Origin: Aeromonas lacus
GTDB taxonomy: Bacteria; Pseudomonadota; Gammaproteobacteria; Enterobacterales; Aeromonadaceae
Direction of reading: 5' to 3'
NCBI RefSeq assembly: GCF_000764665.1
Contig: NZ_JRGM01000154.1
Location: 50,582-114,581 of the forward strand
Length of the DNA: 64,000 bases
Positions 1 through 64,000 of this stretch are shown here, one piece after another (the first letter of the stretch is position 1; each line of letters begins with the position of its first letter). The notes under the pieces were generated by a model. The model was not told the DNA's origin and did not search any database. It saw only the letters and a list, made by a program, of their open reading frames with translations. The position numbers and the translations under genes were made by a program.

Positions 1-429
1 GATCTCGCCATCTTTGCCCTTGCCAGCGAGCCACGCCGGGATCTCGACCTCGCCTCTCTCAAGGGCAAACGGGTCGGCATCACCCTGGGTTACACCTACC
101 CCACCAACTTTATGGCAGATCCGCAGATCGCCCGCTTTCAGGCCAAATCCGACGCCCAGATCCTCGATATGCTGGCACGGGGCCGAGTCGACTACATCCT
201 GATGAACGGCATGCCGGGCTATCTCAAGATCCGGGAGAAAGCGCTGACAGGTCAGGTGGTCAAGGTCGGCAAGCTCTCTACCGATGGCTTCTGGGTCGCC
301 TTCTCTCGCCAGCACCCTCTGGGGGAAGAGATGGCCAAACGGTTCGAGAAGGGGCTGCAGAAGATCAAAATGAACGGCACCTACGATGCCCTTATGCAGC
401 AGTTTGAAACCCGGCTCGGAGCACGCTGA
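1..429 (+). CDS. Periplasmic amino-acid-type substrate-binding protein, C-terminal part
   Basis: The reading frame is open from the window edge to a stop at 427-429, so the gene starts outside. The roughly 142 visible residues resemble the second lobe of SBP_bac_3 proteins: a LKGKRVGITLG segment near the start (the usual hinge-side strand), then ILDMLARGRVDYILMNG, where a residue position controls ligand access, and a C-terminal helix ending in a YDALMQQFE motif typical of this family. Such proteins bind amino acids or similar solutes in the periplasm; some lone ones serve other roles. No transporter permease is visible in the window, so the ligand and partner are unknown. The family call is firm, the function is not. 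Confidence 0.8.
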   Translation, partial: DLAIFALASEPRRDLDLASLKGKRVGITLGYTYPTNFMADPQIARFQAKSDAQILDMLARGRVDYILMNGMPGYLKIREKALTGQVVKVGKLSTDGFWVAFSRQHPLGEEMAKRFEKGLQKIKMNGTYDALMQQFETRLGAR

Positions 430-567
430 AAGGCGCTCCAGCCACATTCCGCACCCCGTCAGACATCAATCGACGCAACCCTCGCACAAAGTGATTACAG
501 CTGTGCATTGAGCTGTTAGGCTCACGCCCGTATGACACCACCGTATAACATCAGGGGAGCTGTAACC

Positions 568-924
568 ATGAACAAGGTTCATATGATGAGCGCGGGGGCA
601 CTGGCTCTCTCGCTGCTTGCCGGCTGCAATCAGGGCAATACCCTCACCGTTACCGGCGGTGACCCCGTCAGCTATCAGTGCGAACAGGGCAAGAAGGTGC
701 AGGTGCGCTACTTCTCCCTCTCCGACGAGAGCCTCAGCTTTATCAAGTTGTCTCTACCGGACGGCAAGGATTACACCCTGCCGCAGGCCATCTCGGCCTC
801 CGGCGCCCGCTATACGGATGAGCGTGAAGCCGTCTGGTGGAACAAGGGGGATGAAGGATTTGTCGAGATGCGCGGTCAGGATGACGACTGGCAGATCGTC
901 TACAACAACTGCAAACAGCAGTAA
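568..924 (+). CDS. mliC: MliC-type membrane-bound inhibitor of C-type lysozyme (lipoprotein)
   Basis: A 118-residue lipoprotein precursor. The start at 568 is preferred over the in-frame ATG at 532 because a GGGGAG ribosome site lies just upstream and the signal peptide then begins directly. The lipobox LLAGC puts the lipidated Cys at residue 20. The mature part has the MliC pattern: YQCEQGKKVQVRYF near its start, an SGARYTDE stretch, VWWNKGDEGFVEM, and a terminal Cys that can pair with the early one. In the family, the protein sits on the periplasmic face of an envelope membrane and blocks the active site of host chicken-type lysozyme. It is followed by a strong terminator. A second inhibitor, of the PliI type, is encoded at 34617-35048. 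Confidence 0.9.
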   Translation: MNKVHMMSAGALALSLLAGCNQGNTLTVTGGDPVSYQCEQGKKVQVRYFSLSDESLSFIKLSLPDGKDYTLPQAISASGARYTDEREAVWWNKGDEGFVEMRGQDDDWQIVYNNCKQQ

Positions 925-928
925 TAGA

Positions 929-960
929 AGAGACCCCGGCCAGGCCGGGGTCTCTCTTTT
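929..960 (+). terminator. Intrinsic terminator after mliC
   Basis: A perfect 12-bp GC-rich stem (929-940 with 944-955, loop CAG) is followed by a short T run. It lies between the convergent mliC and the TonB-like lipoprotein gene; the T run favours the plus strand. Confidence 0.85.
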
Positions 961-973
961 GGTTGTTCGGGCA

Positions 974-1366
974 TCAGTTGAGCTCTATTTCGAAGCGGTT
1001 GGTCACCACCACGGGAATAGCATCCGGATTGCTGTCCGCCGGACTGTAGCGCAGCCGTGAGAGGGTTGCCAACGCGCTCTGCTCCAGCTCTCCGGGCGGC
1101 TCGGCGGCGACGATCTGTGGTTTTATCGGGTTACCATCGGCATCGATCTGATACCGTACATCCACATATCCCCTGACCGGTTTGGCAGGCACAACGACAG
1201 GCTCGTCATCACCAAAGAATGAACGGCGGTTTTCCTGGATCCAGTAACTGGAGAGCTGCTCGAGGGGAATCGCGATCGGTGTACGGTTAGCGGCGACCTC
1301 CTGCCGGGAGCTGCATCCTGCCAGCAGCAACACGGCACACCCCAACCACAATGCTTTCCATCCCAT
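974..1366 (-). CDS. Small lipoprotein with a TonB C-terminal-like domain
   Basis: This 130-residue protein has a lipoprotein signal (LLLAGCSS, lipidated Cys near residue 18) and a good AAGGAG site in front of the ATG. Its second half reads like a TonB C-terminal domain: GYVDVRYQIDADGNP, then a helix with ALATLSRLRYSPA, then a last strand NRFEIEL. It lacks the long Pro-rich linker and the N-terminal transmembrane anchor of real TonB, so energy transduction is unlikely; free-standing lipidated TonB_C proteins are known but poorly understood. It has no operon partner. Role unknown. Confidence 0.7.
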   Translation of the reverse strand: MGWKALWLGCAVLLLAGCSSRQEVAANRTPIAIPLEQLSSYWIQENRRSFFGDDEPVVVPAKPVRGYVDVRYQIDADGNPIKPQIVAAEPPGELEQSALATLSRLRYSPADSNPDAIPVVVTNRFEIELN

Positions 1367-1483
1367 GCCAAACTCCTTTTCGTCTCTTATGCTGGTTATT
1401 TCTTGTTCTGCTCTTGGTCAGCAGACTGGCCGTCCACTGGTCAGTGACCCATCCTAGCGAAAAAGACCCGAGCTGGACATAAA

Positions 1484-1512
1484 CAAAGGGCCAATCTGTG
1501 AAGATTGGCCCT
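1484..1512 (-). terminator. Intrinsic terminator after nrdG
   Basis: An 11-bp inverted repeat (1487-1497 with 1502-1512, loop GTGA) is followed on the minus strand by TTTGTTT. It lies about 45 bases past the nrdG stop and before the next minus-strand gene. Confidence 0.8.
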
Positions 1513-1556
1513 GAAAACATCAAGTTGGCGAAAGTTAACCCGGCAGAATGCCGGAC

Positions 1557-2069
1557 TCAAGAGGCAAACAGACAGGGAATGCGCTCCCCACTCTCACGCC
1601 AGGCGTTGAGATTGTGGATCTGCTGGTTGCTGCTGCCACGCCAGAGCAGGCCAGGGTCTGCCAACTCCTTCTCGAACTTGCCATCCACCAGCACATCCAG
1701 CAAGGCAACCAGCTCGCGCTGGGCAGCGGAGAGCTCGCCGAGCAGGTAACCAGTCCAGCACCAGATATCCTTGCCCGGACACTCGGCACGCACCCGTTTC
1801 ACCAGCGCCAGCACGTGGGGCACGTTGGCGGGGTGAAGCGGATCACCGCCGGAGAGCGACAGACCTCGCCGTTTGATACGCGTGTCATTGAGATCCGCAA
1901 TGACGCGATCGCTCATCGCCTCATCAAACGGCTTGCCGCCGTCAAGGCGCCAGGTGCTCTGGTTGTAGCAGCCGGGGCACTGGTGCTCGCAACCGGAGAC
2001 AAACAGGGTGGCACGGGTGCCGGGGCCGTTGATCACATCGACCGGGTAGTATTGGTGGTAGTGCATCAT
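1557..2069 (-). CDS. nrdG: Anaerobic ribonucleotide reductase activating protein (radical SAM)
   Basis: A 170-residue protein close in pattern to enterobacterial NrdG, beginning MMHYHQYYPVDVINGPG. The radical-SAM iron-sulfur ligands are visible as CEHQCPGC (Cys 27, 31, 34), followed by the SLSGGDPL glycine-rich SAM motif. It uses S-adenosylmethionine and a 4Fe-4S cluster to place the glycyl radical on NrdD, whose gene lies upstream on the same strand. The start could be either of two adjacent ATGs (2069 or 2066); only a weak AGAGAG site precedes them. The gap to nrdD, about 130 bases, is unusually long for this pair and is filled by an inverted repeat. Confidence 0.96.
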   Translation of the reverse strand: MMHYHQYYPVDVINGPGTRATLFVSGCEHQCPGCYNQSTWRLDGGKPFDEAMSDRVIADLNDTRIKRRGLSLSGGDPLHPANVPHVLALVKRVRAECPGKDIWCWTGYLLGELSAAQRELVALLDVLVDGKFEKELADPGLLWRGSSNQQIHNLNAWRESGERIPCLFAS

Positions 2070-2084
2070 CTCTCTCTATTACGG

Positions 2085-2193
2085 CCCCCTCATCCCCGAC
2101 CCTTCTCCCGCGAGGGGGAGAAGGGAGCAAAGCAGCGCAAACAGTACATTGGCCGGTTCCCTCTCCCCTTGGGAGAGGGCTAGGGTGAGGGCT
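2085..2193. repeat. Pair of inverted REP-like intergenic elements
   Basis: Two related GC-rich units face each other: 2085-2126 (CCCTCATCCCCGACCC followed by CTTCTCCCGCGAGGGGGAGAAG) and 2157-2193 (CCCTCTCCCCTTGGGAGAGG followed by GCTAGGGTGAGGG). Each has its own small hairpin, and the CCTCA-type and TGAGG-type outer ends are complementary, so the whole can fold as one large stem. The wording AGGGTGAGGG with GGGAGAGGG matches a family of short dispersed palindromic repeats seen between genes in many gammaproteobacteria. It sits between nrdD and nrdG, where it could stabilise or attenuate the shared transcript. Confidence 0.75.
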
Positions 2194-2197
2194 CGGC

Positions 2198-4315
2198 TTA
2201 CATATGTTTGACGCGGCGCTTCACCTCTTCCTGCTTGCCTGCATTGAAGGGACGTGCATCCGGGCTGCCGAGGTAACCGCAGACACGGCGGGTCACCGAC
2301 ACCTTGGCCGGGTCGTGGTTGCCGCAGCGCGGGCAGGTAAAGCCCTTGGAAGTACACTCGAACTCGCCGGTAAAGCCGCAGTCGTAGCACTCGTCGATGG
2401 GGGTGTTGGTACCGTAGTAAGGCACCTTGTCATAGCTGTAATCCCAGACGTTTTCCAGCGCTTCCAGGTTGTGCTGGATGTTGGGGTACTCGCCGTAGCA
2501 GATGAAGCCACCGCTGGCGATGGGCGGATAGGGCGCCTCGAAGTCCAGCTTGTCGTACGGGTTGACCTGCTTCTCCACGTCGAGGTGGAAGCTGTTGGTG
2601 TAGTAACCCTTGTCGGTCACGCCCGCCACCACACCAAACTCCTTGGCATCGATGCGGCAGAAGCGGGTGCAAAGGTTCTCGCTCGGGGTGGAGTAGAGGC
2701 TGAAGCCGTAGCCGGTCTCCTCTTTCCACTCATCGGTAGCGGCCTTGAGACGTTCGATAATGGCGATCGCCTTTTGGCGCAGGATCTCGCTATCGAACAG
2801 ATGGGTCTCACCGCCAAACAGAGCATTGATGGTCTCGTGAACCCCGATATAACCGAGCGAAATGGAGGCGCGGCCGTTCTTGAAGATCTCGCTGACGTTG
2901 TCGTCTGCCTTCAGACGCACGCCACAGGCCCCTTCCATATAGAGGATCGGCGCAACCCGGGCCTTGACCCCGTCGAGACGTTCAATGCGATACATCAGCG
3001 CCTTCTTGGCAACCCGCAGGGCGGCATCCAGACGATCCCAGAAGTCCGCTTCATCACGGGATTTCAAAGCGATACGCGGCAAGTTGAGGCTCACCACGCC
3101 AATATTGTTACGGCCTTCGTGGATCAGCTCGCCATTCTCCTCATACGCACCGAGGAAGGAGCGGCAGCCCATGGGGGTCTTGAAGGAGCCGGTTACCTTC
3201 ACTACCTGGTCGTAGTTGAGGATGTCCGGATACATCCGCTTGGAGGCACACTCCAGCGCCAGCTGCTTGATGTCGTAGTTGGGATCGCCCTGCTTGTGGT
3301 TGAGACCATCCCTGATGGCGAACACCAGTTTCGGGAACACGGCGGTCTTCTTGTTCTTGCCAAGGCCAGCAATACGGTTGCTGAGGATGGCGCGCTGGAT
3401 CAGTCGCGACTCCCAACTGTCCCCCAGGCCAAAGCCGAAGGTAACGAACGGAGTCTGACCGTTGGCGGTGTGCAGGGTGTTGACTTCGTACTCCAGCGAC
3501 TGGAAGGCGTCGTAACACTCTTTCTCGGTGCGAGCCATGGCGTAGGCTTCCACATCGGCAATGCCCCACTCTTCGGCCACTTCGCGATGCTTCTGCCAGC
3601 TGATGGTCACATAGGGAGCCAGCACTTCGTCGATGCGATTGATGGTGGTGCCACCATAGATGTGGCTGGCCACCTGGGCGATGATCTGGGCCGTGACCGC
3701 GGTGGCGGTGCTGATCGATTTCGGGGTATCGATCTCCGCATTGCCCATCTTGAAGCCGTGAGTCAGCATCCCCTGCAGGTCGATCAACATGCAGTTGAAC
3801 ATCGGGAAGAAGGGGGAGTAGTCGAGATCGTGGAAGTGCAGATCGCCGCTCTCGTGGGCCTGAACCACATCACGGGGCAGCATGTGGCTGGTGGCATAAT
3901 GCTTGGCGACGATACCGGCCAGCAGGTCGCGCTGGGTCGGGATCACCTTGGAGTCTTTGTTGGCGTTCTCGTTGAGCAGGGCCGCGTTGGTCTGCTCGAC
4001 CAGACCACGGATCTCCTGCGCCAGACGACCGCGCGCCTCACGGGCCTGATCCCGATCGTGGCGATATTCGATATAAGCACGGGCGATGGCCTTGTCATCG
4101 GACGCCATCAGGTGGTTTTCAACCAGACGCTGGATCTCGTGGATATCAACCTCACCACGCCCCTCCAGCTCCTGACTCACCGCACTTGAGATACGCTTTG
4201 CCAGTGCCGGATTGGCCTGATTGACCGCTTCCGCAGCACGACTGACCGCCTCGCTAATCAACTGGGCATTGAATGGTGCGCGACAGCCATCACGTTTGAT
4301 CACAACCGGTTTCAT
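2198..4315 (-). CDS. nrdD: Anaerobic ribonucleoside-triphosphate reductase
   Basis: A 705-residue class III reductase that converts NTPs to dNTPs in the absence of oxygen. Residues 1 to about 95 form an ATP-cone regulatory domain (VIKRDGCRAPFNAQLISEAV). The glycyl-radical loop RVCGYLGSPDARPFN is at the C-terminus with the radical Gly at about position 680, matching E. coli Gly681. Just before it is a four-Cys zinc site (CYDC and CPRC). Length is close to the 712 residues of the E. coli enzyme; the short final tail is missing. A GGGGAA site precedes the ATG. NrdG is encoded downstream. A pair of NrdR boxes lies upstream of the start. Confidence 0.98.
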   Translation of the reverse strand: MKPVVIKRDGCRAPFNAQLISEAVSRAAEAVNQANPALAKRISSAVSQELEGRGEVDIHEIQRLVENHLMASDDKAIARAYIEYRHDRDQAREARGRLAQEIRGLVEQTNAALLNENANKDSKVIPTQRDLLAGIVAKHYATSHMLPRDVVQAHESGDLHFHDLDYSPFFPMFNCMLIDLQGMLTHGFKMGNAEIDTPKSISTATAVTAQIIAQVASHIYGGTTINRIDEVLAPYVTISWQKHREVAEEWGIADVEAYAMARTEKECYDAFQSLEYEVNTLHTANGQTPFVTFGFGLGDSWESRLIQRAILSNRIAGLGKNKKTAVFPKLVFAIRDGLNHKQGDPNYDIKQLALECASKRMYPDILNYDQVVKVTGSFKTPMGCRSFLGAYEENGELIHEGRNNIGVVSLNLPRIALKSRDEADFWDRLDAALRVAKKALMYRIERLDGVKARVAPILYMEGACGVRLKADDNVSEIFKNGRASISLGYIGVHETINALFGGETHLFDSEILRQKAIAIIERLKAATDEWKEETGYGFSLYSTPSENLCTRFCRIDAKEFGVVAGVTDKGYYTNSFHLDVEKQVNPYDKLDFEAPYPPIASGGFICYGEYPNIQHNLEALENVWDYSYDKVPYYGTNTPIDECYDCGFTGEFECTSKGFTCPRCGNHDPAKVSVTRRVCGYLGSPDARPFNAGKQEEVKRRVKHM

Positions 4316-4468
4316 GAATTTTCCCCGTTAAAAGGCCAGGCAATCTGCTCTGGGCTTACCCTTGTTGGTTCCCCTCCAACGTCTCGTCCTGGACGCAAAC
4401 AAATTCAGCCGAGGCTTGACAAGCCCGGGCTGAAGATAGGAAGGGAACAGCTTATACACAGCTTAATA

Positions 4469-4515
4469 ACACAACATATAGGTGTTAATAATGAATGCAT
4501 CCCTATATGTGGTGT
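4469..4515. promoter_or_regulatory. Inverted pair of NrdR boxes upstream of nrdD
   Basis: Two elements, 4469-4484 and 4500-4515, each match about 12 of 16 positions of the NrdR-box consensus and start 31 bp apart, the three-turn spacing known for this repressor. They are nearly perfect inverted copies: ACACAACATATAGG on the left against CCTATATGTGGTGT on the right, 13 of 14 complementary. NrdR is the ATP/dATP-sensing repressor of reductase operons. The rest of the 445-base gap (4316-4760) holds an AT-rich stretch that probably contains the nrdD promoter; I could not place -10 and -35 with confidence and saw no convincing FNR site. Confidence 0.75.
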
Positions 4516-4760
4516 CTATTAGGCACCAAAGCAGGTAGCCATTTATTGATCCAAGACAGGTTTTACAGCGAGTGGGACAGTTCACGACCAACCAACAAAA
4601 GCCTCAAACAAGGCCATCTTCAGCGGTGGTGCGGGCTGGCGTCCGATCTGCCAAAGAAGAAAAAAATTCGCAATAAACACTCTGGATAGCGGGGTGACAG
4701 TGCCAAGCAAAACCACTCATACTGAGCGGGTAGAGACGACGGTTCGACACAGGACACCCC

Positions 4761-5735
4761 ATGCGTAAATCCCTCTTGTTGCTACTGCTGACTACCTTAT
4801 CCCTGCCTTTGTGGGCAGCCCGCATACTGGTGATCAGCAGCTACCACCCCGACTATCTGTGGGACATCAGTTACAACCAGGGGCTGGTGGATGGTCTCGA
4901 GGAAACGCACCAGATCAGCCACTTCTACATGGATACCAAGCGCCGGCCACGGGAAGAGTTCGATACGGTCGCCCAACAGGCAATTGCTTTCTACCTCAAG
5001 AGCAAACCGGATATTGTGGTGCTCGGCGATGACAACGCCATCAACTATCTCGCCAGCGAGATCTCGTCCCTGGGTACCCCCGTCGTCTTTCTTGGCATGA
5101 ACGAAAATCCCCGGCTCAAGGGCTTTGTCGGCCACCCCAAGATCACCGGCGTGCTGGAGCGCCCCCTGCTCAAACGCAATATCAGCGAGATGAGTCAGAT
5201 GATGGGAGGTCTTAACAAAGTACTGGTGCTGTTTGATTCCAGCAATGTGGCCCTCACCGCCATCGAGGATGAGTTCAAAACCCAGACCGAGCTGCGGGTT
5301 GGCCAGACCCGGGTCTACAGCCAGCTGATGGGCGATTACAGCCTCTGGCAAGAGGCGGTGCTCAACAGCAAGAAAAACGGCTATGGCGCCATATTCCTCG
5401 GCCTCTACCACACACTGCTGGATGAAAATGGCAAGCATGTGGATGAAAAAACGGTACTGGAGTGGACCAGCCGGCACAGCCCGGTGCCGGTTTTCTGCTT
5501 CTGGGAGTTCACCGTGGGCAAGGGGATGGCCATCGGTGGTCTGGTACTTGACGGCAAGGATCAGGGGCTGCAGGCGGCGGCGCTCATCAACAGCATACTG
5601 GCAGGTGCATTGCCCAAAACCCTCTCCCCTAGGGCGGCCCTGCGTGGCGAGTATGTCTTCAGCAAGAGCGAAGTCGCCCGCTGGCACCTCACGGTGCCGG
5701 AGAAATGGCACAACAAGATCCTCTGGCGCGAATAA
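4761..5735 (+). CDS. Periplasmic substrate-binding protein of the ABC_sub_bind type
   Basis: A 324-residue protein with a clear signal peptide (about residues 1-19, cut after LPLWA). The mature part has two Rossmann-like lobes typical of the TrpX/YtfQ-like ABC_sub_bind group: ILVISSYHPDYLWD at the start, PDIVVLGDDNAINYLAS, TPVVFLGMNENPR in the first lobe, and VLVLFDSS and YGAIFLGLYHTLLD in the second. Similar domains serve as sensors for histidine kinases as well as transport receptors. No permease or kinase gene adjoins it, so it may act with a partner encoded elsewhere. Ligand unknown. It is followed by a bidirectional terminator shared with ligA. Confidence 0.75.
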   Translation: MRKSLLLLLLTTLSLPLWAARILVISSYHPDYLWDISYNQGLVDGLEETHQISHFYMDTKRRPREEFDTVAQQAIAFYLKSKPDIVVLGDDNAINYLASEISSLGTPVVFLGMNENPRLKGFVGHPKITGVLERPLLKRNISEMSQMMGGLNKVLVLFDSSNVALTAIEDEFKTQTELRVGQTRVYSQLMGDYSLWQEAVLNSKKNGYGAIFLGLYHTLLDENGKHVDEKTVLEWTSRHSPVPVFCFWEFTVGKGMAIGGLVLDGKDQGLQAAALINSILAGALPKTLSPRAALRGEYVFSKSEVARWHLTVPEKWHNKILWRE

Positions 5736-5745
5736 CCCCCAATAA

Positions 5746-5774
5746 AAGAGAACCCGGCCATGCCGGGTTCTCTT
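5746..5774. terminator. Bidirectional terminator between the binding protein and ligA
   Basis: A 13-bp perfect stem (5746-5758 with 5762-5774, loop CAT) has A-rich sequence on the left and a T-rich tail on the right, so it can end transcripts from both convergent genes. Confidence 0.85.
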
Positions 5775-5796
5775 TGTATCTCAACCTGCGGGCCAC

Positions 5797-7836
<2,040 letters not shown>

Positions 7837-7849
7837 CTAGGGTAGAAAC

Positions 7850-7874
7850 AAAAATGCGGTACCTGGGTACCGCA
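7850..7874 (-). terminator. Terminator between zipA and ligA
   Basis: An 8-bp stem (7855-7862 with 7867-7874) is followed on the minus strand by five T residues. It may only partly stop read-through into ligA. Confidence 0.65.
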
Positions 7875-7902
7875 CTTTGATTCATTCGACCCGCATGGCG
7901 TA

Positions 7903-9051
7903 TTAGTCGCGGCTGGCCTCGTAGGCAGCCAGCTCATGACGGTAACGGGCGATAGTCTCGTCACTCAGCGGGCTGCGCTCCATATCGGTCAGCATGGCAT
8001 CGAGATCGCTGGCCAGCTGATCGGCAGCCTGCAACATGTCCTCGAAGGCAAATGCGGCATTGCTGCGCAGAGGCAGCTGCATGAACAGGGAGACCCCCGG
8101 TGTGGTGAACTGCTCCATCCGGTAGGGATTGAAAGTACCCGGCTTGACCATGTTGATCATGGAGAAGAGCACTTCCCCCTTGCCATTGGCATCTTCGTGA
8201 CGGTGGAAGATATCCATCTCGCCAAACTTGAAGCCAAGCGCCATCAGGGAGGAGAGCAGGGTAGCCCCTTGCAACTCGTGACCCGGACGTCCCATCAGGT
8301 TGATGACATAAACGTCCTGCCAAATCTTCTCGACCGGCTGGGCAGCAACGCGCGGCTCTTCAACCGGCGCTTCGTAGACCGGCTCCTCATACACGGGCTC
8401 GGGAGCAACGTGACGGGGCTGCGGTTTGTATTCGGGTTCGGCAGCGCGCACCGGCTCGGCACGCACGCTCTCGTTGCGCACGCCAAAAGTCGGCGCAGTT
8501 GCATAGGCTGGCTCAACCAGCGGCTCGTCATCCTGAACCTGCATGACAGGCTCGCGCTGGGGACGGGAGCGGTAAACCGGGGTACGACGATTGACCTGCG
8601 CCGGCTTGCGCACGGGTGCAGCAGGCTCTTCCTCTACAACTTCGGGCTGAGGCTCATCGTATGCTTCCTCTTCTTCATAGACAGGAGGCGGCGGGGGAAC
8701 CGGACGGGCAGCAGGCTTGCGCACAACGGGTGGCGGCAGATCGTCCTCGTCATCTTCATCATCAAAGGCGGGCAATGAGGAGCGACGGCTGAGTTCCGGC
8801 TGGCGGCTCTCTTCGTCACGATGGAGCTTGGGCTCGGCGCGACGACCACTGCTGACCACACGCACCTGACCGATGCCATCGCTGTCGAACGCATCATCGT
8901 CACGATTACGTGACTTGGACTCCATCCGGCCAAGCGGTTTCTCTTTGATCGGTGCCTGACGATTCTTTTTGTTGCTCCACAACCCGTGAATGAGCAATGC
9001 CGCAATAGCAATACCGCCCAGGGCAACCAAGATGTAACGCAATTCCTGCAT
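7903..9051 (-). CDS. zipA: Cell division protein ZipA
   Basis: A 382-residue protein with one N-terminal transmembrane segment (about residues 5-24, ILVALGGIAIAALLIHGLW). A basic stretch follows, then a long Pro/Glu/Val-rich linker (about 90-240) with repeated PVYEEPVYEAPV-like wording. The globular FtsZ-binding domain occupies about 245-375 (VYVINLMGRPGHELQGATLL, and LPLRSNAAFAFEDML). ZipA anchors FtsZ to the inner membrane and stabilises the Z ring. The linker is low-complexity and probably extended, as in the family. It starts 15 bases after the smc stop and is probably co-transcribed with it. Confidence 0.96.
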   Translation of the reverse strand: MQELRYILVALGGIAIAALLIHGLWSNKKNRQAPIKEKPLGRMESKSRNRDDDAFDSDGIGQVRVVSSGRRAEPKLHRDEESRQPELSRRSSLPAFDDEDDEDDLPPPVVRKPAARPVPPPPPVYEEEEAYDEPQPEVVEEEPAAPVRKPAQVNRRTPVYRSRPQREPVMQVQDDEPLVEPAYATAPTFGVRNESVRAEPVRAAEPEYKPQPRHVAPEPVYEEPVYEAPVEEPRVAAQPVEKIWQDVYVINLMGRPGHELQGATLLSSLMALGFKFGEMDIFHRHEDANGKGEVLFSMINMVKPGTFNPYRMEQFTTPGVSLFMQLPLRSNAAFAFEDMLQAADQLASDLDAMLTDMERSPLSDETIARYRHELAAYEASRD

Positions 9052-9066
9052 TAGCTGCTTCTCTTT

Positions 9067-12000
9067 CTAGTTTTGCTCAGCCAAAGCGACGGCTTCACCG
9101 ATATCGACTGACACAATGCGAGAAACTCCGGGCTCTTGCATTGTGACGCCAACCAGCTGCTCAGCCATCTCCATGGAGACCTTATTATGACTGATGTAAA
9201 CGAACTGTACTGTGCTCGACATCTCTTTGACAAGAGAACAGAAGCGACCGACGTTCACTTCATCGAGCGGTGCATCCACCTCATCCAGCAGACAAAAAGG
9301 TGCTGGATTGAGTCTGAAGATGGCAAAAACCAGCGCAAGTGCGGTTAACGCCTTCTCCCCCCCGGAAAGCAGGGCAATGGTAGCATTCTTCTTACCCGGA
9401 GGTCTCGCCATGATGCTCACTCCGGCCTCCAAAAGATCATCGGAGGTGAGCTCAAGCCAGGCACTGCCCCCACCAAACACTTTTGGAAAGAGGGATTTTA
9501 AATCTTCGTTGACCTTATCGAAAGTGTCCCGGAAGCGTATTTGTGTCTCTTTATCAATTCTTTTAATGGCTTGGCTCAAGGTTTCCAGCGCTTGCTCAAG
9601 ATCCTGGCACTGGTTTTCCAGATAAGTTGCTCGCGTTTTCGCCTCTTCGTACTCTTCCAGTGCAGCCAGGTTGATGGCGCCAAGTGCTTCCACTTGCGTC
9701 TCCAACGTCTGGATCTCCTGGCGCAGCTTGCCGCGATCAGCGGCAATCAGCACCGCCTGATCGAGATCCACCAGTCGTACACCCAGCTCTTCGAACTGTT
9801 CGTGCAACCCTTGCCGGCGGGTGAGGTTGCGCTCGCGCTCAAGGCGCAGGGTCGCCAGCTTCTCCTGCAGCACCACCAGCTGCTTGTGATCGGCGCTACG
9901 CGCCTGATCCAGCTCGCTCAATTGGCGCTCCAGCTCCGCCAGCCGTTGATGGCAGGCGAGTTGCTGTGCCTCCAGATTGCGCTGCTCGGCCAACAAAGGG
10001 GCGAGATCAGGAATCGCTTCGTTCTCCGGGCTCTTGAGTCCGGCCAGCTCCAGCCCAAGCCTTGCCAGCTCCTCCTCACCAAGCGCAATCAGTTGGCGCA
10101 GGTTGCCAAGCTCAAGCTGCAAACGCTGACAGGTCGCCTGCTGCTGCTCGCGCCGCCCGCGCGCCTCTTCCTGCGCTCGCTCGCAGCGCCCCACCAAATC
10201 CTGAGCCGCCTGCAGCGCTTCGCTCAGGGGCTCGCCCTGCTCCTGCAACTCGGCCAGACGCGCCTCTTCGAGCGCCAGCTGTTGCTCGGTCTCGGCCAGC
10301 CGCTGCGCCTCTTCGGCCTGCTCTTTATCGAGGCGGATCAGCTCTTCGCCAAGCTGGCCGAGCCGCAGCAGCCGCTCTTGTCGCTGACCTTGCTGCAAGC
10401 TCCAGGCTTCGCGCAGTTGCTGCCATTTTTGCTCCTGCTCGCGCAGGGTTCGCTGCGACAACTCCTGCGCATTAACGATGCGTGCCCGCCGTTCGTCGGC
10501 TGCTGCCAGCTGCTCGCTCAATTGTGCCAGCACGTCGGCTGCAGCGCGTTGCTCGATGTGCAACCGCTCACGTTCCCCCAGCAACGCCATGGTACCGAGC
10601 GCGGCGCCTTGCCCAATATCCGCCCAGTTCGGCCCCAACCAGTCGCCGACAGGAGTCAGTACCGACTCACCGGCCAGCAGGGTTGGCTGGCGAGCCTGTG
10701 CCTCTTCCCTGTCATCGGCCAGCCAGATGGCGTTGAGGAAGGCGGGAACGTGATCGCCGCTGATCAAGGAGGCCAGCGTGCCGGCAACGGCTGGCAGCGC
10801 CGGGCCAATCCAGAGTCCGTCCAAAGCCGGATTGCACTCGTCCGCAGGGGTCGCGGTGAGCCAGCGGCCCAGCACCTTGTCGAGTGCCTGAGCCCATGCA
10901 GGGGCAACGTGCAGCCGATCCGCCAGAGTCGCCCCTTCCATCTGCTCGCCAAGGATCTGATCCAGCGTCGTCAGACGCGCCTCCAGTTCTCGCAGCAATC
11001 CCTGCTGCTGGCTGTGGGCGAGCTTGAGTGCTTCATGCTCCTCAATGGCCTGCGCGAGCTGCGCCGCCAGCTCCTCGGCCGCCGCCCGGCCCAACTCCAG
11101 TTCGCCCCCCAGCATCTCGAGGGTCGGTTGCAGATCTGCATCCTCTGCGCCGATGGGGCCGGAGCGCTCATCCTCCAGCTTGAGACGGGCAAGTCGGGTT
11201 TTGGCTTGCAGCTCATGCAAGACACCGAGCCGGGCCCGGGTCTGGTTAAGCTCGCCCTGCAGTCGGGTCACCTGCTGCTGCCACTGTTGTTGGCGCTGGC
11301 GGGTCTGCTCAAGCTGCTCGCTGGCCCGCAGTCGCGCTTCCTGCTGCTCGGTGAGCAACTGCTCACACTGCTCCAGCCGCGCTTCCTCCAGCTCGGCCCT
11401 CAGTACGCCTTCGGTCAGCTGCTCCTGCTGGCTGGCCAGCTGCGCCTTGCGGCTGGTGATGCGCTCCCCGAGAGCCTGAGTTCGCGCCTGCAAGTCACGG
11501 CCAAGCTCGCTCTGGTGCAGCTGTTGCTGTTCAAGACGGGCGATGGCCTGCCCGCCAAGGAAAATCTGCTGTTGCCGATTGGCCTGCTCGGCCTGCGCCT
11601 CCTGCCGAGCCACCGAGAGGGTGACGTGGCGTCCCTCGTCGGCAGTGCGCTTGGCATCGAGCGCCGCCAGCGCCTGCTCGACCTGTGCCAGCTCGCTCTT
11701 GGCCTCGCCAAGGCGAGTCTCCAGCGCCCACAACTCGGAGCCAATCAACTCGGCGCGAGCGGCGCGTGAACGGCTCTTGAGCTGTTTGTAGCGCTCGGCG
11801 GTTTCGGCCTGCGCCTTGAGGTGGTCGAGACGGGAGCCCAGCTCGCCGCGGATATCGCCCAGACGCTCCAGATTCTCCTGGGTGTGGCGAATGCGCTGCT
11901 CGGTTTCGCGACGCCGCTCCTTGTAACGGGAGACGCCGGCCGCCTCCTCCATAAAGAGCTTGAGATCGGCGGGACGGGACTCCACCAGCCGGCTGACAGT

Positions 12001-12441
12001 GCCCTGCTCGATGATGGCGTAGCTGCGGGGACCGAGGCCGGTACCGAGGAAGAGGTCGGTCACATCCTTGCGACGGCACTTCTGGCCATTGATCTGATAG
12101 TGGTTGGTGCCGTCACGCAGCACTTCGCGACGCACCGAGATCTCGGTAAAGCGGCCGAACTCGCCGGGCACCCGGTTGTGGGGATTGTCGAACACCAGTT
12201 CGACCGAGGCGCGGGCATGAGCGGTGCGGTTGACGGAGCCGTTGAAGATGACATCCGTCATGTTCTCGCCGCGCAGATGGCGGGCCGAGCTCTCGCCAAG
12301 CACCCAGCGCACGGCGTCGATCACGTTGGATTTACCACAGCCATTGGGCCCGACCACTGCGGTCATGTCGGCATTGAGCTCGATGCGGGTCGGCTCGACA
12401 AACGACTTGAAGCCGGCGAGTTTGATCAGTTTCAGACGCAT
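9067..12441 (-). CDS. smc: Chromosome segregation ATPase SMC
   Basis: A 1124-residue SMC protein. Walker A (GPNGCGKSN, about 32-40) and the GFKSF N-terminal motif open it. Two long coiled-coil arms rich in Glu, Gln, Leu and Ala flank a hinge at about 490-640 (ADRLHVAPAWAQALDKVLG). The signature motif LLSGGEKALTALAL and Walker B CLLDEVDAPLD are near the C-terminus. This is a true SMC, not MukB, and is a little shorter than the roughly 1160-residue Pseudomonas protein. SMC compacts and separates newly copied chromosomes with kleisin partners ScpA and ScpB, which are not in the window. An AGG site precedes the ATG. The gene is divergent from cysZ. Confidence 0.96.
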   Translation of the reverse strand: MRLKLIKLAGFKSFVEPTRIELNADMTAVVGPNGCGKSNVIDAVRWVLGESSARHLRGENMTDVIFNGSVNRTAHARASVELVFDNPHNRVPGEFGRFTEISVRREVLRDGTNHYQINGQKCRRKDVTDLFLGTGLGPRSYAIIEQGTVSRLVESRPADLKLFMEEAAGVSRYKERRRETEQRIRHTQENLERLGDIRGELGSRLDHLKAQAETAERYKQLKSRSRAARAELIGSELWALETRLGEAKSELAQVEQALAALDAKRTADEGRHVTLSVARQEAQAEQANRQQQIFLGGQAIARLEQQQLHQSELGRDLQARTQALGERITSRKAQLASQQEQLTEGVLRAELEEARLEQCEQLLTEQQEARLRASEQLEQTRQRQQQWQQQVTRLQGELNQTRARLGVLHELQAKTRLARLKLEDERSGPIGAEDADLQPTLEMLGGELELGRAAAEELAAQLAQAIEEHEALKLAHSQQQGLLRELEARLTTLDQILGEQMEGATLADRLHVAPAWAQALDKVLGRWLTATPADECNPALDGLWIGPALPAVAGTLASLISGDHVPAFLNAIWLADDREEAQARQPTLLAGESVLTPVGDWLGPNWADIGQGAALGTMALLGERERLHIEQRAAADVLAQLSEQLAAADERRARIVNAQELSQRTLREQEQKWQQLREAWSLQQGQRQERLLRLGQLGEELIRLDKEQAEEAQRLAETEQQLALEEARLAELQEQGEPLSEALQAAQDLVGRCERAQEEARGRREQQQATCQRLQLELGNLRQLIALGEEELARLGLELAGLKSPENEAIPDLAPLLAEQRNLEAQQLACHQRLAELERQLSELDQARSADHKQLVVLQEKLATLRLERERNLTRRQGLHEQFEELGVRLVDLDQAVLIAADRGKLRQEIQTLETQVEALGAINLAALEEYEEAKTRATYLENQCQDLEQALETLSQAIKRIDKETQIRFRDTFDKVNEDLKSLFPKVFGGGSAWLELTSDDLLEAGVSIMARPPGKKNATIALLSGGEKALTALALVFAIFRLNPAPFCLLDEVDAPLDEVNVGRFCSLVKEMSSTVQFVYISHNKVSMEMAEQLVGVTMQEPGVSRIVSVDIGEAVALAEQN

Positions 12442-12551
12442 GGCGACCTGTATCAGTGGCTAAATAAAGGGGAGGCGGGCAGGCGACTTTACCAAATCAA
12501 AAGCTTGTTTGTAATATGCTGACTGTCTTCCCATGCACAGATGGAGCTCAT

Positions 12552-13316
12552 ATGAGCCAATCACCCCATATGGTCAAAGCGTCAATCAGCGGTGCAGATT
12601 ACTTCCTGCGCGGTTTTTCCCTCATCCGCCAGCCCGGTATCCGCACCTTCGTGCTGATCCCCCTGCTGGTCAACTTCGTGCTGTTCGCCGGCGCCTTCTA
12701 TGCTCTGCTGTTGCAACTCGACGGCCTGTTCGCCTGGCTGCACCAGCAGATCCCGGCCTGGCTCAACTGGCTGGACTACCTGCTCTGGCCGATCGCCCTC
12801 ATCACCATACTGGTGGTCTTCTCCTTTATCTTCAGCTCGGTCGCCAACTGGATTGCCGCCCCCTTCAACGGCCTGCTGGCTGAAAAGGTGGAACAGATCC
12901 TGACCGGCGAGGCCCCCAACGACAGCGGCATGCTCGATATCGTCAAGGATGTGCCGCGCACCTTCGGTCGCGAGTGGAAGAAGCTCAAGTACTACCTGTT
13001 CAAGGCGATCGGCTGTCTCATCCTTTTCCTTATTCCCGTGGTCGGCCAGACTTTAGCCCCCGTGCTCTGGTTCCTGTTCAGCGCCTGGATGATGGCTATC
13101 CAGTACATCGACTATCCGTTCGACAACCACAAGATCGACTTCATCACCATGCGCGATGCCTTGAAGCAGCGCCGTGGCCAGTGCCTCAGCTTTGGCGCTC
13201 TGGTGACCCTCTTCTCCGCCATTCCGGTGGTGAACTTGTTCGTGATGCCGGTCGCCATCTGTGGCGCCACCGCCATCTGGGTCGATCACTACCGGCAGGA
13301 ACAGCTGCGCCGCTGA
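12552..13316 (+). CDS. cysZ: Sulfate permease CysZ
   Basis: A 254-residue membrane protein beginning [11 protein letters not shown]. The ATG at 12552 is chosen because a GGAG site precedes it by six bases; the frame is open further upstream but lacks family similarity there. Characteristic CysZ wording: [29 protein letters not shown] near the start, [20 protein letters not shown], the block WKKLKYYLF, and [13 protein letters not shown] near the end. Four main hydrophobic segments are visible. CysZ brings sulfate into the cytoplasm for cysteine synthesis. It stands alone, divergent from smc, with its own terminator. Confidence 0.93.
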
Positions 13317-13332
13317 TCCTCAAACGGTGATT

Positions 13333-13360
13333 AAAAAGGCACCTATTAAGGTGCCTTTTT
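13333..13360 (+). terminator. Intrinsic terminator after cysZ
   Basis: A perfect 12-bp stem (13333-13344 with 13349-13360, loop ATTA) ends in five T residues. Confidence 0.9.
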
Positions 13361-13460
13361 GCTTTTTCGCATGAATTAAAATAATGGATATATTGCTTTG
13401 CTTGTCCCATATAGTCCGAGTTGTTAGGATGCTCGCCTTTCTCGTACCCTGGGATATCTC

Positions 13461-14075
13461 ATGTTACATGCACTCTTCTTGCTGGGCCTGGTGGCCGAAG
13501 GGATGACTGGTGCGCTGGCAGCGGGCCGGCGACGGATGGATCTGTTTGGTGTGGTGATCATCGCCTCGGCAACCGCCATCGGCGGCGGTACCATCCGCGA
13601 TGTGCTGCTGGGGCACTATCCCCTGCTCTGGGTCGAGCATCCGGAATATGTGCTGCTGGTTGCGGGCTCGGCCATGGCCGGGGTCATCTCGGCGCCGCTG
13701 ATGCGCTACCTCGGCAAGCTCTTTATGGCGCTCGATGCGCTGGGTCTGGTGGTCTTCTCCATTTTCGGCGCAGCAAGAGCGCTGGAAATGGGACATGGCG
13801 CCGGCATCGCCTGCATCATGGCGGTAGTGACTGGGGTCTTTGGCGGGGTGCTGCGGGATCTGCTCTGCCAGCGGATTCCACTGGTGTTTCGCCGCGAGCT
13901 CTATGCCGCCATTTCCCTCATCACGGCAGCCCTCTACTGCCTGGCGCTGGATCAGGGGCTGCCAACCAACTGGGCAGCCTTTGGGGCGATTGGCATCGGC
14001 TTTGTGTTGCGCCTCCTGGCAGTTCGCTTCAAGTGGGGATTGCCCACCTTCAACTACCAATACGCAACCCACTGA
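13461..14075 (+). CDS. YicG-family (TRIC-like) membrane protein
   Basis: A 204-residue integral membrane protein with about seven hydrophobic segments. It has the two inverted-repeat motifs of the UPF0126/YicG family: IGGGTIRDVLLG at about residue 40 and FGGVLRDLLCQRIP at about residue 128. Bacterial members form trimeric channels related to the animal TRIC potassium channels; glycine transport has also been proposed for some, so the physiological substrate is unsettled. A GGGA site lies seven bases before the ATG. It stands alone, followed by a bidirectional terminator. Confidence 0.88.
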   Translation: MLHALFLLGLVAEGMTGALAAGRRRMDLFGVVIIASATAIGGGTIRDVLLGHYPLLWVEHPEYVLLVAGSAMAGVISAPLMRYLGKLFMALDALGLVVFSIFGAARALEMGHGAGIACIMAVVTGVFGGVLRDLLCQRIPLVFRRELYAAISLITAALYCLALDQGLPTNWAAFGAIGIGFVLRLLAVRFKWGLPTFNYQYATH

Positions 14076-14116
14076 GTACGCCAGCTTTTGACGAGACAGC
14101 CCGGATTGCGGACAAC

Positions 14117-14143
14117 AAAAAAGCGCCGGTATGGCGCTTTTTT
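14117..14143. terminator. Bidirectional terminator
   Basis: An 11-bp stem (14117-14127 with 14133-14143) carries six A residues on its left end and six T residues on its right, between the YicG-family gene and the convergent small lipoprotein gene. Confidence 0.88.
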
Positions 14144-14160
14144 CATGGGCCCTTGCAGCC

Positions 14161-14412
14161 TCAGTTAATCCCTTCCGAACTGAAGAAGGTCGCCTTGTCG
14201 GCGATGAAGCGGATCTTGATGTTCTTGCCATCACTACCCCAGATGCAGCTGGTGGTTCCCAGTGCATCGTCACAATGCTCGGCTTTCCCCAGAATGGCGC
14301 TGGCCTCGGCGTAGCTCATCCCCATCTTCAGCTTGTCGTAGTTGTCGCGGTTGAGCTTGCTGCAACCGGTCAATGCCAGGGCGATCAGGATCCCCGTTAC
14401 CAAACGTTTCAT
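14161..14412 (-). CDS. Small DUF3862/SmpA-like lipoprotein
   Basis: An 83-residue precursor starting MKRLVTGILIALALTGCS, with the lipidated Cys at 17. The mature part YDKLKMGMSYAEASAILGK followed by two Cys (HCDD, SCIW) and a final strand is typical of DUF3862, a short fold related to the SmpA/BamE group. The frame is open far upstream, but that part is antisense to the neighbouring gene; the start at 14412 follows a GAGGAGAG site. These lipoproteins are thought to be periplasmic; no precise role is established. Confidence 0.8.
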   Translation of the reverse strand: MKRLVTGILIALALTGCSKLNRDNYDKLKMGMSYAEASAILGKAEHCDDALGTTSCIWGSDGKNIKIRFIADKATFFSSEGIN

Positions 14413-14461
14413 CTGTCTCTCCTCTCTCAATGATTGGAGCCTAACAGGTTGACCCGGGTGA

Positions 14462-15007
14462 TCACCAGCTTCGTACAGGGCCGGTATCGAGGTGAACAAA
14501 GTTGTCGTGGGGGTAGTAGCCGACCCCACCCACCTTGAGATGGAGCGCAGCCTTGCGCAGATTGGCCAGCTGCACGCCGGGAATGCGCACATCGACCGCC
14601 TGTCCCAAGGTGTGGTAGCTATGCTTGGCAACCCCGCGGCTTCTGCGGCGCTTCTGGCGATTGGTCGCCGGAGCCCGATAACCGGAGATGAGCTGGATCT
14701 CCCCTCGCCGCCCCAGTTTGTGCTGCAGCAGGAAGAGCTGATCGAACAGCTTGGTATCGATGTCGAACACTTCATTGCGACGATAGTCGCGGAAGATATG
14801 GTTCAGTTCGGCCAGCCCGTCATTCAGATAGCGGCCATTTTCCCAATAACTGACCCTTGCCCGCTCACCGGTGTTGAGATTGAAAAAGCTCAGTTCACGA
14901 CCAGTGGTACTGCGGCTTGCCAGCGCCGGGAAAGAGACCAGCGAGCTACCCAGCAGGCAACCGGCTCCCAGCAACAGGCGACGACGACTTATCTCTTGTT
15001 CCAGCAT
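14462..15007 (-). CDS. YcbK-type DUF882 protein, probable peptidoglycan hydrolase, Tat-exported
   Basis: About 181 residues. The start at 15007 gives a Tat-style signal, SRRRLLLGAGCLLG, seven residues in; in-frame starts lie further upstream (15022, 15040, TTG at 15061) and none has a good ribosome site. The mature part matches YcbK/DUF882, a peptidase M15-like fold: AELNHIFRDYRRNEV, LISGYRAPATN, RGVAKHSYHTLGQAVDVRIPG and GGVGYYPHDNFVHLDTGP, which contain the His and Asp metal ligands. Family members are thought to trim peptidoglycan. It lies just downstream of the YcbB-type transpeptidase gene, the same order as in E. coli. Confidence 0.88.
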   Translation of the reverse strand: MLEQEISRRRLLLGAGCLLGSSLVSFPALASRSTTGRELSFFNLNTGERARVSYWENGRYLNDGLAELNHIFRDYRRNEVFDIDTKLFDQLFLLQHKLGRRGEIQLISGYRAPATNRQKRRRSRGVAKHSYHTLGQAVDVRIPGVQLANLRKAALHLKVGGVGYYPHDNFVHLDTGPVRSW

Positions 15008-15128
15008 AAGGGGTCCGTCCATCGCAGATTCAAGCGACATGGTTGAATAAAGATTGTTCAATGAATTCGGTTCAGGCGCTTGAAACTACCTCCAGGCCGG
15101 GATCATGTCAAACCTCTCTCGCCCATGA

Positions 15129-15154
15129 AAAAGCCCGGCCATGGCCGGGCTTTT
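15129..15154 (-). terminator. Intrinsic terminator between the YcbB and YcbK genes
   Basis: A 12-bp palindrome (15129-15140 with 15143-15154) has T runs on either strand. It lies just past the YcbB-type gene and upstream of the YcbK-type start, so the two may not be fully co-transcribed. Confidence 0.8.
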
Positions 15155-15170
15155 CACTCTGTGGCAGGGA

Positions 15171-16655
15171 TCACAGCAGACGGCTCTGGAAGCTGACCCG
15201 ATCAAATCCGTAGATGTCGTTGCGCAGTTGCTGACGACCATCTTCGTCGATCCAGCTGCTCCAGTAGACAGTAAACACCGGAATTGGCTTGGTCAGCGGC
15301 AACCACTTGGTCTCGCTCTCCTTGAGGATCGACGCCACCTTGTCCGGCTGGTAGCGGGAGTCTGCCAGCAGCAGTTCGGCCAGATCATCGGCATGCTCGA
15401 CCCGGATACAACCCGAGCTGAAGGCGCGAGCCCCCTGCTCAAACAGGGATTTGCGCGGGGTCGAGTGGAGGTAGATGGCCTCGTTGTTGGGCAGGTAGAA
15501 CTTGTAGCGACCGAGCGCGTTGTGATCGCCCGGCTTTTGCCGCAGACGATAAGGGAAACCGGCGGCCAGCGCCTGACGCCACCCCTCTTCGGTGAACTGG
15601 ACCGGATTGCCCTCGCCATCGATCACATCGAACTGCTCACGACTCAGATAGGCAGGATCGCGACTCAGCTTGGGCAGAATATCCTTGCTCAGAATGGAGC
15701 GCGGCACATGCCAGGAGGGGTTGAGCACGATGGAACGAATTTCGCTGGCGAGGATGGGTGTAGCACGCTGCTCCTTGCCGACGATGACCCGGCTGGTAAA
15801 GACCTCGTTACCGGACTCCACCACGCTCAGGCGATAGTCAGGAATGTTGACCAGTACATAACGGGGTTTGCTCAGCTGATCGACCAGATCACGGCGCCAC
15901 AGGTTACGCAGCAGCAGGCTGGCACGTACTTGCGGCCCGGTATTGAGCCAGGAGCGGGTCTGACGGCCGATCACGCCGTCGGCGGTCAGACCGTGACGAC
16001 GCTGGAACTGCTTGATAGCCTGTTCGGTATCGGCGTCATAGATGGCATCGCCGTGCCTGGGCGCGCTATCTCCCAGCTCGTTGAGCATGGTACGGATCTG
16101 GCCAAGCTCGTCAGAGCTCTCACCGGCACGCAGGGTCGGCATGTCGAGGGTGGGCCACTTATTGGCCATCGGCATCGCCAAAAGCTTGTGGACCTTCTCC
16201 CGCACCGCATCATATTCAGCCACCTGAGGGCGCAGCGATTTCACCTGAGTGAGCAGGTCATCATCGCTTGGTTTGGTGACCACGGGACGGTTCAGATCGA
16301 ACTTGAGCGTCTTCATCTGTTCCCGGGAGACCAGATCCATCGACCGCCAGGCATACTGAAAGCGACCCAGCTTGGCGAACGCTTCGTCATAAATAGCGCC
16401 CCGCGCCGCAGCAGGAGTTGCCTGCATCCGTCGCCAGAGCTTGAAAAAATCGGGATGGAGCTGGGCAAGTACCGCTTCCTGCAGCTGCTGCTCCAACTCG
16501 ATACGGGCCTGTTCGGCCTTGCTGCCCTGATACCAGTCATGCTGGGTTTTGCTGGCAGCGACTACCACCTGTGCCTCGGCCGCATGCACTACTCCGGCAG
16601 GCAAACAGCCAAACCAGACCAGATTGGCAAGGGCCAGCCAATACTTCATCCCCAT
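15171..16655 (-). CDS. L,D-transpeptidase of the YcbB/LdtD type
   Basis: A 494-residue secreted protein with an N-terminal signal (cut near VVHA-AE). A peptidoglycan-binding domain is at about 205-260 (YDADTEQAIKQFQRRHGL). The YkuD catalytic domain follows from about 290, with WHVPRSILSKDILPKL, HSTPRKSLF and the active-site loop SSGCIRVEHADD; the nucleophile is Cys416. YcbB enzymes make 3-3 crosslinks in peptidoglycan and can bypass penicillin-binding proteins under beta-lactam stress. A GAGG site lies five bases before the ATG. The YcbK-type gene is next downstream. Confidence 0.93.
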   Translation of the reverse strand: MGMKYWLALANLVWFGCLPAGVVHAAEAQVVVAASKTQHDWYQGSKAEQARIELEQQLQEAVLAQLHPDFFKLWRRMQATPAAARGAIYDEAFAKLGRFQYAWRSMDLVSREQMKTLKFDLNRPVVTKPSDDDLLTQVKSLRPQVAEYDAVREKVHKLLAMPMANKWPTLDMPTLRAGESSDELGQIRTMLNELGDSAPRHGDAIYDADTEQAIKQFQRRHGLTADGVIGRQTRSWLNTGPQVRASLLLRNLWRRDLVDQLSKPRYVLVNIPDYRLSVVESGNEVFTSRVIVGKEQRATPILASEIRSIVLNPSWHVPRSILSKDILPKLSRDPAYLSREQFDVIDGEGNPVQFTEEGWRQALAAGFPYRLRQKPGDHNALGRYKFYLPNNEAIYLHSTPRKSLFEQGARAFSSGCIRVEHADDLAELLLADSRYQPDKVASILKESETKWLPLTKPIPVFTVYWSSWIDEDGRQQLRNDIYGFDRVSFQSRLL

Positions 16656-17313
16656 GGATACCTCAAAACGATGTGTTCACTCTGTCAGACCCTCTGGTCC
16701 GGCTGCTCATGATGCGTGAATGGCTATCACTTTGCCAGCACCCCGGAACATAGCGCCACCAGATAATTTCATTGTCATTGATTGAATCGCAATCGGCCAA
16801 TTCCCCCGTTGCTGCGAGCGGAAGAGCCAGCATCCGACCGCCAATCGCCAAATAAAAGCAAGGTGCTCACCAGTGCTGCACCGACATGCGTAAAGCCGCT
16901 ACAGAGCAGGTGGTCAGCCGGTGTGTGATAACCACGCCCTGGCTAATGAGGTCAGCCCGAAACGCTCCAGGTTTATCGACTGCCACCTCGACTGACTGAA
17001 GGGGTAAACCGGTAAAAAAGGGGCTCATATCAGTGCTATTGGAACTATCAGTAACGCCAGTAACGCCATCCGCAAGAAAATGACGCAGCAAAGAGCACCC
17101 TTTTCTTATGCCAAAGAGAAGCATTCCTTTGTAATCAGCTACTTCCATAATGTTTGTTTTATCAACAAACAGTCGAGTAGGGTTTGGAGCATCGAGCAAA
17201 AGGGGTTAATATGTGACCAAATATTTTTTTGTGATCCACTATGCTTTTTTTGCAATTGGATTAGCATATGCGCGAGATCTGCCTACCAATTTCAGTCAGG
17301 CGTAGAGAGTGAT
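16656..17313. other. Long gap with no supported gene
   Basis: This 658-base stretch is less GC-rich than its surroundings, and the part after 17100 is clearly AT-rich, with poly-T tracts near 17223 and 17245. One minus-strand frame (16867-17199) is open for 110 codons but has no ribosome site, only a TTG or an internal ATG start, and no family I know. It may be a decayed gene. The AT-rich end probably carries the promoter of the glycosylation operon at 17314. Confidence 0.5.
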
Positions 17314-17859
17314 ATGACGTATAAAAAGTTTGGTTTTCTGACCGCCATCCTGGCGCTGAGCGGTTTCTATCTTTACACCCTCTATCTGGCGGCTCACCCC
17401 AACGTGAGTCTGGCCTACCGACTCTATTATCTGGAGGGGAAAACCCGTTTCTGGGAACACAACTCCAGCATGACCTATCTGCCGGGCAACGAGCTCAACC
17501 TCACCAAACCGAGCCGTTTCCTGTCGAGCGAAGGCTGGGCTAAAAAACCGAGCGAGGAAGGCACCCAGCTGAGCGGCAAGGGCGGCCTCTACTTCGTACT
17601 GCCCAAGCAGGCTGCCAATCCGGAAGAGCTGACCATCCACGCTCGCGTCAACAGCCCGCAAGCGGGCGCTCTGCTGCAGGTGGCGCTCGGTCACGACTTT
17701 ACCACTACAGTCAAACTGGCCAAGGCCGGGATTAACGAAATCCGTCTCAGCCTGCCGGGGGATTCCCTCACCGCAGATCCCAAGCGCCCCAATTTTCTGG
17801 CGCTCTCGGCACCAACCCCCATCAACGTTCAATCAGTGCGCCTGACCGTTGCCCAGTGA
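17314..17859 (+). CDS. Membrane-anchored protein of a glycosylation operon, function unknown
   Basis: About 181 residues. The start at 17314 follows an AGAG site and gives a sensible N-terminal anchor (FGFLTAILALSGFYLYTLYL); longer frames upstream are Cys-rich and improbable. The rest, about residues 30-181, looks like a periplasmic beta-rich domain: GGLYFVLPKQA, ELTIHARVNSPQAGALLQVALG, INEIRLSLPGDSL and a last strand SVRLTV, a layout like a carbohydrate-binding jelly roll. I do not recognise a family. It precedes the glycosyltransferase gene by 53 bases on the same strand and probably acts in the same pathway. Confidence 0.75.
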   Translation: MTYKKFGFLTAILALSGFYLYTLYLAAHPNVSLAYRLYYLEGKTRFWEHNSSMTYLPGNELNLTKPSRFLSSEGWAKKPSEEGTQLSGKGGLYFVLPKQAANPEELTIHARVNSPQAGALLQVALGHDFTTTVKLAKAGINEIRLSLPGDSLTADPKRPNFLALSAPTPINVQSVRLTVAQ

Positions 17860-17912
17860 TATTTGCCCTGAACACCGTTTTATAAAAACTACTATCCAAT
17901 AAGGACGTTCTT

Positions 17913-18920
17913 ATGTCGTATCCAGATTTTCGACTCTCTCTGGTCGTTCCCGTTTACAACGAGGAAGAGAGCATCGATGCCTTCATCAACGCGATAGACA
18001 ACGAACTGGCCCCGCTGAAAGACCAGCTTGAAATTGTATTCGTCAACGATGGCAGCCGTGATCGCACCCGTGAAGTGGTCGAGCAGGCCATCGCCCGCGA
18101 TCCCCGCGTAACCCTGGTCAACCTGGCCCGCAACTTTGGTAAAGAGGCTGCCCTCACCGCCGGTCTGCATCAGGCCAAAGGGGACGCCGTCGTACCGATG
18201 GACGTGGATCTGCAGGATCCTCCCGCCCTGATCCTGGAGTTCGTCAAACTGTGGCAAACCGGTGACTACGACACCGTCTACGGCATCCGCGTCGATCGCA
18301 GCGCCGATACCCCGATGAAACGTCTGACTGCCGGCGGCTTCTACCGCTTCTTCAACGCCCTATCCACCAGCACCAAGCTGCCGGAGAACGCCGGTGACTT
18401 CCGTCTGATCGACCGCAAGGTGGTTGAGGCTATCAAGCAACTGCCCGAGCGCAACCGCTTCATGAAGGGGCTGTTTGCCTGGGCCGGTTTCCGTGCCGTT
18501 GGCGTTCCCTACGAGCGTCCCGCCCGTCATGCCGGCGAGACCAAGTTCAACTACTGGAAACTGTGGAACTTCGCCCTCGACGGTCTGCTCAGCTTCTCCA
18601 GCTGGCCGCTGCGGGTGTGGAGCTACGTGGGCGTGAGCGTCTCTCTGGTCGCCTTCCTCTACATCCTGAAAATCATCACCCAGGTACTCTTCTTCGGTAT
18701 CGACGTACCGGGTTATGCCTCTCTGATGTCGGTGGTGCTGTTCCTCGGCGGTATCCAGCTGCTGTCACTCGGTATCATCGGCGAGTATATCGGCCGCATG
18801 TTCGTGGAGGTGAAACAGCGCCCTGTCTACCTCATCGAGGGTGTCTACGGCCAGTACGCCAAGGAGGCGGGCAACAAGCAGGATGACGAGCAACAAGAGC
18901 AGCAGGAGCAAGCGTCCTGA
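17913..18920 (+). CDS. GtrB-like polyprenyl-phosphate glycosyltransferase (GT2)
   Basis: A 335-residue protein. Residues 1-230 are a GT2 catalytic domain: SLVVPVYNEEESIDAFI, the nucleotide site FVNDGSRDRT, the DxD-type motif MDVDLQDPP, and ENAGDFRLIDRKV. Two transmembrane segments follow (about 235-260 and 272-297), as in dolichol-phosphate-mannose synthase relatives such as GtrB. Such enzymes move a sugar from a nucleotide donor to undecaprenyl phosphate on the inner leaflet. The C-terminal tail is rich in Gln and Glu (QDDEQQEQQEQ). An AAGGA site precedes the start. The stop overlaps the next start by one base, so the genes are translationally coupled. Confidence 0.9.
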   Translation: MSYPDFRLSLVVPVYNEEESIDAFINAIDNELAPLKDQLEIVFVNDGSRDRTREVVEQAIARDPRVTLVNLARNFGKEAALTAGLHQAKGDAVVPMDVDLQDPPALILEFVKLWQTGDYDTVYGIRVDRSADTPMKRLTAGGFYRFFNALSTSTKLPENAGDFRLIDRKVVEAIKQLPERNRFMKGLFAWAGFRAVGVPYERPARHAGETKFNYWKLWNFALDGLLSFSSWPLRVWSYVGVSVSLVAFLYILKIITQVLFFGIDVPGYASLMSVVLFLGGIQLLSLGIIGEYIGRMFVEVKQRPVYLIEGVYGQYAKEAGNKQDDEQQEQQEQAS

Positions 18921-19291
18921 TGATCTCCCGCGAGGAATTCTGGCGGCTGGTTCGTTTCGGTTTTGTCGGCGGGGGGGCTACCCTCGTCGATCTGGGCACC
19001 TCCATCGCCCTGTTTCACACCTGGCCAACCATCTCCGAACATCTGGTGACGACTCTGGCTTTCGCCGTCGCCTTCTGGTTTTCGTTCTTCGGTCACCGTT
19101 ACATCACCTTCCAGAAGCAGGGAGCCGCCAGCAAGTTTCTGCTGGTCGCCCTCTTCTCACTGGCGGTGCGTAACCTGATCCTGAGCGGTCTGCTGTTTGC
19201 GGGTCTCTCCGGTCTCGTCCCGGTGGTCATTGCCACCCTGACCGTTACTGTACTCACCTACATCCTCTCTCGCGTCTGGGTTTTTGCCTGA
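18920..19291 (+). CDS. GtrA-family membrane protein, probable lipid-linked sugar flippase
   Basis: A 123-residue protein with four hydrophobic segments. The GtrA pattern is clear: FWRLVRFGFVGGGATLVDLG at the start, then LAFAVAFWFSFFGHRYITF, and TYILSRVWVF at the end. GtrA proteins are thought to flip undecaprenyl-phosphate-linked sugars across the inner membrane for modification of surface glycans. Its TGATG overlaps with both neighbouring genes show a single operon. Confidence 0.9.
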   Translation: MISREEFWRLVRFGFVGGGATLVDLGTSIALFHTWPTISEHLVTTLAFAVAFWFSFFGHRYITFQKQGAASKFLLVALFSLAVRNLILSGLLFAGLSGLVPVVIATLTVTVLTYILSRVWVFA

Positions 19292-20457
19292 TGAATGACA
19301 TGACCAATACCGCTTCCCTGCCCGGGGACAGCCTCCCCTATCGCCCGTCACTGCGCATCAGCGGCCGTGACTGGCTGATGATCATCGCCGCCTTCGTGCT
19401 GAGCCGCGTTGCCCTTTATGGCATGGGTTACTTCGGTGTCCAGCTCTATGGCACTCCCGGTATCGGGCCACTGCAGGCCTATTGCCAGTTCGACTGCGTC
19501 TGGTTCCAGCGCATCATCGAAAACGGCTACGACCTCTACCCGCGCTGGCTGAGCAAGGGCAATGCGGCCAACTGGGCCTTCATGCCGCTCTATCCGATGG
19601 TCTCCGGCGCCATCTCCAACCTGCTCAATGTCGAGAGCCTGATCGGCCTCATCATTGTCGCCAACGCCTCCTTCTTCGCCAGCCTGCCGCTGATGCTGCT
19701 GGTGCTGCGCCAGCTCAAGCTGGGTGACGATACCGCCCGTTTCGGCGTCTGGCTGCTGGCCTTCTCCCCCTTCTCCGCCTACTTCGTCTCCGGTTATACC
19801 GAGTCGACCTTTATGGCGCTGATGCTGGGGATGTTCCTGTTTGCCTACCGGCAGCAGTGGCTGATGGTGGCGCTGCTCGGGGTATTCATCTCCGCCACCC
19901 GCAACCTGGGTGTGATGATGGTGTTCCCGGTGCTGATCTTGGCGCTGCAGGCTTACGGCTGGCGCGAGTTCTTCCGCTTCACCGAGCGCGCCTTCAAGGT
20001 GGTTTTCACCCTCTGGATGATCCCCTTTGGCCTCTTCGCCTACATGCTTTACCTCTATCACCTCACCGGTGATGCGATGGCCTTCAAGCACATTCAGGTG
20101 GCGTGGGGCCGTTATATGGACAGCCCGCTGGACTGGTGGCTGAGCGGTTTCGAGCTGGGTGGTCGCAAGGCCTACCTCTCCATCATGGTGATCTTCGGCT
20201 GGGGTCTGAACCTCTACCTGTTCAGCCAGAAGCGCTGGGCCGAAGCGACCCTGATGTTCATCTGCTGCACCATTCCGCTGATGACCGGCCTCAACGCCAT
20301 GCCGCGTTACATGTTCGGTCTCTACCCGACCATGCTGGCGCTGATCCTGCTGACCCATCGCTGGCCTGCCATGCGCCCGGCGGTGCTCTGCATCAGCGGC
20401 ATGGTCGCCTCCTTCATTGCGGTGGCCTTCGTCAACTTCAAGTTCTTCACCGTCTGA
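19291..20457 (+). CDS. PIG-V/Gpi18-like membrane glycosyltransferase (GT-C fold)
   Basis: A 388-residue polytopic membrane protein with about nine hydrophobic segments. Residues 64-85 (QFDCVWFQRIIENGYDLYP) match the first-loop acidic motif of GT-C enzymes that use lipid-linked sugars, and the next part (WAFMPLYPM, LLAFSPFSAYFVSGYTEST, NAMPRYMFGLYP) matches the PIG-V mannosyltransferase group. It is therefore the likely last enzyme, moving the flipped sugar onto an acceptor in the periplasm. The acceptor is unknown: lipid A core, O antigen, teichoic-like polymer or protein are all possible. Overlaps the GtrA gene by TGATG. Confidence 0.82.
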   Translation: MNDMTNTASLPGDSLPYRPSLRISGRDWLMIIAAFVLSRVALYGMGYFGVQLYGTPGIGPLQAYCQFDCVWFQRIIENGYDLYPRWLSKGNAANWAFMPLYPMVSGAISNLLNVESLIGLIIVANASFFASLPLMLLVLRQLKLGDDTARFGVWLLAFSPFSAYFVSGYTESTFMALMLGMFLFAYRQQWLMVALLGVFISATRNLGVMMVFPVLILALQAYGWREFFRFTERAFKVVFTLWMIPFGLFAYMLYLYHLTGDAMAFKHIQVAWGRYMDSPLDWWLSGFELGGRKAYLSIMVIFGWGLNLYLFSQKRWAEATLMFICCTIPLMTGLNAMPRYMFGLYPTMLALILLTHRWPAMRPAVLCISGMVASFIAVAFVNFKFFTV

Positions 20458-20481
20458 TATGACGGCGATAGCTGAAACCTC

Positions 20482-20510
20482 AAATGCCGGTCAACTGACC
20501 GGCATTTTTT
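20482..20510 (+). terminator. Terminator after the glycosylation operon
   Basis: An 11-bp stem (20482-20492 with 20497-20507, loop AACT) is followed by a T run. Confidence 0.88.
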
Positions 20511-20686
20511 ATGGCCGCTATTTTTATCAGCAGCGCTCCCCCTGCCACTCCCCGTCACACTTTGCTCGGCTTGAAAACGTAACCATTTGAACTGATGTCA
20601 CAAATCGGCATTTTGCCGATCCAAGGCTCTCCTTGCTCCTCCTAGAATGGGCCCTTGTCCGAACTGCCCAGCTCAAGGAATGGCTT

Positions 20687-22798
20687 ATGCGTCGCGCTCC
20701 CAACTTATCCCCTCTCTGGCTCGCCCTGCTGGCCAGCCCTCTGTTGATCGGTCAGGCCATGGCCGCTCCCGAGGTTCACCTCTATGTGGATGGCCAGCCG
20801 GTAGCGACTCCGATCGCGCTGGACAAGGGGACGGTCGAGCTGACCCACACCCTCGCCAAGGGGAGCCACCAGATCCGCATCAGCGACGCGGACAACAGTT
20901 GCGGTACCAGCTTCGGCCCGAGCGAAAGCAAGCCTCTCCCCTTCGGCACCGCCCAGCCCATGGACAAGTGCAGCAAGGGGCAGAGCTTTAACCTGCGAGT
21001 GATGCTGGCGGGGGATTATCAGTTCACCTTCAACCCGGATACCCCCAGCCTCAAGGTGCTGCGGGCGACCAAGAAGAGCGAGTTCAAGCGCCAGCCGCCG
21101 GAGGAGCCCTGCATCAGCTGGGATGGCGGCCCGGTTACCGTATCCCTGAAAGGAGTCTGGCCCGACGGCACCCGGTTGCGGGATGCCTACTCCGGTCAGG
21201 AGAGTGTGGTCAAGGGCGGCAAGCTGACCCTGACGCCGAGCAAAGAGAGCGGCGGCCTGCTGCTGCTTGAGCCAATCAAGGCGGCCAAGCCAGCACCGTT
21301 CAGCTGGGATCAGGCGAGTGTCTATTTCCTGCTGACCGACCGCTTCAACAATGGCGATCCCGCCAATGACCACAGCTTCGGGCGCCAAAAGGATGGTCAG
21401 GATGAAGTGGCCACCTGGCACGGCGGCGACTTCAAGGGGCTGACCGCCAAGCTCGATTACATCAAGCAGCTTGGCATCAACGCCATCTGGATCACCCCCA
21501 TGGTGGAGCAGGTGCATGGCTTTATCGGGGGCGGCGAGCAGGGCAGCTTCCCCTTCTACGCCTATCACGGCTACTGGGCGCTCGATTTCACCAAGATAGA
21601 TCCCAACTACGGTGACGAGGAGAGTCTCAAAACCTTGGTGGACGAGGCGCACAAGCGCGGCATGCGCATCATCCTCGACGTGGTGATGAACCACGCTGGC
21701 TACGCCACCCTTGCTGACCTGCAGGATCTGGGGCTCACCGATCTCACCCGGAACACAGATAAGCTGCCGACCGTCTGGAACCAGTGGCGCCCGAGCGGTG
21801 GCCTCAACTGGCATGGCTACAACCAGTTCATCGACTACCAGTCGCCGAAGTGGGACAGGTGGTGGAGCGGTGACTGGGTGCGGGCTGGCCTGCCCGGCTA
21901 CCCGCAGCCCGGCACCGACGACGTCACCGGCTCGGTGGCGGGGCTGCCGGACTTCCTGACCGAATCCACCAAGCCGGTGGGGCTGCCGCAGCTGCTGACG
22001 GCGAAAAAAGATACCAAGGCCAAGGCCCTGCCCAACGCCACCGTGAGCGACTATCTCATCGCCTGGCACACCGACTGGGTACGCCGCTTTGGCATCGACG
22101 GTTTTCGGGCCGATACCGTCAAACACCTGGAGCCCGAGGTGTGGGCCCGCCTCAAGCAGGCTGGCACGGCGGCGCTTAAGGAGTGGAAGGCCGCCAACCC
22201 GACCAAGAAGCTCGACGACCTACCCTTCTACATGGTGGGCGAGGTGTGGGATCACGGGGTTGCCAAGGATTTCTGGTATCAGAATGGCTTCGATTCACTG
22301 ATCAACTTCGACTACCAGCGCGAGTTCGCCCTGCCCCAGGCCCAGTGTCTGGCCAGCGCCGAGCCCACCTACGCCAGCTACGCCAGCCGCATCAATCAGG
22401 ATCCCGAGTTCAACGTGCTGAGCTACATCAGCTCCCACGACACCAAACTGTTCTTCGGCGACTATCAGGACGTGCCGCTGCAGCGCCGGGTTGCCAGCAG
22501 CTTTATGTTGCTGCCGGGCGGTATCCAGATCTACTACGGCGATGAGTCAGGCCGGGGGCTCGCCAAGGATGGCGGCGTGTTCGATCAGGCGCTGCGTTCT
22601 GACATGAACTGGCAGGAGCTGGCCAGCGGCGACAAGGCCGAGCTGCTCAAGCACTGGCAGCGGCTCGGCCAGTTCCGTGCCGCCCACCCGGCGGTGGCGG
22701 CTGGCAGTCACAAAAAACTGGCCGACAGCCCCTATGCCTTCGTGCGGGAGAAGGGGGATGACAAGGTGGTTATCGTGTTCGCCGGCCGGCAAAAATAG
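20687..22798 (+). CDS. malS: Periplasmic alpha-amylase, MalS type (GH13)
   Basis: A 703-residue precursor with a signal peptide (LALLASPLLIGQAMAA). The start at 20687 follows an AAGGA site; the frame is open to 20633 but lacks a ribosome site there. An N-terminal all-beta extension with several Cys (about 25-210) precedes the GH13 barrel. The four GH13 regions are visible: DVVMNHA, GFRADTVKH with the nucleophile Asp, GEVWD with the acid Glu, and ISSHD. The overall plan matches E. coli MalS, which cuts maltodextrins in the periplasm. No other maltose gene is nearby. The symbol is used by similarity only. Confidence 0.85.
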   Translation: MRRAPNLSPLWLALLASPLLIGQAMAAPEVHLYVDGQPVATPIALDKGTVELTHTLAKGSHQIRISDADNSCGTSFGPSESKPLPFGTAQPMDKCSKGQSFNLRVMLAGDYQFTFNPDTPSLKVLRATKKSEFKRQPPEEPCISWDGGPVTVSLKGVWPDGTRLRDAYSGQESVVKGGKLTLTPSKESGGLLLLEPIKAAKPAPFSWDQASVYFLLTDRFNNGDPANDHSFGRQKDGQDEVATWHGGDFKGLTAKLDYIKQLGINAIWITPMVEQVHGFIGGGEQGSFPFYAYHGYWALDFTKIDPNYGDEESLKTLVDEAHKRGMRIILDVVMNHAGYATLADLQDLGLTDLTRNTDKLPTVWNQWRPSGGLNWHGYNQFIDYQSPKWDRWWSGDWVRAGLPGYPQPGTDDVTGSVAGLPDFLTESTKPVGLPQLLTAKKDTKAKALPNATVSDYLIAWHTDWVRRFGIDGFRADTVKHLEPEVWARLKQAGTAALKEWKAANPTKKLDDLPFYMVGEVWDHGVAKDFWYQNGFDSLINFDYQREFALPQAQCLASAEPTYASYASRINQDPEFNVLSYISSHDTKLFFGDYQDVPLQRRVASSFMLLPGGIQIYYGDESGRGLAKDGGVFDQALRSDMNWQELASGDKAELLKHWQRLGQFRAAHPAVAAGSHKKLADSPYAFVREKGDDKVVIVFAGRQK

Positions 22799-22820
22799 AG
22801 GCGAAGAGGCTGAGAAAACA

Positions 22821-22849
22821 AGAGAGGGGTGCCAGTGGCTCCCCTCTCT
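22821..22849. terminator. Bidirectional terminator between amylase and GST genes
   Basis: A GC-rich stem (22821-22833 with 22837-22849, one T-T mismatch) with a short T run lies between these convergent genes. Confidence 0.7.
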
Positions 22850-22866
22850 TTTGCACGTCTATCGGC

Positions 22867-23493
22867 TTACTGCGTCTGGCGTACAGCCGCCGGCCACTGC
22901 AGGCGCGCTTTGACCAGGGTCTCCTGCCACAACGGCCAGGCCAGCAGTGCCTGCTGATAGACCCCCGCCTGACCGGGCAACTGGATACCATAGCTGGCCA
23001 GCCGATAGGCCATCACCGCATAGAAGGCATCGACAATGCCCGCCTCGCCAAAGTAGAAGGGGCCCCGCGTCTGCGACCAGATCTCCTGCAAACGGGCCAG
23101 TTCGCCCACCGCCTCAACCGGCGGCTCGATGCGGGTGGGAGCACCGAGGAAAAAGGGGAGCAGAGTGCGGATCTGGCGAAAACCGGCGTGCAACTCGGCG
23201 CAAAGGCTGCGAGCCAGCGCCCGCTCGGCCTGAGATGCGGGATAGAGCTGGCGATCGGGGCACAGCTCGTGAACATATTCGGCGATAGCCAGCGAGTCGT
23301 GTACCCGCACGCCATCGTGTTCGAGCCAGGGCACCAACCCGGCAGGCGCCACCCGCTTGAGCCGCACCAACGACTTGGCATCTTCCAGATCGAACACCTG
23401 CTCCTGCCATGTCAGGCCGCTCATGGCCAGCACCAGTGCCGCCCGCATCGCCCAGGTGGAGCCCGTGCCCACCGTCAATACCAGAACTCCCAT
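22867..23493 (-). CDS. Glutathione S-transferase-like protein
   Basis: A 208-residue protein. The start at 23493 is set by an AGGAGG site; upstream in-frame sequence has no family match. Residues 1-80 are a thioredoxin-like GST N-domain (GSTWAMRAALVL, APAGLVPWLEHDGVRVHDSLAIAEYV), including the cis-Pro and the glutathione-contacting DSLAIAEY motif. The rest is the helical C-domain (ELARLQEIW, IVDAFYAVMAYRL). The usual Ser in the active-site loop may be one of GSTW. It probably conjugates glutathione to small electrophiles; substrate unknown. Confidence 0.85.
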   Translation of the reverse strand: MGVLVLTVGTGSTWAMRAALVLAMSGLTWQEQVFDLEDAKSLVRLKRVAPAGLVPWLEHDGVRVHDSLAIAEYVHELCPDRQLYPASQAERALARSLCAELHAGFRQIRTLLPFFLGAPTRIEPPVEAVGELARLQEIWSQTRGPFYFGEAGIVDAFYAVMAYRLASYGIQLPGQAGVYQQALLAWPLWQETLVKARLQWPAAVRQTQ

Positions 23494-23661
23494 CTTTGCC
23501 TCCTGCAGGGACTTGCGCTTTACGCCCCGTCGGCCTCTTGGCACGACATCCGGCGCCCGCTTCACATTTGCGCACAGGCAGGTTTGACCCTCCCGATGAG
23601 CGATGCTAGTTTGATTTTTCAAAACAATCAGTTAGCAACCATGTGAGCCATTAACTGAGAT

Positions 23662-24306
23662 ATGGACAGCCAATTTACCATCGTCATCGCAGATGACCAC
23701 CCCCTGTTTCGGGGCGCCCTCTATCAAGCGGTGCACATGGCCATCAACGATGCCCATCTGCTGGAAGCGGACTCCATCGACAGCCTTACCCACCTCCTCG
23801 GCGAGCATCCTGAGGTCGACCTGCTGCTGCTCGATCTCAAGATGCCGGGCGCCAACGGCTTTGAAGGACTGGCTCACCTGCGCGGCCAGTATCCCGACCT
23901 GCCGGTCGTGGTGGTATCCGCCTCGGAGGACCCCGCCATCATCCAGCAGGTGCTGCGCCTTGGCGCGCTCGGCTTCATCCCCAAATCGGCGCCGATGAAG
24001 GAGCTGGTCACCGCCCTCAATACGGTGATCGGGGGCGATAACTGGGTGCCGGAGGGGATCTCGCTCCATCCCGAATCGGAAGATGGCCCCGATTTCGCCA
24101 GCAAGCTGGCCAGCCTCACCCCCCAGCAGTACAAGGTGCTGATCATGCTGCGCGACGGCAGCCTCAACAAGCAGATTGCCTGGGAACTCAACGTCTCCGA
24201 GGCCACCATCAAGGCTCATATCACGGCTATTTTCCGCAAACTCGGGGTCAAGAACCGCACTCAGGCGGTCATCGCGTTGCAACAGATGGATATCAAGGAG
24301 GGTTGA
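23662..24306 (+). CDS. NarL/LuxR-family response regulator, orphan
   Basis: A 214-residue regulator. The receiver domain (1-120) has the acidic pocket at DD (11-12), phospho-acceptor Asp58 in LLLLDLKMPG, the conserved Ser/Thr region VVVVSASED, and Lys in PKSAPM. The helix-turn-helix domain (about 145-210) reads LTPQQYKVLIMLRDGSLNKQ, then VSEATIKAHITAIFRKLGVK, a classic LuxR C-terminal pattern. No histidine kinase gene adjoins, so its partner is elsewhere. Target genes unknown; it lies divergent from the GST gene. Confidence 0.92.
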   Translation: MDSQFTIVIADDHPLFRGALYQAVHMAINDAHLLEADSIDSLTHLLGEHPEVDLLLLDLKMPGANGFEGLAHLRGQYPDLPVVVVSASEDPAIIQQVLRLGALGFIPKSAPMKELVTALNTVIGGDNWVPEGISLHPESEDGPDFASKLASLTPQQYKVLIMLRDGSLNKQIAWELNVSEATIKAHITAIFRKLGVKNRTQAVIALQQMDIKEG

Positions 24307-24339
24307 GCCCTCCCATCCAGCCCGCAACTTATCTGCCGC

Positions 24340-24368
24340 TCGACAAATAGCACGATCGTACTTTATGC
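24340..24368 (+). promoter_or_regulatory. Probable tetR promoter with operator
   Basis: A TCGACA element at 24340 and a weak -10 near 24363 are 17 bp apart. Between them is AGCACGATCGTAC (24349-24361), whose centre ACGATCGT is a perfect palindrome. The same wording recurs at 25010-25022 in front of the next gene, which suggests an operator of the adjacent TetR protein. Confidence 0.55.
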
Positions 24369-24393
24369 TGCCACCAGCCATGAGGAGATCGTG

Positions 24394-24975
24394 ATGAGCA
24401 AGGGGCGCCTGACCCGGGAAAACATTTTGCAGACAGCCTTCGAGCAGGCGAGCCAGCAAGGGCTGGAGAGCCTGACCATCGGCTCGCTGGCCAACGCCTG
24501 CGAGATGTCAAAAAGCGGCCTGTTCGCCCACTTTCACTCTCGCGACAATCTGCAGATCGCCGTGCTGGAGTACGCTGCCGAAGTGTTTCGCGAGCGGGTG
24601 ATCCAGCCGGTGCGCCAGCAGGAACACCAGAGTCAGCACGACAAGCTGATCGCCCTGTTGCAGGCCTGGCTGGCCTGGAACCAGAGCTTTGCCGGACGCT
24701 GCATGTTTCTCGATGCCTGGACTTCGGCGCAGGAGGGTGAGGTGCAGCAGGCCGCCCGCCAGCTGGTGCGCTTCTGGCTCGACTATCTGGCTCGTCAGGT
24801 CGCACAGGGACAGCTGGAGGGGGAGTGGCGCGAGGGGATGGATCCCTGGCGTGCCGTCTACCGCCTCTATGGCCTCTATCTGGCGGATCAGGTGTTCAAC
24901 GCCCTCAATCTGTGTCAGGATCCGGCCCGCCACTTCTGGCCCGAAGTGGAAGATCTGCTCGCCAGCTGGTGCTGA
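24394..24975 (+). CDS. TetR-family transcriptional regulator
   Basis: A 193-residue protein starting at 24394 with a GAGGAG site six bases upstream. The helix-turn-helix lies at about 8-52: TRENILQTAFEQASQQGLES, LTIGSLANACEMSKSGLFAHF. The rest is a helical ligand-binding domain of the sort found in the YcdC-like group. The gene is followed, 65 bases later, by an alpha/beta hydrolase gene on the same strand. Near-identical operator-like words lie in front of both, so the protein probably represses itself and the hydrolase. Ligand unknown. Confidence 0.9.
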   Translation: MSKGRLTRENILQTAFEQASQQGLESLTIGSLANACEMSKSGLFAHFHSRDNLQIAVLEYAAEVFRERVIQPVRQQEHQSQHDKLIALLQAWLAWNQSFAGRCMFLDAWTSAQEGEVQQAARQLVRFWLDYLARQVAQGQLEGEWREGMDPWRAVYRLYGLYLADQVFNALNLCQDPARHFWPEVEDLLASWC

Positions 24976-24999
24976 TCTCCTGGCAATCCTTTTTTAAAA

Positions 25000-25030
25000 C
25001 CGACAAAAAAGCACGACCGTTCGCACATAA
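25000..25030 (+). promoter_or_regulatory. Probable hydrolase promoter with operator
   Basis: CCGACA at 25000 is a possible -35. AGCACGACCGTTC at 25010-25022 repeats the 13-base word found in front of tetR with two differences, and the preceding bases CGACAAA are also shared. An AT-rich -10-like stretch follows near 25024. Confidence 0.5.
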
Positions 25031-25040
25031 AAACCACCGG

Positions 25041-25925
25041 ATGACCATGAGCAGCAAGATCTACTTCAACACCCGCCGCTTCAGCCCGAGCAAATGGCTG
25101 CTGGGGATCGGCACCCGATTGCACCATACCCTGGCCCCCGGCCATGCCAAGCGCACCGCCAGCAAGTTGCTGCTGACCCCCCAGCGCAACCAGCGGGACA
25201 ACGCAGCGCCAGCCGGTCTGGTCAAGCAGGCCGTCCATACCAGCGAAGGGACGCTGATGAGCTACCGGCTCGGTCAGGGGCCGCTCTGGCTGCTGATGCA
25301 CGGCTGGTCAGGCAGTGCCAGCCAGTTCTATCCGCTGATGAGCCATATCGCTGCGCAGGGTTTTACGGCCATTGCCTACGATCACCCGGCCCACGGCCAC
25401 AGCGCCGGCCATACCGGCCACCTGCCCCGCTTCGTGCGCGCCTTCGACGAGCTGGCTGCCCGGCTGGCTACGGAAGTGGGCCCTGTCCATGGGGTTATCG
25501 CCCACAGCATGGGGGGCGCCGTCACCCTCTCCAGCCGCCAGCAGGATCTTGACGGGCTGCCGCTGCTGCTCATCTCGCCGGTGCTCGACTATGTGCCCCA
25601 GCTCTACGGCATGGTGGCACGCTCCGGCTACTCCATCCGGCTGTTCGATGCGGTGGTCAAGGAGATTGAACAGGAGTATCAGCACCCCTTGAGCACGGTC
25701 GATCCACTGGGTCGCCTTGCCAGTCGCAGCGGCGAGGCCATCATAGTGCACGACGAAGAGGACAGATTCGCCCCCCATAGCGACTCCCTGCGGGCCAGCC
25801 AGGATGGTCATACCCGGCTGGTGAGCACCCGGGGTCTGGGCCACGGCCGCATTCTCGCCAGTGCGCCGGTATTCGCTGCCTTCGATCAGCTGGCACGACC
25901 GGAAAATCCCCACCGTGCCCTTTGA
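25041..25925 (+). CDS. Alpha/beta-fold hydrolase
   Basis: About 294 residues from the ATG at 25041 (a second ATG at 25047 is equally possible; no strong ribosome site is seen). The hydrolase fold is clear: LWLLMHGWSGSASQFYPL with the oxyanion HG motif, IAYDHPAHGHS, the nucleophile elbow IAHSMGGA, an acid in IVHDEEDRFAPH, and the catalytic His in RGLGHGRI. A basic N-terminal tail of about 60 residues precedes the domain. Substrate unknown. Probably controlled by the upstream TetR protein. Confidence 0.87.
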   Translation: MTMSSKIYFNTRRFSPSKWLLGIGTRLHHTLAPGHAKRTASKLLLTPQRNQRDNAAPAGLVKQAVHTSEGTLMSYRLGQGPLWLLMHGWSGSASQFYPLMSHIAAQGFTAIAYDHPAHGHSAGHTGHLPRFVRAFDELAARLATEVGPVHGVIAHSMGGAVTLSSRQQDLDGLPLLLISPVLDYVPQLYGMVARSGYSIRLFDAVVKEIEQEYQHPLSTVDPLGRLASRSGEAIIVHDEEDRFAPHSDSLRASQDGHTRLVSTRGLGHGRILASAPVFAAFDQLARPENPHRAL

Positions 25926-25939
25926 CAGGGGACCATGAA

Positions 25940-25963
25940 AAAAACGGGCAAGCGCCCGTTTTT
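25940..25963 (+). terminator. Intrinsic terminator after the hydrolase gene
   Basis: A 10-bp stem (25940-25949 with 25954-25963, loop AAGC) ends in five T residues. Confidence 0.85.
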
Positions 25964-26037
25964 ATATTTGATACAGCGCCTTATAGTTAATTTGTCAGTG
26001 GGAACATCCTTGTCAGAACACTATAAGGCGCCAGCAT

Positions 26038-27183
26038 ATGGCCAGACCCAATACAGCGTTGTTGCTCACCGGAGGCGGAGCGCGCGCCGCCTATCAGGTC
26101 GGCGCCCTCAAGGCCGTGGCGGAGCTCTATCCGCGCAATCTCGGCATCCCCTTTCCCATTTTGTGTGGCACCTCAGCCGGGGCCATCAACGTCACCGCGC
26201 TCGCCTGCTACGCCTCCAGCTTTCATCTGGGGGTGCGCAAGCTGGAGTGGGTCTGGCGCCGCTTCGAGACCCACCACATCTTCGATTTTCACCCGGGGCG
26301 CCTGCTGTGGCGACTGATGTACGAAGGCTCGGCCGGCCTCATCAATCCCGACACCAACCACGCCTTTCATCTGTTTGACAACGCGCCGCTGCGCCGCCTG
26401 CTGGATCAGCTCATCGACTATCACCGCATCGATGACAACATCCTCTACGGCAGTCTGGAGGCGCTTGCCATCACGGCATCCGACTACGACGACGGTCTCT
26501 CCACCACCTTTTTTCAGGGGCGGGCCGACCACCATCCCTGGGAGCGAGCCAGACGGCGCGGGGTGCGCACCCTGCTCACCTCGGATCATCTGCTCGCCTC
26601 CTCGGCGCTCCCCTTTGTCTTTCCGGCCACCCATATCGGCGACAAGTTCTACGGCGACGGCTCCATCCATCAGCTGAGCCCGCTCAGCCCCGCCATCCAT
26701 CTGGGGGCGGAGCGGATCCTGCTGATCACCCTGGATCCGCCAGCCCACTCGGCACCGACCCATCATCACGGCCATCTCACCAGCTCCAATATCGCCAGCC
26801 ATCTGCTCGATACCGTCTTTACCGACACCCTCAACTCCGATCTGGAGCGGCTGTGGCGTATCAACCAGACTCTGGATCTTATTCCGGAGCGGGAGCGCAA
26901 TCGCCTCAAGCTGAAGCGGGTGGAGACCTGCGTGCTCAAGCCAAGCGAAGATCTCGATGCCATCGCGCTGGCCTATCTGCGCAAGCTGCCGGTGCAGTTG
27001 CGCCGCCTGTTGCGCGTGTTGGGGGTGAAGGGGGATGAGACCAGCAGTCTGGCCAGTTTTCTGATGTTCTATCCGGGCTACTGCCAGCAGCTGATCAAGC
27101 TGGGCTATCGGGACACCCTGAGGGAGCAGGCCCGGGTGATCGACTTTCTCGGCATAGAGGCTCAGCCGAGGGAGAGAGAGTAA
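26038..27183 (+). CDS. Patatin-like phospholipase
   Basis: A 381-residue protein, with an AAGG site nine bases before its ATG. It has the patatin oxyanion loop LLTGGGARAAYQVG, the nucleophile elbow CGTSAG with Ser46, and the catalytic Asp in FYGDGSIHQLSPL, forming the usual Ser-Asp dyad. No signal peptide is visible, so it is probably cytoplasmic or membrane-associated. The C-terminal 120 residues are helical and basic (RERNRLKLKRVE). Such enzymes cleave acyl chains from phospholipids; the true substrate is unknown. It ends six bases before the convergent antiporter gene with no visible terminator between them. Confidence 0.9.
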   Translation: MARPNTALLLTGGGARAAYQVGALKAVAELYPRNLGIPFPILCGTSAGAINVTALACYASSFHLGVRKLEWVWRRFETHHIFDFHPGRLLWRLMYEGSAGLINPDTNHAFHLFDNAPLRRLLDQLIDYHRIDDNILYGSLEALAITASDYDDGLSTTFFQGRADHHPWERARRRGVRTLLTSDHLLASSALPFVFPATHIGDKFYGDGSIHQLSPLSPAIHLGAERILLITLDPPAHSAPTHHHGHLTSSNIASHLLDTVFTDTLNSDLERLWRINQTLDLIPERERNRLKLKRVETCVLKPSEDLDAIALAYLRKLPVQLRRLLRVLGVKGDETSSLASFLMFYPGYCQQLIKLGYRDTLREQARVIDFLGIEAQPRERE

Positions 27184-27189
27184 CGCTTC

Positions 27190-29142
27190 TCAGCGCCCCT
27201 CGAGCAGGCGCTGCTCCGCCTGCTCGATGGCGACCGCGGTACCAAACAGGATCAGCCGATCGCCAGCCTGCAGGGTCAGCTCATCCCGAGGCTCCAGCAT
27301 CTGATCGCCACGCTGAACCTCCTTGATCCTCACCTCATCCAGCGGCAGCTCCCGCACTTCGCGCCCCACAGCCCAAGCCTGATCATGCAACATCAATGGG
27401 TGGAGGCGCTCCAGCAGCTGATCAGCCTCAAGGTTGTTGGCGCTCTGATCTCCCCAGTAGAAGCCGTGCAGAAAGCGGTACTGGCTGCTGCGCTCATGCT
27501 CCATGCGCCGGATCACCCGCCCGAGGGGAATATCGCAATTGACCAGCAGATGGGAGACCAGCATCAGGGCCCCCTCCTGAGACTCCGGGATCACTTCGAA
27601 AGCCCCCGCCTGCTTGTAGTGCTCGAGGAAGCTGTCATCCCGGGTACGCACCAGCACCTTGAGCTCTCCTGCCAGCTCGCGGATCAACGCCAGCATCGCC
27701 TCCACCCGCTTGCGATCGTCAAAGGTGATGATCACCAGCCGGGCCCGCAGCAGACCGGCCGCCAGCAGGATATCGCGCCGGCTGGCATCGCCAAAGGCCA
27801 CCTGCTCCCCTGCCAGCTTGGCCTCGCTCACCCGCTCCGGGTCAAGGTCGAGCGCCAGAAACGGGATCTCCTCAAGCTTGAGAAAACGGGCGCAGGTCTG
27901 CCCCGCCCGACCAAACCCGGCAATGATGACGTGCTGGCTCTTGCTGAGCCCGGACTGGGCCACTTCGGAGCGGGTCAACAGCGCCGGATCGGTCAGACTG
28001 CGAGCCAGCGAGTGGGCCTGAGTAACCAGCCAGGGGGTCATGGCGATGGAGATGATGCCGATGCCGATCAGCCGGGAGACCAGTTGCGGATCCAGCAGGC
28101 CGTGATGGAGTGCCAACGCCAGCAGCACAAAGCCGAACTCCCCCACCTGACTCAGCATGATGCCGGCCGCCATGCTGTCGCGCTTGCGCTCTCCCATCAG
28201 CCGGCCGGCCAGCAGCACCAGCAGGGATTTGCAGAGCACCAGCAGCACCACACAGAGCAACACCTGCCACCATGCCTGTGCCACCAGCTCCCAGTCCATG
28301 TTCATCCCGATGGTGATGAAAAAGAGCCCCATCAGCACGTCGCGAAAGGGCTTGATATCCACTTCAAGCTGATGGCGATAGTGGGACTCCCCCAGCATCA
28401 TGCCGGCCAGAAAGGCCCCCAGCGCCATCGAAAGACCGAGCGAATAGGTCATGAAAGCGGCCAGCAGCGCCACCAGCAGGGCGCTCAGCACGAACAGTTC
28501 GTCGGAGCGGGCCCGCGCCACCTCATGAAACAGCAGCGGCAACAACCACTTGCCCACCGCCAGCAGGCTCAACAGGGCGAAACTCCCCTTGAGAATCGCC
28601 CAGGCGATCTCGGCAATCAGCGCACTGCCCTGCACCTGTGGCTCGGCCAGAATGGGGATCATCACCAGCAGGGGCACCACCGCCAGATCCTGAAACAGCA
28701 GCACGCTCACCCCCAACTGGGCGCGACGGGTATGGAGCTGCTTCTGCTCACCCAGCTGCTTGATCACCACCGCCGTAGAGGAGAGCGCCAGCGTGCCCCC
28801 CACCACCAGCGCCTGCGCCAGACTCAGCCCCAGATGCCAGCCAAACCAGAAGAAGAGCAGCGAGGTGAGCAGCACCTGCAAACCGCCCACCCCCAACACC
28901 AGATAGCGCATCGCCAGCAGCTTGGGGAGGGAGAACTCCAGCCCCAGCGAGAACATCAGAAAGACGATTCCCAGCTCGGCGATGGTCTGCATGATCGACT
29001 GGCCGGTGATCACCGCCAACCCGTGCGGGCCTAGCAGTACGCCGGCAATCAGGTAGGCGAGGATCACCGGCAAGCCGAAGCGTCGGAAAATTGCCACCAG
29101 CAGGACAGCGGCGAAGAGCAGGATCAGCAGGTCTGTGTACAA
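27190..29142 (-). CDS. CPA2-family monovalent cation/proton antiporter (KefB/YbaL-like)
   Basis: A 650-residue protein. The start is a TTG at 29142, supported by a strong AGGAGG site; there is no better ATG near. About residues 1-375 hold a dozen transmembrane segments with FGLPVILAYLIAGVLLGPHG, FLMFSLGLEFSLPKL and LALSSTAVVIKQL, typical of the Na/H exchanger fold. A TrkA-N domain with the GFGRAGQ dinucleotide motif begins at about 400, and a TrkA-C domain ends the protein. It exchanges potassium or sodium for protons under ligand control; the kef ancillary subunit gene is not present. Confidence 0.92.
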   Translation of the reverse strand: MYTDLLILLFAAVLLVAIFRRFGLPVILAYLIAGVLLGPHGLAVITGQSIMQTIAELGIVFLMFSLGLEFSLPKLLAMRYLVLGVGGLQVLLTSLLFFWFGWHLGLSLAQALVVGGTLALSSTAVVIKQLGEQKQLHTRRAQLGVSVLLFQDLAVVPLLVMIPILAEPQVQGSALIAEIAWAILKGSFALLSLLAVGKWLLPLLFHEVARARSDELFVLSALLVALLAAFMTYSLGLSMALGAFLAGMMLGESHYRHQLEVDIKPFRDVLMGLFFITIGMNMDWELVAQAWWQVLLCVVLLVLCKSLLVLLAGRLMGERKRDSMAAGIMLSQVGEFGFVLLALALHHGLLDPQLVSRLIGIGIISIAMTPWLVTQAHSLARSLTDPALLTRSEVAQSGLSKSQHVIIAGFGRAGQTCARFLKLEEIPFLALDLDPERVSEAKLAGEQVAFGDASRRDILLAAGLLRARLVIITFDDRKRVEAMLALIRELAGELKVLVRTRDDSFLEHYKQAGAFEVIPESQEGALMLVSHLLVNCDIPLGRVIRRMEHERSSQYRFLHGFYWGDQSANNLEADQLLERLHPLMLHDQAWAVGREVRELPLDEVRIKEVQRGDQMLEPRDELTLQAGDRLILFGTAVAIEQAEQRLLEGR

Positions 29143-29262
29143 ATTTTCCCCTCCTTTTTATCAACTTAAGTCTAGTCAGCCGATCCTTGGCTCTGGAAAC
29201 ATATATTGGGCATGCCAATTGCAGGTGAAGGGGAGCAGTCAAGTGGTTACAGGTGGAATACC

Positions 29263-30165
29263 ATGGAAAACAGATCGTCACTCAATGGCTTTAGCCATGG
29301 CATCGAGCAGTGGGTTCGCCAGATGGAGCGGCTCACGCCCTTGCCCAGCGTAGAACGCAATCAGTTGCTGGAGCAGTTGCTGGGGCAGCACGAGCTCGGC
29401 GGCCTGCTGACAACTTTTGCCGATCGAGCGGCAAAAATTGTCAGGATCCACAGTCTCTATATGGACGGTAGCCACCCCCATGTGCTGATCCAGCACCCGC
29501 CGATGGCCACCCTCAACCTGCACAGCTACCTGTTCGAGCTGCGCGGTCAGCATGAGCAACTGCTCGGCCAGCTCCACTACGAGCTGGAACACCCGCTCAG
29601 CGGCAGCCAGCAACGGGTACTGCTGCAGTACCATCAGCTGCTCAGCCTGTTGCTGCCCCTCTACATGCGGCTGGAAAAACTGGATCAGCAGGTGCGCCTC
29701 GATCACCTGACCGGCCTTGGCAACCGCTCCTATTTTGACGAAGCCATCGGCCGCGCCATCGAGCAGCACAGCCGCGAGCCCCATGGTCTGGTGCTGGTGC
29801 TGCTGGATCTCGACCGCTTCAAGCAGATCAACGACACCTGGGGCCACCCGGTCGGGGATCTGGTTCTGAGCCGCTTCGCCCAGCTGCTCAAGGGGTGCAT
29901 CCGCAGTACGGATCAGGCCTTCCGGCTCGGGGGGGATGAGTTCGCCCTGCTGTTGCAACCGGCCGAACCCGAGGCGTGGCGCCCGGTCTGGCTGCGCCTG
30001 CAGCACATGCTGATGACCAACAAGGAACTCAGCACCTTCTCGGTCGGTTGCAGTCTGGGGGCCGCCAGCTGGCAATCAGGCGTCAGTGTACAAGCTCTTT
30101 ACGAGGCGGCAGACAGCCACCTCTACGCCCGCAAAAAAGCCGGCAAAGCCGGCCTCGCCGAATAA
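29263..30165 (+). CDS. Diguanylate cyclase (GGDEF)
   Basis: A 300-residue protein starting at 29263 after a GGTGGA site. The N-terminal 135 residues are helical with no transmembrane segment and no family I recognise; they may be a sensor. The GGDEF domain follows, opening with LDHLTGLGNRSYFDEAI and with the intact active site LGGDEF (Gly223-Phe227). The product-inhibition I-site RSTD is present five residues before it. It should therefore make cyclic di-GMP and be feedback-controlled. No EAL domain. Confidence 0.92.
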   Translation: MENRSSLNGFSHGIEQWVRQMERLTPLPSVERNQLLEQLLGQHELGGLLTTFADRAAKIVRIHSLYMDGSHPHVLIQHPPMATLNLHSYLFELRGQHEQLLGQLHYELEHPLSGSQQRVLLQYHQLLSLLLPLYMRLEKLDQQVRLDHLTGLGNRSYFDEAIGRAIEQHSREPHGLVLVLLDLDRFKQINDTWGHPVGDLVLSRFAQLLKGCIRSTDQAFRLGGDEFALLLQPAEPEAWRPVWLRLQHMLMTNKELSTFSVGCSLGAASWQSGVSVQALYEAADSHLYARKKAGKAGLAE

Positions 30166-30181
30166 CCGGGTACTCTTCTTT

Positions 30182-30221
30182 GCTCCGGCACATGCAGCCA
30201 TGTGACCGGAGCCCTTTTTTT
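30182..30221. terminator. Terminator between the GGDEF gene and tilS
   Basis: A 13-bp stem with one bulge (30182-30194 with 30199-30212, loop CAGC) is followed by seven T residues that touch the tilS stop codon. Confidence 0.88.
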
Positions 30222-31579
30222 CACTCCGCTTCCTGCTCAGGCAACAGCTCCCGCCCTTGCGTTGACAACCATTGGCATGAAAGCCCCTCCTGCTCTGCCA
30301 TAAATCCGTCGCAGACAAAGAGTCCGACCACAGCCGCAACCTGCTCGCCATAGTAGAGGATAGGGATCCGCCCCCGCTGCCACGAAGGAACGCCGTACTC
30401 TTGCAGCAGCTTCTTCAAGCGGCGGCTGCCACCGCGTCCCACCGGATTCAGCATGGCCCCCGGCACCACGCCAAAGCGCACCGACAGAGGCTCCTCCGGT
30501 CTGGGCAAACGCAGCAACCCATCTCCCGCTTTCTCCATACGTACCACCAGTTCACCCAAGCCATCCGGCAGGGTAAGCGGCTCGCCCGGCGTCAACGGCA
30601 ACACCTGATGACAAGGTTGCAGATCCGGGGCGACCAGATAGAGGCGCTCCTGAAAACGGCGGCAACTCAGGCCGCCCCAGTTGAGCTGCGGATTGGCATC
30701 GGGCCGCGCCAGCGCTACCTCCTGCCACAGCCGGGCAAGCTGCTCGCGCGATGGCATCTCCCCCCCCTGACGGCGGATCCAGTAGCGCAGCAGGTTGTTG
30801 CGCCGGGTCGACGAGAGGGCGTGCAGCAGGCCGATATGGAGCGCCTCCCCTTCGCCGGCCAGCTGCCAGTCGCTCTCGGCCAGTTCGTCCAGCAGCGCCT
30901 CCTGCTCGGCGCACAGTGCCATGCTGCGGACGGCTGTGCGGGCAATGGCAGGCCAGCGCGCCTTGAGTTGGGGGATAAGCGTCTGGCGCAGAAAATTGCG
31001 GTCATAGCTCACGTCCTGATTGCTCTCATCCTCGACCCAACCATAAGGCAGGGTGACGGCAACCTCGGCCAGTTCGGCCCGGCTGATATCGAGCAGCGGC
31101 CGCAGCAGGAGACCGCCAGCAAAGGGCTGGCTTGGCAAGATGCCGGCCAGACCGCGCAGACCGGCGCCGCGCTTGAGGGCCAGCAGCAGAGTCTCCAGCT
31201 GATCGTCCTGATGGTGGGCAGTGAGCAGCCACTCCCCCTCCGTCATGTGCGCCATCAGCCGCTGGTAGCGGGCGGTGCGTGCCTGCGCCTCCAGACTCTC
31301 GCCATTGCCGCGGGCAAGGGTGACCCGCTCGACAATGAGCGGCACCGCCAGCTGCAGGCAGACCGACTCGCAGTGAGCCACCCACTCGTCGGCATGGGGG
31401 CTGAGACCATGGTGCACGTGCAGCGCCCGAAGCGGCAAGCCGTGCTCACGGGCAAACTGCGCCGCCAGCGCCAGCAGCAGGGTGGAGTCGAGGCCACCGC
31501 TGAAGGCCACCAGCAGGCGAGTGGAACCTTCCGGTTCTGGCAGAGTCTGACAAAAGCGAGAATAAAGATGAGAAATCAT
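30221..31579 (-). CDS. tilS: tRNA(Ile)-lysidine synthase
   Basis: A 452-residue protein starting at 31579, where a GGGGAAG site precedes the ATG; an upstream extension of the frame has no family similarity. The PP-loop motif SGGLDS is at 27-32, followed by LHVHHGLSPHADEW, LLTAHHQDDQLETLLL and the NxxRN-type YDRNFLRQTLIP. The C-terminal TilS-specific domain is present (RGGSRRLKKLLQEYGVPSWQ, RIPILYYGEQVAAVVGLFV). It changes the wobble C of the AUA-reading isoleucine tRNA to lysidine; essential. Length is close to the E. coli protein. Confidence 0.97.
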   Translation of the reverse strand: MISHLYSRFCQTLPEPEGSTRLLVAFSGGLDSTLLLALAAQFAREHGLPLRALHVHHGLSPHADEWVAHCESVCLQLAVPLIVERVTLARGNGESLEAQARTARYQRLMAHMTEGEWLLTAHHQDDQLETLLLALKRGAGLRGLAGILPSQPFAGGLLLRPLLDISRAELAEVAVTLPYGWVEDESNQDVSYDRNFLRQTLIPQLKARWPAIARTAVRSMALCAEQEALLDELAESDWQLAGEGEALHIGLLHALSSTRRNNLLRYWIRRQGGEMPSREQLARLWQEVALARPDANPQLNWGGLSCRRFQERLYLVAPDLQPCHQVLPLTPGEPLTLPDGLGELVVRMEKAGDGLLRLPRPEEPLSVRFGVVPGAMLNPVGRGGSRRLKKLLQEYGVPSWQRGRIPILYYGEQVAAVVGLFVCDGFMAEQEGLSCQWLSTQGRELLPEQEAE

Positions 31580-31800
31580 AGGCTTCCCCAAAACGGACCG
31601 GCCGATCTTAGCAGAGTCGCGGCTGGCAAGCTGCACTGTGGCGACTAGGGGCTCGTTCGGGATCACTCGTCCTGACGACGCCGCTTGCGCCGGCACGGCA
31701 ACCCACCCTAGAGTAGGGCTCGCCTGTGCAGACCCGAAAGTCACCCGTTCAGAAGAGGCGCAGGCAGGGAAGCAAACAACCCGATGTGGAATCAGATCCC

Positions 31801-33834
31801 ATGAACAACAAGAAAAGCATTCTGGCCGGCCTTATCGGGCTGGCCCTGTTGGCTGGTTGCAGCCAGGCGCCCGAGAGCGCACCGAAACACTCCGGACTGG
31901 CGCTGGCCAATATGGACACCCGGGTCAAACCCGGCGATGACTTCTTCCGCTACGTCAATGGCAAGTGGCTCGCCACCGCCAAGATCCCCGACGATCGCCC
32001 CGCCGATGGCGCCTTCTACATGCTGCGGGACAAATCCCTCGCCGACGTGCGGGTGCTGGTCGAGGGGCTGGCCCATCAACAAGCCGCTACCGGCACGCCG
32101 ACCCAGCAGATCCGTGATCTCTACGCCAGTTATCTGGATCAGGCAGGCCGCGACGCCAAGGGGCTCACCCCGCTGGCACCGGCGCTGGCCGATATCGACC
32201 GGATCAGTGATCAAGCAACGCTGGCCCGCGCCTTTGCCCAAAGTGGTCGCATGGGTGGCGGCGCACCGTTCGGTATCTGGATCGATGCCGATGCCAAGGC
32301 GCCGGATCGCTATGCGGTCTACCTCTATCAGGGTGGGCTGGGGCTGCCGGATCGCGACTACTACCTCAAGCAGGATCCAGACAGTCAGGCGCTGCGCCAG
32401 AAGTACCAGCAACATATCGCCGCCATGCTGAGTCGCCTCGGTGAATCTGATCCGAGCGGCAAGGCCAAGCGAATTCTGGCCCTCGAAACCCGGCTCGCCA
32501 CCATCCAGTGGGACAACGTGGCCCTGCGGGATCGGGAGAAGAACTACAACAAGCGCCCCGCCAGCGAACTGGCGCGGCTCGCCCCCCATCTCGACTGGCA
32601 GGCTTATCTGAACGCCGCGGGCATCGCAGCCCAGCCGGAGCTCATCATCGGTCAGCCAACCTATCTGAGCGCGCTGGATCAGGTGATGGCCCAGACCCCC
32701 ATCGCCGACTGGCAGGCCTACCTCAAGTGGCAGCTGCTGACCGACTACGCCCCCTATCTCGACAGCGAGACCGATCGGGCCAACTTCGCCTTCTACGGCA
32801 CCACCCTGAGCGGCACGCCCAAGCAGCGGGCCAGCTGGGAGCGTGGGCTGGGGGTGTTGAACGATCATCTGGGCGAAGCGGTCGGCCAGCTCTATGTGGC
32901 CCGTTACTTCCCGCCCGCAGCCAAGGAGCGGATGGAGCAGCTGGTGGAGAACCTGCGCACCGCCTATCGCCAGAGCATTGAAGAGCTGGACTGGATGTCG
33001 CCGGAGACCAAGACCCAGGCGCTCGAGAAGCTGGCCAAGTTCCGACCCAAGATCGGCTACCCCGACAAGTGGAAGGATTACAGCGCCATCGCCATCAAAC
33101 CGGACGATCTGGTGGGCAACCTGCAGCGCTCGCAGGCCTTCGAGTATGCCGACAATCTGGCTCGCCTCGGCAAGCCGGTCGATCGGGACGAGTGGCATAT
33201 GTCGCCGCAGACGGTGAACGCCTACTACAACCCGAGCAACAACGAGATCGTCTTCCCGGCGGCCATTTTGCAGCCCCCCTTCTTCGACATGACTGCAGAT
33301 GACGCAGTCAACTACGGCGCCATCGGCGGGGTGATCGGCCACGAGATGGGCCACGGTTTTGATGATCAGGGGGCCAAATCCGACGGCGACGGCATGATGC
33401 GCGACTGGTGGACGCCGCAGGATCTCAAGGAGTTCCGCTTCCGTACCAGCCGGCTGGTCGCCCAGTACAACCGCTTCGAGCCCATCAACGGCCAGTTCGT
33501 CAACGGTCAGTTCACCCTGGGGGAGAACATCGGCGATCTGGGCGGCCTCACCATCGCCCACAAGGCCTACGAGCTGTCGCTGGATGGCAAGGAGGCGCCG
33601 GTGCTGGACGGCTTCACCGGCGAGCAGCGCTTCTTCCTCGGCTGGGCGCAGGTGTGGAAAGGGATATATCGTCCCGAGCTGATGCAGATGCTGCTGCGCT
33701 CCGACCCCCACTCGCCGCCCGAGTACCGGGTCAACGGCGTGGTGCCGAATATTCCCGCCTTCTACGAGGCATTCAACATCCAGCCGGGAGACAAGCTCTA
33801 TCTGCCGCCCCAGAAACGGGTGAAGATCTGGTAA
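31801..33834 (+). CDS. PepO-like M13 (neprilysin-type) lipoprotein endopeptidase
   Basis: A 677-residue precursor with lipobox LLAGCSQ (Cys at about 20). The start at 31801 gives the proper signal and has a GGA-type site. The zinc motif is HEMGH (His514 and His518), the third ligand and structural Asp are in GENIGDLGG, and the substrate-binding NAYYNPSNNEIVFPAAIL block lies ahead of them. The long helical N-terminal half closes over the active site. M13 enzymes cut peptides of up to about 40 residues; this one should act on the periplasmic face of a membrane. It is divergent from tilS with a 221-base gap that shows no further gene. Confidence 0.94.
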   Translation: MNNKKSILAGLIGLALLAGCSQAPESAPKHSGLALANMDTRVKPGDDFFRYVNGKWLATAKIPDDRPADGAFYMLRDKSLADVRVLVEGLAHQQAATGTPTQQIRDLYASYLDQAGRDAKGLTPLAPALADIDRISDQATLARAFAQSGRMGGGAPFGIWIDADAKAPDRYAVYLYQGGLGLPDRDYYLKQDPDSQALRQKYQQHIAAMLSRLGESDPSGKAKRILALETRLATIQWDNVALRDREKNYNKRPASELARLAPHLDWQAYLNAAGIAAQPELIIGQPTYLSALDQVMAQTPIADWQAYLKWQLLTDYAPYLDSETDRANFAFYGTTLSGTPKQRASWERGLGVLNDHLGEAVGQLYVARYFPPAAKERMEQLVENLRTAYRQSIEELDWMSPETKTQALEKLAKFRPKIGYPDKWKDYSAIAIKPDDLVGNLQRSQAFEYADNLARLGKPVDRDEWHMSPQTVNAYYNPSNNEIVFPAAILQPPFFDMTADDAVNYGAIGGVIGHEMGHGFDDQGAKSDGDGMMRDWWTPQDLKEFRFRTSRLVAQYNRFEPINGQFVNGQFTLGENIGDLGGLTIAHKAYELSLDGKEAPVLDGFTGEQRFFLGWAQVWKGIYRPELMQMLLRSDPHSPPEYRVNGVVPNIPAFYEAFNIQPGDKLYLPPQKRVKIW

Positions 33835-33845
33835 TGATAAAAAGC

Positions 33846-33867
33846 AGGGCCCAATCATGGGCCCTGA
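33846..33867. other. Hairpin after the M13 peptidase gene
   Basis: A 9-bp perfect stem (33846-33854 with 33859-33867, loop ATCA) follows the stop codon. It lacks a T run on the plus strand, though one is present on the minus strand (run of A at 33837-33844). It may protect the 3' end or act as a weak terminator. Confidence 0.45.
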
Positions 33868-33883
33868 TACAAAAGAGAAAAAT

Positions 33884-34555
33884 ATGAACAAGACGCTTCT
33901 GGCTCTGGGACTTCTTTCCCTATATGCGAGTGCTACTGAAGCTTGGGCCAGTACCATAAAACAGCGAGAGTGCTATCCCTCACAGGATCTTCGTATTTGT
34001 CTGTATCAGGATTCTCGCGTTGTATCGGATACAAATGCGGGTTTTTATTCTGAAGCAGAAGGCCCTTGGGAACCACCTCTGGTCAACGCAGAAATACGCA
34101 TTTTTGGCACAAACAATGAACAACTTGCTCGATTGAAGGTATTTCGTTTAGCAAAAATCAGTCCTACCAAGTTGGTAGATCAAGCAAAACCAGTATTTCT
34201 TCTGGATGAAGATCGCTCTATGGGAGCCGGAGGATTTAATGGTGTGGAATCACGACCTTTTACTGCATCACCCAAAGGCATCCATTTTTTACCGCTAAAA
34301 GGATCTGATATAAACAAAACATGGACACTTTTATCAGCACTAAGGGCTAATTGGCGCGAAGTTCCCTCCGGTTTTTTGGTAGTAAGTTCTTTCCCAGATA
34401 TCCCTAAACAAGGTGAGTGGGATGGCGAGTCGACCAAAACCACATTTAGCAGACTAACTCTCGACAAAGGCATATTTACTATTTCAAGTAGAAGCGAACC
34501 CATATATTGGGAAAGTGAAAATGATTTTCCAGAAGAACAGTTGTTTCCAAAGTAG
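33884..34555 (+). CDS. Secreted protein of unknown function in an AT-rich block
   Basis: A 223-residue precursor starting at 33884 after an AGAG site, with a signal peptide (LALGLLSLYASATEAWA). I recognise no family. The mature part has two Cys near its start (RECYPSQDLRICLY), several beta-like strands, and an acidic C-terminus (ESENDFPEEQLFPK). Base composition is strikingly lower in G+C than that of the flanking genes and codon choice differs (many AAA, TTT, ATA), so it was probably acquired. The next gene is pliI on the same strand, 61 bases on. A role in the envelope is likely; a lysozyme-inhibitor role is only a guess from the neighbour. Confidence 0.8.
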   Translation: MNKTLLALGLLSLYASATEAWASTIKQRECYPSQDLRICLYQDSRVVSDTNAGFYSEAEGPWEPPLVNAEIRIFGTNNEQLARLKVFRLAKISPTKLVDQAKPVFLLDEDRSMGAGGFNGVESRPFTASPKGIHFLPLKGSDINKTWTLLSALRANWREVPSGFLVVSSFPDIPKQGEWDGESTKTTFSRLTLDKGIFTISSRSEPIYWESENDFPEEQLFPK

Positions 34556-34616
34556 TGAACTCAAGAAACAAATGAATACCTTTCGTCCAAATAGCCAACA
34601 CATGACAGGAGCTGCC

Positions 34617-35048
34617 ATGAACCGAGCATTATTATTTCTTTTGGTTATTGGTACATCAGTTCAAGCCGAAGAGGGATTTAGCAAACAGCTGACACTCCCC
34701 TCCGGTCAGGTGATCACGGTGGCCGAAGGACGCGGTGAACCCGCCTCCATCGGCAGCTACGATGTGCGCCTCTACTCCGGCGCCAATCCCCAGTTCCCGC
34801 TGGATCAGTTCATCGATGGCAAGGTGCTGCCGCGCGATGGCTCCATCAAGGAGCTGAAATTGCTGGATCTCAACGGTGACAAGCAGCCCGAGCTGGTGGT
34901 CATCATGGAGAGCGCTGGCAGCGGCAGCTACCTGAGCGCCGACGCCTTTACCATCAGTGCGCAGGAGGGGCTCGACACCTTCAACCATGTCGAGGGACTC
35001 GGGCCCAAGGAGGATGTGATCGAGGCGCTCAAGGATCCCAAGGATTAA
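34617..35048 (+). CDS. pliI: PliI-type periplasmic inhibitor of I-type lysozyme
   Basis: A 143-residue precursor with an AGGAG site seven bases before the ATG and a signal peptide ending SVQA-EE. The mature part fits PliI, a family first described from Aeromonas: QLTLPSGQVITVAEGRGEP, SYDVRLYSG, LLDLNGDKQPELVVIMES, and the SGSYLSADAF segment that carries the conserved SGxxY-like loop inserted into the lysozyme active site. It protects against invertebrate-type lysozyme. The first 20 or so codons are AT-rich like the gene before it, while the rest is GC-rich like the chromosome, so a recombination edge seems to lie near 34690. Confidence 0.88.
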   Translation: MNRALLFLLVIGTSVQAEEGFSKQLTLPSGQVITVAEGRGEPASIGSYDVRLYSGANPQFPLDQFIDGKVLPRDGSIKELKLLDLNGDKQPELVVIMESAGSGSYLSADAFTISAQEGLDTFNHVEGLGPKEDVIEALKDPKD

Positions 35049-35080
35049 GGCGCGACAGCCCCCCATGCTTCAGAAATAGA

Positions 35081-35105
35081 AAAAGCCCTGACCAGCAGGG
35101 CTTTT
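35081..35105. terminator. Bidirectional terminator between pliI and pdxY
   Basis: A 10-bp stem (35081-35090 with 35096-35105) has A and T runs at its ends and lies between convergent genes. Confidence 0.88.
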
Positions 35106-35129
35106 TTGTATCCAGAATCGGCGACGCAT

Positions 35130-35993
35130 CTACTCAAGGCGAGTGGCCCGGGTACGCACCAGCGGCAGCGCCATCTCGTGCTGGGCCGCCACCAGTTGCA
35201 GCTCATAGGCCCCCGTCAGCCAGGTGCGAGCCAGCACCGCATCGACACTGGCATTGGTACGCTCGAACGCCACCACCGGAGTGAAACCGGCCAGCAGATT
35301 GGCCAGCATGGTGGCGCTCAGCAGATCCCCGACTCCGATGGGGTGGCGGGCAAAAGGGTAGAGCGGACGCGAGAGGTGAAACGCCCCCTCCTCGCACACC
35401 AGCAGCATCTCGAAGCGGTCCATGGCAAAGCCTGCCTTGCCCAGATGTTTCACCAGCACCATCTTGACCCCCTGCTCGCGCAGCTGCTGGCACGCCGCCA
35501 GCGCCTGCGAGACATTGCCGATGTCGCGACCGGTCAGCTGCTCCAGCTCCAGCAGGTTGGGGGCCAGCAGATCTGCGCGGGGTAAGGCCCGCTCCCGGAA
35601 AAAGTCGGTGACGCCGGGCGCCACTATGCACCCCTTGTCCGGGTGACCCATCACGGGATCGCAGAAGTAGAGGGCACCGGGATTGCATGCCTTGAGCCGG
35701 GCCACCGCCGCCAGGATCTCCTCCCCCTGTTCGGCCGAACCGAGATAGCCACTGAGCAGCGCATCGCACTGGGCCAGCACGCCGATCTCCGCCAAGCCGT
35801 CCACCAGCTGGGCGATATGGCCCGCCGGCATCACCATCCCCTGCCACCCCTCACTGTACTGGGTGTGGTTGGAGAACTGCACCGTGTTCATCGGCCACAC
35901 CTCAATGCCGAGGCGACGCATGGGAAAGACGGCGGCACTGTTGCCGGCACAGCCAAAGACCACATGGGATTGAATGGAGAGCACTCGCTTCAT
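35130..35993 (-). CDS. pdxY: Pyridoxal kinase PdxY
   Basis: A 287-residue protein, the same length as E. coli PdxY. It opens with [20 protein letters not shown] and the substrate loop [15 protein letters not shown]. The central [16 protein letters not shown] block and the anion-hole motif [17 protein letters not shown], with the catalytic Asp, are typical of the ribokinase-like PdxY/PdxK group. It phosphorylates pyridoxal to make pyridoxal phosphate in the salvage route. It lies downstream of cadA, a pyridoxal-phosphate enzyme, but a terminator separates them, so the link may be only positional. Confidence 0.95.
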
Positions 35994-36028
35994 GATGACT
36001 CACGCAAGAAAAGAGAAATTCCGGAGGG

Positions 36029-36050
36029 AAAAACGGGCCTTGCGGCCCGT
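36029..36050 (-). terminator. Intrinsic terminator after cadA
   Basis: A 7-bp GC-rich stem (36033-36039 with 36044-36050) followed on the minus strand by a run of T, between the cadA stop and the pdxY start. Confidence 0.75.
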
Positions 36051-36064
36051 TGTTGTCACTGTGA

Positions 36065-38197
36065 TTAACGCAGCACCTTGACGGTGTAGCTGCCATCGAC
36101 CTGACGATAGAGGCCGTGGATGTCGGTCTCGAAGCCCGGGTAGTGGGCACCGATCTCGCACAGCATCTCGAGGAACTCGAGCACCGGCAGAGAATCCTTG
36201 GTCACCATCTCGCCCGGCAGAACCAGCGGTACTCCCGGCGGGTACGGCAGGATCATGTTGGCGCTGATGCGGTCAACCATGTCACGCAGCGGCACTTCCA
36301 CCACGTTGCCGGCCAGCTCTTGCTGCCATGCGGCGTGCGGAGTCATCTTCATCTCCGGCAGTACGTCGAACGCCTTGAACATCAGCTCCGGCAGACGGTA
36401 CTTGCTGGTCAGCTCGTGAATGCGCTGCGCCAGCTCCTGAATGCGCATCCCTTCATAGAAGCTCGGGTCTTCACGATAGAGGCTCGGCAGGATGCTCTTG
36501 ATGGTCAGGTTCAGGTCGTAGCCGCGCTTGAACTCGGTCAGGGCGCGCAGCAGCTGCATCGCCTTGGACTGATCGATACCGATGGAGAAGAGGAACAGCA
36601 TGTTGTAAGGGCCGGTCTTCTCGACCACGATGCCGCGCTCGTCCAGGAACTTGGAGACCAGAGAGGCAGGAATACCCTTCTCCAGCAGCTGGCCGTCACG
36701 ACCCATACCCGGAGTCAGCAGAGTGACCTTGATCGGATCCAGGTACATGTGGTTGTCATCGATGTCCTTGAAGCCGTGCCAGTCATCTTTCGGATCCAGC
36801 TTCCAGCACTCGACGGTGTCGATGTTGTCCGGCTGCCATACGTCGAAGAACCAGCCTTCGCTCTGATCACGCAGACGCTTGATCTCTTTGCGGAAGGAGA
36901 TGGCGCGATCGATGGAGTCCTTGATCAGACGCTTGCCGGTGTTGCCACGCATCATGGCAGCGGAGATCTCGGTCGATGCCACGATGCCGTACTGCGGCGA
37001 GGTGGAGGTGTGCATCATGAAGGCTTCGTTGAAGGTCTCCTCCTCCACGTCACCCTTGATGTGGATCATCGAGGCCTGGGAGAAGGCCGCCAGCAGCTTG
37101 TGGGTGGACTGGGTTTCGTAGAACACCTTGCCCGGCATCGCTTCACCGCTCATGCCGCACTTGCCTTCATAGATCGGGCTGAAGTTGGTGTAAGGCACCC
37201 AGGCACTGTCGAAGTGGATATAAGGGGTATCCAGACTCTCCTTGATGAAGCCGGTGTTGTAGAGCAGGCCATCATAGGTGGAGTTGGTGACGACGGCGTA
37301 ACGGGGAGCCTGGGCACCCGGTGTCGCGGCAACCTTGGCAGCGATGGTCTCGCGGCTGAATTCGCTCTGCGGGATACCACCCAGAATGCCGTAGGCGTTG
37401 CGGGTCGGACGGAAATAGATCGGAGTCACGTCGTTCATCATCATCAGGTGAGTGAGCGACTTGTGGCAGTTACGGTCAACCAGCACGGTGCTGCCGGCCG
37501 GCGCGGAGTACATGCCGACGATTTTGTTGGCAGTGGAGGTGCCGTTGGTAACGATGTAGGAGCGATCGGCGTTGAAGGTACGGGCGATGTACTCTTCGGC
37601 TTCCTTGTGCGGACCTGAGTGATCCAGCAGGGAGCCCAGCTCCGGCATGGAGATGGAGACGTCAGCCTTGAACGCGTTCGGGCCGTAGAAGTCATAGAAG
37701 ATGCTGCCGGCCGGGCTCATCTGGAAGGCGGTACCGCCCATGTGACCCGGAGTACAGAAGGTGTATTTACCCTCTTCCACGTACTTGAACAGTGCCTTGG
37801 TGAACGGCGGCAGGATGGCGTCCTGATACTCCTGAGTGGCCTGACCCATCTTGAGGGCGATGTCGTCAGCCATGCCGAGACGGTACTCGAAGAAGTGCAC
37901 GTTCAGACGCAGGTCGGTCAGGTGAATATCCAGGGTGGACTGGTCGTTGGCGAAGGCGAAGATCGGCAGCTTCTCGTTGCGATCGTGGATCTCCTTGCAC
38001 AGACCCAGCGAGTATTTGTCCCAGTCGAAGATGGCACCGCAAACGCGGGGGTTCTTCTCAATCAGCTTCAGCAGGTCGGCAACGTCGACCGGATAAACAA
38101 CCTCGAAACCCTTGCGCTCGAGGGAGGCTTGCAGCTGGCGAATGGGTTCTTCTTTAAAGAAAACGCCGAGGTGGTTGAGGATGGCAATGATATTCAT
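36065..38197 (-). CDS. cadA: Inducible lysine decarboxylase
   Basis: A 710-residue protein matching E. coli CadA almost block for block from MNIIAILNHLGVFFKEEPIR to PGFETDIHGLYRQVDGSYTV. The start at 38197 has a GGAG site; a short upstream extension is not family-like. Domains: N-terminal wing (1-130), core with the pyridoxal-phosphate Lys in ETQSTHKLLAAFSQASM at about 367, and C-terminal domain. It converts lysine to cadaverine and CO2, using a cytoplasmic proton, and forms decamers in E. coli. cadB lies 77 bases upstream in the same direction and exports the cadaverine. An intrinsic terminator follows. Confidence 0.98.
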   Translation of the reverse strand: MNIIAILNHLGVFFKEEPIRQLQASLERKGFEVVYPVDVADLLKLIEKNPRVCGAIFDWDKYSLGLCKEIHDRNEKLPIFAFANDQSTLDIHLTDLRLNVHFFEYRLGMADDIALKMGQATQEYQDAILPPFTKALFKYVEEGKYTFCTPGHMGGTAFQMSPAGSIFYDFYGPNAFKADVSISMPELGSLLDHSGPHKEAEEYIARTFNADRSYIVTNGTSTANKIVGMYSAPAGSTVLVDRNCHKSLTHLMMMNDVTPIYFRPTRNAYGILGGIPQSEFSRETIAAKVAATPGAQAPRYAVVTNSTYDGLLYNTGFIKESLDTPYIHFDSAWVPYTNFSPIYEGKCGMSGEAMPGKVFYETQSTHKLLAAFSQASMIHIKGDVEEETFNEAFMMHTSTSPQYGIVASTEISAAMMRGNTGKRLIKDSIDRAISFRKEIKRLRDQSEGWFFDVWQPDNIDTVECWKLDPKDDWHGFKDIDDNHMYLDPIKVTLLTPGMGRDGQLLEKGIPASLVSKFLDERGIVVEKTGPYNMLFLFSIGIDQSKAMQLLRALTEFKRGYDLNLTIKSILPSLYREDPSFYEGMRIQELAQRIHELTSKYRLPELMFKAFDVLPEMKMTPHAAWQQELAGNVVEVPLRDMVDRISANMILPYPPGVPLVLPGEMVTKDSLPVLEFLEMLCEIGAHYPGFETDIHGLYRQVDGSYTVKVLR

Positions 38198-38274
38198 CGT
38201 AATGCTCCACACGTAAAGGGGCGCTCTCCATCAGGGATGGTGAGTGAAGAGCGCTCGGAAGATAAAAGGGGAAC

Positions 38275-39609
38275 TCAGTTGCTGGGTTGTTCGTTCAGCA
38301 GGGCATCGTGCTGACGCAGACCCAGTTTTTTGGCGTAGAACATCAGGATGATGAGCGACACCACGAAGGTAGCTGTGAGGTTGGAACCCTTGGCACCCAT
38401 CAGGGCTACCAGACAGAAGACGCAGGCCACACCGGAGAAGATCATGGCGCCGATGCTGCGGGAGGTCATGCCTTCAAAACGGATCAGGTTAATGCTGGAG
38501 TAGAAGTAGGGCAGCATGGTCAGCAGCACCGCATCTGTGGTCAGCACATTGAAGAGGTCGGCAGCGTGAGCGGACTGGGAGGTGAAGGCGGTCAGGCCAA
38601 TCATCAGGGCAGTCATCTTGAGGGAGCCCAGGATCAGACCCTTCTTGGCCACGCCGTTCTTGTCCACTTCGCCGTAGATTTTCGGGAAGTTGCCGTCGTT
38701 GGCGGCACGCTTGCCCGCCTCGCCTACCAGCATCATCCAGGAACCGAGCGAGGTGAAGCAGGCCAGGGCGGTGAAGGCAGAAACGAAAGGTGCAGACCAG
38801 CTACCGAAAATGGCGGAAGAGGCCATGGCAAACGGGGCGCCGGAAGCAGCCACTTCACCGGCCGGGAACATGCCGCTGATCACCTGGGTAGAGAGGATGT
38901 AGATAACACCCGCGATACCGGTACCCAGCATGGTGGCGAGCGGTACGGTGCGCTTGGGGTTCTTCACCATGCCGGAAGAGACGGCAGCAGATTCAACACC
39001 AACGAAGGACCAGAGGCAGATCAGCACGGCGCTGATGACCGCGTGCAGGTCACTGCCGCTGGTGGTATTCCAGTTCTGGCTGTAAATCGCGGAATCAAAA
39101 TGACCCCAACCCACCAGCGCAGTACCGACAACCGGCAGCAGGATCAGCACCAGACCCAGAGTACAGAGTCGGCTCACCCAGCTACCGCCAAGCAGGTTGA
39201 CGAAGGTGAAGACCCAGACGGCGGCGATGGTGGCTGCAGCGGCCGGGATCGGGCTGTTGAGAATGGGGAAGAAGACGGAGAGGTAGGAGACGCCGGTAAT
39301 GGCAATGGCCAGGTTACCGATCCAGTTGGCGTGGTAGTAGAGCACACCGGTCTGGAAACCGAATACCGGAGAGATCTCACCGGCGTAGGCAATGGGGCCA
39401 CCCTCTTGCGGGTTCTTGGTTGCGAGGCGGGCGAAAACGAAGGCGAGGCCCATGGCGCCTACCAGACAGATAGCCCAGCTGAATACAGAAATGGAACCTA
39501 TGTTGGCCAGTGCCGAAGGCAGCAGTGCGATACCGCTCCCCATCATGTTGCCGGCCACTACACCTGTACAGGCGATAAGGCCGATCTTCTTGCTCGTATC
39601 TAGGGACAT
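38275..39609 (-). CDS. cadB: Lysine/cadaverine antiporter CadB
   Basis: A 444-residue transporter of the APC superfamily, the same length as E. coli CadB, with about twelve transmembrane segments. The N-terminal GVVAGNMMGSGIALLPSAL has the substrate-binding GSG motif of the group, and FVGVESAAVSSGMVKNPKRT the typical middle loop. It exchanges external lysine for internal cadaverine, so that with CadA it raises internal pH in acid. A GGAG site lies five bases before the ATG. The 800-base region upstream, up to cadC, probably holds the CadC-controlled promoter. Confidence 0.97.
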   Translation of the reverse strand: MSLDTSKKIGLIACTGVVAGNMMGSGIALLPSALANIGSISVFSWAICLVGAMGLAFVFARLATKNPQEGGPIAYAGEISPVFGFQTGVLYYHANWIGNLAIAITGVSYLSVFFPILNSPIPAAAATIAAVWVFTFVNLLGGSWVSRLCTLGLVLILLPVVGTALVGWGHFDSAIYSQNWNTTSGSDLHAVISAVLICLWSFVGVESAAVSSGMVKNPKRTVPLATMLGTGIAGVIYILSTQVISGMFPAGEVAASGAPFAMASSAIFGSWSAPFVSAFTALACFTSLGSWMMLVGEAGKRAANDGNFPKIYGEVDKNGVAKKGLILGSLKMTALMIGLTAFTSQSAHAADLFNVLTTDAVLLTMLPYFYSSINLIRFEGMTSRSIGAMIFSGVACVFCLVALMGAKGSNLTATFVVSLIILMFYAKKLGLRQHDALLNEQPSN

Positions 39610-39821
39610 AAGATCTCCGGGTCTTTAAAAAGGTCGGGTCGTCACATACACAGTTGGCACAACGTCCGGCCAACGAATGGGCACAGACTAGGCCTCTCGT
39701 CCCCGAAAAACATAAGGAGCAGCTAACGGATAAAAATATGAGGCAACTTTTTTCGCTGCCCTGTCGCTTTTGCTAAAAATCATTTAAAAACAGCCAATTG
39801 ACAGCAACCAGCGCCACCATC

Positions 39822-39920
39822 TTGATAAAACCTTGATATCCAGAGTCCCGTTTTTTTCGCCTTGATAACCCCTTTATCTCGCCGTCTTGATATTTTTCCC
39901 GCGATAACCCCGGGATAAAG
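39822..39920. promoter_or_regulatory. Repeated TTGATA motifs upstream of cadB, possible CadC site
   Basis: TTGATA occurs at 39822, 39833, 39862 and 39887, with near copies GCGATAAC at 39901 and GGATAAAGG at 39912. The spacings of 11, 29 and 25 bp are roughly multiples of a helical turn for the first pair. They lie 210-310 bp upstream of the cadB start, where an activator could bind. In E. coli CadC binds AT-rich sites in the same position relative to cadB. The rest of 39610-40335 holds a 7-bp inverted repeat at 40005-40030 (CATGCAA, 12-base spacer, TTGCATG) and a small tandem repeat; no gene is supported. Confidence 0.4.
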
Positions 39921-40161
39921 GGGCTCGCACAGAGCCGCCCCCATCTCTCCCGTCCTATCCATCTCATCGACCCGACCAATCCCATCGCCATAAGCGCCAT
40001 CCGGCATGCAATTTACCCTCTCCTTGCATGGCCGCCACTCCTCAGACGAAGGGGCATCAGCCTGCTCAATGCACTGTTGGCAGCCCGTGCGGCGCCATGG
40101 CCACATGCGCTAAATGACGTAATCGGAAGAAGCTCGCCCCGGCTGGACATAGCTGAAGGTA

Positions 40162-40188
40162 CGGTCATGCGGTCATGCGGTCATGCGG
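40162..40188. repeat. Short tandem repeat (8-bp unit)
   Basis: Three exact copies of CGGTCATG (40162-40185) followed by CGG, in the cadB-cadC gap. A repeat of this kind can change copy number by slippage. Confidence 0.9.
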
Positions 40189-40335
40189 GAAATGGATGAT
40201 GCAGAGAAGCGACAAGAACCAACGGTGTTCCCGGCACAGCTCGCCGGAAGATCACCCGGGGTAGCTCACCACGATATGACTTGCAGATAACCTCTTTTCA
40301 GGGGCCTCAAGCCTGATAAAAGGCGGCCAGAAACG

Positions 40336-40363
40336 GCTCAGGCCACCCGAAGGTGGCCTGAGC
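40336..40363 (-). terminator. Hairpin after cadC, probable terminator
   Basis: A perfect 12-bp stem (40336-40347 with 40352-40363) lies about 40 bases past the cadC stop. The T run on the minus strand is poor, so termination may be partial. Confidence 0.55.
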
Positions 40364-40405
40364 GAAGGGCAGGATGTCATGTCGGCCGCAACAAAGGGCG
40401 CAGGA

Positions 40406-41938
40406 TTAGAAGAGCTTCACCTTGCTCTGACCCAGCGCATCGAACAGAGCCGGGGTGAGGGTCTCCATATTGCTGTAGAAACCGAGCTGCTGGCAGAGCA
40501 GATAGGTCTGCTCGGTCGCCTCCATCAGGAACGCCTGACTGTAGGCGTCCCCCGCCTCTTCCGGGCGGCCGTCCAGCTCCGCCAGCTTGCCCTGCAGTAT
40601 GTAATAGAGCACCGAGCGGCCGCGTTTTGCCGCCAGCTCCAGCAGATAGTTCGCCTGCTGCTGCTCGCTGTTGAGCACCGCCTGCAGCGCCAGCGCCTCC
40701 CACACCCGGGATGGCATGGCGCCACCATTTTGCACTACGCGGGCGAGATGGGTTCCCACCTCCTGCAGCCGTTCGCTCTCGGACTTGCCAGCCAGGGTAG
40801 CCAGCACCTCACCGGCCAGATAGCGCTCCGCCAGCAGCAACGGCTGATCTGGCTGGAGCGCCAGCGCCTCCTCCAGCAGCTCGATACCGCGCTTGAGGGC
40901 GACCGGATCCCGGCTGTTGGTGTAGTAGTGAGCCTCCATCATCGCCATCAGGGAGGCATCATCGGTCGGCCACCCCATGCCCGACTCGGCATCCGGCTGA
41001 TCAAGGGCGCGCAGCAGATCCTGACTGCTCTCCTGCAGCACTCCGTGCACGTTGTGGCGGCTGAGCTGGTACTGGTGGCTAAACAGCACCCGGTTGGTGT
41101 TGATATTGCGGTACTCCAGATCGAGGTAGGTGCCGCGCGGCTGGCGCGAGACCCGCACGCTCAGCTCCTTGCCGGGCATGATGCCCCCCATCAGGGTGGT
41201 GGCGCCATACTGCACCCGCAGTGGCGTCGTCGCCGCTACCTCGGCCATCAGGGCGCGAGTGATGCCATCGGCAAGGCGGACGTTCTCGTTGTTGTCATCC
41301 ATGCCGGAGTGGAAACGGAACACCAGCAGGTTGGGATCCAGCATGGAGTGCACTTGTGGCGCCGTGTGCTGGTAACTGAGCAGGCTGACGATGGCAACCA
41401 GAATGACTGCCACGAAGATATCGAAACTCACCATCTTCCAGCGGCTGCGGGCATCCTTGGCATGGTTGGAGATGGCACGGGTCAGGGGCCCGGCGGGAAA
41501 AGGGGCCACATTGGAGAGCGGCTCATCCTCAGCGGGTGGACTGAGGTCGGAGAGGGTCGGATTGAGCTGGGAATTGGCAGAGGAGACCACATGCTCCTCG
41601 GCAGCGACCAGCTCCTGTTGCGGCCGTACCGGCGCCACCAGTTTGTAGCCACGCTTGGGCACGGTGACGATATAGTCGGTCGCATCGGTGCGACCATCTT
41701 TGAGGATCTTGCGCAGTTCGAAGATGGACTGGGTCACTACCTGATCGGTCACCTCGGCGCCGTCCCACACCTCGTTGATCAGGGCATCGCGACCAAACAC
41801 GGTGCCGGCATTGCGGGCCAGAAACCGCAACAGGTTGACCAGCCGGGGTTCGAGGTAGACCTCGCGGTCGGGACGGCAGAGCGTGTTGTCGTCAACGCTC
41901 AGGGTCCAGTCATGGATCTCAAAAACCGATTCGCTCAT
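40406..41938 (-). CDS. cadC: CadC-type membrane-bound transcriptional activator
   Basis: A 510-residue ToxR-like protein. Residues 1-104 are an OmpR-type winged helix (YLEPRLVNLLRFLARNAGTV, then TQSIFELRKILKDG and a PKRGYKLVAPV end). A linker of about 60 residues follows, then one transmembrane helix at about 170-188 and a periplasmic domain. In E. coli CadC senses acid and lysine and activates cadBA. Here the periplasmic domain carries only one Cys, near the C-terminus, whereas E. coli CadC has a redox-relevant Cys208-Cys272 pair. The gene is on the same strand as cadBA and upstream, with a control region between. The symbol is by context and domain plan. Confidence 0.9.
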   Translation of the reverse strand: MSESVFEIHDWTLSVDDNTLCRPDREVYLEPRLVNLLRFLARNAGTVFGRDALINEVWDGAEVTDQVVTQSIFELRKILKDGRTDATDYIVTVPKRGYKLVAPVRPQQELVAAEEHVVSSANSQLNPTLSDLSPPAEDEPLSNVAPFPAGPLTRAISNHAKDARSRWKMVSFDIFVAVILVAIVSLLSYQHTAPQVHSMLDPNLLVFRFHSGMDDNNENVRLADGITRALMAEVAATTPLRVQYGATTLMGGIMPGKELSVRVSRQPRGTYLDLEYRNINTNRVLFSHQYQLSRHNVHGVLQESSQDLLRALDQPDAESGMGWPTDDASLMAMMEAHYYTNSRDPVALKRGIELLEEALALQPDQPLLLAERYLAGEVLATLAGKSESERLQEVGTHLARVVQNGGAMPSRVWEALALQAVLNSEQQQANYLLELAAKRGRSVLYYILQGKLAELDGRPEEAGDAYSQAFLMEATEQTYLLCQQLGFYSNMETLTPALFDALGQSKVKLF

Positions 41939-42297
41939 GATTCACTCGCAGCAGATGGAGACAATGCTCGATGAGAGTGACGCAGGACCTGGGCTGACTG
42001 AACGGAACGAAGCGCTGTCACGCAAGGGCGACAGAGAAGAAGAGAACCGAAGCAGTAACATCTCTGTGAGCCAGTCTGGCCAGGCCATCCTGTTGACGTC
42101 TGAAGGGCATCCTTGCGGGCATTCCGGGCTGAGCCGGAAAAGAGTCACTTTAAGCAAAACGAGAGCCGGATCCCACTTTTTTTGCCGACAAATCACCGAT
42201 GAGTTGATCCAACAGGGGGTTTGGGGCCAGGGATAAGAGAATAGCGGGCCCATATGGGCAACCTCTCCATGGTCCCTCTCACAACGATGATGAATTG

Positions 42298-42327
42298 TTG
42301 AACTGGATCCGGCTCTCTTCTTATAAT
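42298..42327 (+). promoter_or_regulatory. Strong sigma-70 promoter for the ABC-F leader transcript
   Basis: TTGAAC at 42298-42303 and a perfect TATAAT at 42322-42327 are 18 bp apart. Transcription should begin near 42334, about 33 bases before a small leader frame. The rest of the gap from cadC (41939-42297) shows no supported gene. Confidence 0.8.
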
Positions 42328-42366
42328 CGCCGCACCGTGCCATAACGAAACACAAGGAGGTAAAAC

Positions 42367-42453
42367 ATGGTTATCCAAGCGTGCCCGATCATTTCGGCCC
42401 GCCTGTTCGGCACATTTGCCTGCTCTTGCCTGCATACCATCGCGCTGCGATAG
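42367..42453 (+). CDS. Leader peptide (28 residues) upstream of the ABC-F gene
   Basis: A small frame with an ideal AAGGAGG site six bases before its ATG. It encodes 28 residues, beginning MVIQACPIISARLF and ending CLHTIALR. It is too short to be an enzyme and has three Cys and no charged cluster. It lies just after a strong promoter and 115 bases before an ABC-F ATPase gene whose own ribosome site is weak (AGAGAG) and follows a small hairpin GGGATTTTCGATCCC. This is the layout of ribosome-stalling attenuators that control antibiotic-resistance ABC-F genes. The function is inferred from position. Confidence 0.6.
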   Translation: MVIQACPIISARLFGTFACSCLHTIALR

Positions 42454-42568
42454 CGGGTTCGAGCAAAGCCGACTCCCTTCCATACCGAGACCTTTCTCGA
42501 CTCTGCAGTTGTCGCCAGCGCTCCTGATGACAGGGATTTTCGATCCCGCGATTTAAGAGAGCAAGAGC

Positions 42569-44302
42569 ATGACAACCCTGATGAGTACCCATTCCCTGCA
42601 GATGAGTGCGGGGCACCTTCCGTTATTTGACCATCTCGAACTCGGCATTCGTGCAGGCGATAGGCTCGGCCTTGTCGGTGCCAACGGCTGCGGCAAGAGC
42701 ACATTGCTGACGCTGCTGGCGGGCGAGCGCACGCCTCAGGCCGGTCGGATCGTGCAGGCCGCCGCCTGCCGCTGCGAGTTCGTGGCCCAGCAACTGCCCG
42801 CCAGGCTTTCAACCCTCAACACCCGCGCCGTGCTGTTTGACGCGCTGGCCAATGACCCCGCCGCCGAATGGCAGGTGGATAAGCTGCTGGCCGAGCTGCA
42901 GCTGGAGGCCCAGGCCGCGCTGCCGGTCAGTGCCCTGAGCGGCGGCCAGCACAGCCGGCTGCAGATAGGCCGCGCCCTGCTGCGCCAACCCAATCTGCTG
43001 TTGCTTGATGAGCCCAGCAACCATCTGGATCTGCCCGCCCTGCTCTGGCTCGAACAGTTTCTGCTGGGCTGGCGCGGCGCCTTCGTGCTGGTCTCCCACG
43101 ACGGTCGCCTGCTGGACCGGGTCACCGAGCAGACCCTGATCCTGCGCGATGGCCAGCTGCACCGCTTCGCCCTGCCCTGCAGCCAGGCGCGGGCGATGCT
43201 GGCCGCCGAGGATGAGCAGGCCCGCCTGCGCCGGGCTGACGAGCAAAAAGAGATCGACCGCCTGAGCGCCAGCAGCAAACGTCTCGCCATCTGGGGGCGG
43301 GAGCATGACAACGAGAAGCTGGTGCGCCAGGCCAAGTCCATGGAAAAGCGCATCGCCCGCCTGCAGGAGGAGCAGAGCCAGGTCGCGGCGCTGGCCCCTT
43401 GGCGGCTCGAGCTGCGCGGAGTGAGCCTGCCTGCCGACACGCTGCTGCGACTGGAGGACCTCGACGTGGCGCCGGCGCCAGCATTGCCGCCGCTGCTGCG
43501 CGCCGAAGGGCTCTGGCTGCGGGCGGGAGACAGGGTCGCCCTGCTCGGTGCCAACGGCACCGGCAAGTCCTCCCTGCTGCGCCAGTGCTGGCGCGAACTG
43601 GCCGCGCAGAGCCCGCAGGCAGGCTGGTACTGCCACCCCGGCGCCAGCATCGCCTATTACGATCAGTCGCTGCAGCAGCTGGCTGACGACGCCACCCTGA
43701 GCGATGCCCTCTACCCGCAGGCCCCTCTGCCGGAGACCACGCGGCGTCAGGCGCTGATCCGGGCGGGCTTTCCTTATGCCCGCCACGGCCAGCAGGTGCA
43801 TACCTTGAGCGGAGGCGAGCGGGCACGGCTGCTGTTTCTCGCCCTGTCGCTCGGTAGCCACCACATGCTCTGGCTCGACGAGCCGACCAACCACCTGGAT
43901 CTGGCGGGCAAGGAGGAGCTGACCGACGCCATTGCCGCCTTCACGGGGGGCGTGCTGCTGGTCTCCCACGACCGGGAGCTGATCGAGCGCAGCTGTAACC
44001 GCTTCTGGCTGATCAGGGACGGGCAGATCCGGGAGGCCCACAGCGCCGAGCGCGCCTATGCCGAACTGCTCGGTGATGCCCCCTTGCTGGCAACAGACAA
44101 GACAAGCCGGGCCCTCCCCGCAACGGCGCAGGCACTGGCCAGCCCGGCGGATGACGAAGAGGTGCTGCTGGCACGCTGGTATGAACTCGATGCCCTGCTC
44201 GCCGCCGATCTGGCCCGCAAGCCCAGACACCAGACCCCGCGCCTGCAGCAGCAGTGGCAGAGCGAGCTGGCGCACCTTGCCGAGCGGCTCGGCTTTGCCT
44301 GA
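42569..44302 (+). CDS. ABC-F family ATPase
   Basis: A 577-residue protein with two ABC cassettes and no transmembrane segment. First cassette: Walker A GANGCGKS (37-44), signature LSGGQHSRL, Walker B LLLLDEPSNHLDL. The linker between cassettes (about 205-265, DEQKEIDRLSASSKRLAIWG, then NEKLVRQAKSMEKRIARL) is the helical P-site tRNA interaction region that defines ABC-F. Second cassette: GANGTGKSS, LSGGERARL, LWLDEPTNHLDL. A short C-terminal helical extension follows. ABC-F proteins act on ribosomes; some remove antibiotics, others adjust translation. The leader peptide upstream favours an antibiotic-related role, but the class cannot be fixed from sequence alone. Confidence 0.9.
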   Translation: MTTLMSTHSLQMSAGHLPLFDHLELGIRAGDRLGLVGANGCGKSTLLTLLAGERTPQAGRIVQAAACRCEFVAQQLPARLSTLNTRAVLFDALANDPAAEWQVDKLLAELQLEAQAALPVSALSGGQHSRLQIGRALLRQPNLLLLDEPSNHLDLPALLWLEQFLLGWRGAFVLVSHDGRLLDRVTEQTLILRDGQLHRFALPCSQARAMLAAEDEQARLRRADEQKEIDRLSASSKRLAIWGREHDNEKLVRQAKSMEKRIARLQEEQSQVAALAPWRLELRGVSLPADTLLRLEDLDVAPAPALPPLLRAEGLWLRAGDRVALLGANGTGKSSLLRQCWRELAAQSPQAGWYCHPGASIAYYDQSLQQLADDATLSDALYPQAPLPETTRRQALIRAGFPYARHGQQVHTLSGGERARLLFLALSLGSHHMLWLDEPTNHLDLAGKEELTDAIAAFTGGVLLVSHDRELIERSCNRFWLIRDGQIREAHSAERAYAELLGDAPLLATDKTSRALPATAQALASPADDEEVLLARWYELDALLAADLARKPRHQTPRLQQQWQSELAHLAERLGFA

Positions 44303-44337
44303 TGCCAGCATCATCCATCCATTAATACTCAACTCAC

Positions 44338-44359
44338 GCGGCCAACCCGGGTTGGCCGC
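44338..44359 (+). other. Hairpin just before the GNAT ribosome site
   Basis: A perfect 9-bp stem (44338-44346 with 44351-44359, loop CCGG) is followed at once by AAGGA, the ribosome site of the next gene. It has no T run. It may block read-through or modulate translation. Confidence 0.5.
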
Positions 44360-44370
44360 AAGGAATCATC

Positions 44371-44907
44371 ATGACATCAACACAACCCGACATCAGACTG
44401 GATCCCGTCACCGATGCCGACCTGCCCCACATCTTCCGCGGTCTGTCGGATCCGCGGGTCGTCACCTACTATGGCGTCAGCTACGACAGCCTGACGGCGT
44501 GCCAGGCCCAGATGGACTGGTATGCCGAGCTGACCCGCAGCGGCCGCGGTGCCTGGCACCTCATTCGCGACCGGCGCTCGGGCGAGCCGCTGGGGGCTAT
44601 CGGCTACAACGATGCCGACCCGGCTCACCGGCGGGCCGAGCTGGGCTACTGGCTCTATCCCGAGCATTGGGGCAAGGGGGTGATGAGCGCGGCGCTGCAA
44701 CTGTGGCTGCCGCTCATTTACCGCACTACCGAGCTGCACCGGCTGCTGGCAGTGGTGGAGGAGCCCAACCTCCCCTCCGCCCGTCTGCTCAAGCGGGCCG
44801 GTTTTCACTATGAGGGCACGGCGCGGGAGTGTGAGCGCAAGGGGGATGGCTTCATCTCCCTGCGCCACTACGCCATCTTGCGCAGCGACCTGCCCGCAAG
44901 CCACTGA
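44371..44907 (+). CDS. GNAT acetyltransferase of the RimJ/RimL type
   Basis: A 178-residue protein of the Acetyltransf_3 group: IRLDPVTDADLPHIFRGLSD at the start, GEPLGAIGYNDADPAHRRAE in the centre, the acetyl-CoA loop region YPEHWGKGVMSAALQLWLPL, and NLPSARLLKRAGFHYEG near the end. It should transfer acetyl to an amine, possibly on a ribosomal protein N-terminus, a peptide or a small molecule. It lies 68 bases after the ABC-F gene with no clear terminator between, so the two are probably co-expressed. A terminator follows. Confidence 0.88.
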   Translation: MTSTQPDIRLDPVTDADLPHIFRGLSDPRVVTYYGVSYDSLTACQAQMDWYAELTRSGRGAWHLIRDRRSGEPLGAIGYNDADPAHRRAELGYWLYPEHWGKGVMSAALQLWLPLIYRTTELHRLLAVVEEPNLPSARLLKRAGFHYEGTARECERKGDGFISLRHYAILRSDLPASH

Positions 44908-44916
44908 CAGGCAACA

Positions 44917-44943
44917 AAAAGCCCCGCATGCGGGGCTTTTTTC
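44917..44943. terminator. Bidirectional terminator
   Basis: An 11-bp stem (44917-44927 with 44930-44940) is flanked by A and T runs and separates the GNAT gene from the convergent YjeH-like transporter gene. Confidence 0.88.
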
Positions 44944-44948
44944 GGGGG

Positions 44949-46226
44949 CTACTTGATGGCGCAAATATCGTCAGAGGTCAACAAGCGGCGTCTGCGCCGC
45001 CACAGCGAGAAGCCGCCGTAGCAAAAACTCAGCACCACCGCATAGAGCACCTGAGTGGCGAGCGCCACCAGCACCAGAGCGCAGAGCAGCACGCTCACCC
45101 CCGCCAGCCCCTTGCCCACCCCGCCGAGCAGGCGCCAGCCCGCCGCCATACAGAGCAGGTAGACCAGCACGAAGTTGCCGTTGGCGTAGCGGATCAGCTC
45201 ATCCAGCGGCAGTCGCAGCCAGATGATGAGGGTGATGCAGAGCAGGCAGATGGCGAGCACCAGAGTGAGTGCCCGCAGCGGTGCGCCGCGCGCGGTGAGC
45301 TGGGCCAGCGAAGCGGGCAGCTTGCCTTCCCGCGCCATGCTCCAGATCAGCCGGGCAAAGCCCTGAATGTAGATGTTGATGCTGGCAAAACAGGAGAGGT
45401 AACCGAGCACCGCCACCAGCCACTTGGCGGTGGGGCCGAACAGCAGCGCCAGCAGGGAGGGGATGGCGGTGGCGTTTTTCGCCTCATCGCCGTAGAGGCC
45501 GTACTTGAGCACCACCAGTGAGTGGATCCAGTAGATAAGCCCCGCCAGCAGCACCCCGCCGAGCAGGGCGATGGGGTAATCCCGCTCCGGCCGTTTGAAC
45601 TCCTCCCCCATGTGGGCGAAGGCTTCCAGCCCGACGAAACACCAGAACATCACCGCCAGCGCGGTGGCCATGGCAGGCCACTCGTCCGTCGTCGGCAGCG
45701 GCCGGGCCGCGTCACGCCAGCTCACCTCCCCTTTAAACCAGATAAGCAGGGTGAGCCCCAGAATGGCCAGCGCAATCAGCAGTTGCAGGTTGCCGGAGGA
45801 GCGCGCCCCGCGCAGCCCCAGCAGAAAGACCCCGAGCAGGGTGAGCAGCTGGATGGCCCAGAGGGTCCACTCCCCCATGTCGAACAGGGCATGCCAGAAA
45901 CCGGCGGCAATCATCAGGGCGGCGGGCAGGCCCACCGGCAGCACCGCCAGAAAGAGGAAAGCAGAGAAGCGCTCGGCGCCGTTGCCAAAAGCGAGGCCAA
46001 TCAGGTGTGGCGCACCACCCGCATGAGGATAGCGACGGCCGAGGCGGGCGAAGGTAAAGGCGATGGGCAGCACCAGCGCAATCAGCAGCAGCCAGGCCCA
46101 GAGCGAGGCCCCGCCCGCCAGCGAGGCAGCGGTCGCCGGCACCACGAAGATCCCGGTGCCGAGCAGCGAGGTGGCGAGCAGCCCCATCCCCTGCCAGAGC
46201 CCGAGATCCTTTTTCAACCCAGACAT
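44949..46226 (-). CDS. yjeH: YjeH-like amino acid exporter (APC superfamily)
   Basis: A 425-residue transporter with about twelve hydrophobic segments. Near-identical blocks to E. coli YjeH: LGLWQGMGLLATSLLGTG at the start, FCFVGLEAFAHM in the middle and GYLSCFASINIYIQGFARL later. E. coli YjeH exports methionine and branched-chain amino acids. The C-terminal tail is basic (WRRRRRLL). A LysR gene follows on the same strand, but its relation to yjeH is not evident. The symbol is by similarity. Confidence 0.88.
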   Translation of the reverse strand: MSGLKKDLGLWQGMGLLATSLLGTGIFVVPATAASLAGGASLWAWLLLIALVLPIAFTFARLGRRYPHAGGAPHLIGLAFGNGAERFSAFLFLAVLPVGLPAALMIAAGFWHALFDMGEWTLWAIQLLTLLGVFLLGLRGARSSGNLQLLIALAILGLTLLIWFKGEVSWRDAARPLPTTDEWPAMATALAVMFWCFVGLEAFAHMGEEFKRPERDYPIALLGGVLLAGLIYWIHSLVVLKYGLYGDEAKNATAIPSLLALLFGPTAKWLVAVLGYLSCFASINIYIQGFARLIWSMAREGKLPASLAQLTARGAPLRALTLVLAICLLCITLIIWLRLPLDELIRYANGNFVLVYLLCMAAGWRLLGGVGKGLAGVSVLLCALVLVALATQVLYAVVLSFCYGGFSLWRRRRRLLTSDDICAIK

Positions 46227-46327
46227 ATCCTTTTGTCCTGACTAAAAAAACATCCCGCCATGTTAGGCCTGCCCCGCCCTTTTGTTAAGCACGATGGTTA
46301 AGCGCGGTGGCGAGAATATGCAGCCTT

Positions 46328-47227
46328 TTATTCAGGCTCGGGCTCAGCTTGCAGGAATTCGGCCAGAAAATCCCCCAACAGGGTGATCTTGAGTACCTGC
46401 CGCCGCGCCGCCGGGTAGATAAAGTAGAGGGTCTTGGCCGGACTCTGATAATGGCCAAGCAGCGGCAGCAGACGTCCCGCAGCGATATGCTCACGCACCT
46501 GTCCGGCCGGCTGCAAGGTGATGCCGGCCCCAGCCAGTGCTGCCGTCAGCAGAGCCGGCCAGTGGTTGATGCGCAGGCGCGAGGCGACCCGCACCTCCTC
46601 GCTCTGGCCATCCTCGCCGACAAACTGCCAGCGCTCGTGCTCCCCCCAGTTGCCGTGCAGGCATTGATGGCGGGCGAGATCGGCCGGATGTCGGGGCACG
46701 CCGTGGCGATTGAGGTAGTCGGGGGATGCGCAGAGGCGGTAGTGCTGGGTCAGCAGCGGACGGGCAATAAGCGCCTCATCCTGCGGGCGCAGGGTGCGGA
46801 TGGCGGCATCGAACCCCTCCTCCACCAGATCGACCCAGCGCGGGGTAAGCTGCAGATCCACCTCCAGCTTGGGATAGCGGTCGAGAAATGCGGGCAACAG
46901 CGGCACCAGCCGGTGGTGGCCAAAGCTGAGGGGGGCGGCGATGCGCAGCCGTCCGGCCGGCTCGGCCAGCAGGTTCTGGGTGAGCGACTCGGTCAGCGCC
47001 AGCTCCTCCAGCACCCGCTGGCAGCGAGCGAGAAAGAGCTGGCCCAGCTCGGTCAGGGTCTGCTGGCGGGTGGTCTTGTGAAACAGCTTGCCCCCCAGCC
47101 ACTGCTCCAGCCCCAGCACATGCTTGCCCACCATCTGGGCGCTGATCCCCTCTTCGCTCGCCACCGCGCTGTAGGAGCCGAGATCCACCACCCGGGTGAA
47201 GATACGCATGCTGGTCAATCGGTCCAC
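46328..47227 (-). CDS. LysR-family regulator
   Basis: A 299-residue protein. The start is a GTG at 47227 with a strong AGGAGG site. The winged helix-turn-helix is at about 3-62 (MRIFTRVVDLGSYSAVASEE, then AQMVGKHVLGLEQWLGGKLF). The effector domain begins at about 90 with RLRIAAPLSFGHHRLVPLLP. It belongs to the DsdC/AaeR-like CrgA group by wording. It is divergent from the periplasmic metallohydrolase gene, with a 9-bp inverted repeat between, so that gene is the best candidate target. Effector unknown. Confidence 0.9.
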   Translation of the reverse strand: MDRLTSMRIFTRVVDLGSYSAVASEEGISAQMVGKHVLGLEQWLGGKLFHKTTRQQTLTELGQLFLARCQRVLEELALTESLTQNLLAEPAGRLRIAAPLSFGHHRLVPLLPAFLDRYPKLEVDLQLTPRWVDLVEEGFDAAIRTLRPQDEALIARPLLTQHYRLCASPDYLNRHGVPRHPADLARHQCLHGNWGEHERWQFVGEDGQSEEVRVASRLRINHWPALLTAALAGAGITLQPAGQVREHIAAGRLLPLLGHYQSPAKTLYFIYPAARRQVLKITLLGDFLAEFLQAEPEPE

Positions 47228-47286
47228 AACCCCTCCTTTTTGCCCGTTTCAAGGCCATTTGGCCCGCGACAAGGGCTCGGATTCAC

Positions 47287-47339
47287 AACCAAAAGTTTAG
47301 TAAGAAATGATTTTTAGCCAATTTATCGCACTTTTGGTT
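47287..47339. promoter_or_regulatory. Inverted repeat between divergent LysR and metallohydrolase genes
   Basis: AACCAAAAG at 47287-47295 and its exact reverse complement CTTTTGGTT at 47331-47339 enclose an AT-rich 35-base spacer. A possible -10 TATAGT for the plus-strand gene lies at 47345-47350. The position suits a looped or tandem operator of the LysR protein. Confidence 0.5.
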
Positions 47340-47383
47340 ACCAATATAGTGGCCAGCAACGCCACCAAACAGGACATATCCCC

Positions 47384-48406
47384 ATGAAAAGCACCTATCT
47401 GGCCGCCCTGCTGGTCGGTCTGCTGGCCACCGGTGTCAGCCAGGCGGCCGAAAGCAGCTTTATCAGCAACCACGATCAGGCCCCGGCCACGGCAACTCAA
47501 GCCCGGCCCGATATCTTCCGGGTCAGCCTGCTCGGCACCGGCACCCCGGTGCCCCAGATCAGTCGCGGCGGCTACAGCACTCTGGTCGAGGCGGGCAACC
47601 AGAAGCTGGTGTTCGACTTTGGCCGCAACTCCGCTACCCGCCTGTGGCAGCTGCATATCCCCATCGGCCGGGTCAACGCCTTCTTCCTCACCCACTTCCA
47701 CTCGGATCACACCAACGGGCTGGCGGATCTCTGGCTGACCGGCTGGCTGCAACCGGCCTATGGCCAGCGCCATGCACCGATGGAGCTTTACGGGCCCAAG
47801 GGCACCGATGCCCTGGCTCACGGCCTGCAGCAGGCCTACGCCACCGATATCGCTACCCGGGTCAAGGATGAGGGGACGCCGCTCGACGGGGTGAAGATCA
47901 ACAGCCACGAGGTGACTGCCGGGGTGGTCTACGACCGGGATGGGGTCAAGGTGACCGCCTTTGACAACGACCACGGGGTCAACATCAAGCCGTCGTTTGG
48001 CTATCGCATCGACTACCACGGCCACAGCGTGGTGCTCTCCGGCGATACCCGCTACAGCCCGCAGGTGGTGAAAGAGGCCAAGGGAGCGGATCTGCTGGTG
48101 CACTGCGTCTCCATGACCTCGGCCGAGCAGATGAAGGCCAACCCGGGTTACAAGGCGATCGCCGGTCACCTCGCCTCCCCCGAGCAGGCCGCCCGCGTTC
48201 TCAACGAAGCCAGACCGGCCCTGACCGTGTTCAGCCACATCGGGCTCAACGGCAAGATCAGGGTGAAAGATCTGGCGCAGGATCTGCGTGCCCGCTACAC
48301 AGGCCCCTTCGTCATCGGCAATGACCTGATGCAGATTGACCTGCCCACTACGCCCTCCGGCAAGGGCTACGCCCTCTGGCAGGCGGAGAATATCGACAAC
48401 AAATAG
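47384..48406 (+). CDS. Secreted metallo-beta-lactamase-fold hydrolase
   Basis: A 340-residue precursor with a signal peptide (LLVGLLATGVSQAAE). The metal motif THFHSDHTNG fixes the fold; further ligands are in LVHCVSM-type and SHIGLNG segments, and SGDTRYSPQVV carries the bridging Asp. The start LLGTGTPVPQISRGG resembles arylsulfatase and RNase Z-like members. An RNA substrate is unlikely for a periplasmic protein, so a sulfate ester or similar compound is more plausible. Its LysR neighbour is divergent. Confidence 0.88.
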   Translation: MKSTYLAALLVGLLATGVSQAAESSFISNHDQAPATATQARPDIFRVSLLGTGTPVPQISRGGYSTLVEAGNQKLVFDFGRNSATRLWQLHIPIGRVNAFFLTHFHSDHTNGLADLWLTGWLQPAYGQRHAPMELYGPKGTDALAHGLQQAYATDIATRVKDEGTPLDGVKINSHEVTAGVVYDRDGVKVTAFDNDHGVNIKPSFGYRIDYHGHSVVLSGDTRYSPQVVKEAKGADLLVHCVSMTSAEQMKANPGYKAIAGHLASPEQAARVLNEARPALTVFSHIGLNGKIRVKDLAQDLRARYTGPFVIGNDLMQIDLPTTPSGKGYALWQAENIDNK

Positions 48407-48497
48407 GTGACATGGATGCCGGTCAGTCATGGTCGGCATCCGCAATCGGCACCACAGGGCTATCTTTAAGAGGTGTTTGACCACAAGGAGTTATCTC

Positions 48498-49217
48498 ATG
48501 AGTCTGAATTGGAAGCACCTCGCCCTGGCCACCCTTCCCCTGCTCGGCATGTCGGCCGCTCAGGCGGCGCAGTTGACCAGCCTTGAATGGCCCCCCTACA
48601 CCAGTGCTAGCCTGCCTGAACAGGGCAAGACCAGTCAGGTGGTGACCGCGGCCTTTGCCCTGGCCGGCGACCCGCTGACCATCAAGTTCTACCCCTGGCA
48701 GCGCGCGGTGGACGAGGCGACAAACAACCCCGAGGTGCTGGGCTACTTCCCCGAGTATCTCGATCCCAAGAGCAGCTGCCTCTTCTCCGATCCCATCGGC
48801 CACGGCCCTCTCGGCTTTGCCCAGCGGGCCGATCAGCCGGTGAGCTGGCAGAGTCTGGACGACCTGAAGGGCAAGAAGATCGGGGTCGTCACCGGTTACG
48901 TCAACACCACCGAGTTTGACCAGAAGGTGGCCAGCAAGGCGCTCTCGGCCGATGCCACCACCTCGGATAGCCAGAACCTGCTCAAGCTGGGCAACGGCCG
49001 GCTCGATCTGGCGGTCATCGACCAGAACGTGATGACCTATCTGCTCGAGAGCGATCCCCACCTCAAGGGAGTCGCCGCCAACCTCGCTTTCAACAGCAAG
49101 ATCCTCGAAGACAAGTCGCTCCACGTCTGCTTTACCAACTCCGCCAAGGGCAAGGAGGCGCGGGACAAATTCAACAAGGCGCTGGCCAGCGACGAGGTGA
49201 AGAAGCTGATGAAGTAG
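48498..49217 (+). CDS. Periplasmic SBP_bac_3-type substrate-binding protein
   Basis: A 239-residue precursor with a signal peptide (LALATLPLLGMSAAQA) and an AAGGAG site before the ATG at 48498. The mature protein opens with LTSLEWPPYTSASLPEQG, the pattern of solitary SBP_bac_3 proteins, followed by PLTIKFYPWQRAVDEA and LKGKKIGVVTGY. No transporter genes adjoin. It may act as a receptor or with a distant permease. It follows the metallohydrolase gene, separated by about 90 bases. Confidence 0.85.
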   Translation: MSLNWKHLALATLPLLGMSAAQAAQLTSLEWPPYTSASLPEQGKTSQVVTAAFALAGDPLTIKFYPWQRAVDEATNNPEVLGYFPEYLDPKSSCLFSDPIGHGPLGFAQRADQPVSWQSLDDLKGKKIGVVTGYVNTTEFDQKVASKALSADATTSDSQNLLKLGNGRLDLAVIDQNVMTYLLESDPHLKGVAANLAFNSKILEDKSLHVCFTNSAKGKEARDKFNKALASDEVKKLMK

Positions 49218-49255
49218 CGCCGCCTTATTCGCTCATCGCCGCAAACCGCCATAAA

Positions 49256-49285
49256 AAAAAGCCGCCTCTTGCGAGGCGGCTTTTT
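49256..49285. terminator. Bidirectional terminator
   Basis: A 13-bp stem (49256-49268 with 49273-49285, loop TTGC) with long A and T runs lies between the convergent binding-protein and sdaC genes. Confidence 0.92.
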
Positions 49286-49309
49286 CATTCAACAGATTGA
49301 CCGGCGTTA

Positions 49310-50602
49310 TCAGGCAATCAGCTTGTAGATGATACCGGACATGGCGATCAGGCCGATGATGGTCACGAAGCCGTTGCTGATGTTGCCAGCGTATTTGCGC
49401 ATGGCCGGAACCTTGGCGATGGCGTACATCGGCATCAGGAACAGCAGCATCGCGATGATCGGGCCGCCCAGATCTTCGATCATGCCGAGGATGCTCGGGT
49501 TGATGGTAGCGATGGCCCAGGTGGTCAGGATCATGAACACTGCGGTCACTTTGTTCAGCTGCTTGACGTCAACGTTCTTGCCCTTCTCACGCAGTGACTT
49601 GGCCATCAGGCCGTTCATGCCCTCTTGCGCACCCAGGTAGTGACCCAGGAAGGATTTGCTGATGGCAACCATGGCGATCAGCGGAGCCACAGTGGCGATA
49701 ACCGGGTTGTCGAAGTGGTTGGCCAGATAGGACAGGATGGAGATGTTCTGTTCTTTGGCTGCAGCCAGGTCAGCCGGGGAGAGGCTCAGTACGCAGCTGA
49801 ATACGAAGAACATAACGGTCATCACCATCATGACGTGGGCGCCCAGCAGGATGTTGCTGCACTTCTTCTCGGCGTTCTCACCGTAACGACCTTTGTTATC
49901 CACCGCGAAGGAGGAGATGATCGGGGAGTGGTTGAAGGAGAACACCATTACCGGAATAGCCAGCCACAGGGTCTTGATGAAGTCGCCGTTGAAGGCATCA
50001 CCCAGCGCCGGAGCTTCAGTGATGATGGCACCGTTCCAGTGCGGGATCAGGTAGAGCGCCAGGCCCATCAGGGTGAGCACGAACGGGAATACCAGCACGC
50101 TCATCGCTTTGACGATAACCTGGCCGCCGAGGCGAACGATCGCCATCAGACCGAGGATCAGCGCCAGAGACAGGATGGCACGGGGAGGTGCAGTCATGCC
50201 CAGCTGGTGAACCATCAGGCTTTCGACGGTGTTGGTGATGGCTACTGAATACATCAGCAGGATCGGGTAGATAGCAAAGAAGTAGAGCAGGGTGATGAAC
50301 TTGCCTGCGGTCTTGCCGAAGTGCTCTTCTACTACTTCGGTGATGTCGCCATCACGGGTAGAACCGGACAGCACGAAGCGGGTCAGGCCACGGTGGGCGA
50401 AGAAGGTCAGCGGCAGGGCCAGGATCAGCATGGCAACCAGCGGCCACAGGCCACCTACACCGGCGTTGATCGGCAGGAAGAGCACACCGGCACCGATTGC
50501 GGTACCGTACAGGCCCAGCATCCAGACCACATCGGCCTTGTTGATGCCACGAGCGGCGTTGCTGGCTACACGACCATCAGCTGCAATATTCATGTCAGAC
50601 AT
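49310..50602 (-). CDS. sdaC: Serine transporter of the HAAAP family (SdaC-like)
   Basis: A 430-residue transporter with eleven or so transmembrane segments. Long blocks match E. coli SdaC, such as [31 protein letters not shown] and [16 protein letters not shown]. It brings in L-serine with protons. An AGGA site precedes the ATG. No serine deaminase gene is next to it, unlike in E. coli. The 494-base gap upstream (50603-51096) has an AT-rich half and a candidate plus-strand terminator. Confidence 0.93.
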
Positions 50603-50880
50603 AAGTTGTTCCTGTCATCTAGGAAAAATGGGATTCTTGTTCATTCGGGCCTTGGCCCGGTTCCATCTCCCTGGAACGCCTGCTCTTCTTCCCTGTAGCT
50701 CTCACGCCCCGGCAATCTGGTCATCACTCCATGTAACAACAAGAATGCAACAAACAACGGCATGAGTTTTTGACTCTGAGGGGGGACACCTGCTCGCCTT
50801 AACAACTCGACAACATGCGTCTCTCTCGATGGGGTGACTTTAATTAAATGACCTTATTAATCACAGCGTTTTTTTGAATT

Positions 50881-50952
50881 AATCAACCAAAGTTTGATTC
50901 GAGTCGCCTTTCGGACGACTAAGATCACACTCAAGGCGCCTTGTTGTGAGTT
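50881..50952 (+). ncRNA. Candidate 3' end of a small RNA, with terminator
   Basis: Three consecutive hairpins can be drawn on the plus strand: AATCAA with TTGATT (50881-50899), AGTCGCC with GGACGACT (50902-50920), and TCACA-CT-CAAG with CTTG-T-TGTGA (about 50925-50949), followed by eight T residues. No plus-strand gene precedes them, since sdaC runs the other way, so the terminator would end an independent short transcript begun in the AT-rich region near 50850. Alternatively the third hairpin is a regulator site. Low certainty. Confidence 0.35.
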
Positions 50953-51096
50953 TTTTTTAACATTTAAAATTAGTTTCACTGGATTCAATGAATTTTGATG
51001 ATTTACATTTTTAAAACAAGCAGCCGTTTTCGGGTGGATTGTATGCAGCATCCCCTTGGCGTACCCTTGTGATTCACGCCTTTTTGTTGACTCAAG

Positions 51097-52035
51097 ATGA
51101 CCATAACCCGTACCGATCTCGCCGAACTGGCGGTGTTTGCCGCCGTCGCCCGCCACCGCAGTTTCAGCAAAGCCGCCCTCGAACTCGGCGTCTCAGCCTC
51201 CGCCATCAGCCACAGTCTGAAGGGGATGGAGGAGCGACTGGGGGTACGGCTGCTCAACCGCAGTACCCGGGCCGTGGTGCCGACCGAAGCGGGCCAACGG
51301 CTGCTCAAGCAGCTGCTCCCCACCCTCAATACCCTGGAAGAGGCGCTCGCCGAGCTGGCCCGCAACAGCGATGAACCGGTGGGCAGGCTCAAGCTCTGCG
51401 CCCCGCGCAATGCCATCGACAGCCTGCTGGCACCGGTGCTCATCGACTATCTGGCCCGTTATCCGCGGATGCAGGTGGAGGTAGTTGAGCAGGAGTTGAT
51501 GCCGCGCATGATCGAGGATGGCTTCGATGCCGCCCTCTTTTACGGGGATCTGCTGCCCAAGGAGATGATCGCCATTCCACTCGGCCCGCCCCAGCGCTAT
51601 CTGGTGGTGGGCTCTCCCGCCTATCTGGCGCAGAACGGCACGCCGGAGCACCCGAGCGAGCTGAGCCGCCACGCCTGCATCGGCTATCGCCTCACCCCTC
51701 ACCACCACTACCGCTGGGCCTTTGCCGCCGATGGCAACCTGCTGGAGATAGAGGTAACCGGGCCACTCACCACCAGCACCCCGGCCCTCTATCTGGGTGC
51801 CGCCGAGGCGGGGCTGGGGCTGGCCTACTGCCTTGAGGAGGAGGTGAGCCAGAAGGTTGCGGAGGGGAGACTCATCACGGTGCTGGAGCCCTGGAGCCCC
51901 ACCTTTGCCGGCTTCTATCTCTTCTATCCGAGCCGCCATCAGCTTGGCAGCGGGCTGCGCATCCTGATCGACATGCTCAAGGCACACTATCAAAACAGCG
52001 GATTACTGAGTAACACTCAGCAATTCATCAAGTAG
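51097..52035 (+). CDS. LysR-family regulator
   Basis: A 312-residue protein. The winged helix-turn-helix is at about 8-65 (ELAVFAAVARHRSFSKAALE, SASAISHSLKGMEERLGVRL). The effector domain begins at about 95 (LKLCAPRNAIDSLLAPVLID) and includes GLGLAYCLEEEV near the end. The MATE efflux gene follows on the same strand after 73 bases, and sdaC is divergent upstream; either may be a target. Only a weak ribosome site is seen. Effector unknown. Confidence 0.9.
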   Translation: MTITRTDLAELAVFAAVARHRSFSKAALELGVSASAISHSLKGMEERLGVRLLNRSTRAVVPTEAGQRLLKQLLPTLNTLEEALAELARNSDEPVGRLKLCAPRNAIDSLLAPVLIDYLARYPRMQVEVVEQELMPRMIEDGFDAALFYGDLLPKEMIAIPLGPPQRYLVVGSPAYLAQNGTPEHPSELSRHACIGYRLTPHHHYRWAFAADGNLLEIEVTGPLTTSTPALYLGAAEAGLGLAYCLEEEVSQKVAEGRLITVLEPWSPTFAGFYLFYPSRHQLGSGLRILIDMLKAHYQNSGLLSNTQQFIK

Positions 52036-52108
52036 AAACCGGATTATCACCAAAAAAGTATTAATCTAGACTAACTGTTCGATAACCGAGCACATCGAGA
52101 GAACAGAT

Positions 52109-53521
52109 ATGTCTGCCTACTTCACATTACGGCAACGGGCCATGACCCGTCGCTTCTGGGCCTATGCCCTCCCTTCGATCCTTGCCATGCTGGTGTCCGG
52201 TGCCTACTACCTGGTCGATGGCATCTTCGTCGGCCACTATGTGGGGGCGGCCGGTCTTGCCGGCATCAATCTGGTCTACCCGGTCATCATGGTGCTGCTC
52301 GGTCTGGCCGCCATGATCAGCATGGGTGCCGCCACCGGCATCTCCTACCAGCAGGGTGCCCGCAACTTCGCACTGGCGCGCAAGACGCTGGTCAATGCCC
52401 TCTGGCTGCTGCTGGTGCTCGGTATTACCGCCCCCATCCTGCTCTATTACCTCCACACCGATATTCTGCTGGGGCTCGGCATCGAGCAGGGTACCGAGAC
52501 CTGGAAGCAGGCGAGTGACTATCTGCTCTGGATTGGCGGCGGGACCCTGCTGCTGGCAAGCAACCTGGCGGTGCCCTATCTGCTGCGCAACGACGGTCGC
52601 CCGAAACTGGCCATGGTGCTGGTGAGCAGCGGCGCCGTGCTCAACATCCTGCTCAACTACGTGATGGTGGCCAGACTGGGGCTGGGACTGATCGGTACCG
52701 CCCAGGCGACCCTGATGGCGGAAGGGGCGGTGAGCCTGATTGGCCTTGGCTACTTCTTTACCCCCTGGGCCCGGCTGCGCCTCGGTTGGCGCGACATGGT
52801 GCCAAGCCTGCCCACGGTGCCTAACCTGCTCTTTACCGGCCTGCCGAGCCTGATTGCCCAGTTCAACCTCGGCCTGCTGCTGATGCTGCACAACAGCCAG
52901 CTGATGGTGTATGGCAATGTGAAGGATCTCGCCGGCTTTACCGTGGCCGGTTACACCGAGGCGGTCTTTATCGTCATCCTGCAGGGGCTGGCCTTCGGCA
53001 TTCAGCCGCTCATCAGCAAAGCGGCCGGGGCCAAGCGCAATCGCGACCTCAAGTACCTGATGGAGATGGGGCTCAAGTTCACCTTCATCTACGGCATGCT
53101 GGTCTGGATCACCATCCAGCTGCTGCCCCAGCAGGTAGCCATGCTCTATACCGGCGATGACGACCCCGAGCTGCTGGCCGCCGCCGTCAGCAGTCTGCTG
53201 CTCAATCTGGGCGCCATTCCGCTGGAGGGGATCATCATGTTCGGCATCGTGCTGCTGCAATCCATGGCCCGTACCCGTCAGGCGCTGGTCATCTCGATTG
53301 CCAAGACCTTGCTGCTGCTGCCGCTCATCTTCCTGCTGCCGCTGCTGTGGGGCCGTGATGGGGTACTGATGGCCCAGCCGGCCACCGTGCTGCTGCTCAC
53401 CCTGCCGCTCTGCTGGCTGCTGTGGCGTGAATGGCTGCGCCTCAAGCGCGCCTGCGCCCCTATAGCAAAGCGCCGCGCCAAGCCGGCCAGGGCAGACGGG
53501 GCCATTCAGCTGGCTCGCTAA
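52109..53521 (+). CDS. MATE-family multidrug efflux protein
   Basis: A 470-residue protein with about twelve transmembrane segments in two related halves. MATE wording: FWAYALPSILAMLVSGAYYL, VDGIFVGHYVGAAGLAGINL in the first half, and AGFTVAGYTEAVFIVILQGL in the second. It resembles the MepA-like branch. It should export cationic compounds using a sodium or proton gradient. It is probably co-transcribed with the preceding LysR gene. The C-terminus is basic (IAKRRAKPARADG). Confidence 0.92.
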   Translation: MSAYFTLRQRAMTRRFWAYALPSILAMLVSGAYYLVDGIFVGHYVGAAGLAGINLVYPVIMVLLGLAAMISMGAATGISYQQGARNFALARKTLVNALWLLLVLGITAPILLYYLHTDILLGLGIEQGTETWKQASDYLLWIGGGTLLLASNLAVPYLLRNDGRPKLAMVLVSSGAVLNILLNYVMVARLGLGLIGTAQATLMAEGAVSLIGLGYFFTPWARLRLGWRDMVPSLPTVPNLLFTGLPSLIAQFNLGLLLMLHNSQLMVYGNVKDLAGFTVAGYTEAVFIVILQGLAFGIQPLISKAAGAKRNRDLKYLMEMGLKFTFIYGMLVWITIQLLPQQVAMLYTGDDDPELLAAAVSSLLLNLGAIPLEGIIMFGIVLLQSMARTRQALVISIAKTLLLLPLIFLLPLLWGRDGVLMAQPATVLLLTLPLCWLLWREWLRLKRACAPIAKRRAKPARADGAIQLAR

Positions 53522-53553
53522 ACTCTGCCCAAACCCTGCCTGTAATCGGCATA

Positions 53554-53584
53554 AAAAAACCGGCATCCCTGATGCCGGTTTTTT
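53554..53584. terminator. Bidirectional terminator between the MATE gene and budB
   Basis: A 14-bp stem (53554-53567 with 53571-53584, loop CCT) with A and T runs on either side. Confidence 0.93.
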
Positions 53585-53607
53585 CATCTCTCACTGCCCG
53601 AGCCAAC

Positions 53608-55278
53608 TCAAGCCATCACTTCCGGTCTGAGCTGGGCCATCAACCCGGGGTTGTCGCTGTAATCCACCGGAATGGCCACCACGGCCGGCCCCTCCACCGC
53701 CAGCGCGGCACGCAGGGTGGCGCGCAGTTCGTCGGCCGAGCGCACCGCAAAACCGGCCGCCCCGAACGACTCGGCGTAGCGCTTGAAGTCAATGGCGCCG
53801 AACGACACGCCTGAGGTGCGGCAATACTTCTGCTGCTCCTGGATCGCCACCATGTTGTAGCCGTTATCGACCCAGATGATGTGGACGATATTGCTCTTGA
53901 GCCGTACCGCCGTCTCCAGCTCCATGCTCGACTGCATAAAGCTGCCATCCCCCGATACCGAGATCACCTTCTCCCCCGGCCGCACCAGCGCGGCGCCGAT
54001 GGCCCACGGCAAGGCGACCCCCATGGTCTGCTGACCGTTGGAGATCAGCACCTGACGGGCGCGGAAACTGTAAAGGTAGCGGGCGATCCAGATATGGAAG
54101 CTGCCCATATCGACGCAGAGGGTCATGTCATCACGCACCAGATCCTGCAGCTCGCGCACGATCCGCAGCGGGTGCACCGGCGTGCCGTGCAGATCGTCTG
54201 CCCGCATCGCCAGCCGCAGCCGCTGCTGGCGCACCCCTTGCAGCAGGCGATCCACCTCGGGGATGCGCAGCTTGGGCGACCCCATCCGGCGGGTCAGTTG
54301 CAGCAGGTTGGCGCGGATCGACCCCAGCAGCTCCGCCGCCGGGCAGTAGCAACTGTCGATATCGGCGGGCAGCACATCGATATGGAGGATGCGGCGCACC
54401 CGGTCGCCATTCCACAGCACGGGGTCGTACTCGATGGGGCTGTAGCCGATGGCAATCACCAGATCGGCCCCTGCCAGCAGCTGATCCCCCGGCTGGTTGT
54501 TAAAGAGCCCCACCCGCCCGGCGAAGTCATCGAAGTGGCAACTGTCGACCACCCCGGCCGCCTGATAGGTGCCGGTCACCGGCAGCCGCGCCTTGTCGAG
54601 GAAGGCGCGCACCGCCTCGGCGTTCTCCGGCCGGCTCGCCATCAGGCCGAGCAGCACCACCGGATTTTCCGCCTCGCGAATGAGCTCGAGCGCCTGGGTC
54701 ATGCTCGCCTCGTCGGCGGCGCCGGGTTCGGGCATCTCGCGCGGCACCAGCACCTCCCCCTGCACCGGCTTGTTGATGATGTCCATCGGCAGGCTGACAA
54801 AGGCAGCGCCGGGGCGGCCAAACTCGGCGGCACGAAAGGCGTTGGCCATCACCTCGGAGAGGGCGGCCCCGCTGTTGACCTGAGCGCTGAACTTGGTCAC
54901 CGGACGGCAGAGGTTGACCGTATCCATGCTCTGGTGGGTGAGTTTGAGGCAGTCGGCGCGGCGCACCGCACCGCCCAGTGCCACCATGGGATCCCCCTCC
55001 GAGGTGGCGGTCGCCAGCCCGGTAATAAGGTTGGAGCAACCGGGGCCCGAGGTGACCAGCGCCACCCCCGCCTTGCCGGTCAGGCGCCCCACCGCGGCGG
55101 CCATAAAGGCGGCGTTGGCCTCGTGGCGCACCACTATGGTCTCGATGGGGGAGTCCTCCAGCGCATCGAACACCCGGTCAATCTTGGCACCGGGAATACC
55201 GAACACCTGCTTGACCCCCTGCGCCTCCAGATGGCGCACCACCAGCTCGGCGCCGCACTTCCACTGTCTGTTTTCCAT
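53608..55278 (-). CDS. budB: Catabolic acetolactate synthase
   Basis: A 556-residue thiamine-diphosphate enzyme. [15 protein letters not shown] opens the pyrimidine-binding domain with the catalytic Glu in [12 protein letters not shown]. The diphosphate motif [19 protein letters not shown] is followed by NGYNMV. The wording is of the AlsS/BudB catabolic type that needs no small subunit. It joins two pyruvates into acetolactate, which BudA then decarboxylates to acetoin, so that acid end products are avoided. budA lies 18 bases upstream. No acetoin reductase gene (budC) follows. Confidence 0.95.
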
Positions 55279-55296
55279 GATATTGCTCCTTCTATA

Positions 55297-56091
55297 TCAG
55301 CCTTCCGCGGCCTGAATGGCGCGATCGAGATCGGCGGGGTTGAGGTCGGCCTGCCGGAAAGCGGGATCCGATGGCAGGGCCAGATTGAGATGACGCACCA
55401 CGGAGAGACGCAGGGTGCCGTGGGCCATGGTGTAGTCGAGCAGATGGCCGCCGCCGCTGCGATCGGCGGTGATCATGTGCTCGTGAAAGCCCGCCACATT
55501 GATCCCCTGCACAAACGGCGGGCAGCGAAAACCCACCAAAGTCCCCGCCACCGCGGCAAAACGGAACAGCGGCTGCTGCTCGATGGCTTCCAGCATGGGG
55601 CGATAGGGCGGCTCCTGACGCGGCACGGTGCGCACCTTGGCCGACTCGAACTGGCCGTCGAGGCGCATGGCGACGAAGACGTTGTCGGATCCCACCAGCC
55701 GGTCGACCCACTGGTGAATTTCATCGCGGCTGAGGGGATGGTCGAAGCGACGCTCCAGACAGGGGCGAAAGTGGGTCATCACCGCAAAGGGGGTCTTCTG
55801 ATCGGCGCGGGCCGGCCGGGCCGAGCCATCGGCCCGCAACTGGTGGATCTGGCGCTCGAAGGCGATCAGCTCGCCATCGAGGTGGTTGAAGGTACCGAGA
55901 CCAAAGTCGCCGTGGCGCAGCAGCTCGCTCATGGTGGTCTCCCCTTCGTAGACCCCCGCCAGCAGGGCACTCATCAGTGAGCTTTGGTAGATCTCGCCGC
56001 CATCGTGCTGCCTGCGCCAGCGGGAAAACTGCTGGCTCACTTCGAGGGCACACGCGCATCCGGCACTGTCAGATGTTGCAATACGTTCCAT
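55297..56091 (-). CDS. budA: Alpha-acetolactate decarboxylase
   Basis: A 264-residue protein starting at 56091, where a GGAGGTGA site precedes the ATG by seven bases. The family pattern is clear: EIYQSSLMSALLAGVYEGET at the start, GDFGLGTFNHLDGELI, and the zinc site with catalytic residues in GFHEHMITADRSGGGHLLDY. It makes acetoin from acetolactate. First gene of the budAB operon, divergent from budR. Confidence 0.95.
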   Translation of the reverse strand: MERIATSDSAGCACALEVSQQFSRWRRQHDGGEIYQSSLMSALLAGVYEGETTMSELLRHGDFGLGTFNHLDGELIAFERQIHQLRADGSARPARADQKTPFAVMTHFRPCLERRFDHPLSRDEIHQWVDRLVGSDNVFVAMRLDGQFESAKVRTVPRQEPPYRPMLEAIEQQPLFRFAAVAGTLVGFRCPPFVQGINVAGFHEHMITADRSGGGHLLDYTMAHGTLRLSVVRHLNLALPSDPAFRQADLNPADLDRAIQAAEG

Positions 56092-56110
56092 TCGGGTTTC
56101 ACCTCCGGCC

Positions 56111-56135
56111 TGAATCCTGTTAGCGTTCGGATTCA
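56111..56135. promoter_or_regulatory. Probable BudR operator in the budA-budR gap
   Basis: TGAATCC (56111-56117) and GGATTCA (56129-56135) form a perfect 7-bp inverted repeat with an 11-base spacer, the geometry of LysR-type recognition sites. It sits between the divergent budA and budR starts. Confidence 0.6.
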
Positions 56136-56199
56136 ATGGTGACCCGGATCACATTTCAACGCCAATACACCGATCCCGCGACTTTGAGACTCTTTCGAT

Positions 56200-57111
56200 A
56201 TGGAACTGCGAACCCTGCGCTACTTCATGGCGGTCGTCGACAAACAGAACTTCACCCGGGCAGCCGAGGCGCTCAACATGGCCCAGCCGCCCCTGAGCCA
56301 GCAGATCCGCAAGCTGGAGGAGAGCCTCGGCACCCCGCTGCTGCGCCGCCTGACTCGCGGCGTCGAGCTGACCGAGGCGGGCGCAAGCCTCTATCGGGAT
56401 GCCACCCAGATCCTGACGCTGGCCGATGCCGCCAAACAGAAGGTGAAGCGGATCGCCCGCGGTGAGCAGGGGGCGCTGCGCATCGGCTTTGCCGGCTCTA
56501 CCGTGCTCCACCCCGCGGTGCTGACCCTGTTGCACGACTATCGGGAACGCTACCCCGAGGTGGCGCTCACCCCGCAGGAGGGCACCATGCCGGCACTGGT
56601 GGAGGCGCTGCGCCACGACCGGCTCGATGCCGCCATCCTGCGCCTCCCCTGCAGCGGCAGTCAGGGGCTGGATCACCACCTCATCGAACAGGAGCCGCTG
56701 CTGATCGCCCTGCCCACCAGCCACCCCAAAGCCAAGCTCGGCCCCATCGCCCTCGCCAGCCTGCGCGACGAGAGCTTTATCCTGTTCCCCCGCGAGATTG
56801 GCCCCGGCCTTCACGATGGCATCATGGCCCTCTGCCGGGAGGCGGGATTCGAGCCGCAGCTCGGCCCCGTCTGCCCGCAGGTGATCTCCACCGTCGGCAT
56901 GGTGCAGGCGGGTTTTGGCGTGACCCTGGTGCCAAGCTCGGTGGCGGCGTTGCGCCCGGTCGGGGTGAGCTATCACCCCATCGCCGGCAGCGGCCTGATG
57001 ACCGCCATCAGCCTCGCTACCCGCCCCCACCCCGGCAGCGCCGTGTTGCGCCGCTTTATCGCCCAGATACAAAAAAGGCCTCCCGAAGGAGGCCTTTTAC
57101 GGCAATCTTGA
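56200..57111 (+). CDS. budR: LysR-family activator of the acetoin operon
   Basis: A 303-residue protein with the helix-turn-helix at about 1-60 (LRYFMAVVDKQNFTRAAEAL, AQPPLSQQIRKLEESLGTPL) and an effector domain from about 90 (LRIGFAGSTVLHPAVLTLL). It is divergent from budAB, the same arrangement as in Klebsiella and as alsR in Bacillus, where the protein activates the operon in response to acetate. The last twelve codons overlap an intrinsic terminator, so the C-terminal tail (KRPPEGGLLRQS) is dictated by the hairpin. Confidence 0.9.
   Translation: MELRTLRYFMAVVDKQNFTRAAEALNMAQPPLSQQIRKLEESLGTPLLRRLTRGVELTEAGASLYRDATQILTLADAAKQKVKRIARGEQGALRIGFAGSTVLHPAVLTLLHDYRERYPEVALTPQEGTMPALVEALRHDRLDAAILRLPCSGSQGLDHHLIEQEPLLIALPTSHPKAKLGPIALASLRDESFILFPREIGPGLHDGIMALCREAGFEPQLGPVCPQVISTVGMVQAGFGVTLVPSSVAALRPVGVSYHPIAGSGLMTAISLATRPHPGSAVLRRFIAQIQKRPPEGGLLRQS
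57073..57098. terminator. Bidirectional terminator inside the 3' end of budR
   Basis: An 11-bp perfect stem (57073-57083 with 57088-57098, loop CGAA) lies within the last codons of budR. Runs of A before it and T at its end let it stop tyrS transcripts from the other side. Confidence 0.88.
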
Positions 57112-57133
57112 TGCCTTGCTTGACGGTCGCGGT

Positions 57134-58333
57134 TTACTTGACGGTCACGCGGGCAAACTTGCGCTTGCCGACCTGATAGACGGCGGTACCGGCACCGATG
57201 AGAGCCTTGCCATCTTCCAGCTTCTCGCCATCAACCTTGACCGCGCCCTGCTTGATCATCCGCAGCGCTTCGGAGGTGGTGGCCACCAGATCGGCATCTT
57301 TCAGCAGGTTGGCAATGGCCAGACCTTCGCCTTCCAGAGCCAGCTCGACTTCCGGCATTTCGTCCGGAATGGCGTTCTTGGAGAAGCGCTGGGTGAAATC
57401 TTCGTGGGCCGCTTCGGCCGCCGCTTCGTCGTGATAACGGGCGATGATCTCTTTGGCCAGCCAGATCTTCACGTCGCGAGGGTTGAGAGTGCCGGCAGCG
57501 ATGCCCGCCTTGAACTCTTCGATTTCAGCCAGCGGACGGAAGGAGAGCAGCTCGTAGTAGTTCCACATCAGATCGTCGGTGATGGACATGATCTTGCCGA
57601 ACATCTCGCCCGGAGCGTCATGGACGCCGATGTAGTTGCCTGCGGACTTGGACATCTTCTTGACGCCGTCCAGACCCACCAGCAGCGGCATCATCAGCAC
57701 GCACTGGGTCGCCATGCCGGCATCTTTTTGCAGCTCGCGGCCCATCAGCAGGTTGAACTTCTGGTCGGTACCGCCCAGCTCAACGTCCGCCTTCAGCGCG
57801 ACCGAGTCATAGCCTTGCAGCAGCGGATAGAGGAATTCGTGAATCGCGATGGACTGGCCGTTGCTGTAGCGCTTCTTGAAGTCGTCGCGCTCCATCATGC
57901 GGGCCACGGTCTGCTTGGCCGCCAGCTTGATCATGCCGGTCGCACCCAGCTCACTCAGCCAGGTCGAGTTGTACTCGATGCGGGTCTTGGCCGGGTCGAG
58001 GATCTTGAACGCCTGCTCGGCATAGGTGAGGGCGTTGTGCTTGATCGCCTCTTCGGAGAGCGGCGGACGGGTGGCGTTCTTGCCGGAGGGGTCACCCACC
58101 ATGGCAGTGAAGTCACCGATCAGCAGGATCACTTCATGGCCCAGATCCTGGAAGGTTTTCAGCTTGTTGAGGATCACGGTGTGACCCAGGTGAATGTCGG
58201 GGGCCGTCGGGTCCATGCCCAGCTTGATGCGCAGCGGGCGCCCTTCCTTCAACTTGGCAACCAGTTCCTCTTCAACCAGAATTTCTTCCGCTCCGCGCTT
58301 GATCTCGGCTAGCGCCACCTCGAGCTGGGACAT
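57134..58333 (-). CDS. tyrS: Tyrosyl-tRNA synthetase
   Basis: A 399-residue class I synthetase. HIGH motif HLGHT at about 49-53, the tyrosine pocket [16 protein letters not shown]-like loop [16 protein letters not shown] motif [11 protein letters not shown], and a C-terminal S4 RNA-binding domain ([16 protein letters not shown]). The wording is of the TyrZ-like group rather than of E. coli TyrS. The start at 58333 has a GGAG site nine bases before; GTG and ATG starts lie just upstream. The order tyrS, divergent M23 peptidase, anmK is also found in Pseudomonas. Confidence 0.96.
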
Positions 58334-58442
58334 TTTTTGACTCTCCATCACGATTCCACAGGGCCAAACATATTACTGGAATGGCGGGCCAATTGGAAAG
58401 GCTGTAAAATCCGTCCATTCTGCCCGACTTCATCTGCATCTC

Positions 58443-59780
58443 ATGGTTATTTGGCACGCCTTCAACTCTCTCCCTCACTGGCACCGCAAGATGGTGCTGA
58501 TTTTGAGCATCATGATCATGATGCTGGCGGCCTGGCCCAGCGAACAGGCGGTCGCCACCCGGGTCGATGAAAACGGCAACGAGATTGCCCTGCGACAGCA
58601 ACAGGAAGAGAAAAGCGACGACAATCTGCCCCAGGACGACATCACCGCAGATGCCGTGCAACCGGCCACCCCGCCCAAGCCGAGCTATGTCACCAAACAT
58701 GTGAAGGTGCGTCGCGGCGACAACATGGGGGTGATCTTCCAGCGTCTGGGGCTCAGCACCACGGATCTGCACCTGATCGATCAGCTCGATGACAGCAACC
58801 CGCTGCGCATGCTGCAGCCGGGGCAGGAGCTCACCTTCAAACTGACTGGAGATGGCCAGCTGCACAGCCTCTACTACCCCCACAGCCTCGAACAGGCGCT
58901 CAAGGTGAGCCGCAAGGATGACACCTTCGTCGCCCGCAGCGTCAAGATCGCCCTCGACACCCGCGAACAGGTGACCAAGGGGGAGATCCGCTCCAGCTTC
59001 TGGGGCTCCGCCGTCGAGGCGGGCATGACCGAGGATCAGATCATGGACTTGGCTGCCATCTTCGGCTGGGACATCGACTTTGCTCAGGACTTGCAGCCGG
59101 GCGACAGCTTCCGGGTGGTCTACGAAGACAAGTTCCGCGATGACGAGCGGGTCGCCTCCGGCGATATTCTGGCCGCCGAGTTCGTCAACCAGGGCACAGC
59201 CTACCGCGCCGTGCTCAATGAAGATGGCAACTACTACACCCCGGAAGGCAAAGCGATGCGCAAGAGCTTCCTGCGCGCGCCGGTCAACTTTAAATACATC
59301 AGCTCCAACTTCAACCCGCGCCGTCTCCATCCGGTGACCGGCAAAATCCGCCCCCACAACGGCATCGACTATGTGGCGCCGGTGGGCACCCCCATCATGG
59401 CGGCGGGCTCCGGCAACGTAGTGGCGGCCGGTTACAACCAGTTCAACGGCAACTACGTCTTTATCAAGCATGCCGGCAACTATGTGACCAAGTACCTTCA
59501 CCTCTCCAAGCGCACCGTCAACAAGGGGCAGCGGGTCAAGCAGGGGCAGACCATCGGCCTGTTGGGGGGCACCGGTCGCGTCACCGGCCCTCATCTGCAC
59601 TATGAATTCGTGGTGGGCGGCGTACACAAGAACCCGCGCACCCTCACCCTGCCGCAGGCGGAGTCCCTGAGCGGACGCGAGCTGGCCAACTTCAGAAAAC
59701 TGGCGACACCGCAACTGGCCAAGCTCGACAGCCCCGAGCTGCAGCTGGCCCAGAACAAGCGGGAGAGTCGCGGCAACTAA
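58443..59780 (+). CDS. M23-family peptidoglycan endopeptidase (MepM/YebA-like)
   Basis: A 445-residue protein with an N-terminal hydrophobic segment (about 17-35, MVLILSIMIMMLAAWP). An OapA/LysM-like region covers about 85-160 (HVKVRRGDNMGVIFQRLGLS), and the M23 domain about 300-400, with metal ligands in PHNGIDYVAP and GPHLHYEF. MepM-type enzymes cut the D-Ala-DAP cross-bridge in peptidoglycan during growth. No good ribosome site is seen before the ATG at 58443. It is divergent from tyrS; anmK follows, after a terminator. Confidence 0.93.
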   Translation: MVIWHAFNSLPHWHRKMVLILSIMIMMLAAWPSEQAVATRVDENGNEIALRQQQEEKSDDNLPQDDITADAVQPATPPKPSYVTKHVKVRRGDNMGVIFQRLGLSTTDLHLIDQLDDSNPLRMLQPGQELTFKLTGDGQLHSLYYPHSLEQALKVSRKDDTFVARSVKIALDTREQVTKGEIRSSFWGSAVEAGMTEDQIMDLAAIFGWDIDFAQDLQPGDSFRVVYEDKFRDDERVASGDILAAEFVNQGTAYRAVLNEDGNYYTPEGKAMRKSFLRAPVNFKYISSNFNPRRLHPVTGKIRPHNGIDYVAPVGTPIMAAGSGNVVAAGYNQFNGNYVFIKHAGNYVTKYLHLSKRTVNKGQRVKQGQTIGLLGGTGRVTGPHLHYEFVVGGVHKNPRTLTLPQAESLSGRELANFRKLATPQLAKLDSPELQLAQNKRESRGN

Positions 59781-59787
59781 AGCCTTC

Positions 59788-59824
59788 AGGGCTGGCGGGG
59801 TAGCGGCCCCGTCAGCCCTTTTTT
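59788..59824 (+). terminator. Intrinsic terminator after the M23 gene
   Basis: A 13-bp stem (59788-59800 with 59807-59819, one G-T pair) is followed by six T residues. Confidence 0.9.
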
Positions 59825-59905
59825 ATTTTGCCTGCGCATGGCTTGGCGCCATGCCGCATTGGGGTCGGGAAGCGGACTATCCCGACCAGCGAGTGAGGAG
59901 AGCCT

Positions 59906-61024
59906 ATGGCTGAACGCTATATCGGATTGATGTCAGGCACCAGCATGGACGGCATCGACGCCGTACTGGTGGTGATCGACGGGGATCAACTGCGGGTCGA
60001 GGCGGCCCTCAGCCACCCCTGGCCCACCGCCCACGAGCTGCATGAGCTCTGCACCCCGAGCGACAACGAGATCGATCGGATGGGGGTGGCCGACAATCTG
60101 GTGGCGCGCGAATTTGCCGCCGCCACCCACGCCCTGCTGGCTAAGACGGGGCTCACGCCCGCCGATATTCGCGCCATTGGCAGTCACGGCCAGACTATCC
60201 GCCACCGCCCCCAGCTTGGCTTTACCCTGCAGATCGGCAACGCGGCCCTGCTGGCGGCGCTGACCGGCATCGACGTCGTCGCCGACTTTCGCACCATGGA
60301 CATGGCCCTCGGCGGTCAGGGGGCGCCGCTGGTGCCCGCCTTCCATCAGGCCTTCTTTGCCCGCCCCGGCACCCTGCGGGTGGTATTGAACCTCGGCGGC
60401 ATCGCCAATATCTCGGTGCTGCCGGGCCATGCCAACGGGGTCTATGGCTTCGATACCGGCCCGGCCAACACCCTGCTCGACGGCTGGTATCGCCGCCATC
60501 ACCCCAAGGGCGCCGGCTATGATGCCGGCGGCCAGTGGGCAGCCAGTGGCCAGCTCATTCCCGAGTTGCTGGAGCAGCTCTTGGCCCACCCCTACTTCGC
60601 CGCCCCCCATCCCAAGAGCACCGGACGGGAGATGTTCACCCTCGATTGGCTCGATGGTGAGCTGGCTGGCCGCCCCTATGCTCCGGCGGATGTGCAGCGC
60701 ACCCTGCAGGCGCTCACCTGCCACAGCATCGCCCGCCAGCTGCCTGCGACTCCCGAGGCGTTCGGGGCCAGCCAGCCCAAGACCGAGCTCTTTGTCTGCG
60801 GCGGCGGTGCCTACAACACCCCGCTGCTGGCGGAGCTGGCCAGCCTGCTGCCCGGCTGGCGCATCGCCAACACTGCCGAGCTGGGGATTGCTCCCGACTG
60901 GATGGAAGGGGCAGCCTTTGCCTGGCTGGCGGAGCGCTTTATCAAGCGCAAACCGGGCAACCTGCCCGCCGTCACCGGCGCCAGCCGTCCGGCGGTGCTC
61001 GGCGCCCTCTATCCGGCGGGCTAA
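59906..61024 (+). CDS. anmK: Anhydro-N-acetylmuramic acid kinase
   Basis: A 372-residue sugar kinase. The nucleotide loop LMSGTSMDGIDAVLV opens the protein; IGSHGQTIRHRP and VADFRTMDMALGGQGAPLVP carry the substrate site and catalytic Asp; NLGGIANISVL and GFDTGPANTLLDGW complete the fold. It phosphorylates anhMurNAc released from the wall and feeds peptidoglycan recycling, which fits the neighbouring wall hydrolase. A GAGGAG site precedes the ATG. Confidence 0.96.
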   Translation: MAERYIGLMSGTSMDGIDAVLVVIDGDQLRVEAALSHPWPTAHELHELCTPSDNEIDRMGVADNLVAREFAAATHALLAKTGLTPADIRAIGSHGQTIRHRPQLGFTLQIGNAALLAALTGIDVVADFRTMDMALGGQGAPLVPAFHQAFFARPGTLRVVLNLGGIANISVLPGHANGVYGFDTGPANTLLDGWYRRHHPKGAGYDAGGQWAASGQLIPELLEQLLAHPYFAAPHPKSTGREMFTLDWLDGELAGRPYAPADVQRTLQALTCHSIARQLPATPEAFGASQPKTELFVCGGGAYNTPLLAELASLLPGWRIANTAELGIAPDWMEGAAFAWLAERFIKRKPGNLPAVTGASRPAVLGALYPAG

Positions 61025-61049
61025 CGGGCCCATACCCGACCTTGCTATC

Positions 61050-61074
61050 GCCTGTCAGCCCGCGGCTGGCAGGC
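61050..61074. terminator. Hairpin between anmK and the GNAT gene
   Basis: An 11-bp stem with one G-T pair (61050-61060 with 61064-61074) and a short T-rich tail, between convergent genes. Confidence 0.65.
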
Positions 61075-61104
61075 TTGTTCCCCTCTCCGGTTCACCTGCG
61101 CCAG

Positions 61105-61566
61105 TTAATGCAGCCCCTCGATATTGAGGCTGTAGTAGTGCTCATCCTTCTCGATCTTGCCGGTAAAGCGAAAACCGAACGAGGCGTAGAGCTCTTTGGC
61201 AATCCGGTTATCCTCGTCGATCATCAGCAGCACCTCCCGATACCCCTCGCGGCCAAAGTGGGCCAGCAGCTCGCCAAAGACCTGCCGCCCCAGCCCCTGC
61301 CCCATAAAGCGGGCATCCAGCATAAAGCGGAAGATCTCGACCATGTCGCCCGGCGCATCACACCCCTTGTACATGACAAAGCCCACCAGCTCCTCCCCGC
61401 GATAAATCGCTCTGGGCTCAAAGCCCGGGAAGTAGGCCGCCTCCACCAGCGAGATGGCATTGCAGCAGAGATACTGCTCGAACAGGGTGCCCACCCCGTC
61501 CTTGTTGGTTGTCAGCTCGCACACCTCGAAGCAGTTCGAGGCGTCGATCTTCTCGATCCTGATCAT
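61105..61566 (-). CDS. GNAT acetyltransferase
   Basis: A 153-residue GNAT-fold protein with an AGGA site before the ATG. Acetyl-CoA motif ARFMGQGLGRQVFGELL at about 86-102; RFTGKIEKDEHYYSL at the end. The pattern AAYFPGFEPRAIYRGEELVG, FVMY resembles the spermidine acetyltransferase BltD/PaiA group, so a polyamine or other small amine is a plausible substrate, but this is only inferred. It is convergent with anmK. Confidence 0.85.
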   Translation of the reverse strand: MIRIEKIDASNCFEVCELTTNKDGVGTLFEQYLCCNAISLVEAAYFPGFEPRAIYRGEELVGFVMYKGCDAPGDMVEIFRFMLDARFMGQGLGRQVFGELLAHFGREGYREVLLMIDEDNRIAKELYASFGFRFTGKIEKDEHYYSLNIEGLH

Positions 61567-62493
61567 CTACATCCTTCCTTTGTATCCGGCCCGCTGGCCG
61601 CGATAAATAAACCTTCTCCTCTCTCTGCACTGTCATGACGCTGCACAGTCATAACGCTGTACCGTCATCACGGGCAAAACCGGAGGGGTCGCCTGCCACA
61701 ACAACACAGGGTTGTGCGCCCGATGGCAGGCTCAAATTGTTTCACCTGAGTAACAAAGAACAGAAACACCATTTCACTGGTGCAAAAATAGCGGGAAACC
61801 TTGACAACAACCGGTCGGAAAACCGCCATCAGGGCAGGTGGCCGATCCTGACATGCAGGGGTGAAGGGAGTCTGAACGAGCCCGTTTGCCCGGTTCGGCG
61901 CCGCTGAAAATTCATGGCATAAGGCTGATACGGTGAGCCCCTTGCAGCGGCGTGCCACGGGATATCCGGAAAGCCTTTTCACCAGCCCCATGCAAAAGCG
62001 CTGAATTATATTCCCGTTACATCTTTGCTGGGTCGTGAATATCCCGCGGCTACCATATTTTTGCTCTGCCAGATAGTGCTTATAAAAATGCAAAAATAGA
62101 TATTTATGCAGCGAAAAATGAATGCGCTGCCAGCAAGTCTGAATAATTTGAAATTATCCTGAGTGCCAGCCACCCATATTTCTGGCGCCAATACCGTCGG
62201 CGCGGGCCTCGCCCTGCAGGCTGCTAAAAATGGCCGCCAGATGCTTCTTATCATCCCTGAATTGATCCGCATCGGAGATATATTTCAGGGCGTTGAGCCA
62301 TCTCATAGAAACGCGATCCCGGTTTGCATCGCTATTTTGCGGTTCATAGAATCGCGCTTGTCTGAACCCTCTCCCCCTCTGGTGCCGCAATGGTTGCCGG
62401 GCGCGTTATATCGCCGCGCTCTGCCCACATTTTTTGTCGCTGGCGGGAGGAACCCTGACCCCAATAACGATGATTACAACGAGGTGTATCCCA
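61567..62493. other. Long gap without a supported gene
   Basis: About 930 bases. It holds a 16-bp tandem repeat at 61632-61672, with units GTCATGACGCTGCACA and GTCATAACGCTGTACC followed by GTCATCACG. The later half is AT-rich. An imperfect 22-bp palindrome TGCAAAAATAG/ATATTTATGCA is at 62089-62110, 9 of 11 positions paired, about 380 bases before the RidA gene. Frames on both strands are open for up to 160 codons but lack ribosome sites and family likeness. Promoter elements for the RidA gene are probably in the last part; none is clear. Confidence 0.6.
61632..61672. repeat. 16-bp tandem repeat, about 2.6 copies
   Basis: Units at 61632-61647 and 61648-61663 differ at three positions; a third begins at 61664 and breaks off after nine bases. 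Confidence 0.8.
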
Positions 62494-63759
62494 ATGAGTG
62501 GCACTATTATCAAGTCGGCCCGCAATACCCCCAATGCTCCGCAGCATATCGGCCCCTATACCCAGAGCGTGGCCTTCTCCCACTACAACAATATCTCCGC
62601 CCAGCTGCCGGTCGACCCGAAGAGCGGCGCCCTGATCGAGGGTGATATCAAGGCGCAGGCCAGACAGTGCCTCACCAATATCAAAGCCATCGTCGAGAGC
62701 ATCGACCATGTGATGGACGACGTGGTGAAAGTGACCCTCTTCCTGCAAGAGATGGCTGACCTCGAGGCAGTCAACGAGGTCTATCGCGAGTTCTTCCCGC
62801 GCAATCTGCCGACCCGCACCGTACTGGCCGTGGCGGGTCTGCCGCTGCATGCCAAAGTGCAGATGGATGCGCTCATCTCCAACGGCGAAGGCACCTTCCC
62901 GCAGGCGCCGTGCCCGCTGGTGAAGCTCGCCCGCAACAGCGCCCGTGCGCCACAGGACTCGCTCTCCACCCAGACCGTCGCCTTCTCCCACTACAACAAC
63001 ATTGGCGCCCAGCTGCCGGTTGAGCCTGCATCCGGCGCCCTGATTGGCGGCGGTATTCGCGAGCAGGCGGCCCAGTGTCTGCACAATATCAAGGCAGTGC
63101 TGGAGGGGATCGACGTGCCCTTCGACGATATCGTCAAGGTGACCGTCTATCTGACCAATCTGGCCGATCTGGATGCCGTCAACGAGGTCTACACCACCTT
63201 CTTCCCCGACTCCGCCATTGCCCGCGCCGCTGCCTATATGCCGGCCCGCAGCGTGATTGCCGCCTCCGCCCTGCCCATGGGTGCGCTGGTACAGATGGAT
63301 GCGGTCATCTCCCACGGTGACGGCACCCCGCCGCAACTGGTGGAAGACAGACACAATCTGGTGATCCGCCCGCGCAATACCGACAAGGCACCGCGCAGCC
63401 CCTTGCACACCCAGACCGTCGCCTTCTCCCACTACAACCATATCGCCGCTCAGCTGCCGGTTGATCTGGCCACCGGCAAGATCCTGACCGGTTGCGTGCG
63501 GGAGCAGACCGCCCAGTGCCTCAGCCATATCAAGGCGATTGTGGAGAGCATCGGCCATGTGATGGACGATATCGTCAAGGTCAATATCCAGCTCGCCAAT
63601 ATCGCGGATCTGGCCGAGGTGGATGCCATCTACACCAAATACTTCCCGGCCTACCTGCCGGCCCGCACCGTGATCGCGGTGCGCGAACTGCCCGCCGGCG
63701 CGCGAATCCAGATGGATGCGGTGATGTCCAACGCGGAAAGTACCCCGCCGCAGGTGTAA
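62494..63759 (+). CDS. Protein of three fused RidA/YjgF domains
   Basis: A 421-residue protein starting at 62494 after a GAGG site. Three RidA-like domains follow each other at about 5-130, 145-275 and 290-413. Each has the block VAFSHYN(N/H)I-AQLPV (residues 26, 162, 309), a Q-CL--IKA(I/V)(V/L)E helix, a DD(V/I)VKV strand, and P(T/A)R(T/S)V with the conserved catalytic-type Arg (108, 252, 391). Only the first domain keeps the GPYTQ substrate loop; domains two and three have LSTQ and LHTQ. The usual EIEA near the end is QMDA in all three. RidA proteins are homotrimers that hydrolyse enamine/imine intermediates, with active sites at subunit interfaces. A terminator follows; no operon partner. 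Confidence 0.93.
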   Translation: MSGTIIKSARNTPNAPQHIGPYTQSVAFSHYNNISAQLPVDPKSGALIEGDIKAQARQCLTNIKAIVESIDHVMDDVVKVTLFLQEMADLEAVNEVYREFFPRNLPTRTVLAVAGLPLHAKVQMDALISNGEGTFPQAPCPLVKLARNSARAPQDSLSTQTVAFSHYNNIGAQLPVEPASGALIGGGIREQAAQCLHNIKAVLEGIDVPFDDIVKVTVYLTNLADLDAVNEVYTTFFPDSAIARAAAYMPARSVIAASALPMGALVQMDAVISHGDGTPPQLVEDRHNLVIRPRNTDKAPRSPLHTQTVAFSHYNHIAAQLPVDLATGKILTGCVREQTAQCLSHIKAIVESIGHVMDDIVKVNIQLANIADLAEVDAIYTKYFPAYLPARTVIAVRELPAGARIQMDAVMSNAESTPPQV

Positions 63760-63776
63760 GGTTTGTGTTAAATAAT

Positions 63777-63809
63777 AAAAAGAGACCGGCTGATAGCCGG
63801 TCTCTTTTT
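63777..63809 (+). terminator. Intrinsic terminator after the RidA gene
   Basis: A 10-bp GC-rich stem extended by A-T pairs (63777-63790 with 63796-63809, loop TGATA) ending in six T residues. Confidence 0.9.
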
Positions 63810-63904
63810 TGGTAACAGGGAGGGATATTATTTTTATGGCACCGTCTAAAAGAACGCGAACGTCCGATTACGCTTCACCAATCTATTCTACAAATTAACT
63901 TTGT

Positions 63905-64000
63905 TTATCTATTTGGGATTTTTTCCAAAGCCCATTTACTTGGCTCAGCTACAGCTAATATAGGTGCGCAAGCTCTAATATCAACATGAGACATTAAACC
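63905..64000 (-). CDS. C-terminal end of an unidentified gene
   Basis: A minus-strand frame is open from the window edge to a TAA at 63905-63907, encoding 31 residues that include MSHVDIRACAPILAVAEPSK and end LEKIPNR. The sequence is AT-rich compared with the rest of the window. No family can be assigned from so short a piece; it could be a chance frame. The preceding bases 63813-63904 hold nothing I can support. Confidence 0.35.
   Translation of the reverse strand, partial: GLMSHVDIRACAPILAVAEPSKWALEKIPNR

Follow-up and report, generated by a model that had tools for sequence, protein, structure and literature searches.

The locus

The window, a stretch of 64,000 nucleotides of Aeromonas lacus DNA, carries a gene for a protein of 421 residues (Table 1) that is matched in three stretches by PF01042 (E 6.1e-71) and also in three stretches by TIGR00004 (284.5 bits against a cut-off of 106.25), values that place the three-domain match far beyond chance. 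The original prediction of three RidA-like domains in one chain is borne out by these matches, as are the VAFSHYN block and the conserved Arg that it saw in each of them; the blocks start at residues 26, 162 and 309. Scores fall below the cut-off for the NCBI enamine/imine deaminase equivalog NF008490 (PRK11401.1; 175.2 bits, cut-off 222) and for the RutC equivalog TIGR03610 (128 bits, cut-off 169.1). The same genome carries four further single-unit PF01042 genes, including one for an ordinary RidA (L001) which has GPY, SGQ, PAR and VEVEA.

When 25 Aeromonas upstream regions, among them that of the window, are aligned, the AGG of the likely ribosome-binding site reaches 80%. The left-hand neighbour, a GNAT acetyltransferase gene on the opposite strand (61105-61566), lies 927 bases off, and the gap between them (61567-62493) has a GC content of 0.524 compared with 0.624 within the gene; its last 260 bases are poorly conserved among 25 Aeromonas sequences. 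Since its third-position GC (0.817) resembles that of four neighbours (0.81-0.84), the gene looks resident. Given the hairpin beyond its stop codon it is likely to terminate its own transcript; the consensus scan found 5 terminator-like sites in the whole stretch where 2.2 were expected. An antisense open frame of 404 codons (62344-63558, minus strand) is most likely a by-product of GC-rich codons. Between 61500 and 64000 no RNA family scored above its gathering score and no tRNA was found.

Table 1. Positions of the features of the 3x-RidA gene in the window and of regulator genes beside its Clostridium relatives.
Feature	Position	Strand	Basis or remark
Likely ribosome-binding site GAGGTG	62481..62486	+	ends 7 bases ahead of ATG
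3x-RidA gene, 421 aa, ATG start, three tandem RidA domains	62494..63759	+	ORF list, profile matches
RidA unit 1, residues 1-131 (approximate borders)	62494..62886	+	PF01042 13-127, alignment to own-genome RidA
VAFSHYN unit 1, residues 26-32	62569..62589	+	H, Y, N 91/91
R108, Arg-105 equivalent, unit 1	62815..62817	+	R 82/91
Q123 replacing Glu-120, unit 1	62860..62862	+	Q 90/91
Tail and linker 1-2, residues 132-145, invariant E132, T134	62887..62928	+	conservation
RidA unit 2, residues 146-275 (approximate borders)	62929..63318	+	PF01042, alignment to own-genome RidA
VAFSHYN unit 2, residues 162-168	62977..62997	+	H, Y, N 91/91
Unit 2 loop PDSAIARAAAY, residues 238-248	63205..63237	+	contains 8-residue insert ahead of Arg
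R252, Arg-105 equivalent, unit 2	63247..63249	+	R 91/91
Q267 replacing Glu-120, unit 2	63292..63294	+	Q 90/91
Tail and linker 2-3, residues 276-293, invariant D276, T278	63319..63372	+	conservation
RidA unit 3, residues 294-412 (approximate borders)	63373..63729	+	PF01042, alignment to own-genome RidA
VAFSHYN unit 3, residues 309-315	63418..63438	+	H, Y, N 91/91
R391, Arg-105 equivalent, unit 3	63664..63666	+	R 90/91
Q406 replacing Glu-120, unit 3	63709..63711	+	Q 90/91
E415, invariant tail acid of unit 3	63736..63738	+	91/91
Terminator-like hairpin, 17 bases past stop	63777..63809	.	consensus scan only
MerR regulator with GyrI-like small-molecule domain, L072	8979-9797	-	Pfam
MerR regulator with GyrI-like small-molecule domain, L085	8890-9726	-	similarity
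MerR regulator with GyrI-like small-molecule domain, L088	8942-9763	-	Pfam

Predicted fold and known relatives

Two AlphaFold-type predicted models, which share their method and part of their alignments, agree on a RidA-trimer-like fold of the single chain, in line with the earlier proposal that one chain could fold as a whole trimer. In the first run of five models mean pLDDT was near 87 in two and 71-77 in three, and pLDDT below 50 was seen at residues 132-138 and 281-288, in the two linkers. Taken unit by unit (units 1 and 3 from one model, unit 2 from the other), the chain matches homotrimeric RidA structures mostly to within 1-2 A over 120-135 residues. The 421-residue chain is therewith predicted to be a covalent pseudo-trimer.

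Proteins with three RidA domains in tandem were named 3x-RidA in 2015, with EF_0115 of Enterococcus faecalis V583 as an example, and were presumed to be covalently linked trimers (Niehaus et al., PMC4433059). Two-domain and four-domain fusions are described there as rare. The covalent-trimer layout put forward in the original prediction had therefore already been named and presumed; the passages of that paper on these fusions describe no role for them, which leaves uncontradicted the remark that none was known, and they give neither a pocket signature nor a spread. Within the literature searched the term was found in this paper alone, and no activity of a 3x-RidA was shown in the literature found. 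In PMC3084688 and PMC6834293 the name EF0115 appears, in the tables concerned, in rows without a function, and the numbering in the former may be that of another strain.

The window protein has the three tandem RidA domains that define 3x-RidA, and there is no difference in kind between it and the proteins so named. A RidA family protein of E. faecalis, WP_002367615.1, is 58.8% identical to it over 419 residues and has the same layout; its gene (locus L089) adjoins one for a family 20 glycosylhydrolase. Judged by gene order, this protein may be EF_0115. What is newly added for 3x-RidA is a pocket signature and a spread.

With homotrimeric RidA (TdcF, 2uyj; YjgF, 1qu9; AtRidA, 5hp7) the window protein shares the predicted fold of the unit, Arg-105, Pro-114 and the salt-bridge pair of the trimer. 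It differs in being fused, in the replacement of Gly-31 and Glu-120 throughout, in having Tyr-17 in one unit only and in the addition of VAFSHYN and of acidic tails. A single-chain pseudo-trimer fold would also be held in common with chorismatase (4bps, 5ag3, 5a3k), at 8-14% identity by structure; phmmer matched 45 PDB sequences, none of them a chorismatase. The FIST domain of FBXO22 (8ua3), another structural comparison, differs in its protein-binding role and in having no obvious ligand pocket, as described in PMC11185555.

Pocket residues

Conservation was assessed in an alignment of 91 sequences (the window protein, the best 80 of 560 relatives and ten further relatives, L089-L098), and pocket residues were mapped onto TdcF by motif and spacing, via the RidA of the same genome. 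In TdcF the totally conserved pocket residues are given as Tyr-17, Gly-31, Asn-56, Asn-88, Arg-105, Pro-114 and Glu-120 (Burman et al., 2007, PMC1884159). Units 1, 2 and 3 of the window protein keep 5, 4 and 2 of these seven, and Gly-31 and Glu-120 are substituted in all three, which supports the changed pocket that had been suspected. The original prediction had pointed to QMDA in place of EIEA in every unit; QMDA is indeed present, but only its Gln corresponds to the pocket Glu (Glu-120 of TdcF), whereas its Asp takes the place of the acid of the inter-subunit salt bridge, where D or E stands at 273 of 273 places. The SGQ of RidA has likewise become SAQ, GAQ and AAQ in the window protein.

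Across the alignment the Arg-105 equivalent is retained at 263 of 273 places, unit 1 lacking it in nine sequences (Leu in 6, Lys in 3), and Gln holds the Glu-120 place in all but one sequence for each unit. Ala stands at the Gly-31 place in 91, 89 and 66 of the 91 sequences for units 1, 2 and 3, Gly staying in 25 third units, and Pro-114 is found in 91, 88 and 66 (245 of 273 overall). Asn-88 is kept in 37, 87 and 55 and Tyr-17 in 36, 4 and 24. The GPY loop, said to be confined to domain one, is so confined in the window protein, but this does not extend to the family, the first unit having Tyr in 36 and Ser in 44 of the 91. The place of the pocket-lining Phe of AtRidA (F147) holds mostly Leu, Ile, Met or Val. 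The most constant residues are the H, Y and N of VAFSHYN (273/273), the acid nine residues past the Gln (E132, D276 and E415) and the Thr two residues past that acid, the last two found in every sequence and every unit.

A side chain at Gly-31 of TdcF would, according to PMC1884159, clash with Glu-120, so that the Gly-31 and Glu-120 changes make sense jointly. The combination of this change with VAFSHYN and the tail signature is family-wide in the alignment and worth a test; no mention of it was found in the literature searched. As the same unusual pocket residues recur in all three units, a substrate different from that of ordinary RidA is likely.

One site or three

The original prediction had offered, as one of two readings, a single specialised active site with two structural copies. 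If so, the live cleft would most likely be that with the Arg of unit 2 and the insert ahead of it. Unit 2 does have an insert as described (FFPDSAIARAAAYMP), found in 85 of the 91 sequences (R244 within the loop is R in 85 and a gap in 6), but six relatives of the same order have no insert. The Arg of unit 2 is invariant, this unit is the most conserved between genera (0.728, compared with 0.674 for unit 1 and 0.662 for unit 3), and unit 3 of the window protein keeps the fewest TdcF-type residues, all of which favours this reading. The insert, the residue after SHYN and the few TdcF-type residues of unit 3 speak against full equality of the units. Against a single site, the signature is equally invariant in the three units, Arg is present in 82, 91 and 90 of 91, and units 2 and 3 are conserved to the same degree within Aeromonas (0.839 and 0.844, with 0.801 for unit 1). 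No unit is decaying, and all three carry the same signature. With the signature invariant throughout and the units about equally conserved, a single live site is not supported and we consider it very unlikely. The related claim that the clefts are no longer identical stands as far as the insert and the residue after SHYN are concerned (N in 89, N in 90 and H in 89 of 91 for units 1, 2 and 3), but the common signature dominates.

Of five stretches compared, residues 272-293, between units 2 and 3, are the most conserved (0.829). High conservation of a stretch in which residues 281-288 have such low pLDDT hints at a binding or lid role.

Distribution and ancestry

The search for the three-domain layout in wider taxa, suggested at the outset, found it to be near-universal in Aeromonas and present in Vibrio and Photobacterium. 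It occurs in 36 of 37 Aeromonas genomes, or 35 of the 36 of good quality, and among the matches listed the nearest named relatives are from Aeromonas (the own genome is included in these counts and in those of the samples that follow). At E 1e-60 a 3x-RidA was found in 34 of 295 genomes of an order sample and in 7 of 398 of a phylum sample, and at E 1e-40 in one of 229 of a class sample, the own one. A scan of named genomes gave 560 relatives, the best 80 of which were kept. These 80 include Pseudomonadota (Aeromonas, Photobacterium, Vibrio, Oceanisphaera, Marinobacter, Laribacter, Gulbenkiania and others), Desulfobacterales and Desulfobulbaceae, Bacillota (Clostridium, Desulfosporosinus, Lacticigenium, Alkalibacterium and two MAGs), one Actinomycetota MAG and one member of the Bacteroidota. 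All have three units at nearly constant spacing, a count biased by a ranking that favours full-length kin; in 74 of the 80 all three VAFSHYN-type motifs fit a strict pattern, and in the remaining 6 the third motif is a variant. The distribution is patchy, and horizontal spread is the likely explanation. Seven plasmids of Vibrio parahaemolyticus (85-104 kb) bear a 3x-RidA gene with 61.9% identity. As to a phage origin, PHROGs gave one weak match and viral contigs 2 relatives. A phage collection gave 26 matching records, 20 of them listed, and the two that hold most of the query, unannotated "Enterococcus phage" records, were judged to be host DNA.

A tree was built from the 66 units of 22 sequences together with two ordinary RidA proteins; it has few columns for so many rows. 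In this tree the units divide by position, with branch support of 84/84, 88/87 and 100/94 for first, second and third units. The topology fits one ancestral triplication followed by divergence without homogenisation. A subtype without the unit 2 insert (L092-L096 and L098) occurs in other families of the same order and has 410-412 residues, or 431 in L095 and L096 when counted from the first possible start.

Recombination between repeats can apparently alter the number of units. Among the matches listed, 3 of 237 distinct homologs have four units, the unit number of most of the 237 being taken from length alone. These three (P0005, P0006 and P0025) carry a second copy of unit 2, the copies being 94% and 88% identical, or, in Laribacter hongkongensis, of unit 1 (96%), and from such identities they are likely to be recent duplications. 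A one-unit query gave 383 proteins from 395 candidates; the best 120 were listed, 18 inspected and 13 scored piecewise. Ten of the 13, single-unit proteins of 136-138 residues mostly from short metagenome contigs (P0303, P0310, P0312, P0313, P0317, P0320, P0324, P0325, P0328 and P0338), end like unit 3 in 10 of 10 cases and start like unit 1 in 9 of 10; the other three resemble pieces of unit 1. The ten were considered as a possible ancestral form and rejected, a unit 1 start with a unit 3 end suggesting repeat collapse or assembly error.

Gene neighbourhood

Open reading frames were clustered from flanking sequence of up to 10 kb at the best 80 of 560 relatives and from the final 14 kb of the window; at 32 of the 80 loci the nearest genes were also inspected. 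No partner gene recurs across genera in the clustered flanks or among these nearest genes. When frames that overlap the 3x-RidA gene are set aside, the clusters of widest occurrence are those of an ABC ATPase family, in 6 labelled groups, and of LysR, in 5; each is a large family of paralogues. Urease-cluster genes lie upstream of the 3x-RidA gene in Oceanisphaera (L052, L059, L083 and L084); the proximity of such genes in Oceanisphaera and Marinobacter, 5 loci together, was judged incidental. A MerR/GyrI-like regulator gene is divergently adjacent in three of four Clostridium loci (Table 1), the fourth, L082, having 931 bases upstream, and this suggests small-molecule induction of 3x-RidA in Clostridium. 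A MerR-type promoter pattern, derived from the Clostridium loci themselves, where it stands between the regulator gene and the 3x-RidA gene, matches 4 of 98 loci, including L062; we treat this arrangement as a lead.

Proposed function

We hold, with about even confidence, that 3x-RidA, predicted to fold as a complete RidA trimer with three similarly rebuilt clefts, is a likely hydrolase of an imine or enamine that bears a carboxylate, and that this is probably not 2-aminoacrylate; the reading draws on the models and on the conserved residues. By analogy with the Arg and Glu that meet across RidA subunits, the Arg of each cleft would come from one unit and the Gln from the unit next to it. The Arg would hold the carboxylate of the substrate, and the changes from Gly to Ala and from Glu to Gln would be coupled and would together re-shape the place at which the Glu of RidA meets the imine. 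The tail acid may replace the lost Glu, acting as a mobile lid. The reaction would remain imine or enamine hydrolysis, in a pocket presumably re-shaped for another substrate. In AtRidA the residue at the Glu-120 place, E180, is reported in PMC4960622 to contact the ligand from the adjacent subunit; there E180A leaves at least a quarter of the activity and R165A 2.2%, so that loss of the Glu with the Arg kept does not exclude deamination. Several points count against this reading. The literature found shows no activity for any 3x-RidA, the two models share their method and three of the five models of the first run have a mean pLDDT of 71-77, and Gln may be tolerated at the Glu-120 place. The window units keep few of the seven TdcF pocket residues, unit 1 has lost the Arg in nine sequences, and no neighbouring gene is conserved that would indicate a substrate. 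The four-unit forms and the single-unit metagenome chimeras, if real, would not be single-chain trimers.

The retained activity of E180A also favours a doubtful but possible alternative, that the protein is simply a RidA made sturdier by covalent linkage of its units and, as the ordinary enzyme does, clears 2-aminoacrylate and 2-iminobutanoate, its pocket changes being tolerated and fixed by ancestry. The Arg is kept, the TIGR00004 score is well above its cut-off, and in Salmonella enterica RidA replacing the residues at the Tyr-17 and Glu-120 places by Ala made little difference, according to PMC4433059; Gln, too, may be tolerated without a change of substrate. However, ancestry alone would hardly keep H, Y, N, the tail acid and the Thr at 273 of 273 places across five phyla, the score against the NCBI enamine/imine deaminase equivalog is below its cut-off, and the genome already has an ordinary RidA.

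It is unlikely, but conceivable, that fusion freed the fold for a different chemistry, with a new site, perhaps in the central barrel, round which the His and Asn of the three VAFSHYN hairpins would stand, or with a role in binding only. Cyanuric acid hydrolase (AtzD/CAH, the Toblerone fold), a concatenated chain of YjgF-like type, has its active site in the central barrel (PMC3758960, PMC4051656), and one of our two predicted models gave a whole-chain fold match to such an enzyme; none was among the 50 structure matches listed for model 1. The invariant His, Tyr and Asn lie at a predicted beta hairpin, the direction of its side chains being argued from strand alternation alone. The retention of the outer-cleft Arg and of Pro-114 at most places speaks against this alternative. 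It is quite unlikely that 3x-RidA is a distinct enzyme class, in which the His-Tyr-Asn set, repeated three times round the pseudo-three-fold axis with the three acidic tails in support, would form a catalytic or binding centre, possibly in the central barrel that cyanuric acid hydrolase uses, for chemistry other than 2-aminoacrylate deamination.

Significance

Rid proteins guard pyridoxal-phosphate enzymes against reactive imines, and to our knowledge many of them have no known substrate. The fused form is near-universal in one genus, occurs in five phyla among the relatives listed and almost always has three units. Because Arg-105 and the trimer contacts are kept while Glu-120 and mostly Gly-31 are replaced in each unit, 3x-RidA offers a clean experiment of nature on whether the three sites of RidA act independently of one another and on the purpose of Glu-120; as one chain carries all three sites, they can, unlike those of a homotrimer, be disabled singly.
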